DNA of 24,143 nt from a virus, in IMG/VR virus record IMGVR_UViG_3300031974_000870, positions 1-24,143 of that record. One strand, 5' to 3'. The translations under genes and the position numbers were made by a program. The notes below the pieces were generated by a model. That model had not been told where the DNA came from. It searched no databases and saw only the letters and a list, made by a program, of their open reading frames with translations. Position 1 is the stretch's first letter; the number at the start of each line of letters is the position of its first letter. Below, piece by piece: positions 1-24,143 of this stretch.

Positions 1-2
1 TG

Positions 3-242
3 TACAAACAAGTTAATAATGAACGACTTGAATTTAGTCAATCTGATTATGACCAAGCAATTACTGATCTAGCTAATTCTAAGTGGAACGACCAACAATT
101 TGGTTATATCCAGGCACGTCAAGAGGGATATGGATCTATTGCAGATCAATTAGATATGCTTTATTGGGACGAAGTAAATGGAACAACCACTTGGAAAGAT
201 CACGTTGCACAAGTCAAAGCTGATAATCCTAAACCAGCTTAA
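3..242 (+). CDS. Tail-fibre-region protein, 3' end only
   Basis: The frame is open from base 3 and ends in TAA at 240-242, giving the last 79 residues of a protein whose start lies outside the window. The visible part is hydrophilic and ends with a GSIADQLDMLYWDEVNG-type segment followed by TTWKDHVAQVKADNPKP. Tails of this kind are common in short proteins at the end of the tail-fibre region of marine phages. The exact role, fibre tip or fibre-assembly helper, cannot be decided from the fragment. It is followed after 3 bases by the HNH gene. The placement fits the end of a tail module. Confidence 0.6.
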   Translation, partial: YKQVNNERLEFSQSDYDQAITDLANSKWNDQQFGYIQARQEGYGSIADQLDMLYWDEVNGTTTWKDHVAQVKADNPKPA

Positions 243-245
243 TCA

Positions 246-515
246 TTGTCTTTATCCGATTTAAGAACACAAGCACTTGAACGTGCTGATTATATGTGTG
301 AATGGCCAGAATGTTATACAAAAGAATGGCTTGAATTAGCACATATTGTTGGTATTGGTATGGGTGGCCGTGATAATAAAACAAAGTATGATTTAGATAA
401 TGTGGTTATTTTATGTAAAATGCACCACGATATTTATGACGGTAGAACAATATCAATGGCAAAAAAAGAGTATCGGCAACTGTTAAAATCGTATTTATAT
501 TATGTCCGACAATAA
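246..515 (+). CDS. Small HNH endonuclease
   Basis: An 89-residue protein that is essentially a bare HNH (beta-beta-alpha metal) nuclease domain. Visible elements are the zinc-type pair C18 and C23, a central histidine H33 in LAHIVG, asparagine N52 in the DLDN segment, then C57 and H60/H61 in CKMHHD. Such free-standing HNH proteins nick or cut DNA, and in phages act in packaging, homing or host DNA degradation. The start is TTG, 3 bases after the upstream stop, with no clear Shine-Dalgarno site, so translation is probably coupled to the upstream gene. The 3' end overlaps the next gene by 14 bases. It is far from the terminase genes on this map, so a packaging role is less obvious than for the HNH gene at 12404. 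Confidence 0.8.
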   Translation: MSLSDLRTQALERADYMCEWPECYTKEWLELAHIVGIGMGGRDNKTKYDLDNVVILCKMHHDIYDGRTISMAKKEYRQLLKSYLYYVRQ

Positions 516-687
516 TAATTACACGCAGAAAGAGATGACAGCAAAAATAATGCTAGATATTGAAAAGATTTTTAACAAACTTGATGAACTCCAAAAAGAT
601 ATTAATACCAGGCCAACACGTGCTGAAATATACGGTTGGATCATAGCTGGTATTTCTATTGCTACCTTAGTGAATGTGTTGATGTAA
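502..687 (+). CDS. Small C-terminal membrane-anchored protein
   Basis: A 61-residue protein with a charged amphipathic N-terminal half (residues about 10-40, heptad-like spacing of I, L and F) and a single hydrophobic segment at about 45-61 (GWIIAGISIATLVNVLM). That makes it a likely tail-anchored coiled-coil membrane protein. It overlaps the HNH gene by 14 bases, and its TAA shares a base with the next ATG (TAATG). The following gene is also a small one-TM coiled-coil protein, so the two may work as a pair. An accessory lysis role such as holin or spanin-like is possible but unproven; no family is recognised. Confidence 0.65.
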   Translation: MSDNNNYTQKEMTAKIMLDIEKIFNKLDELQKDINTRPTRAEIYGWIIAGISIATLVNVLM

Positions 688-881
688 TGAAAATAGATCA
701 AAAAATGTTAATGCCGATATTATTAACTGCATTACTTGGTGTAATAGGTTGGTTATTTAATACTATTGAAGAATTACAAATTGCACATAGTTCAATGATG
801 GAACAATTACGCATATTAGAAAAAGACTTAGATATGCAAGAAAGTTTATTTAGCGAACTTTTATTTAAAATAAGTGGATAA
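687..881 (+). CDS. Small N-terminal membrane-anchored coiled-coil protein
   Basis: A 64-residue protein. The ATG at 687 overlaps the upstream TAA by one base and is preferred over an in-frame GTG-less upstream extension inside the previous gene. One transmembrane segment lies at about residues 8-24 (MPILLTALLGVIGWLF), followed by a helical, heptad-like, acidic stretch (25-60). The topology is the mirror image of the preceding gene product, which is anchored at its C-terminus. Adjacent small membrane proteins of this kind often belong to lysis, but the recognised endolysin and holin lie downstream of a terminator. The function is unknown. Confidence 0.65.
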   Translation: MKIDQKMLMPILLTALLGVIGWLFNTIEELQIAHSSMMEQLRILEKDLDMQESLFSELLFKISG

Positions 882-887
882 ACAATT

Positions 888-1046
888 ATGGATTACTTTA
901 TAGGGTTTTTATTAGGATTTTTTTTAAAAGATATTGGTAACTTTATTAAAAGAGTAAGTCAAAACGATTGGGAAAACCGTAATTATTACGATAATGCGTA
1001 TAAATGGTTTGATCTATCAGATGATGATGACTTTTACAATGGGTGA
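888..1046 (+). CDS. Small hypothetical protein with hydrophobic N-terminus
   Basis: A 52-residue protein with a hydrophobic glycine/phenylalanine-rich segment at residues 3-17, then a polar, acidic and aromatic tail with a DDDD run near the C-terminus. The N-terminus probably inserts in or lies on the membrane. It begins 6 bases after the preceding stop, with a weak purine-rich stretch upstream. Its last 8 bases overlap the next tiny gene. No family is recognised. The evidence is the uninterrupted frame, tight packing and the same strand as its neighbours. Confidence 0.5.
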   Translation: MDYFIGFLLGFFLKDIGNFIKRVSQNDWENRNYYDNAYKWFDLSDDDDFYNG

Positions 1047-1140
1047 TATTTACGTAGCTGATTGCGATAAATGTTTACAACCTTACTGGAACGAAAAAAA
1101 CAATACTATTTGCAATAAGTGTGAAAAATTAGATAATTAG
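1039..1140 (+). CDS. 33-residue zinc-ribbon-like micropeptide
   Basis: A 33-residue frame with two CxxC pairs (CDKC at 9-12 and CNKC near 26-29), which is the minimal arrangement of a four-cysteine zinc ribbon. The ATG lies inside the end of the previous gene. It is the last gene before the promoter-like motif and terminator at 1137-1228. Several similar tiny CxxC proteins occur elsewhere in the window (see 9079, 9866 and 12300). The function is unknown; zinc binding is inferred from the cysteine spacing only. Confidence 0.5.
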   Translation: MGDIYVADCDKCLQPYWNEKNNTICNKCEKLDN

Positions 1141-1150
1141 TATATAATTA
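1121..1150 (+). promoter_or_regulatory. Promoter-like motif upstream of a short terminator-bounded region
   Basis: A perfect TATAAT lies at 1143-1148. At 16 bases spacing the upstream hexamer GTGAAA (1121-1126) matches 4 of 6 positions of TTGACA. The 14 bases TTAGTATATAATTA (1137-1150) are identical to those at 9686-9699, in front of a structured RNA unit. A start near 1155 would give a transcript of only about 70 bases before the terminator at 1197-1224. Confidence 0.45.
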
Positions 1151-1196
1151 CATCAGTATAAGAAAATACATACAATATCTACACAACTAGTACATT

Positions 1197-1228
1197 AAAC
1201 CCACATTAATTTGTGGGTTTTTTGTTTC
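1197..1228 (+). terminator. Intrinsic terminator
   Basis: The 8-base-pair stem AACCCACA (1198-1205) / TGTGGGTT (1212-1219) has a 6-base loop and is followed by a T-rich tail (1218-1223, then GTTT). It ends the small-gene cluster at 246-1140 and separates it from the lysis-containing operon starting at 1285. Confidence 0.85.
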
Positions 1229-1284
1229 ATAAAACTTTAAATGTCGTAATTATGTATTAGACTAATAAATAACAATAGGGTTAT

Positions 1285-1557
1285 ATGAACAAAGAATTTG
1301 ACGCATTTATAAGCGAAAAAGCAAACCAATTACCTAATAGACGTTATGAAGTGCGTTATCCAGAACGTGTTAAGTTAATAATAAAATTACTTACTATATG
1401 CCAAGAAAAAAAGAAAACAACACCTAATCATTATTTATACAGTTACAGATCCATAGCTGAATATATTTATGATGTTTTGGAATATAGGGAAGTTACAAAA
1501 GAGGGTTTACGTAAAGCAATTGCACGTATAGCAAAGGAACATAAACTTGAACTTTAA
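1285..1557 (+). CDS. Small basic protein, winged-helix-like
   Basis: A 90-residue, lysine/arginine-rich and mostly helical protein. The C-terminal half (about 50-88) reads like a helix-turn-helix: SIAEYIYDVLEY, a short turn, then VTKEGLRKAIARIAKEHKL. Binding to DNA is therefore plausible. The gene is first in the operon after the terminator at 1197, and its last 11 bases overlap the metallophosphoesterase gene. No Shine-Dalgarno site of standard strength precedes the ATG. It may regulate or assist the adjacent phosphoesterase. No specific family is claimed. Confidence 0.6.
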   Translation: MNKEFDAFISEKANQLPNRRYEVRYPERVKLIIKLLTICQEKKKTTPNHYLYSYRSIAEYIYDVLEYREVTKEGLRKAIARIAKEHKLEL

Positions 1558-2773
1558 TGAATTTATAGAAGTAAAACAAGCTGAACAAAAGCCAAAAGAA
1601 AGCTATCCAAAAGGTTTTAAACCAGGTGTTGAGTGGAATGGCGATAAAGGGCAAATTGTAACTAAAGGTTTAGAAAATAAAGGTGATTTAGATTGGGACG
1701 AATGGATTGATTACTGGATTGGTAAAGGTGCAAGTAAAACATTTTATATAAAAAAAGATGAACCGATAAACTTTAGAGTATGGGACGCTTGGGGTAAAAA
1801 TCCTAAAACAGGCGAAACAGAACCTACAAAGTTTTATTATTTTAAAACAAATCTTTATAGTCGTGAAAACAGCACACCAGATGAAGATATACAAGAACTA
1901 GCTAACCGTATATCTAAAATAAAACCTAAACCTAAAACAAAAGTAAAAGTACACGAAAGTTGCTTGGTTGTGAGTTGCAGCGATTGGCAAGTGGGCAAAA
2001 AAAATACGGAAAAATCAGTAATACAGTATTTTGATAGTATTTATGCAATTAAAGATGATTTAAAGAACTTGCGTAAAAAATACACAATAGAAAAGTTAGT
2101 TATTTGTGGTTTAGGTGATCTTGTTGAAAATTGCAGCAATAACTTTTATCCAATGGGATTGTATGAACAAGAGTTTGATAATAGACAACAAATGCGTATA
2201 GCTAGGCGTATGCTAACAAAGACCATAGAAATACTTGCACCATTATTTACTGATGTAATCGTTATGGCAACTATGGGAAACCACGGTGAACGTAGGCAAG
2301 GTGGTAAAGCTAATACAAGTTTTGGCGACAATATGGACGCTGAATTATTTGATAGCGTACAAGAAATATTTGCTAAAACACCAGCTTTTAAACATATCAA
2401 GTGGTACATACCAGATAATTATTTAACAACAAGCGTACAAGTGTTACCTAATACAGTTTTATCAATAGCACACGGACACCAGGCACGTGGTGGTGGTAAC
2501 GCACAACAAAAAATAGTTAATTGGTTTACAAAGATGAGTTCAAATAAAACTAAGGCAGAACTATACGATACAGATGTATTGCTTGTCGGTCATTTTCATC
2601 ATCATTTTTCTGTAGAAGTAGATCATAGACTTGTTTTGTGTTCAACAGCGTATGATTTATCAGGCCAACAATGGTTTAGTGAACAAGGTGGTGGTTCAGC
2701 ATTACACGGTGTTACTGCATTTTTAATGCACAACAAAGATGGCCGTAAATGGTCAGATATTAATATATATTAA
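1547..2773 (+). CDS. Metallophosphoesterase (calcineurin-like)
   Basis: A 408-residue protein with a unique N-terminal region (1-130) and a calcineurin-like phosphoesterase domain (about 138-405). The metal-ligand motifs appear in order: D146 in SCSDWQVG, with Q148 where DxH is usual; G190-D191 in GLGD; G244-N245-H246 in MGNHGE; H309-G-H311; and G348-H-F-H351-H352. The family hydrolyses phosphomono- or diesters using two metal ions. In phages such proteins may be nucleases or phosphatases, and the substrate is unknown here. The start must be TTG at 1547: no ATG occurs in frame until far inside the protein, and an AAAGGA site sits 8 bases upstream. The gene directly abuts the endolysin gene. 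Confidence 0.85.
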   Translation: MNFNEFIEVKQAEQKPKESYPKGFKPGVEWNGDKGQIVTKGLENKGDLDWDEWIDYWIGKGASKTFYIKKDEPINFRVWDAWGKNPKTGETEPTKFYYFKTNLYSRENSTPDEDIQELANRISKIKPKPKTKVKVHESCLVVSCSDWQVGKKNTEKSVIQYFDSIYAIKDDLKNLRKKYTIEKLVICGLGDLVENCSNNFYPMGLYEQEFDNRQQMRIARRMLTKTIEILAPLFTDVIVMATMGNHGERRQGGKANTSFGDNMDAELFDSVQEIFAKTPAFKHIKWYIPDNYLTTSVQVLPNTVLSIAHGHQARGGGNAQQKIVNWFTKMSSNKTKAELYDTDVLLVGHFHHHFSVEVDHRLVLCSTAYDLSGQQWFSEQGGGSALHGVTAFLMHNKDGRKWSDINIY

Positions 2774-3562
2774 ATGAAGATAATAAGCAGAGAAGTTTGG
2801 GGTGCAAAACCCAACAAAACAAAATTTAGTAAATTAGGCGAAGTCAAAGGTTTAGTAGTACATTGGTCAGCTTATCCAAAAGCATTAACTGTACAAGAAG
2901 AAATGGATCAAGTAAGGCGAATACAAGACTTACATCAAAACGATAGAAATTGGAATGATATTGCATACAATTACTGCGTTGGTGATAGTGGTAATGTATA
3001 TGAAGCTAGGGGCGAGGGCAATAGATCAGCTGCACAAGGTGGCAATACTAGGCAGGAAATTAATTACAACAATAAACATTACGTTGCTGTTTGTTGGCTT
3101 GGTGGATCTAAACCAGATGATAAGCCAAGTAAGGAAGCTGTATTAGCCGTAAAAGAATTATGGAAACAAGTTGGTGGTGAATTACGACCACATAGTAGTT
3201 TTAAATCAACAACGTGTCCTGGTAATAATTGGCGTGTATGGATTGAAAATAAATTAACATTTGTACCAGATGAAACTAAAGCACAAGAGATTGTACAAGA
3301 AGTAACTAGATCAATGCTAATTAAAAAAGGCGATAGAGGACAACAAGTAGAAGAAATACAGATTATGTTAAATCTAGTTAATAAAAAACAATTAATTGTT
3401 GATGGTGATTTTGGTTCTAAAACTTTAGCAGCTGTAGTTATGTTTCAAAAGAAATATAAGCTAACACCAGACGGCATTGTAGGAAATATGACTTATGCAA
3501 AGTTAATTGAAGTAAACAGGGCTAAAATTAATAAAGGAAAGGGAAAATACAACATTGAGTAA
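2774..3562 (+). CDS. Endolysin: N-acetylmuramoyl-L-alanine amidase with peptidoglycan-binding domain
   Basis: A 262-residue lysin without a signal peptide, so export depends on the holin next door. The N-terminal Amidase_2/PGRP domain (about 1-160) carries the zinc ligands H30 (VVHWSA), H140 (LRPHSS) and C148 (TTCPG), plus the catalytic tyrosine Y65 (DIAYNYCV). This is the T7-lysozyme pattern. The C-terminal PG_binding_1 domain (about 190-255) shows KKGDRGQQVEEIQ, VDGDFGSKTLAAVVMFQ and DGIVGNMTY. It cleaves the amide bond between MurNAc and L-alanine at the end of infection. It starts right after the phosphoesterase stop and overlaps the holin start by 8 bases. Confidence 0.95.
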   Translation: MKIISREVWGAKPNKTKFSKLGEVKGLVVHWSAYPKALTVQEEMDQVRRIQDLHQNDRNWNDIAYNYCVGDSGNVYEARGEGNRSAAQGGNTRQEINYNNKHYVAVCWLGGSKPDDKPSKEAVLAVKELWKQVGGELRPHSSFKSTTCPGNNWRVWIENKLTFVPDETKAQEIVQEVTRSMLIKKGDRGQQVEEIQIMLNLVNKKQLIVDGDFGSKTLAAVVMFQKKYKLTPDGIVGNMTYAKLIEVNRAKINKGKGKYNIE

Positions 3563-3776
3563 AGTAGGTAAAAAAGATTGGAAAGCATATTGGAAATTTA
3601 TGTTTTCAAAAGCATTTAGAACTGGTTTGCAATCTGCAATATCGTTATATCTAGCAAATAGTTCTGGTATAATTGACGCAGATATGGTGCAATTATTAGG
3701 TGTAGCATTTTTAAGTTCTTTTATTACCGTGATCCAACACGCATTAGAACAATATAAACCAAAGGAAACTTTTTAA
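3555..3776 (+). CDS. Holin, r1t-like
   Basis: A 73-residue protein with a basic amphipathic N-terminus (KKDWKAYWKFMFSKAFRTG) and two hydrophobic segments at about 24-40 and 44-63. A short charged tail follows. This layout and the FRTGLQSAISLYL/LLGVAFLSSFITVI pattern resemble the r1t family of holins found in Gram-positive and actinobacterial phages. It would form the membrane lesions that release the endolysin. The start is TTG inside the endolysin stop region, with an AAAGGG site about 11 bases upstream. It is the last gene before the strong terminator at 3804. The holin call rests on topology, size and position. Confidence 0.8.
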   Translation: MSKVGKKDWKAYWKFMFSKAFRTGLQSAISLYLANSSGIIDADMVQLLGVAFLSSFITVIQHALEQYKPKETF

Positions 3777-3803
3777 CGCAACGCAATCGCAACCCAGTAA
3801 GAA

Positions 3804-3840
3804 AAAGACCAGCTGTAAAAAGCTGGTCTTTTCTTTATAT
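3804..3840 (+). terminator. Strong intrinsic terminator after the lysis genes
   Basis: A perfect 11-base-pair stem, AAAGACCAGCT (3804-3814) / AGCTGGTCTTT (3821-3831), has loop GTAAAA and a T-rich tail (TTTTCTTT). It closes the operon containing the endolysin and holin. The remainder of the 3777-3934 gap is AT-rich. It holds an imperfect inverted repeat GTTCCTAAC (3847-3855) / GTTTAGAAC (3865-3873) that could be an operator, and a TAAGAT hexamer at 3910-3915 that could be the -10 element for the next gene. Confidence 0.92.
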
Positions 3841-3934
3841 ACGTACGTTCCTAACAAATGGAGTGTTTAGAACTATTTAATAATAACACATAAATATAAA
3901 TAAATAAGCTAAGATTGAATAAAAAAGGAGTTAA

Positions 3935-4441
3935 ATGTTTAAAAATAAATATGTTTATATGTATTTACTAGCTATTGTTTTTGCCAATATAACAACAGCT
4001 ACATTTGGTGCAAATTGGTCTATTGTAAATGCTTTTTTGTTTATTGGACTTGATCTAACTTGTAGAGATAAATTGCACGAACAATGGCAAAATGATAATT
4101 TATTTTGGAATATGCTAATACTTATTTTATCAGGTTCAGTATTGTCATACTTTTTAAGTCCAAGTGCAGGTATGATTGCAATAGCTTCATTTGTAGCTTT
4201 TTTAAGTGCAAATATTGTAGATGTTTTAATTTATCAAAAACTTATTAACAAATCTAAATTAATAAAGATTAATGGAAGTAATGTAGGTTCAGCATTTGTT
4301 GATAGCTTAGTATTTCCAACAATAGCTTTTGGTGGAATATTATGGACAATTACATTAGGACAATTTATTGCAAAAGTATTTGGTGGTTATTTATGGTCTT
4401 TAGTTTTAGATCGTGAAAATATTTATTTCAAAAAGTCATAA
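3935..4441 (+). CDS. Queuosine-precursor-type transporter (VUT/YhhQ family)
   Basis: A 168-residue polytopic membrane protein with about five to six hydrophobic segments (8-25, 28-44, 57-75, 79-100, 121-141, 143-158). Two family-type patterns are visible: FLFIGLDLTCRDKLHEQW (35-51) and the polar transmembrane set SANIVDVLIYQKL (91-103) followed by GSNVGSAFVDSLVF (114-127). These match the VUT/YhhQ group, whose members import 7-deazaguanine bases such as preQ0 or preQ1. It is shorter than E. coli YhhQ but typical of phage versions as I recall them. A strong AAAGGAG site lies 4 bases before the ATG. Its last 29 bases overlap the transglycosylase gene, which indicates linked function. It probably supplies the base that the next enzyme inserts. 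Confidence 0.82.
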   Translation: MFKNKYVYMYLLAIVFANITTATFGANWSIVNAFLFIGLDLTCRDKLHEQWQNDNLFWNMLILILSGSVLSYFLSPSAGMIAIASFVAFLSANIVDVLIYQKLINKSKLIKINGSNVGSAFVDSLVFPTIAFGGILWTITLGQFIAKVFGGYLWSLVLDRENIYFKKS

Positions 4442-5024
4442 ATTTATAGAACATTATCCAAGAGATTATATTGGTAGATTATTTACACCAGATGTTTGTG
4501 CAAGGCCATACGAAACAACAGAAACCAATATGGAATATGGTATTGATAATGGTTGTTTTGTTGGATTTAAAGAAGATAAATTTTTAAGACTACTTAATAA
4601 AATAGAAAATAAATCTAATTGTAAATTTGTTGCTGCACCAGATGTAGTAGCAGATTATAAAGCTACTTTAGATAATTTTAATATTTGGTCATATGTAATT
4701 AATAATATGAATTTTCCACTTGCTATTGTTTTACAAGACGGTGCAACAATTAAAAATACACCGTGGAATGATTTACAAGCTATATTTGTTGGTGGATCTA
4801 CTGAATGGAAATTAGGCGAAGAAGCAAGAACATTAATACATTACGCTAAAGATTTAGGATTATGGGTACACGTAGGTCGTGTAAATTCAATAAAAAGATT
4901 ACGATATTGTAAAGAAAATAACGTAGATAGTGTTGATGGATTGGCATTTGCCAAATATAACAAAACTTATGTAGATAAAGCTATAAGATTTTTACAACAA
5001 CCACTAGAAAACAAATTATTTTAA
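4413..5024 (+). CDS. DpdA/TGT-like DNA (deaza)guanine transglycosylase
   Basis: A 203-residue soluble protein resembling phage queuine tRNA-ribosyltransferase-like (DpdA-type) proteins, which swap guanine in DNA for a 7-deazaguanine. Motifs visible in order: D45 in YGIDNGCF, D77 in VAAPDVVADY, Q108-D109-G110 in IVLQDG, FVGGSTEWKLG (125-135), WVHVGRVNS (151-159) and DSVDGLA (172-178). These follow the TIM-barrel layout of TGT enzymes, in which conserved aspartates are catalytic. The candidate catalytic aspartates are D77 and D175, but I cannot assign them firmly. It is much shorter than bacterial TGT (about 370 residues) and lacks an obvious C-terminal zinc site, as in small phage DpdA-like proteins. 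The GTG start lies inside the transporter gene (29-base overlap). No deazaguanine synthesis genes (queC, queD, queE, folE) are in the window. Confidence 0.78.
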   Translation: MKIFISKSHKFIEHYPRDYIGRLFTPDVCARPYETTETNMEYGIDNGCFVGFKEDKFLRLLNKIENKSNCKFVAAPDVVADYKATLDNFNIWSYVINNMNFPLAIVLQDGATIKNTPWNDLQAIFVGGSTEWKLGEEARTLIHYAKDLGLWVHVGRVNSIKRLRYCKENNVDSVDGLAFAKYNKTYVDKAIRFLQQPLENKLF

Positions 5025-5028
5025 ATAC

Positions 5029-5056
5029 TTCACAATTTAAATTATTTCTATATAAT
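5029..5056 (+). promoter_or_regulatory. Promoter for the 5082 gene cluster
   Basis: The -35 element TTCACA (5029-5034) and the -10 element TATAAT (5051-5056) are 16 bases apart. The predicted start is near 5063, a short leader upstream of the AAAGGAG site at 5071-5077. It probably drives the run of small genes from 5082 onward. Confidence 0.65.
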
Positions 5057-5081
5057 TGAAGTAATTTACAAAAGGAGTGTA

Positions 5082-5204
5082 ATGAGTAAATTAACACATA
5101 AAGAAGAACAAATTAAAGCACACAAATGGTGGGTTGCAAATAAAGAGATAATAAGAAAAAGAATTATTAACTCTTTTAATTTACCAAATAGCTTTAAAAT
5201 ATAA
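5082..5204 (+). CDS. 40-residue basic hypothetical protein
   Basis: A short lysine-rich helical protein (KEEQIKAHKWWVANKEIIRKRIIN in shape: charged, with a WW pair in the middle). It is preceded by one of the strongest ribosome-binding sites in the window (AAAGGAGTGT at 5071-5080), which supports real translation. It is the first gene after the promoter at 5029-5056, so it should be made early and abundantly. Small basic early phage proteins often bind and redirect host enzymes, but nothing here identifies a target. Confidence 0.6.
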   Translation: MSKLTHKEEQIKAHKWWVANKEIIRKRIINSFNLPNSFKI

Positions 5205-5220
5205 TAAAAGGAGTGTGATT

Positions 5221-5436
5221 ATGAATAATGATCCAGCAATATTAATTTTTACAGCTGAATTGTTAGTGATATTAACAGTTGCTACAGTTGTATTAATGTT
5301 TTTAGCTAAATTAATTTTACGATTGTTTGGCTATGAAATAGATAAAGAACCAAAATTAGATGTTGATTTTATGAAACGTTTAGATAATGGTGAAGTATTA
5401 ACTGCTGATAATATGTTTAGTAAATATGAAAATTAA
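5221..5436 (+). CDS. Small membrane protein
   Basis: A 71-residue protein with a long hydrophobic stretch at about residues 6-37 (one long or two short membrane helices), followed by a hydrophilic cytoplasmic-type tail. I chose the ATG at 5221: the AAAGGAG site (5207-5213) is 7 bases upstream of it, whereas the GTG at 5215 is too close to that site. The AAAGGAGTGT decamer is the same as before the 5082 and 10671 genes. Its last 11 bases overlap the next gene. The function is unknown. Confidence 0.6.
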   Translation: MNNDPAILIFTAELLVILTVATVVLMFLAKLILRLFGYEIDKEPKLDVDFMKRLDNGEVLTADNMFSKYEN

Positions 5437-5650
5437 AATACCAGACGATAGTGGTAATTTAGTTGAAGTTACCGTAGATAAACAATCACTAGAAAAGTAT
5501 TTTACAAATCTTTTAACTAGAAATGATACTGCTGAACCACGCTTTTTTATGTGTGCGTTTTGTGGCAAGATTGCGTTCTTTCCATTGGAAAGCGAGGATT
5601 ATATGATTTGTAATAAATGCTGGACAGATAAGGTGGGTGAAGAAGAATGA
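5426..5650 (+). CDS. Small zinc-ribbon protein
   Basis: A 74-residue protein whose C-terminal half has two CxxC pairs (CAFC at 43-46 and CNKC at 62-65) about 16 residues apart, a classic zinc ribbon. The N-terminal half looks like a short beta-type fold (MKIKIPDDSGNLVEVTVDKQ). It ends with an acidic tail. It overlaps both neighbours (11 bases upstream; ATGA downstream), so it is part of the same operon. It may bind nucleic acid or protein. No specific family is recognised. Confidence 0.6.
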   Translation: MKIKIPDDSGNLVEVTVDKQSLEKYFTNLLTRNDTAEPRFFMCAFCGKIAFFPLESEDYMICNKCWTDKVGEEE

Positions 5651-5787
5651 CTAAATATACATTTAATGTGTCGTTCCAAAAAACTATTATGGCAAGTAAT
5701 AAAGATGAAGCATACGAAATATTGCAAGGTAAGTTACAACATATCAGCGAATATAAGTTTGTTCATTTAGCAGAAGAAAAGGAGTAG
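5647..5787 (+). CDS. 46-residue hypothetical protein
   Basis: A short protein with an alternating beta-like start (KYTFNVSFQKTIMASN) followed by a helix with acidic residues (KDEAYEILQGKLQHI). The shape recalls very small phage proteins in which a beta-hairpin precedes one helix. The ATG overlaps the upstream TGA in an ATGA junction, and its own last codons provide the AAAGGAG site for the next gene. No function can be assigned. Confidence 0.55.
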   Translation: MTKYTFNVSFQKTIMASNKDEAYEILQGKLQHISEYKFVHLAEEKE

Positions 5788-5790
5788 ATT

Positions 5791-6288
5791 ATGGCGTTAA
5801 GCGATAAAGAACAATTAATGATAATGAAGCAAGTTGCATTAAAAGCAGGTGTAGATTTTATGAAAGATCGTACCAATATACCAGCTGATGTAGCTGAACA
5901 TTTAGAGGAAACACAAAAGGTTGCTACAACTTTTTATGAATGGTTGCAACAAGATACTGGTATTAGCGAAAGTGATGTACCAAGCGTTATAGAACCAGAA
6001 CCTAATAGAACAGTTATTAAAGATGGTGTAAAGAAAACATTTGAACCTAAGTGTCCAAATTGTGATAGCAAAGTTTGGGATAATAGACAAACTGCTACAG
6101 GTAAACAACCATTGTGGAAATGTGCAAACAAAGACAGTTGCGATAATGGTAAAGGGTTTCCGTGGGCTAGTTGGAATGCAGAGGAATTTTTAAATGCAGA
6201 ACTAGCGTTTAATAAGATAAATAAAGCAGAACTTGTTGATATAGACGACTTAATAGAACAAGCTGATGAGGACGTTGCACCGTTTTGA
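5791..6288 (+). CDS. Zinc-ribbon protein with SSB-like acidic tail
   Basis: A 165-residue protein. Residues 1-60 are helical and polar. Residues 86-125 form a zinc ribbon with CPNC (88-91) and a second pair in CANKDSC (110-116), followed by a GFPWASWN aromatic patch as in topoisomerase-type zinc modules. The last residues (EQADEDVAPF) resemble the acidic, Phe-terminated tail by which single-stranded DNA-binding proteins recruit replication partners. No OB fold is obvious, so I infer a non-canonical ssDNA-binding or replication-recruiting protein. A good AAAGGAG site precedes the ATG. It sits directly upstream of the probable helicase loader and initiator genes, in keeping with a role in replication. 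Confidence 0.6.
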   Translation: MALSDKEQLMIMKQVALKAGVDFMKDRTNIPADVAEHLEETQKVATTFYEWLQQDTGISESDVPSVIEPEPNRTVIKDGVKKTFEPKCPNCDSKVWDNRQTATGKQPLWKCANKDSCDNGKGFPWASWNAEEFLNAELAFNKINKAELVDIDDLIEQADEDVAPF

Positions 6289-6407
6289 TGACGCTTTTGG
6301 ATAATATAAAGCAACTATTACGACACGTTACAACATTTGAACAATTAAATGAAGTTAAGAAAATGGTTGCTTTATTAGAAATGGAGTTAAAGAATGCAAA
6401 AAGATGA
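6288..6407 (+). CDS. 39-residue helical hypothetical protein
   Basis: A short, almost wholly helical protein (LLDNIKQLLRH, then EQLNEVKKMVALLEMELKN) with heptad-like leucine spacing, so possibly a short coiled coil. The ATG shares one base with the upstream TGA, and the last 14 bases overlap the next gene. Its position between two replication-type proteins suggests a small partner protein, but that is inference only. Confidence 0.5.
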   Translation: MTLLDNIKQLLRHVTTFEQLNEVKKMVALLEMELKNAKR

Positions 6408-6888
6408 ATTTTTGTACTGGATTAATTGGCTTAAAGTTCGTTGGCCAAACGCTAAATTAAACGAATTTACGATTAAATCACTATATGATGATTTTAAAAT
6501 TTATGATGACCAGGTATTTGGTAAAGTCTTATTAGATTATTTTGATAGTGGTAATGAGTTTTTAGATTGGTCAAAGATTAAAAAGTTGTGTAAAGAATTT
6601 CAAATACAATCTTTTAGAGATAAAACACAACAATTAGCAGAACAAAAACAATTAGAAAGCACTAAAGCTGATCCACCAAGTAGTTTACAAGCATATTTAA
6701 AGCAGCTGGGTTATAAAACGTTTGCTGAAGCTGTATTTTATAAAAGCAAAGAATTATATAAATACAATAAATTTAGACAATGGCAAAAAGACTTATTTGA
6801 ACCATACAAGGATTTGGACTATAGTGAAGCACAAGAAAAGGGTTGGCGATTAGGATTGGGATTAGCGTTAGATGACAGACGATATTGA
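6394..6888 (+). CDS. Possible helicase-loader-like replication protein
   Basis: A 164-residue protein. The N-terminal 70 residues have the helical pattern seen in phage helicase loader/inhibitor (G39P-like) proteins: an EFLYWINWLKVRWPNAK start, a YDDF/YDDQVF pair, then a LLDYFDSGNEFLDWSKIKKL segment. The central part is glutamine/lysine-rich and probably flexible. The C-terminal part is aromatic and basic. It overlaps the 39-residue gene before it and the initiator gene after it (17 bases), the usual place for a loader. No Walker motif is present, so it is not a DnaC-type ATPase. The identification is tentative. Confidence 0.45.
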   Translation: MQKDEFLYWINWLKVRWPNAKLNEFTIKSLYDDFKIYDDQVFGKVLLDYFDSGNEFLDWSKIKKLCKEFQIQSFRDKTQQLAEQKQLESTKADPPSSLQAYLKQLGYKTFAEAVFYKSKELYKYNKFRQWQKDLFEPYKDLDYSEAQEKGWRLGLGLALDDRRY

Positions 6889-7606
6889 GTTTATAGGATC
6901 TGAATACGAATTTACATTTACAATAGTTCCCCATTGGTTACTAGGTTTATTAAAACCATTGGAAATAGTAACCTATGTAGCACTCGGTCAATATGCCGAT
7001 AATAAAACAAAGGAATGTTGGCCAAGTGTTACAAAACTAGCGAAAGATATTGGTAGATCACGTTATTCAACAATAAAAGCATTACAAGGATTGGAAGAAA
7101 AGGGAGCTATTGAAATAAAACAACGTTTTAAGGATAAAGGCGAACAAACAAGCAATCTTTACATACTTAAATTAACTAAGGGGGTGTCAAGAAAACTTGA
7201 CAGGGGGGGTAAAGAAAACTTGACGGGTAGGGGTATAGAAAACTTGACACAAACTATATCCAATATAACTATATCCAATGAACTATATTTTGACACCTAC
7301 AACAAAGAAATACAAAAAGAATACGTAGATACGCTTGTTAATGTATTTAATTTAACAAATATAACTAAAAACAAGTGGGGACAGCTATACAATACGGCTA
7401 AACAGCTATTTGAAGCAGAGATTTATCCTAACCAGATACCGTTGTTGGTCAAAAACTGCGTTTTAACCTATGGCGAAAAATACACCACAGTAAACAGCAT
7501 TTTAAACCACACAGAATTACTAAATGGCGTAAAAGATAAATCAGCTGATGATGTAAAACAGTTAATGGATCAGAAAGCATTAAAGGATTGGGCAGATGAT
7601 AACTAA
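6872..7606 (+). CDS. Winged-helix replication initiator-like protein
   Basis: A 244-residue protein. Residues 15-100 form an HTH_36-type winged helix: FTIVPHWLLG, LKPLEIVTYVALGQYAD, WPSVTKLAKDIGRSRYSTIKAL (recognition region, about 50-72), then a wing near LEEKGAIEIKQRF. A low-complexity Asn/Thr-rich linker (105-140) is encoded by the iteron region. The C-terminal 100 residues are helical and resemble DnaD-like replication domains in general shape. Phages with this layout use the protein to open the origin and recruit the helicase. The ATG lies 17 bases inside the previous gene. The iterons within the gene (7180-7248) support an initiator role, as with lambda O. Confidence 0.7.
   Translation: MTDDIEFIGSEYEFTFTIVPHWLLGLLKPLEIVTYVALGQYADNKTKECWPSVTKLAKDIGRSRYSTIKALQGLEEKGAIEIKQRFKDKGEQTSNLYILKLTKGVSRKLDRGGKENLTGRGIENLTQTISNITISNELYFDTYNKEIQKEYVDTLVNVFNLTNITKNKWGQLYNTAKQLFEAEIYPNQIPLLVKNCVLTYGEKYTTVNSILNHTELLNGVKDKSADDVKQLMDQKALKDWADDN
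7180..7248 (+). repeat. Three iterons inside the initiator gene (candidate origin)
   Basis: The 12-mer AGAAAACTTGAC occurs exactly at 7190-7201, 7213-7224 and 7237-7248, at 23- and 24-base spacing (about two helical turns). Each copy is preceded by a run of 4-7 G and a T. The first copy is part of a palindrome, GTCAAG-AAAA-CTTGAC (7186-7201). The first copy is in a different reading frame (RKLD) from the other two (ENLT), so the repeat is conserved as DNA rather than as protein. Confidence 0.75.
7252..7288 (+). repeat. AT-rich direct repeats, possible DNA unwinding element
   Basis: AACTATAT occurs at 7252-7259, 7267-7274 and 7281-7288. The first two copies extend to the identical 13-mer AACTATATCCAAT. 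The tract is AT-rich and lies immediately beside the iterons, which is where an unwinding element would be expected. Unlike the iterons, the first two copies are in the same frame and encode TISN twice, so a purely protein-level explanation is not excluded here. Confidence 0.5.
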
Positions 7607-8093
7607 ATGCATATTACTGTACGCATTAATAATTAATAATTTTGCTGTTGGTATAACACCTACTGTTGATGATTTTAAACAGCTTGATGATTGCGATAAT
7701 TATATACCTGGTACTTGTTATCAATATGCAACATTACTTGTAGAACATTTTGAAGTAGAAGATATTGAAATAGCAGTAAAAGTAATGTGGTGTGAAAGTC
7801 GTAATAAATCAGCTGCGTATCGTTGGCAAGATCAAGATAGTGGTTTATTTCAAATCATACCAAGTACTTGGGGTTGGGTTAAAGAACATCACAATATACC
7901 TTACTGGGATTATCCTATTGGAAATACCTACGCACAGTTCATACCAGCGTATAATATTGAAGTAGCAGGATTATTAGTAGCTGATATGCACAGTAGGGGT
8001 AATTATTGGCAACCGTGGGACGCTAGTAAAGATTGTTGGGAAGATACAGACAAATGGATTGCGAAGTGGAAAAGTGAAGTTAATAAACGCTGA
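7596..8093 (+). CDS. Secreted lytic transglycosylase-like protein
   Basis: A 165-residue protein with a hydrophobic signal-like N-terminus (CILLYALIINNFAVG, residues 5-19). The SLT/goose-lysozyme-like core has the catalytic glutamate E67 in WCESRNKSAA, then DSGLFQIIPSTWGW (81-94) and a distal YAQFIPAYNIEVA segment, the standard ES...GLFQ...AxYNI order. Such enzymes cut the glycan between MurNAc and GlcNAc. The gene lies in the replication region, 11 bases overlapping the initiator gene, not with the endolysin/holin pair. It could modify the host wall early, act as a second lysin, or be a virion-associated wall-degrading enzyme made from an unusual location. Confidence 0.78.
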   Translation: MITKCILLYALIINNFAVGITPTVDDFKQLDDCDNYIPGTCYQYATLLVEHFEVEDIEIAVKVMWCESRNKSAAYRWQDQDSGLFQIIPSTWGWVKEHHNIPYWDYPIGNTYAQFIPAYNIEVAGLLVADMHSRGNYWQPWDASKDCWEDTDKWIAKWKSEVNKR

Positions 8094-8724
8094 TTGCTTA
8101 ACATATATGAAAACTATGGAAGATAAAACCATAGATTTTGTTTTAACAAGTCCACCATATAATCGTAAACGTAATGATAAATATGAACTGTATAATGATT
8201 TAATTGTTGATTACTACGAATTCAATGTTGAAGTTATAAACCAACTACTTCGTTTGACCAAAAATTATGTATTTTACAATATACAAACAAATTTTTACAA
8301 CAAACAAGATGTTTACAAATTAATTGGTAAATTTAGCAAGAATATAAAAGAAATAATTATATGGGAAAAATCCAACCCACTACCAGCAAGTGGCAAGGCA
8401 ATAACAAATGCAGTTGAATATTTTATTGTGTTAGGCGACAAACCATTAAAAAGCAATACAACATATACAAAAAATATTATTAAAAGTTCTGTTAATTCAA
8501 ATATGCCAAAGTTTCATAAAGCAGTAATGAAGCAAGAAATAGCTGATTTAATTATTGAAAAGTTTGCTTATAATTCAAACAATGTTTTTGATCCATTTAT
8601 GGGTTTAGGTACTACTGGTATTGCAGCTGCTAAAAATAACAAAGATTTTATTGGTATTGAACTAATTAAGGAATATTACGATTATGCAAAAGACAAGTTA
8701 AATGAACTACAACAAAAAGTTTGA
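8074..8724 (+). CDS. DNA methyltransferase (N4-cytosine/N6-adenine, beta class)
   Basis: A 216-residue amino-methyltransferase. The catalytic motif IV SPPY (26-29, in DFVLTSPPYN) precedes the AdoMet-binding motif FDPFMGLGTTG near the C-terminus, so it has the beta-class order. SPPY is commoner in N4-cytosine enzymes, but N6-adenine activity is possible. I chose GTG at 8074 (MKLINADCL, the usual family start); an in-frame TTG at 8059 adds five residues without a better ribosome-binding site. It overlaps the transglycosylase gene by about 20 bases. No cognate restriction enzyme gene is recognised. It probably shields phage DNA from host restriction or marks it for regulation. Confidence 0.85.
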   Translation: MKLINADCLTYMKTMEDKTIDFVLTSPPYNRKRNDKYELYNDLIVDYYEFNVEVINQLLRLTKNYVFYNIQTNFYNKQDVYKLIGKFSKNIKEIIIWEKSNPLPASGKAITNAVEYFIVLGDKPLKSNTTYTKNIIKSSVNSNMPKFHKAVMKQEIADLIIEKFAYNSNNVFDPFMGLGTTGIAAAKNNKDFIGIELIKEYYDYAKDKLNELQQKV

Positions 8725-9079
8725 TATACAGCTTAAACAAGGCGAAAAGCTAGAAGAACAATTAGCACAATTTTTTACTGGATCAAACATAGAAGTTAAA
8801 TCAGAACGTTATATATGGGAACAAACAGGCAATCTATTTATTGAATATGAATACAAAGGCCAAAAAAGTGGCATAGCAGCAACAACAGCTGATTATTGGG
8901 CGTTATGTTTAGTGCGTGATGAACAACTATTACAGATGTATATATTGCCAACGGAAACACTTAAACGCATAACTAGGCCATATTTTAAAACAGAACGTGA
9001 TGTAATTGGTGGCGATAATGATAATTCAAAAGGCATACTTGTACCAATAGATCAGATTGCTAATGGGTATAAATTTTAA
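8702..9079 (+). CDS. Small PD-(D/E)XK-type nuclease
   Basis: A 125-residue protein with features of a widespread family of small phage nucleases. They include a helical start with E16/E19, the core IEVKSERYIWEQTGNLFIEYEY (E31-x-K33 as the D/E-x-K element), then GQKSGIAATTADYWAL (54-68). Candidate metal ligands are E16 or E19, E31, K33 and E48/E50. The fold probably cuts branched or damaged DNA, in recombination or host genome degradation, but the substrate is not shown by sequence. It overlaps the methyltransferase gene by 23 bases. Pairing of a methyltransferase with this type of nuclease could suggest a restriction pair, but the family is usually free-standing. Confidence 0.7.
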   Translation: MNYNKKFDIQLKQGEKLEEQLAQFFTGSNIEVKSERYIWEQTGNLFIEYEYKGQKSGIAATTADYWALCLVRDEQLLQMYILPTETLKRITRPYFKTERDVIGGDNDNSKGILVPIDQIANGYKF

Positions 9080-9231
9080 TGAATACTTTATACATTTGTT
9101 CAATATGTGATTTCTATAAAAAGAAAGGTTGTTTAGATCAAGATAGTAAATTTTATTGTTCTGATTGCGATAGAACTTATTGGAAAGAAAAACGTAAATG
9201 GTCAAAGAACGGCTTTATATATCAAAAATAA
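9079..9231 (+). CDS. 50-residue zinc-ribbon-like protein
   Basis: A small basic protein with two cysteine pairs (CSIC at 7-10, CSDC at 27-30) and an additional C18, followed by a very basic, aromatic tail (RTYWKEKRKWSKNGF). This is a probable zinc ribbon with nucleic-acid-binding potential. The ATG is coupled to the upstream TAA (TAATG). It is one of several tiny cysteine-pair proteins in the window. No specific function can be given. Confidence 0.55.
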   Translation: MNTLYICSICDFYKKKGCLDQDSKFYCSDCDRTYWKEKRKWSKNGFIYQK

Positions 9232-9251
9232 TGGAATAAATACATAGATAC

Positions 9252-9257
9252 TATAAT
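9252..9257 (+). promoter_or_regulatory. Possible -10 element upstream of the 9287 gene
   Basis: A perfect TATAAT hexamer lies in the short gap between genes, with a predicted start near 9264 and the ribosome-binding AAAGG at 9272-9276. I see no convincing -35 box at the right distance, so this is weaker than the 5029 and 9692 sites. Confidence 0.35.
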
Positions 9258-9286
9258 TCAATGAATAGACTAAAGGTATGTGCAAT

Positions 9287-9679
9287 ATGTCCAATAAAGG
9301 ATATGACGATATAAAAGAACTTGTAGCAAATGTTATGGGTTTGAACGATTGGTTACAAGACATTGAACCAGTAGAAGCTGTATTACCTAATGGTCATTTT
9401 GGGGGTATGAACTTTACGATTAATTGGTTAGACAACACTAAATCACGTTATTGCATACGATTAAATTTTGACTTTACTTACGATATGCAAATATATCAGT
9501 ACCAAAACTACAGACAGCTTGGACTTGCCATAGAACGATCTTTACCACGTGAAAGTATATTGATGTTACTCAGTACAACGTTTCAAGAATTAACAGCACA
9601 ATCCAACCAAGTATTAGAAAACCTTAAATTTGAGTTAAGCAAAGAAACACAAGAAATATTAAAAAACGACACACAATAA
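9287..9679 (+). CDS. Hypothetical protein, 130 residues
   Basis: An acidic protein with a helical N-terminus, a central probably beta-rich region (FGGMNFTINWLDNTKSRYCIRLNFDFTYDMQIYQYQNY) and a long helical, glutamine/glutamate-rich C-terminus. I chose ATG 9287 because AAAGG (9272-9276) lies 10 bases upstream; the ATG at 9278 is only 1 base from it. No family is recognised. It ends shortly before the promoter of the structured RNA unit. Its place among nuclease, methyltransferase and WhiB genes suggests an accessory early role. Confidence 0.6.
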   Translation: MSNKGYDDIKELVANVMGLNDWLQDIEPVEAVLPNGHFGGMNFTINWLDNTKSRYCIRLNFDFTYDMQIYQYQNYRQLGLAIERSLPRESILMLLSTTFQELTAQSNQVLENLKFELSKETQEILKNDTQ

Positions 9680-9699
9680 AAATATTTAGTATATAATTA
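9670..9699 (+). promoter_or_regulatory. Promoter of the structured RNA unit
   Basis: A perfect TATAAT lies at 9692-9697, inside the 14-mer TTAGTATATAATTA (9686-9699) that is repeated exactly at 1137-1150. A CACACA hexamer (9670-9675) lies 16 bases upstream and shares CACA with the -35 of the 5029 promoter. Counting 7-8 bases from the -10 places the start at 9704-9705, exactly where the outer RNA stem begins. Confidence 0.7.
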
Positions 9700-9704
9700 G
9701 ATTA

Positions 9705-9836
9705 GGTTTGTAAGTAGCAATAACCACTCATAGCGAAGTTCAAAATCTGCGAAGAAACCTTAACAAGTCGGTGCAAGACACTTTTGTTAAGATAAACGGC
9801 CACTAGGTAAGTAAAATTAGCAAGGGCTTACAAACC
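9705..9836 (+). ncRNA. Structured small RNA or leader, about 132 bases
   Basis: The segment is closed by a perfect 10-base-pair stem GGTTTGTAAG (9705-9714) / CTTACAAACC (9827-9836). Inside it, a second perfect 8-base-pair stem CTTAACAA (9759-9766) / TTGTTAAG (9784-9791) holds a 17-base apical part that can pair further. The segment has no reading frame of its own. The predicted promoter start coincides with the first base of the outer stem, and a terminator follows at 9964, so it looks like a discrete RNA gene or structured 5' leader for the micropeptide at 9866. I could not match it to a known riboswitch, ribozyme, tRNA or 6S RNA. The repeated GCGAAG at 9733 and 9749 is a possible functional element. 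Confidence 0.65.
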
Positions 9837-9865
9837 AAACGTACTAGAAACAAAAGGAGTTCAAA

Positions 9866-9943
9866 ATGAAAAGTTGTAAAAAACACCCAAGCAAAACGTC
9901 TTATGGTTGTAACGCTTGTTCTCATATAAGAAATAACGTTTAA
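9866..9943 (+). CDS. 25-residue CxxC micropeptide
   Basis: A tiny frame with a strong AAAGGAG site (9853-9859) six bases before its ATG. The product has C4, H7, C15 and C18 (SCKKHPSKTSYGCNACSH) plus H20, enough ligands for one zinc ion. It lies between the structured RNA (9705-9836) and the terminator (9964), so the transcript of about 285 bases has this as its only obvious coding content. It may be the regulated product of the leader, or the RNA may be the functional molecule with a small peptide riding along. Confidence 0.55.
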   Translation: MKSCKKHPSKTSYGCNACSHIRNNV

Positions 9944-9963
9944 GGTCAAAAGAAATTTACATT

Positions 9964-9992
9964 AAAGCCACCAACAACGGTGGCTTTTTTGT
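9964..9992 (+). terminator. Intrinsic terminator closing the RNA/micropeptide unit
   Basis: A perfect 9-base-pair stem AAAGCCACC (9964-9972) / GGTGGCTTT (9979-9987) has loop AACAAC, followed by TTT and G. It ends the unit that begins at the 9692 promoter and lies only about 15 bases before the WhiB-like gene. Confidence 0.92.
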
Positions 9993-9998
9993 TATTGT
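9993..9998 (+). promoter_or_regulatory. Possible -10 for a leaderless WhiB-like mRNA
   Basis: The hexamer TATTGT (TANNNT type) ends 6 bases before the ATG at 10005, and there is no Shine-Dalgarno sequence in the 15 bases between the terminator and that ATG. That geometry is typical of leaderless actinobacterial transcripts that begin at the start codon. Confidence 0.4.
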
Positions 9999-10004
9999 TA
10001 ATGT

Positions 10005-10655
10005 ATGACGTGGCAAAACAGGGCGTTGTGCAACAATATGCCAACCAACTTATTTTTCGCAGGTACAGATAAACGTACTGATAAACAATATTGGGAAACT
10101 CATTTAATGTGTAGGGAATGTCCAGTAAATATAAATTGTTTGCAATATGCGTTGGATCAAGATTTAGAATATGGACTTTATTGCTTACCAGAACGTGTAC
10201 GGCGTAGATTACGTAGCAAACCACCTAAAGATTTACTAGCTACTATGCAGGAAACATTTACAACAATAGATATTATTGAAGCTGAATTTGATTACCACGG
10301 CAAGTTAGTAAAAAAGCGTTGTTTACGGTGCAACAGAAAGACACGTGGATTTGCTAACGACACAGAAAACTGGGGTGGCAAAAGTCATATATGCGTTAGT
10401 TGTCATATAGAAATACAAAATAATAAGCAAGTAGATAAATTATTAGATCGTGAAAAGCCAAGCAAATCAAGACCAGAGTTTGATAGCTATGGACAGCTTG
10501 TAAGTAAATGCTGTACTAAATGTGGCGAAAGAAAGGTTGCACAAGAGTTTAGTAAAAGACCACAAGGCATTGGTGGTAAAACAAGCTGGTGTAAAGCGTG
10601 TACAAGAAAGAATTTAGAATTATGGCAACAAAAACAAAATAAAAAGGTAAAATAA
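10005..10655 (+). CDS. WhiB-like protein fused to two zinc modules
   Basis: A 216-residue protein. Residues 1-70 form a WhiB-like domain with the four iron-sulphur cysteines C9, C36, C39 and C45 (C-x26-C-xx-C-x5-C). The segment EYGLYCLPERVRRRL (55-69) follows, in place of the usual GVWGG turn and basic helix. WhiB proteins hold a redox-sensitive [4Fe-4S] cluster and act with the principal sigma factor, so this one probably alters host or phage transcription. Residues 95-140 and 159-205 are two similar zinc modules, each opening FD(Y/S)xGxLVxKxC and carrying CxxC pairs C106/C109 with C130/C133 and C170/C173 with C196/C199. This C-terminal extension is not part of ordinary WhiB proteins of about 100 residues. 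The gene follows a terminator and lacks a leader. Confidence 0.85.
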   Translation: MTWQNRALCNNMPTNLFFAGTDKRTDKQYWETHLMCRECPVNINCLQYALDQDLEYGLYCLPERVRRRLRSKPPKDLLATMQETFTTIDIIEAEFDYHGKLVKKRCLRCNRKTRGFANDTENWGGKSHICVSCHIEIQNNKQVDKLLDREKPSKSRPEFDSYGQLVSKCCTKCGERKVAQEFSKRPQGIGGKTSWCKACTRKNLELWQQKQNKKVK

Positions 10656-10670
10656 GCAAAAAGGAGTGTT

Positions 10671-11381
10671 ATGGAGTTAGTAAACAACGATTTTAGACAA
10701 TGTGAGTGGCCAAGTAATATACAAACAATTATCTGTGATCCACCGTACAACATAGGATTTAATTACAAAGGTGGTTACAAAGACAACATAAAAGAAGAAA
10801 ACTACAATATGTTGATATGGGAACTGCTTGATTATTCGTATAAGTTAAGCAATAACACATCAAATATGTTTTTAATTAATTATCCAGAAATAGTTGCAAA
10901 CTTATGGGAAACAATTAAATCAACAGATTGGAATATACATCAATGGATTAATTGGGTTTATCCAAGTAATGTTGGTCATAGTAAAAAGAGATTTACACGT
11001 GCAAGTAGAACAATATTGTGGCTTACAAAAGATAATCCAAAAATATATATAGATCGTGTTACACAACCTTACAAAAACCCCAATGATAAGCGTATTAAAG
11101 AACATATAGCAAATGGTCGTACAGGAACACATCTTTACGATTGGTGGGAAATAAATTTAGTTAAAAACGTAAGTAAACAAAAAAATGATTATACAAATCA
11201 AATACCAGAAGAAATATTAAGTAGATTAATACTTACTACAACAGATTATGAAGATGTAGTAGCAGATCCTATGTGTGGCACAGGTTCAACACTTATAACT
11301 GCTACTAAACTATTTAGAAAAGGTTGGGGTTGTGATATAAATAGCGACTTACAAGAATTATGGAATAATTATGATATTTGA
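10671..11381 (+). CDS. DNA adenine methyltransferase (beta class)
   Basis: A 236-residue amino-methyltransferase with DPPY (23-26, ICDPPYNIGF), the usual motif IV of N6-adenine enzymes, ahead of the AdoMet motif DPMCGTGST (199-207). The order is beta class. Central segments INWVYPSNVGHSKKRF and RTILWLTKDNP are typical of the family's target-recognition side. A strong AAAGGAGTGT site precedes the ATG. It follows the WhiB-like gene and precedes the PAPS-reductase-like gene. As the second methyltransferase in the window, it may modify a different target from the 8074 enzyme. No linked restriction gene is seen, so it is likely an orphan enzyme for protection. Confidence 0.88.
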   Translation: MELVNNDFRQCEWPSNIQTIICDPPYNIGFNYKGGYKDNIKEENYNMLIWELLDYSYKLSNNTSNMFLINYPEIVANLWETIKSTDWNIHQWINWVYPSNVGHSKKRFTRASRTILWLTKDNPKIYIDRVTQPYKNPNDKRIKEHIANGRTGTHLYDWWEINLVKNVSKQKNDYTNQIPEEILSRLILTTTDYEDVVADPMCGTGSTLITATKLFRKGWGCDINSDLQELWNNYDI

Positions 11382-11416
11382 TGAAGTAATATTAGATGAC
11401 TTAGATGAGGAGTTAA

Positions 11417-12310
11417 ATGAAAACTTACTTAAAAGAACTTAGATTAGCAGACGAAGAAACACTAAAAAAAGATGTTCAGCTGCGTGTATTAAATCTTGGT
11501 GCAGGTGTACAAAGTTCAACAGTATTATTTAAAATGCTTGATGAAGAAATAAAACCACCAGATATTGCTTTATTTGCAGATACAGGAAATGAACCAAAAG
11601 AAGTTTATGTATGGCTAGAAAAACTTATTGATTTAGCTAAAGGTAAGATACCAATAGAAATTGTTAGAAATAAAAAAAATACAGGACATATAGTAAAAGA
11701 CTATCAAAGTAAAGAGGGTAGATTTTCAATGTTGCCATTACATATAAAAAAAGCAGACGGAACTTCTGGTATCGGTAGAAGAACTTGTACATACGAATAT
11801 AAAATAACACCCATACAAGCAAGAATACGTGAATTAATGGGTGGTAATTTACGTGGTAAATGCGTTGAACAAGTTATGGGTATAAGTTTAGATGAAATTC
11901 AACGTGCTAAAAGACCAGCAAGTAAATGGTCAATACATTGTTATCCACTTATAGAAAATAGAATAACAAGAGAAGATTGTTTACATTACTTTAAACATAA
12001 AGATTTAGGTAAACCACCAAGATCAGCTTGTATTATGTGTCCGTATCACGACAATAAAAGTTGGAAACATTTAAAAGACAATTATCCAGAAGAATTTGCT
12101 GAAGCTGTTGAATTTGATGAATGGCTTAGAAATGGTAAAAAAGATAGTGCCAGTAAAGTAATGTTTTATAAAAAAGCAGAACCAGGACAAGAAAGTGAAC
12201 TATATGTATATAAGAAAAGAATACCATTAGCAGTAGCAAATTTTAGTGATCCGAATGAAAATCAATATTCATTGTTTGATGATGAGTGTGAGGGTATGTG
12301 TGGAATATAA
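11417..12310 (+). CDS. PAPS reductase-like ATP pyrophosphatase
   Basis: A 297-residue member of the adenine nucleotide alpha-hydrolase/PAPS reductase-like superfamily. The ATP-binding PP-loop is LGAGVQSST (27-35), followed by FADTGNEP (53-60), RRTCTYEYK (121-129), a GISLDE segment (155-160), and RSACIMCPYH (202-211) with a CxxC. The C-terminus (ECEGMCGI) adds more cysteines. The superfamily includes sulphate-assimilation enzymes and DndC, which activates sulphur for DNA phosphorothioation. Phage versions with a GAGxQS loop are common but their role is unsettled. A true sulphate-assimilation role is doubtful because partner enzymes are absent. Next to a methyltransferase, nucleic-acid modification is a reasonable inference. 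GAGGAG provides the ribosome-binding site. Confidence 0.8.
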   Translation: MKTYLKELRLADEETLKKDVQLRVLNLGAGVQSSTVLFKMLDEEIKPPDIALFADTGNEPKEVYVWLEKLIDLAKGKIPIEIVRNKKNTGHIVKDYQSKEGRFSMLPLHIKKADGTSGIGRRTCTYEYKITPIQARIRELMGGNLRGKCVEQVMGISLDEIQRAKRPASKWSIHCYPLIENRITREDCLHYFKHKDLGKPPRSACIMCPYHDNKSWKHLKDNYPEEFAEAVEFDEWLRNGKKDSASKVMFYKKAEPGQESELYVYKKRIPLAVANFSDPNENQYSLFDDECEGMCGI

Positions 12311-12407
12311 TAAATGCCGTTGTAAAGGTAATGTAATATGTTCAGAATGTTGGACAGCAGAACATACGATTATATATCAACAACAACAAGCTAGGAACAA
12401 AAGATAA
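12300..12407 (+). CDS. 35-residue zinc-ribbon-like micropeptide
   Basis: A tiny protein with two cysteine pairs (CRC near residues 6-8 and CSEC at 14-17) and a glutamine-rich, basic end. The GTG at 12300 has AGGG 5 bases upstream; an in-frame ATG at 12282 would give 41 residues but has no ribosome-binding site. It overlaps the end of the PAPS-reductase-like gene. Its stop codon overlaps the AUA start proposed for the HNH gene (ATAA junction), and it supplies that gene's ribosome-binding sequence. Confidence 0.5.
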   Translation: MEYNKCRCKGNVICSECWTAEHTIIYQQQQARNKR

Positions 12408-12751
12408 ATACATATCAAAGACCGTGTTTAAAGTGTCGTAGATTATTTACACCTGATAACAACAGTAGAAGTTATTGTAAAGAACATATACCAGTAATAA
12501 AACCTAAGCGTAAATACAGCTATAACAAAGGTAAACGACCGTATGATGACGCAGAATATAGACGCAATCGTAAGATAATTAGACAACAACAAAGGTTCTG
12601 CGTATGGTGTGGAACAGGTGGTACAAGTCAGAACAAACTGCAAGTAGATCATATAATACCAATAAGCAAAGGTGGTTCACACGACTTAACTAATTTGCGT
12701 ATATTGTGCCAAATGTGTCATAAAAAGAGGCAGGGCGTTGCACATAGGTAA
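12404..12751 (+). CDS. HNH endonuclease next to terminase, apparent AUA start
   Basis: The frame is open from 12395 to the TAA at 12749-12751. It encodes a complete HNH protein of about 115 residues: an N-terminal zinc knuckle (RPCLKCRRLF...SYCKEH), then the HNH core CVWC, LQVDHIIPISKGG, HDLTNLRILCQMCHKKR. No ATG, GTG or TTG occurs in frame before the core. The best start is ATA at 12404: it has AGGA (12393-12396) 7 bases upstream, makes a 4-base ATAA overlap with the preceding gene, and gives the N-terminus (xNTYQRPCLKC) expected for actinophage HNH proteins. HNH proteins encoded beside the terminase stimulate cos cleavage in HK97-type phages, which fits this position. A point change from ATG in this sequence is an alternative. 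Confidence 0.72.
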   Translation: MNTYQRPCLKCRRLFTPDNNSRSYCKEHIPVIKPKRKYSYNKGKRPYDDAEYRRNRKIIRQQQRFCVWCGTGGTSQNKLQVDHIIPISKGGSHDLTNLRILCQMCHKKRQGVAHR

Positions 12752-12999
12752 ATATGCCATAAATAGCTATAAATGGCTAAAAACCCCATAAATAAGGCGT
12801 TTAGGGGGTATAGGGGGTACTATGTTTTTTTTAGGTAAGAGGGCTACCACCCCAAACGTAGTTAGCACACTTTTTTTCTGCTCAAAATTAGGGTAAATTT
12901 ACCACGTTTGTTGTTTTTCAAATGCGTGAATATGCAGATGTATGTAGTAGTATGTTGTTACATAGTTGTTTTATGTAAGATTATAAATAAAGGCACATT
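12752..12999 (+). other. Non-coding region before terminase: candidate packaging site and late promoter
   Basis: These 248 bases hold no supported gene. They contain a G-rich pair of direct repeats AGGGGGTA (12803-12810 and 12812-12819) preceded by CCCC, T-runs at 12825 and 12871, and the perfect palindrome GGTAAATTTACC (12892-12903). The palindrome lies within an inverted pair CAAACGT (12853-12859) / ACGTTTG (12904-12910). Near the end there is a possible -10, TAAGAT (12976-12981), and AAAGG (12989-12993) before the TerS ATG. The location between an HNH gene and the small terminase gene is where cos or pac sites usually lie. The exact cut site cannot be read from sequence alone. Confidence 0.5.
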
Positions 13000-13518
13000 A
13001 TGGCTAAACGTGGACGCTTACCAAAGCAAAAAGACAAGCTAACAGGACATAGGGATAATTCATTGAGTGTAATACAAGGTGGTAAACAATTTGACACACC
13101 AAAACCAATATCCAGGTGGTTAGCTAAAACACGTAAATACTGGAATGAGTATTGGGACAGCGATCTTGCACAAACTGCACAGAAAGTAGATTTTCCAGCT
13201 TTCTATAGGTTGTTTCAATTTTATGATGAAGTTGAACGTGCAAACAGAACAATACAAAATATGGGTAATGGTGGTTTAATAGATGTTGGATCAAAAGGAC
13301 AACCAGTAGTCAATCCATTAATTACTCTTACCTTAAAACTAGAAGAAAAGATTTTAAAACTAGAACAAGAACTAGGATTAACACCTCTTAGTCGTCAGCG
13401 TCTAGGAATATCGTTTAGTGAAAATGCTATGGGGTTTCGTCAGCTTCAACAACTTTTACAAGATGATGAAGAAAAAGAATTACTTGATCCAAGAATATTA
13501 CAGTTAGAAGAAGAATGA
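13000..13518 (+). CDS. terS: Terminase small subunit (P27 family)
   Basis: A 172-residue protein typical of P27-type small terminases. It has a basic N-terminus (MAKRGRLPKQKDKLTGHR), a W/Y-rich segment (WLAKTRKYWNEYWDSDL), a helical YRLFQFYDEVERA region, NPLITLTLKLEEKILKLEQELG, and the hallmark LTPLSRQRLGI near residue 125-137. It recognises the packaging site on phage DNA and loads the large subunit. The end is acidic. It has its own AAAGG ribosome-binding site and a likely promoter just upstream, and it is first in the structural operon. The stop overlaps the SET-domain gene (ATGA). Confidence 0.9.
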   Translation: MAKRGRLPKQKDKLTGHRDNSLSVIQGGKQFDTPKPISRWLAKTRKYWNEYWDSDLAQTAQKVDFPAFYRLFQFYDEVERANRTIQNMGNGGLIDVGSKGQPVVNPLITLTLKLEEKILKLEQELGLTPLSRQRLGISFSENAMGFRQLQQLLQDDEEKELLDPRILQLEEE

Positions 13519-13826
13519 ACTATAAACCATTACCAGATTATTTAACAATACAAAAATCAGAAATACACGGTTTTGGCATATTTGCTAAAAAAGATGTTGC
13601 TAATAATACAAATTTAGGATTGTCGCACACAATTATTGATAATCCTGATTTATTTGTTAGAACACCATTAGGTGGACTTTTAAACCACAATGCAAAAAAT
13701 CCAAATTGTAAATTAATTAGAGATATTACATACCCAAATTTATTATTTGCATTTACTACTAGGCATATAAAAAAAGGTGAAGAATTGACCATAGAATATA
13801 CAACCTACAATCCAGAGGAAGAATAA
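13515..13826 (+). CDS. SET-domain protein (putative lysine methyltransferase)
   Basis: A 103-residue protein that is nearly a bare SET domain. SEIHGFGIFAKKDV (15-28) carries the GxG AdoMet-binding turn. GGLLNHNAKNPNCKL (53-67) carries the NH...N signature. TRHIKKGEELTIEYTTYN (82-99) carries the GEEL(T)xxY element with the likely catalytic tyrosine Y95. There are no pre-SET or post-SET cysteines. SET enzymes transfer methyl groups to protein lysines. The target here is unknown; candidates are terminase, portal or capsid proteins made from the same operon, or host proteins. The gene is wedged between the terminase subunits, overlapping terS by 4 bases, so it is expressed late with the packaging and head genes. 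Confidence 0.82.
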   Translation: MNYKPLPDYLTIQKSEIHGFGIFAKKDVANNTNLGLSHTIIDNPDLFVRTPLGGLLNHNAKNPNCKLIRDITYPNLLFAFTTRHIKKGEELTIEYTTYNPEEE

Positions 13827-13907
13827 ATGGACGCTTTAATAGTTGTATTAGTTATTATTGGCATAAATTATTTAGCGTGGTGGTTAATTGGTAAAGGCAA
13901 AATATGA
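13827..13907 (+). CDS. 26-residue single-membrane-helix micropeptide
   Basis: A tiny frame encoding one hydrophobic helix (LIVVLVIIGINYLAWWLIG) with a short basic C-terminus. A purine-rich GAGGAA site precedes the ATG at a fair distance, and its stop overlaps the TerL ATG (ATGA). It may be a real membrane peptide or serve mainly to couple translation into the large terminase gene. A second membrane micropeptide follows TerL at 15349. Confidence 0.45.
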   Translation: MDALIVVLVIIGINYLAWWLIGKGKI

Positions 13908-15352
13908 TTACATTACCTGAAACTAAAGGTGCAAGAGTAGTTAAGTTTATTGAAAAGTTTTGCGTACACGGTGAGGGCGATTTTTTTGGCGAACCATTTA
14001 AACTAGATCAATGGCAACAAGCAATTATCTATGAAATGTATGAAATTAAAGATAATGGCGAAAGAAAATACAGGGAAGCGTTAATAGGATTACCAAAAGG
14101 AAATGGTAAAACAGCATTAGCAGCTGCAATAGGACTATATGAACTTCTTGGATCTGGTGTTACTAGTCCATTAGTAGCCGTTGCAGCTGCAAGTTACGAA
14201 CAAGCAAACTTAGTGTTTGGAACTATGAAAACAATGTGTGAAGAAAGCATATTTTTACGAGATATGGTTGAAACGTTTGAAAATGAAATACAAGTTAAAA
14301 ATGCACCAGGTCGTGCATTTAGAGTAGCTGCAAAAGCAGGTACAGCTGATGGTGGACGTAACAGTTGCTTTATAGCTGATGAAATCCACGAATGGAATAA
14401 CATAAACTTAGAACGTGTACATTATGTATTATCAAACAATACTGCAAAACGTAAAGACGGATTAGTGCTAAATATTACAACTGCTGGACACGATATGGAT
14501 AGTATGGCAGGTCGTATGTACCAACGTGGATTATTAAAAGAAGCTGGTAAACAAGATGATCCAGAATTTTATTTTAAATGGATTGGTGCAGCTGAAGATG
14601 ATAACCCAAGTGATGAAAAGATTTGGGAAAAAGTAAACCCAGCTATACCTAATGATTGGTGGCCAATAGAAAACCTTAGACGTAGGCATAAATCATTACC
14701 AATTAATGAGTTTCAACGCTACCACTTAAATCAATGGACAAGAACAGAAGAAGAAAGTTGGATTGAGATAGAACAATGGTTAGCGTGTCAAGATGAACAA
14801 TTAGAACTTGAACCAGGTTTAGAAACATTTGTTGGTGTAGATATGGCACTACGACACGACAGCGTTGCAATAGTATATGGCCAAAAAGATGACAATGAAA
14901 TTATCAATATGATGTCAAAGATATGGTTGCCAAATGATGAAAACTTTATGGATTACCAAGAAATAGAAGCATTTATTGTTTCATTAATGAAAGACTACAA
15001 AGTTAAAGAAGTAGCATACGATCCAGCATTTTTTGAACGTTCAGCACAAGTTTTATTAGACCGTGGCGTACCAATGGTAAACTTTCCACAAACACATTCA
15101 CGTATGATACCTGCGTGTGGTAATGCTTATGATTTAATTGCAAATACAAAAGTTAGACACAATGGCGATCCAACGTTTACAGATCAAGTTATGTCAGCAG
15201 CACAACGTACAACTGATATGGGTTGGCGTTTATCAAAAGGTAGAAGTAAAAGAAAGATTGATGGTGCAATAGCTATGGTTATTATGCTTGACCGTATAAC
15301 TGCACCTGATCCACTAGATGATGAACCAGAAGTTGCTATTATAAACTTATGA
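13904..15352 (+). CDS. terL: Terminase large subunit
   Basis: A 482-residue packaging motor of the HK97/Terminase_1 type. The N-terminal ATPase has Walker A GLPKGNGKT (62-70) and Walker B CFIADE (155-160, catalytic E160), with a motif III-like LNITTAGH (189-196). The C-terminal RNase H-like nuclease has acidic residues D313 (VGVDMALRHDS), D373 (VAYDPAFF) and D453 (KIDGAIAMVI). It uses ATP to drive DNA into the prohead and cuts the concatemer at the packaging site. The length is normal for the family. The ATG overlaps the micropeptide stop, and its own TGA overlaps the next ATG. Confidence 0.97.
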   Translation: MITLPETKGARVVKFIEKFCVHGEGDFFGEPFKLDQWQQAIIYEMYEIKDNGERKYREALIGLPKGNGKTALAAAIGLYELLGSGVTSPLVAVAAASYEQANLVFGTMKTMCEESIFLRDMVETFENEIQVKNAPGRAFRVAAKAGTADGGRNSCFIADEIHEWNNINLERVHYVLSNNTAKRKDGLVLNITTAGHDMDSMAGRMYQRGLLKEAGKQDDPEFYFKWIGAAEDDNPSDEKIWEKVNPAIPNDWWPIENLRRRHKSLPINEFQRYHLNQWTRTEEESWIEIEQWLACQDEQLELEPGLETFVGVDMALRHDSVAIVYGQKDDNEIINMMSKIWLPNDENFMDYQEIEAFIVSLMKDYKVKEVAYDPAFFERSAQVLLDRGVPMVNFPQTHSRMIPACGNAYDLIANTKVRHNGDPTFTDQVMSAAQRTTDMGWRLSKGRSKRKIDGAIAMVIMLDRITAPDPLDDEPEVAIINL

Positions 15353-15489
15353 AAAACTATATAACAACACTAGCTGAAGTATTAGGTGCAGGACTTATAA
15401 TTTATGGAGTATATACAATAAACGTATCATTAGCGTTAATAGTCGCTGGTGCGTTTTTAATTATAGGAAGTTATTTAACAGTTAGATGA
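15349..15489 (+). CDS. 46-residue two-helix membrane protein
   Basis: A small protein with two hydrophobic helices at about 7-24 and 26-44 (LAEVLGAGLIIYGVYTI and SLALIVAGAFLIIGSYL) and very short ends. It is joined by ATGA overlaps to TerL upstream and portal downstream, so it is co-translated with them. Small two-helix proteins at this position are seen in some actinophages as I recall; the role is unknown. It is not in the usual holin position, and the window already has a better holin candidate. Confidence 0.6.
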   Translation: MKNYITTLAEVLGAGLIIYGVYTINVSLALIVAGAFLIIGSYLTVR

Positions 15490-16697
15490 GTTTATTCAAA
15501 AGAGAGAACAGGGACGCAGCTTTAGGAAACCTTGTTGATTTATTAGCACTTCGTGAGGGTGGATTATATAACTACACAGGGGAAAAAGTTAATGAAATGT
15601 CTGCACTTGGTATTTCAACAGTTTATAGTGCTATTTCATTGATTGCAGATAGTATTGCGTTACTACCAGTAAAAACACTTCGATATGATGGCGAAAAAAC
15701 AATTTATACTGATAAACCTAAATTTTTAGATAAACCAAACGTTGGACTTGATCTATCAATGTTTTCATTACTACATCAGCTTATTACATCAATGGCTATG
15801 CACGGCAACGCATTCTTACTTGTAGATAAAGATAGACAAGGCAGACCAATACAACTTACACCAATACACCCAGAAAAAGTAAAAGTTGAAATGGATAATG
15901 GTATGAAAGTATATATGCTACAAACTAAAAAAGGTTCATACGACAGAAAGATTACAAGCGACAATATGATACATTTTGTGTGGTATTGCTATCCAGGACA
16001 ATTAATTGGTGTTAGTCCATTACGTACCAATTCAAATACGTATGGATTGGCATTAGCTATGGAAAGGCATATTGCACAGTTTTATGGACAAGGTGGTACA
16101 CCAAGTTCTGTATTGGAAACAGATAGAGATTTAACAGCTGAACAAGCAAATATATTAAAGGAAACTTGGATTGGCAACCATAATAGAAATAGAAAACCAG
16201 CTGTATTAACAGGTGGCTTAAAATGGAAAGCAATATCAGACGCAGCAGGTAATGAATTAATTGCTGCAAGAGATCAGATTGTACACGAAATTGCAAGGGT
16301 ATTTAGAATACCAGCACATTTACTTTTATCTAAAGATGGTTCAAACGTTTATTCAAATATTGAAAGTAACGGTTTAGCATTTATTAGACATACATTGTTA
16401 CCGTGGATTAGACGCATTGAAGATGGTTTAAGTGGATTATTACCAGGTAAACAAATGGTTAAACTTGATACAGATGAATTTTCACGTGGCGACCAATTAA
16501 GCCGTGTAAGGTCATATCAAGTTGCAATTAGTTCTGGTGTAATGACACCAAACGAAGCTAGGGCAAAAATGGATTTAGAACCATACGAGGGTGGCGATAA
16601 ATTCTATATTGGTTTACAAGGTGCATTAATTGATCCAACATTACAACCACAAGGCGTAGACGCACACGATCCAACAAATGAGTTGACAAATGATTAG
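15486..16697 (+). CDS. Portal protein (HK97 family)
   Basis: A 403-residue portal subunit. Recognisable segments include the N-terminal ALGISTVYSAISLIADSIALLPVK, LHQLITSMAMHGNAFLLV, DNMIHFVWYCYPGQLIGVSPL, a long helix AMERHIAQFYGQGGTPSSVLE, and EIARVFRIPAHLLL...SNIESNGLAFIRHTLLPWIRRIE. Twelve copies form the ring at the unique capsid vertex through which DNA enters and leaves and to which the tail binds. The length is typical. It overlaps the upstream gene in an ATGA junction and the next gene by 8 bases. Confidence 0.95.
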   Translation: MSLFKRENRDAALGNLVDLLALREGGLYNYTGEKVNEMSALGISTVYSAISLIADSIALLPVKTLRYDGEKTIYTDKPKFLDKPNVGLDLSMFSLLHQLITSMAMHGNAFLLVDKDRQGRPIQLTPIHPEKVKVEMDNGMKVYMLQTKKGSYDRKITSDNMIHFVWYCYPGQLIGVSPLRTNSNTYGLALAMERHIAQFYGQGGTPSSVLETDRDLTAEQANILKETWIGNHNRNRKPAVLTGGLKWKAISDAAGNELIAARDQIVHEIARVFRIPAHLLLSKDGSNVYSNIESNGLAFIRHTLLPWIRRIEDGLSGLLPGKQMVKLDTDEFSRGDQLSRVRSYQVAISSGVMTPNEARAKMDLEPYEGGDKFYIGLQGALIDPTLQPQGVDAHDPTNELTND

Positions 16698-16944
16698 TGC
16701 AAGTATTGCAGTAAGCACAACTGTTGCAACAAAAATTTTAGATAAGCAAAATTTTGAACAGCATATATACGTTCACAACAACCATTCAAATAAAATGTAT
16801 TTAGGTGGAAGTGATGTAACTTCATCTAATGGTTTACATTTAGACAATGGTGAATTAATTGAAATACGTGTACCACAAGATAATGAATTGTATGCTAAAA
16901 GCGAGGGTACAACAGGAAATATATCTATTTTAAGGCCAGACTAA
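16690..16944 (+). CDS. Small head-region beta-rich protein
   Basis: An 84-residue protein with a slightly hydrophobic N-terminus. A beta-type C-terminal region (NKMYLGGSDVTSSNGLHLDNGELIEIRVPQDNELYAKSEGTTGNISI) looks like the small decoration or fibre-knob domains often encoded in actinophage head modules. It lies between portal and protease, overlapping portal by 8 bases and sharing one base with the next start. It may be a minor structural protein. I do not recognise a specific family. Confidence 0.55.
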   Translation: MISASIAVSTTVATKILDKQNFEQHIYVHNNHSNKMYLGGSDVTSSNGLHLDNGELIEIRVPQDNELYAKSEGTTGNISILRPD

Positions 16945-18650
16945 TGCCATACGAAATACAAATGGATAATGAAGAATGCAAAGGACACGCAGTTGTCAAA
17001 CTTGATGATGGTCGTATTATGGGTTGCCACGAAACACACGAAGAAGCTGAAAAACAATTACAAGCAATCTTGATTAATGAAGCTAAACAAAAAGAAGAAA
17101 ACGATTTAGATCAAGAAGCAGAATTACGACAAGTTGATAGAACACCACCTAAGTTTATGCAAGAAAATGCACAACGTGGTTTAGATAATCTTAATAGGGC
17201 AGGGGACGGTTTAACTGATAAAACAAAACGTGAAGCTAGACAAATGGCAAATGGCGAACAAATAAGCATAGATAAAATTGTTCGTATTGCTGCGTGGCAT
17301 AAAAGACACATTAGTGATTTAGATAGAGAAAAAACAAACCCAAATGATCCAGATACTTGGGTTGCTAGTGATGTAGCATTTTTATTATGGGGTTCTAATC
17401 CGTGGTCAGCACCAATGAAAGCAGCTGATTGGGCAGATAGAAAAATTGCACAACTTGTAAAAGAGGGTGAATTAGAACCACGTAATGATCCAAGCACACC
17501 AGCACCAAAAAAAGACCAAATAAAAGGAAGTAAGAAAAATCCAAAGGGTTCTGCAAGTGGTAAACAAGGTGGTATTAAATTTAGCGAAAGTACAGAAAAA
17601 GCTATTAGGGGACGTATCGAAAAACATAATGAAGATGTAAGTGGTATGGCCGATTGGCGTAAATTAAAAATGGGTACAGCAAAAGCAGTTGTAAGACGTG
17701 GATTTGGTGCATACTCAACAAGCCATAGACCAGGTGTAAGTCGACAAGCGTGGGGATTAGCAAGACTTCGTGCATTTAGTTATTTATTGAAAAATGATAA
17801 ACCACAAAATCCAGCTTATAGATCAGATAATGATTTATTACCAAAAGAACACCCACGTTATAGTGAAAGGGAAGAAAATATGAGTAACCAACATACAGAA
17901 GTGTTTGACAAACCAGTTGCTATATCACAAACACTAGAAACACAAAAACGCAACACTATTCTTAAAGAAATGGAAAGACAAACTGAAAATAGAAGTTTTA
18001 CATTCGCAGCAGTAGAAGAACGTAATAATAACGACAATGATACATTATTGTTTACTGGTTATGCTTCTGTATTTGATAAACCATACGGTGTTAGGGATAG
18101 CCGTGGACAATACAACGAAACAATTAAACCAGGTGCATTTAAAAAGACTTTACAAGAACAAGATGATGTTAGATTTTTAGTAAACCACGACGGTATACCA
18201 TTGGCAAGAACTTCATCAGGTACATTACAACTAGAAGAAGATGATTACGGTTTATTTGTACGTGCTGAATTAGATCCAAGCAACCCAACAGTTGCAGAAG
18301 TTGCAAGTGCTATGAAACGTGGCGATTTAAACGAAATGTCTTTTGCATTTGCAGCAATCAAAGATAATTTTGACCAAAGTGGTGAAAATAGAGAAGTAAA
18401 CGAAGCACGTTTATTTGATGTGTCTGTAGTTACTTATCCAGCTAATCCGTGGGCAGGTGCAAAACTTCGTGGCGTAGATATTGAAAACTTGCACAAAGAA
18501 TTAGTTGAAGCAAGAAGTGGTGAACAAGCCACAGAGATTTTAGAAAGTTTTATTAACCAAGTCGCTGAAAGTGATGACGTTGATAAAAAGCGAAGCAATC
18601 CTAAAGTGGATTTATTAAAACTGAAACTTGAAAGGGACGGTATTCGCTAA
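16944..18650 (+). CDS. Prohead maturation protease with long N-terminal extension
   Basis: A 568-residue protein. The C-terminal domain (about 350-520) is the HK97 (S78/U35) prohead protease: FTGYASVFDKPYG, IKPGAFKKTL, the catalytic histidine H415 in FLVNHDG, serine S466 in EMSFAF, and EARLFDVSVVTYPANP. It digests scaffold segments of the capsid protein and then itself during maturation. The first 310 residues are unusual: a small CKGHAVVKLDDGRIMGCHETHEEAEKQL domain (12-40), a W-rich helical region (120-160), a basic PKKDQIKGSKKNPKG linker, and a RRGFGAYSTSHRPGVSRQAWGLARLRAF domain (250-280). HK97-type proteases are normally about 200-250 residues. An internal ATG at 17880 (residue 313) with a good AAAGGGA site could produce the usual-size protease on its own. 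Confidence 0.9.
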   Translation: MPYEIQMDNEECKGHAVVKLDDGRIMGCHETHEEAEKQLQAILINEAKQKEENDLDQEAELRQVDRTPPKFMQENAQRGLDNLNRAGDGLTDKTKREARQMANGEQISIDKIVRIAAWHKRHISDLDREKTNPNDPDTWVASDVAFLLWGSNPWSAPMKAADWADRKIAQLVKEGELEPRNDPSTPAPKKDQIKGSKKNPKGSASGKQGGIKFSESTEKAIRGRIEKHNEDVSGMADWRKLKMGTAKAVVRRGFGAYSTSHRPGVSRQAWGLARLRAFSYLLKNDKPQNPAYRSDNDLLPKEHPRYSEREENMSNQHTEVFDKPVAISQTLETQKRNTILKEMERQTENRSFTFAAVEERNNNDNDTLLFTGYASVFDKPYGVRDSRGQYNETIKPGAFKKTLQEQDDVRFLVNHDGIPLARTSSGTLQLEEDDYGLFVRAELDPSNPTVAEVASAMKRGDLNEMSFAFAAIKDNFDQSGENREVNEARLFDVSVVTYPANPWAGAKLRGVDIENLHKELVEARSGEQATEILESFINQVAESDDVDKKRSNPKVDLLKLKLERDGIR

Positions 18651-18739
18651 AAGACGTATAGCCGTGGTTATAGCCGTGTATCACACTTAACTACCACACT
18701 CTACGCAGAAGTATAAGAAAATAACACAAGGAAATTAAA

Positions 18740-20074
18740 TTGAAAAAATTAATTGAAGCTAGAGAAGCTAAAGTAGCTGAACTTGACGGTCTTGTTGCTG
18801 AACTTGATGAAATGGAAGCTGGTGAAGAATTTGACGGCAAATTTGCTAGATCAAACGAACTACACGCTGAAATCAAAGAGATGAACGAAAAGATTGAAGA
18901 AGCAAGAGAAGCTGCTGAAACTTTAAAAGCAGTTAAAGAAAGCAGAAATGCTTTAGGTGTTGATGACGTAGACTTAGGCGATAAAGAAGCTGTTGTAGAA
19001 GTAGCAGAGCCAGATATGTATAGAAAGGGTGGCGATCACTCTTTTATTTCTGACGCTTACGCAGCTAGAACAGGCGACTTTAAAGCACAAGAAAGACTTA
19101 ATAAGCACCAAGAATTTGAAGCAAGAGATGTAGGAACTGGTGCTTTTACAGGATTAGTTGTACCTCAATACTTAGTTGATGAGTACGCACCAATCGCAAG
19201 AGCTGGTTCTGCATTTTATAATGCTGTTCCTAAAAAAGATTTACCACCATTTGGTAATAAAATTGAAATATCCAGAATAACAACTGGATCAGCAGCAGCA
19301 GAACAGGCTTCTGAAAATTCAGCAGTACAAGAAACAAATATGGACGACACCTTATTAACAGTTAATGTTGATACTATTGCAGGTCAGCAAGACGTTTCAA
19401 GACAAGCTCTTGAAAGAGGTGGACAACCAGGTTTTTCATTGGAAAATATTATCTTCCAAGACTTAGTTGCTGCATATTACACAAAACTTGATAACTTAAT
19501 GCTTAACGGTTCTGGTTCATCTGGACAACCATTAGGTATTTCTAACGTTTCAGGTATCAATACAACAACATACACAGACGCAAGTCCAACTGTTGCTGAA
19601 TTATATCCTAAACTTGCAGATCAAGTTCAAGAAATCAATTCAAATAGGTTCGCACCAGCTAGTGCGTTCATTATGCACCCAAGACGTTGGGGTTTCATTA
19701 CAGCAGGAGTAGATAGCACTAACAGACCGTTAGTTGTTCCAGCTGGAAACAACCCAGATAACGCTGTAGGTGTTGGTGAAGCAGCTGCATACGGAAACGT
19801 TGTTGGTTCATTACTAGGTATCCCAGTTATTACTGACGCTAACATTATTACTAATGGTGGTACAGGTACTAACGAGGACGAAATATTCTTAGTTAAAGCT
19901 GATGACCATATCTTATTTGAAGATAACTTATTTCAACTTAAATTTGAGGAAACAAACGCAGGATCACTTACAACCAAGATGGTTGTTTATGGTTATGTTG
20001 CTTTCGCTTCTGGTAGATACCCACTTGGTATTTCAAAGATGAGTGGAACAGGATTGGTTACACCAACCTTTTAA
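18740..20074 (+). CDS. Major capsid protein (HK97 fold)
   Basis: A 444-residue protein. Residues 1-70 form the delta/scaffold domain, a strongly charged coiled coil (ELDGLVAELDEMEAGEEF...EIKEMNEKIEEAREAAE) that the protease removes. The shell domain follows: TGLVVPQYLVDEYAPIARAGS, the E-loop region FGNKIEISRITTGSAAAEQAS, QQDVSRQALERG, FIMHPRRWGFITAG, LLGIPVITDANI and a typical C-terminal ASGRYPLGISK. The start is TTG at 18740 with AAGGAAA 7 bases upstream. Codons here are noticeably richer in C-ending forms than in the flanking genes, as expected for the most abundant product. The 89-base gap upstream includes a TATAGCCGTG direct repeat. Confidence 0.95.
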   Translation: MKKLIEAREAKVAELDGLVAELDEMEAGEEFDGKFARSNELHAEIKEMNEKIEEAREAAETLKAVKESRNALGVDDVDLGDKEAVVEVAEPDMYRKGGDHSFISDAYAARTGDFKAQERLNKHQEFEARDVGTGAFTGLVVPQYLVDEYAPIARAGSAFYNAVPKKDLPPFGNKIEISRITTGSAAAEQASENSAVQETNMDDTLLTVNVDTIAGQQDVSRQALERGGQPGFSLENIIFQDLVAAYYTKLDNLMLNGSGSSGQPLGISNVSGINTTTYTDASPTVAELYPKLADQVQEINSNRFAPASAFIMHPRRWGFITAGVDSTNRPLVVPAGNNPDNAVGVGEAAAYGNVVGSLLGIPVITDANIITNGGTGTNEDEIFLVKADDHILFEDNLFQLKFEETNAGSLTTKMVVYGYVAFASGRYPLGISKMSGTGLVTPTF

Positions 20075-20090
20075 TTAAAATTGTAGTTAT

Positions 20091-20114
20091 GGTGTGTCAG
20101 GCAACTGATACACC
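20091..20114 (+). other. GNRA-capped hairpin after the capsid gene
   Basis: The stem GGTGTGTCAG (20091-20100) / CTGATACACC (20105-20114) forms 10 pairs including one G-T wobble, closed by a GCAA tetraloop. No T-run follows, so it is not a normal terminator. It may protect the capsid mRNA 3' end, be a processing site or partly attenuate downstream transcription. Confidence 0.6.
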
Positions 20115-20135
20115 AAACTGCATAAGGAAACAATT

Positions 20136-20306
20136 ATGGCAAACAAAGAATTAATAGAAGCATTAAAAAAAGAATTAAAGCATTATGAAATTTACGGTAA
20201 AGCAGATCGTGCTGAACAAGTAAAAAAAGCTATTAAAGAAGCTGGTGGCAAAGTTGAAAAAGCTAGTGCAAAACCTAAAGCTGAAAAGAAAATAGACAAG
20301 AAGTAA
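20136..20306 (+). CDS. 56-residue lysine-rich protein
   Basis: A small helical, strongly basic protein (KELIEALKKELKHYEIYGKADRAEQVKKAIKEAGG followed by a Lys/Ala/Pro tail). It has an AAGGAAA ribosome-binding site. Short proteins of this general form commonly follow the capsid gene in actinophages. The basic tail could bind DNA or the acidic capsid interior. It is the first gene after the hairpin at 20091, so its level may depend on that element. The function is unknown. Confidence 0.6.
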   Translation: MANKELIEALKKELKHYEIYGKADRAEQVKKAIKEAGGKVEKASAKPKAEKKIDKK

Positions 20307-20308
20307 TA

Positions 20309-20374
20309 ATGCCAAAACATTACGGTAAAAAAATGAAAGGTGGCAAAGGTAAAGGCCGAAAGAAAGGTAGATAA
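20309..20374 (+). CDS. 21-residue highly basic peptide
   Basis: A tiny frame with the sequence MPKHYGKKMKGGKGKGRKKG-R, in which more than half of the residues are Lys, Arg or His and the rest mostly Gly. The ATG follows the upstream TAA by two bases and its end is 5 bases before the connector gene. Such a composition suits binding to packaged DNA or nucleic acid. Very small basic peptides near capsid genes are seen in some marine phages. That it is expressed is inference from context. Confidence 0.5.
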   Translation: MPKHYGKKMKGGKGKGRKKGR

Positions 20375-20379
20375 ACCTT

Positions 20380-21012
20380 ATGGCAATTACTAATGGTTAC
20401 TGTACACAAGATGAATTAAAGACGTTTGTTGGCATACCTACAAGCGATACAGCTGATGATACGCTAATTGATGACGCTGTAAATGCAGCTAGTAGGCAGA
20501 TAGACGCTTTTTGTGGACGATATTTTTACCAAGATGGATCAGCGTCAGCACGTAAGTTTTTTACAGATGATCTATACAGATTGCGTGTTGATGATATTTC
20601 AACCACATCAGGTTTAATCGTTAAATATGATGATGATGATGACGGAACGTATGAAACCACAGTATCAAGTTCCGATTACCAGGTTTTACCGATAAATGGC
20701 ATTGTCGGTGGTATTACAGGCAATCCTTATTACATTGTAGAATTAATAAGTGATGGCAACCACGAATGGCCATTAGATTATTCAAGTAACAGACCACGTG
20801 CAGAAATTACAGCACAATGGGGTTATCCAAGTGTACCTACACAAATTAAACAAGCTACATTGATGTTAGCTAGTGAATTATTTGCTATGCGTAACGCACC
20901 ATTAGGCGTTGCTGGTGTTGGCGACTTCGGTGTAGTAAACATTCAACAAAACAGAGAGATTACACGACTAATAGCACCATTTCGTAAAGGCACAGTTTTA
21001 GGTGTTGCGTAA
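20380..21012 (+). CDS. Head-tail connector (HK97 gp6-like)
   Basis: A 210-residue protein with the start typical of gp6-like connectors: YCTQDELKTFVGIP, then DDTLIDDAVNAASRQIDAFCGRYFYQ, a beta-rich middle with DYQVLPINGIVGG, ITAQWGYPSVPTQIKQATLMLASELFAMRNAP, and a C-terminal IQQNREITRLIAPFRK. It forms the adaptor ring that docks to the portal and starts head closure. The ribosome-binding site is weak. It overlaps the next gene by one base, TAATG style. Confidence 0.85.
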   Translation: MAITNGYCTQDELKTFVGIPTSDTADDTLIDDAVNAASRQIDAFCGRYFYQDGSASARKFFTDDLYRLRVDDISTTSGLIVKYDDDDDGTYETTVSSSDYQVLPINGIVGGITGNPYYIVELISDGNHEWPLDYSSNRPRAEITAQWGYPSVPTQIKQATLMLASELFAMRNAPLGVAGVGDFGVVNIQQNREITRLIAPFRKGTVLGVA

Positions 21013-21434
21013 TGGCAACATTGTCAGAAATACGTGATGGTTTAAAAACAACCATAGGCGATAACATTACTGGACTACGTTGTTACGATACTATTCCAGA
21101 TAATGCAATAAACTTTCCAGTTGCAATATTTATACCTACAGAAATAGAATTTGATTTAGCTATGCAAAGGGGAACTGATCTATACACATTTGATTTACTA
21201 GTAGCAGTACAACGTGCAGATAGTAGAACTGCACAAGATAAACTAGACGCATTTATTACAGGAAGTGGGTCATCAAGTATTAGACAAGTAATATACAATA
21301 ATAGAACGTTAGGACTTACAGATACAGACGCTAGGGTAGTTAATATGTCTAATTACGCAGCTGATGTAAATTTAAACGGCATTGACGGTGTTGGTGCTAA
21401 TTTAAGTATTGAAGTTTATACGAAAGGTAGTTAA
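21012..21434 (+). CDS. Tail terminator/completion-like protein
   Basis: A 140-residue protein in the position of the tail terminator, after the connector and before the tail tube. It has the layout of that group: LSEIRDGLKTTIGDNITGLRCYDTIPDNAINFPVAIFIPTEIEFD (N-terminal helix, then strands), a central YTFDLLVAVQRADSRTAQDKLDAFI and a C-terminal NLSIEVYT strand. It would cap the tail tube and join it to the head. The assignment rests on gene order and secondary-structure pattern, without unique motifs. The overlaps (one base) are tight on both sides. Confidence 0.65.
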   Translation: MATLSEIRDGLKTTIGDNITGLRCYDTIPDNAINFPVAIFIPTEIEFDLAMQRGTDLYTFDLLVAVQRADSRTAQDKLDAFITGSGSSSIRQVIYNNRTLGLTDTDARVVNMSNYAADVNLNGIDGVGANLSIEVYTKGS

Positions 21435-21658
21435 TGGCAAAATATAAGATTATTGGTAACAAAAAAGTTATGGGTAAAGAAAAAGGCGACACAATTACTA
21501 TTGATGATGAAAATGTTGCTAAGTCATTAATAAAAGGTGGACATATACAACCTACTACTATTAAAAAAAGACGTGCCAGAAAGAAAGATGGCACATTTAA
21601 AAGTGATGATAAAAGCACACCAGATGTTAATGAAGCGTGGGAAATAGATAATGGCTAA
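21434..21658 (+). CDS. Small head-tail region protein
   Basis: A 74-residue protein. Its first half (KYKIIGNKKVMGKEKGDTITIDDENVAKSLIKGGHIQP) resembles a small beta-type domain often encoded between connector and tail-tube genes in actinophages. The second half is basic (TIKKRRARKKDGTFKS) and then acidic. It overlaps the terminator-like gene by one base and the next tube gene by 8 bases. It may be an accessory structural or assembly factor. The function is not established. Confidence 0.6.
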   Translation: MAKYKIIGNKKVMGKEKGDTITIDDENVAKSLIKGGHIQPTTIKKRRARKKDGTFKSDDKSTPDVNEAWEIDNG

Positions 21659-22376
21659 ATTTGTATTTAATGACGGTAAAGTATTTAGTGATGGTTATGA
21701 TTTATCTAGCCACATAACTAGCGTAAATTTAGAAATAAACGCTGAAGAACTAGACGCTACAACAATTAATAGTGGTGGCTTTCGTGAAAAACTAGGTGGA
21801 TTAAAAGATAGTACATTAACAATGGACGGTTTTTATGAAGCTGGATCTAATAAGCCAGACGCATTATTAGGTGCTTCTGTAGGCAACGAATTGATTGTTA
21901 CAACAGTACCAGACGCAGGTGTTGGCAATACAGCTTACTTTATGAAGTCCAGGTTATTCACATATTCAATGTTTGGTACAGTTGGCGAGATTGCACCATT
22001 TAGTATTTCTAAATCGCAATCAGCAGATAAAGTGGTTCAAGGCAAAATAGAGATAGACGGAGATCTAACATCTAGTGGCAATTCAACAGGCGTACAGCTT
22101 GGTGCAGTAGGTGCTGATGAAAAGATATACGTAGCAATACATTGTTACGGTGTTAGTGGAACATCAACACCTACAATAACTTTTAAATTACAATCAGATG
22201 ACAACGCTAGTTTTACAAGTCCAACTGATGTCATTACATTTAGCGACATAACTGCAATCGGTGCAGATTTCCAAAGTGCAGCTGGTGCAATAACAGATGA
22301 TTACTTTAGACTTAACTACACAATATCTGGAACTGATCCAAGTTTTTCTATTCACGCAACAATCGGCATAGAATAA
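21651..22376 (+). CDS. Major tail (tube) protein-like, long form
   Basis: A 241-residue protein. Its N-terminal 130 residues (MAKFVFNDGKVFSDGYDLSSHITSVNLEINAEELDATT, then FREKLGGLKDSTLTMDGFY and APFSISKSQSADKVVQGKIE) have the tube-forming beta-barrel type pattern. A C-terminal beta domain (about 130-241) rich in S/T/G resembles the Ig-like or carbohydrate-binding extensions of siphophage tail proteins. The N-terminal half is clearly similar to the gene at 22434. The two probably arose by duplication. Which of the two is the main tube protein is not decided by sequence. Confidence 0.75.
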   Translation: MAKFVFNDGKVFSDGYDLSSHITSVNLEINAEELDATTINSGGFREKLGGLKDSTLTMDGFYEAGSNKPDALLGASVGNELIVTTVPDAGVGNTAYFMKSRLFTYSMFGTVGEIAPFSISKSQSADKVVQGKIEIDGDLTSSGNSTGVQLGAVGADEKIYVAIHCYGVSGTSTPTITFKLQSDDNASFTSPTDVITFSDITAIGADFQSAAGAITDDYFRLNYTISGTDPSFSIHATIGIE

Positions 22377-22433
22377 CAAACACAATTAAACTTCTTTACT
22401 AAACTATAAACTTATGTAAGAGAGGAGTTTACA

Positions 22434-22841
22434 TTGGCAAAATTTGTTTTAACAGACGCTAGTGTAACCTTGAACAGCGTTGATCTATCAGACCACGTTT
22501 CAAGCGTTACATTAGACATTACAGCAGATGAAATTGTAACAACAGCTATGGGTGATACATTTCAATCCAGAACTGGTGGACTTAAAGATGGAACATTATC
22601 CATTGAGTTCCAACAAGATTTCGCTGCTTCAGAAGTAGACGCTACATTATGGCCACTACTTGGTACTACAACAGCTTTCGTTGTAAAACCAACATCTAGT
22701 GCTGTAAGTGCAACTAACCCAAGTTATTCTGGTAACGTGCTTGTAAATCAACATATACCAGTAGCTAATGGTGTAGGTGAACTTGCAACTATGTCTATAT
22801 CGTTTCCAACTTCTGGAACAATAACTAGAGCAACTTCATAA
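22434..22841 (+). CDS. Tail tube-like protein, short form
   Basis: A 135-residue protein with MAKFVLTDASVTLNSVDLSDHVSSVTLDITADE, FQSRTGGLKDGTLSIEFQQD and a final strand pair (GELATMSISFPTSGTITRA). It matches the N-terminal half of the preceding gene (MAKFV, DLS-H-SSV-L-I-A-E, GGLKD-TL). The start is TTG with a strong AGAGGAG site (22421-22427), implying high expression, in keeping with a tube subunit. It lacks the extra C-terminal domain. It ends one base into the chaperone gene. Confidence 0.78.
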   Translation: MAKFVLTDASVTLNSVDLSDHVSSVTLDITADEIVTTAMGDTFQSRTGGLKDGTLSIEFQQDFAASEVDATLWPLLGTTTAFVVKPTSSAVSATNPSYSGNVLVNQHIPVANGVGELATMSISFPTSGTITRATS

Positions 22842-23095
22842 TGGGCAATATGATTGTCGTTATGCAAGACGGCAAGAAGTTTGAAGTAAAAATTAAACCA
22901 ATAGATATTGTTCAGTTTGAACGCAAATTTGATGTACCAATATCCAAGCTAAACGAAGAAAGTCGTTATGAGTGGCTTTTATATTTAGCTTGGTTAGGTG
23001 CTAAAAGAAATGGCGTAACTGAAGATTATGACACTTGGATTAATTTAGTAGAAGAACTAGACATTAATGGATCAAGTGATAATTTAAAAGCGTAA
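22841..23095 (+). CDS. Tail assembly chaperone, short form (G-like)
   Basis: An 84-residue protein located between tube and tape measure genes: VVMQDGKKFEVKIKPIDIVQFERKFDVPISKL, then YEWLLYLAWLGAKRNGV. This matches the RNA- or tape-measure-associated tail assembly chaperone in siphophages. The small protein ends at TAA 23093-23095; a slippery site just before it allows a longer product (see next entry). These chaperones coat the tape measure protein during tail assembly and are not in the finished virion. It starts at the base shared with the end of the tube gene. Confidence 0.85.
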   Translation: MGNMIVVMQDGKKFEVKIKPIDIVQFERKFDVPISKLNEESRYEWLLYLAWLGAKRNGVTEDYDTWINLVEELDINGSSDNLKA

Positions 23096-23223
23096 GTGGT
23101 TTTCAGGATTTAATTGCAGTTATTGCAGTTGAAACTGGTATAAGTCCACAAGAACTTGCAGAACTTGATTTAGAAATGTTTTACGCATTAGTAAGGGTTA
23201 TAAACAAGAAATACGATAATTGA
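22841..23223 (+). CDS. Tail assembly chaperone, frameshifted long form (GT-like)
   Basis: A -1 shift on the slippery heptamer T_TTA_AAA (23083-23089) brings ribosomes from the short form into a second frame that is open from 23083 to the TGA at 23221-23223. The fused protein has 127 residues: the first 83 of the short form, then SVSGFQDLIAVIAVETGISPQELAELDLEMFYALVRVINKKYDN in content. The second frame has no good start codon of its own. The arrangement matches the conserved -1 frameshift of tail chaperones. Confidence 0.88.
23083..23089 (+). promoter_or_regulatory. -1 ribosomal frameshift slippery site
   Basis: TTTAAAA reads T_TTA_AAA in the zero frame, fitting the X_XXY_YYZ rule. It lies four codons before the zero-frame stop region, and the -1 frame stop TAA at 23080-23082 is immediately upstream, so the shift can occur only here. 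Confidence 0.88.
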
Positions 23224-23224
23224 T

Positions 23225-23785
23225 ATGGCAAGAACATTTAAAAAAACCGATTTAGCAATAGATAACAGCGAAGTTAGAGAACTTGTTAATGAATTAAAAC
23301 AATATGGTAAAAAAGATGTTCTAAAAACATTATCAAAGTTTCATAGAGAGATTGCAAAAGAACAATTAACTGAAAGCCGTACATTAGGTAGAAAACAACC
23401 AGTACCAAAAGCTAATCGTTCTGTTATGGGTATGACAGCTTCAGGAACTAGATCCGAAGCAAAAATAAATATTAAATCAAACGATAGATACCCAACAGCA
23501 TTATCTATGGAGTTTGGTCGTAGATTTCAATATGTACCAGTTCGTGGTGGTAAGACAAGGGCAATAACTGCTTCTGAAGTAGGACGTTTACCGTATTCAA
23601 GACCAGGTGCAAAGTTTCCTTATAGAAAATGGATTGGTAACGCAAGAGATCGTGGCGACAGTTCATTTACTAAATTAGGTAAACAAGGTTATGTAGTAGG
23701 TAAAACTATTAGCAGAAACCAAAATGAAATATTAGAAACATACAATGAACGTATGTATGACGCATTAACAAAGGCAATTAAATAA
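23225..23785 (+). CDS. Tail protein, HK97 gp10-like (tentative)
   Basis: A 186-residue basic protein. It has a helical start (NSEVRELVNELKQYGKKDVLKTLSKFHREIAKEQL), then SMEFGRRFQYVPVRGGK, a PYSRPGAKFPYRKWIGNARDRGD segment and a final helix ending NERMYDALTKAIK. The EFGxxxxx...P...W pattern and the long first helix resemble gp10-like tail-completion proteins, which are usually found between the connector and tube genes. Here it sits between the chaperone and the tape measure. The ATG is 1 base after the long-form chaperone stop, and the end overlaps the tape measure start by a base. Confidence in the family is moderate. Confidence 0.5.
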   Translation: MARTFKKTDLAIDNSEVRELVNELKQYGKKDVLKTLSKFHREIAKEQLTESRTLGRKQPVPKANRSVMGMTASGTRSEAKINIKSNDRYPTALSMEFGRRFQYVPVRGGKTRAITASEVGRLPYSRPGAKFPYRKWIGNARDRGDSSFTKLGKQGYVVGKTISRNQNEILETYNERMYDALTKAIK

Positions 23786-24143
23786 TGGCATTTGAAAAGA
23801 AAGTATCAATAGCAATAGTCGGTAAAACCGACCAGTTTGTTAAATCATTAACAAAAGGACAAAAAGCATTAAACACATTTGGTAATGCTGCTGGTGCTAT
23901 TGGTAAAGCTACGGTTGCAGGATTAGGATTAGCGTCAGTTGCAGCTGTAACCGTTGGTAAAGAAATGGTTGATTTGGCTTCTAGTGCTAAAGAAGCTGGA
24001 TCAGCATTTGATGTTGTGTTTGGTGAAAGTGGGGCAGAACTAAACGCATTCGTAGAAGAATTTGCAAATAAAGCTGGTTTAGCAAATTTTGAATTACAAG
24101 ACTTATTAAAAACATCTGGACAAGTATTACAGGGTATTGCATT
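23785..24143 (+). CDS. Tape measure protein, 5' part
   Basis: Only the first 119 codons are in the window. They encode VSIAIVGKTDQFVKSLTKGQKALNTFGNAAGAIGKATVAGLGLASVAAVTVGKEMVDLASSAKEAGSAFDVVFGES in content: a small strand followed by long helices and a hydrophobic Ala/Gly/Val stretch (about 37-60). The AFDVVFGES-type segment and a following helix are typical of tape measure N-termini. The position right after the chaperone pair and the tail protein is diagnostic. The protein sets tail length and helps DNA entry. The TAATG junction with the upstream gene implies coupled translation. Confidence 0.9.
   Translation, partial: MAFEKKVSIAIVGKTDQFVKSLTKGQKALNTFGNAAGAIGKATVAGLGLASVAAVTVGKEMVDLASSAKEAGSAFDVVFGESGAELNAFVEEFANKAGLANFELQDLLKTSGQVLQGIA

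Follow-up and report, generated by a model that had tools for sequence, protein, structure and literature searches.

The window, by which we mean the whole stretch of 24,143 nt analysed here, contains an accessory-gene cassette between gene A and a gene for a WhiB-domain fusion protein. The cassette is ordinary in kind, belongs to a poorly known phage family and carries one orphan structured leader, an extra segment of 134 nt with a perfect 10-bp stem at its ends. We read it as a moron-type cassette in which the orphan 5'-terminal structure may well act in cis on the stability or translation of the mRNA, a reading that we hold with about even confidence.

The virus itself would be a phage of Ca. 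Actinomarina, a tiny, streamlined and uncultured ocean bacterium, and a member of the AG-919-G14 phage family. We place it there because its large terminase (TerL) is 85% identical to a homologue on one contig in the Ca. Actinomarina single-cell genome AG-919-G14 and because a WhiB fusion gene lies downstream of the cassette; the AG-919-G14 phage contig, which has been described as among the earliest bona fide Actinomarinales phages, also carries a WhiB fusion (PMC7771536). The two phages differ at the site considered here, which is empty in the AG-919-G14 phage, with 21 nt between gene A and the WhiB gene. The gap is ∼20 nt in 12 relatives (eleven viral ones and the AG-919-G14 single-cell phage), and the absence of the cassette from relatives suggests that it is dispensable to the phage.

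Other inserts occupy this spot in four relatives, and three of them (L001, L003, and L012) have the same promoter and leader as the window. Five more cassettes with the promoter/leader module lie at a second site (L388, L389, L391, L392, and L393); the window has the matching slot with no gene left in it (Table 1), and this slot is filled in five relatives, by five different genes. We thus had eight sister cassettes, at two sites and in five relatives, with eight different small genes behind one promoter and leader. The aligned module reads TATATAAT, 9 to 11 nt, GTACaaAACAAAAGGAGT, and ATG, and a control with the reversed pattern returned zero matches. The cassettes in the slot corresponding to 1138-1222 all terminate in a near-identical TACATTAAACCCAC...GTGGGTTTTTTG, and the L012 cassette also ends in a strong terminator. 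Given eight different proteins, a shared module and near-identical terminators at that slot, the promoter/leader and the terminator are fixed and the gene is exchanged. The five proteins encoded in the slot are all different and 57 to 127 aa long, and they are candidates for host-takeover or anti-defence functions.

Table 1. Features of the cassette, its flanking genes and the second cassette site, in window coordinates
Feature	Position	Strand	Basis or remark
Second cassette site, no gene left	1138-1222	+	TAGTATATAAT promoter, TACATTAAACCCAC..GTGGGTTTTTTG terminator; after small ORF 994-1140
Gene A, 133 aa, left flank of insertion site	9278-9679	+	ORF; relatives ∼80-84% identical in viral contigs
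Accessory-gene cassette	9680-9990	+	Between gene A and WhiB-fusion gene
-10 box TATAAT	9692-9697	+	Common to eight cassettes in five relatives
Predicted transcription start	A9704/G9705	+	Prediction
Extra 134-nt segment, candidate 5'-terminal RNA domain	9705-9838	+	Alignment, distances, fold; missing in 8/8 sister modules
P1 5' arm GGTTTGTAAG	9705-9714	+	Fold; perfect 10-bp outer stem
P2 5' arm CTTAACAA	9759-9766	+	Pair probability ∼0.9; perfect 8-bp stem
P2 apical pairs	GGTG 9770-9773 / CACT 9779-9782	+	Fold
CTTTTGTT	9781-9788	+	8/8 complement of AACAAAAG (9849-9856) beside SD; possible alternative pairing
P2 3' arm TTGTTAAG	9784-9791	+	Fold
P1 3' arm CTTACAAACC	9827-9836	+	Fold; perfect 10-bp outer stem
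Conserved leader ACGTACTAGAAACAAAAGGAGT	9839-9860	+	Same leader in eight other cassettes
SD AAGGAG	9854-9859	+	Within conserved leader
25-aa ORF MKSCKKHPSKTSYGCNACSHIRNNV	9866-9943	+	C-x2-H-P...G-C-x2-C (CHCC), zinc-finger-like
Intrinsic terminator	9964-9990	+	Stem 9964-9987, 9 bp, 5 G-C, T run
WhiB-domain fusion gene, right flank	10005-10655	+	PF02467, E 1.7e-12; 17 viral relatives

The -10 box, start, both stems, SD, 25-codon ORF and terminator are all present where the preliminary description had located them. Its claim of a self-contained gene that brings its own promoter and terminator is also well supported, as the site in relatives is either empty or taken by other cassettes that use this promoter/leader module. 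Both the promoter and the terminator are predicted, with the -10 box and leader conserved across nine cassettes, including that of the window. No recognisable -35 lies upstream of the TATAAT, and the promoter is missing from the output of our promoter scan because the scan requires a good -35. The 25-aa CHCC peptide matched no family and had no relative among phages; a scan with the peptide pattern returned two hits, both of which were judged to be chance.

The genomic features of the cassette are those of a phage moron: its flanks are adjacent in relatives, and it has its own predicted promoter and its own predicted terminator, an arrangement given for phage morons and prophage accessory loci (PMC7067206, citing Juhala et al. 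2000). Unlike morons, it uses a promoter and leader that are stock modules found at two sites, and it has a structured leader. There is also a likeness to the SAS/ESAS of cluster K mycobacteriophages, in which a conserved RBS-containing sequence stands directly before variable small genes and, for some SAS, an inverted repeat and promoter lie upstream (PMC3203893, PMC11373665); the window module too is a conserved RBS-containing sequence upstream of unrelated genes. The SAS consensus GGGATAGGAGCCC, however, is 13 bp long and present in 11 to 19 copies per genome, compared to the leader GTACaaAACAAAAGGAGT and one or two modules here, and the ESAS inverted repeats are 17 bp long with spacers of 4 to 13 bp and have little support as RNA hairpins, whereas those of the window are 10 bp long and 112 nt apart. 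Since the likeness is one of layout and not of sequence or repeat geometry, we did not file the module as SAS/ESAS.

The module of the window differs from its eight sisters in length: the distance between the beginning of the promoter motif and the start codon is 179 nt, compared to 41 to 47 nt in the sisters. The additional 134 nt, found in this module only (1/9), run from the predicted start to the conserved ACGTAC and sit between the -10 box and the leader, leaving both promoter and leader intact. The nearest sister leader, that of L393, is near-identical from ACGTAC to ATG and has no such segment. Because the sister cassettes manage without it, the segment is not required for the module.

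Taken alone, the 10-bp outer stem is unremarkable, since about seven such stems are expected per window by shuffling (7.0 ± 2.7 perfect stems of 10 bp or longer within 160 nt, compared to 5 in the window itself). A perfect 10-bp stem closing the 134-nt segment at its ends was obtained in only ∼1e-5 of shuffled segments of the same composition, with 3 by 5 end offsets allowed, a value that is an estimate and not a formal P-value because the segment boundaries are uncertain by a few nucleotides. The test is meaningful because the limits of the segment were set by alignment and not by folding. As the stem closes exactly the extra segment defined by comparison, the segment is likely to represent a real RNA domain at the 5' terminus or a real insertion bounded by inverted repeats. 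It is this comparative evidence that makes the structure credible, and not the outer stem alone or the energy of the fold, which is modest for the 132 nt (z of -1.83, with 5 of 200 shuffles as good) and gives z values of -1.06 for the domain with the leader and ORF start and -1.35 for the whole unit.

The segment could also be a neutral insertion, a stretch of DNA that happened to enter between promoter and leader and has been tolerated there; its stem would then be incidental or a functionless relic. This would account for its occurrence in a single module of nine, for the failure to find homologues and for the modest folding energy, but not for a perfect stem placed exactly at the segment ends (∼1e-5 by shuffling) or for a promoter and leader that are still intact, and we consider it fairly unlikely. 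A DNA-level element, either a very small MITE-like mobile element with terminal inverted repeats or an operator of two inverted sites, would have the perfect 10-bp repeats bounding the segment act at the level of DNA and not of RNA, and the ESAS of mycobacteriophages do couple inverted repeats and promoters upstream of conserved start-associated sequences (PMC3203893, PMC11373665). Here, however, the spacer is 112 bp and not 4 to 13 bp, the phage family and 42 Actinomarinales genomes contain no second copy, and no target-site duplication was clear by eye in the alignment of the flanks. With a single copy and no clear duplication the segment does not have the marks of a MITE-type transposon, and a DNA-level element is in our judgement unlikely.

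In our preferred reading of a cis-acting leader, a cassette of these phages would combine a promoter and a ribosome-binding leader from stock with a single exchangeable small gene and a terminator, and in the cassette that separates gene A from the WhiB-fusion gene the exchangeable gene would be that of the 25-aa CHCC peptide. Because the 134-nt segment separates the start point from the leader, the 5' end of the transcript would fall inside the 10-bp stem. P1 would then close an RNA domain of ∼132 nt, leaving the ribosome-binding site single-stranded on its 3' side. The domain would most likely act in cis: by hiding the 5' end it may make the message more stable, in the manner of 5'-terminal stem-loops, and/or it may offer a protein a binding structure through which peptide expression is tuned. 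The analysis demonstrates the cassette, the shared modules, the extra segment and the stem at the ends of that segment, and we infer transcription of the cassette, folding of its RNA in vivo and a stabilising or regulatory role.

The predicted ensemble is dominated by P1 and P2, and the domain has the architecture of a closing stem (P1), a 44/35-nt bubble and an apical hairpin. Pairing probabilities at the SD are 0.04 to 0.33, and the MFE structure leaves the SD open. Stabilisation of bacterial mRNAs by 5'-UTR stem-loops of the ompA type is established (PMC7509114), and the window shares with them a 5' end predicted to lie inside a stem and a free SD downstream. The domain is larger than ompA-type stabilisers and has an internal bubble, and the host RNases may differ. 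A GC(A/G)A-type motif occurs five times (GCAAT, GCGAAG, GCGAAG, GCAAGA, and GCAAGG) in the RNA domain between 9716 and 9825, and these copies may be protein-binding repeats.

The preliminary description had also suggested a riboswitch-type leader. In such a riboswitch or translational switch, a ligand or protein would shift P2, and CTTTTGTT at 9781-9788 would pair either in P2 or with the SD region, masking it. This segment is an 8/8 complement to AACAAAAG at the SD, with a p of 0.03 when only Watson-Crick pairs are counted, but the p rises to 0.26 once wobble pairs are allowed, and the SD-masked state is ∼6 kcal/mol less stable than the fold with a free SD. During transcription GGUUU may pair first with AAACC at 9755-9759 before P1 displaces it, an early hairpin that would compete with P1 as a switch might. 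There are precedents in the Downstream-peptide motif, a riboswitch candidate found before short ORFs, and in the manA and wcaG riboswitch-type motifs of cyanophages (PMC2864571). The Downstream-peptide/glutamine riboswitch motif RF01704 in particular shares with the window a structured leader before a short ORF and an occurrence in marine sequences, but cmscan found no match to it in sequence or structure. No terminator was found between the RNA domain and the 25-aa ORF. With the SD predicted to be mostly open and no terminator inside the leader, a classical riboswitch is unsupported, and we regard a switch of any kind as quite unlikely.

A search of Rfam with cmscan gave no match of the RNA domain (9705-9836) to any family, riboswitches and 6S included, even at an E value of up to 10, so the specific classes proposed earlier are unsupported. 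Phe_leader and STnc430 appeared as weak Rfam matches that begin downstream of the domain and depend mostly on the terminator hairpin. GCCACTA recalls the B12-riboswitch box, and other portions recall glnA RNAs, but both likenesses were dropped because cmscan found neither.

Searches for relatives of the RNA domain were likewise negative with blastn against phage records, with pattern scans of viral and genome contigs, with both blastn and a single-sequence covariance model against 42 Actinomarinales genomes, and with the covariance model against 395 class-level genomes and 44 phage records. This absence is weak evidence, since pattern scans and single-sequence models are insensitive. DNA-pattern hits in viral contigs lay in unrelated sequence, scored near background, or both; the weak covariance-model hits that we inspected were in coding DNA or dominated by the shared leader; and the 22 nt matched by blast in one host genome fall inside an open reading frame. 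Without homologues there is no covariation and no sign of selection, which counts against our main reading, and of the discrete structured RNA put forward in the preliminary description what stands is that the stem matches the inserted segment in position and falls at the start site. The suggested mimic of a host RNA found no evidence in the 42 Actinomarinales genomes. A trans-acting RNA (an sRNA or a decoy, for example, 6S-like) with the peptide secondary is very unlikely, since the self-contained promoter and terminator and the fold of closing stem, 44/35-nt bubble and apical hairpin that it could claim belong to a transcript that continues into a strong SD and ORF, with no match to 6S or other Rfam families at E values of up to 10 and no host relative found.

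These phages of Ca. Actinomarina package swappable genes, with a fixed promoter, leader and terminator around a variable gene, in at least two slots, and a search for genes of host takeover or anti-defence could readily begin with these slots. Should the inserted domain prove to be a functional RNA, a leader element would have been added onto a stock module, which would be unusual. That the 134-nt domain represents a new class of phage cis-regulatory RNA, which can be transferred whole to the start point of the stock accessory modules in Ca. Actinomarina phages, is a bolder proposal that we think improbable.

Of the flanking genes, gene A had no match in Pfam or PHROG. The C-terminal part of the WhiB fusion (residues 151 to 210) matches a PHROG endonuclease VII, whereas the fused part of a relative has been described as ADP-ribosyltransferase-like (PMC7771536). 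Two DNA methyltransferase genes flank the region (8059-8724 and 10671-11381); both match PHROG 67, and the second also matches PF01555.
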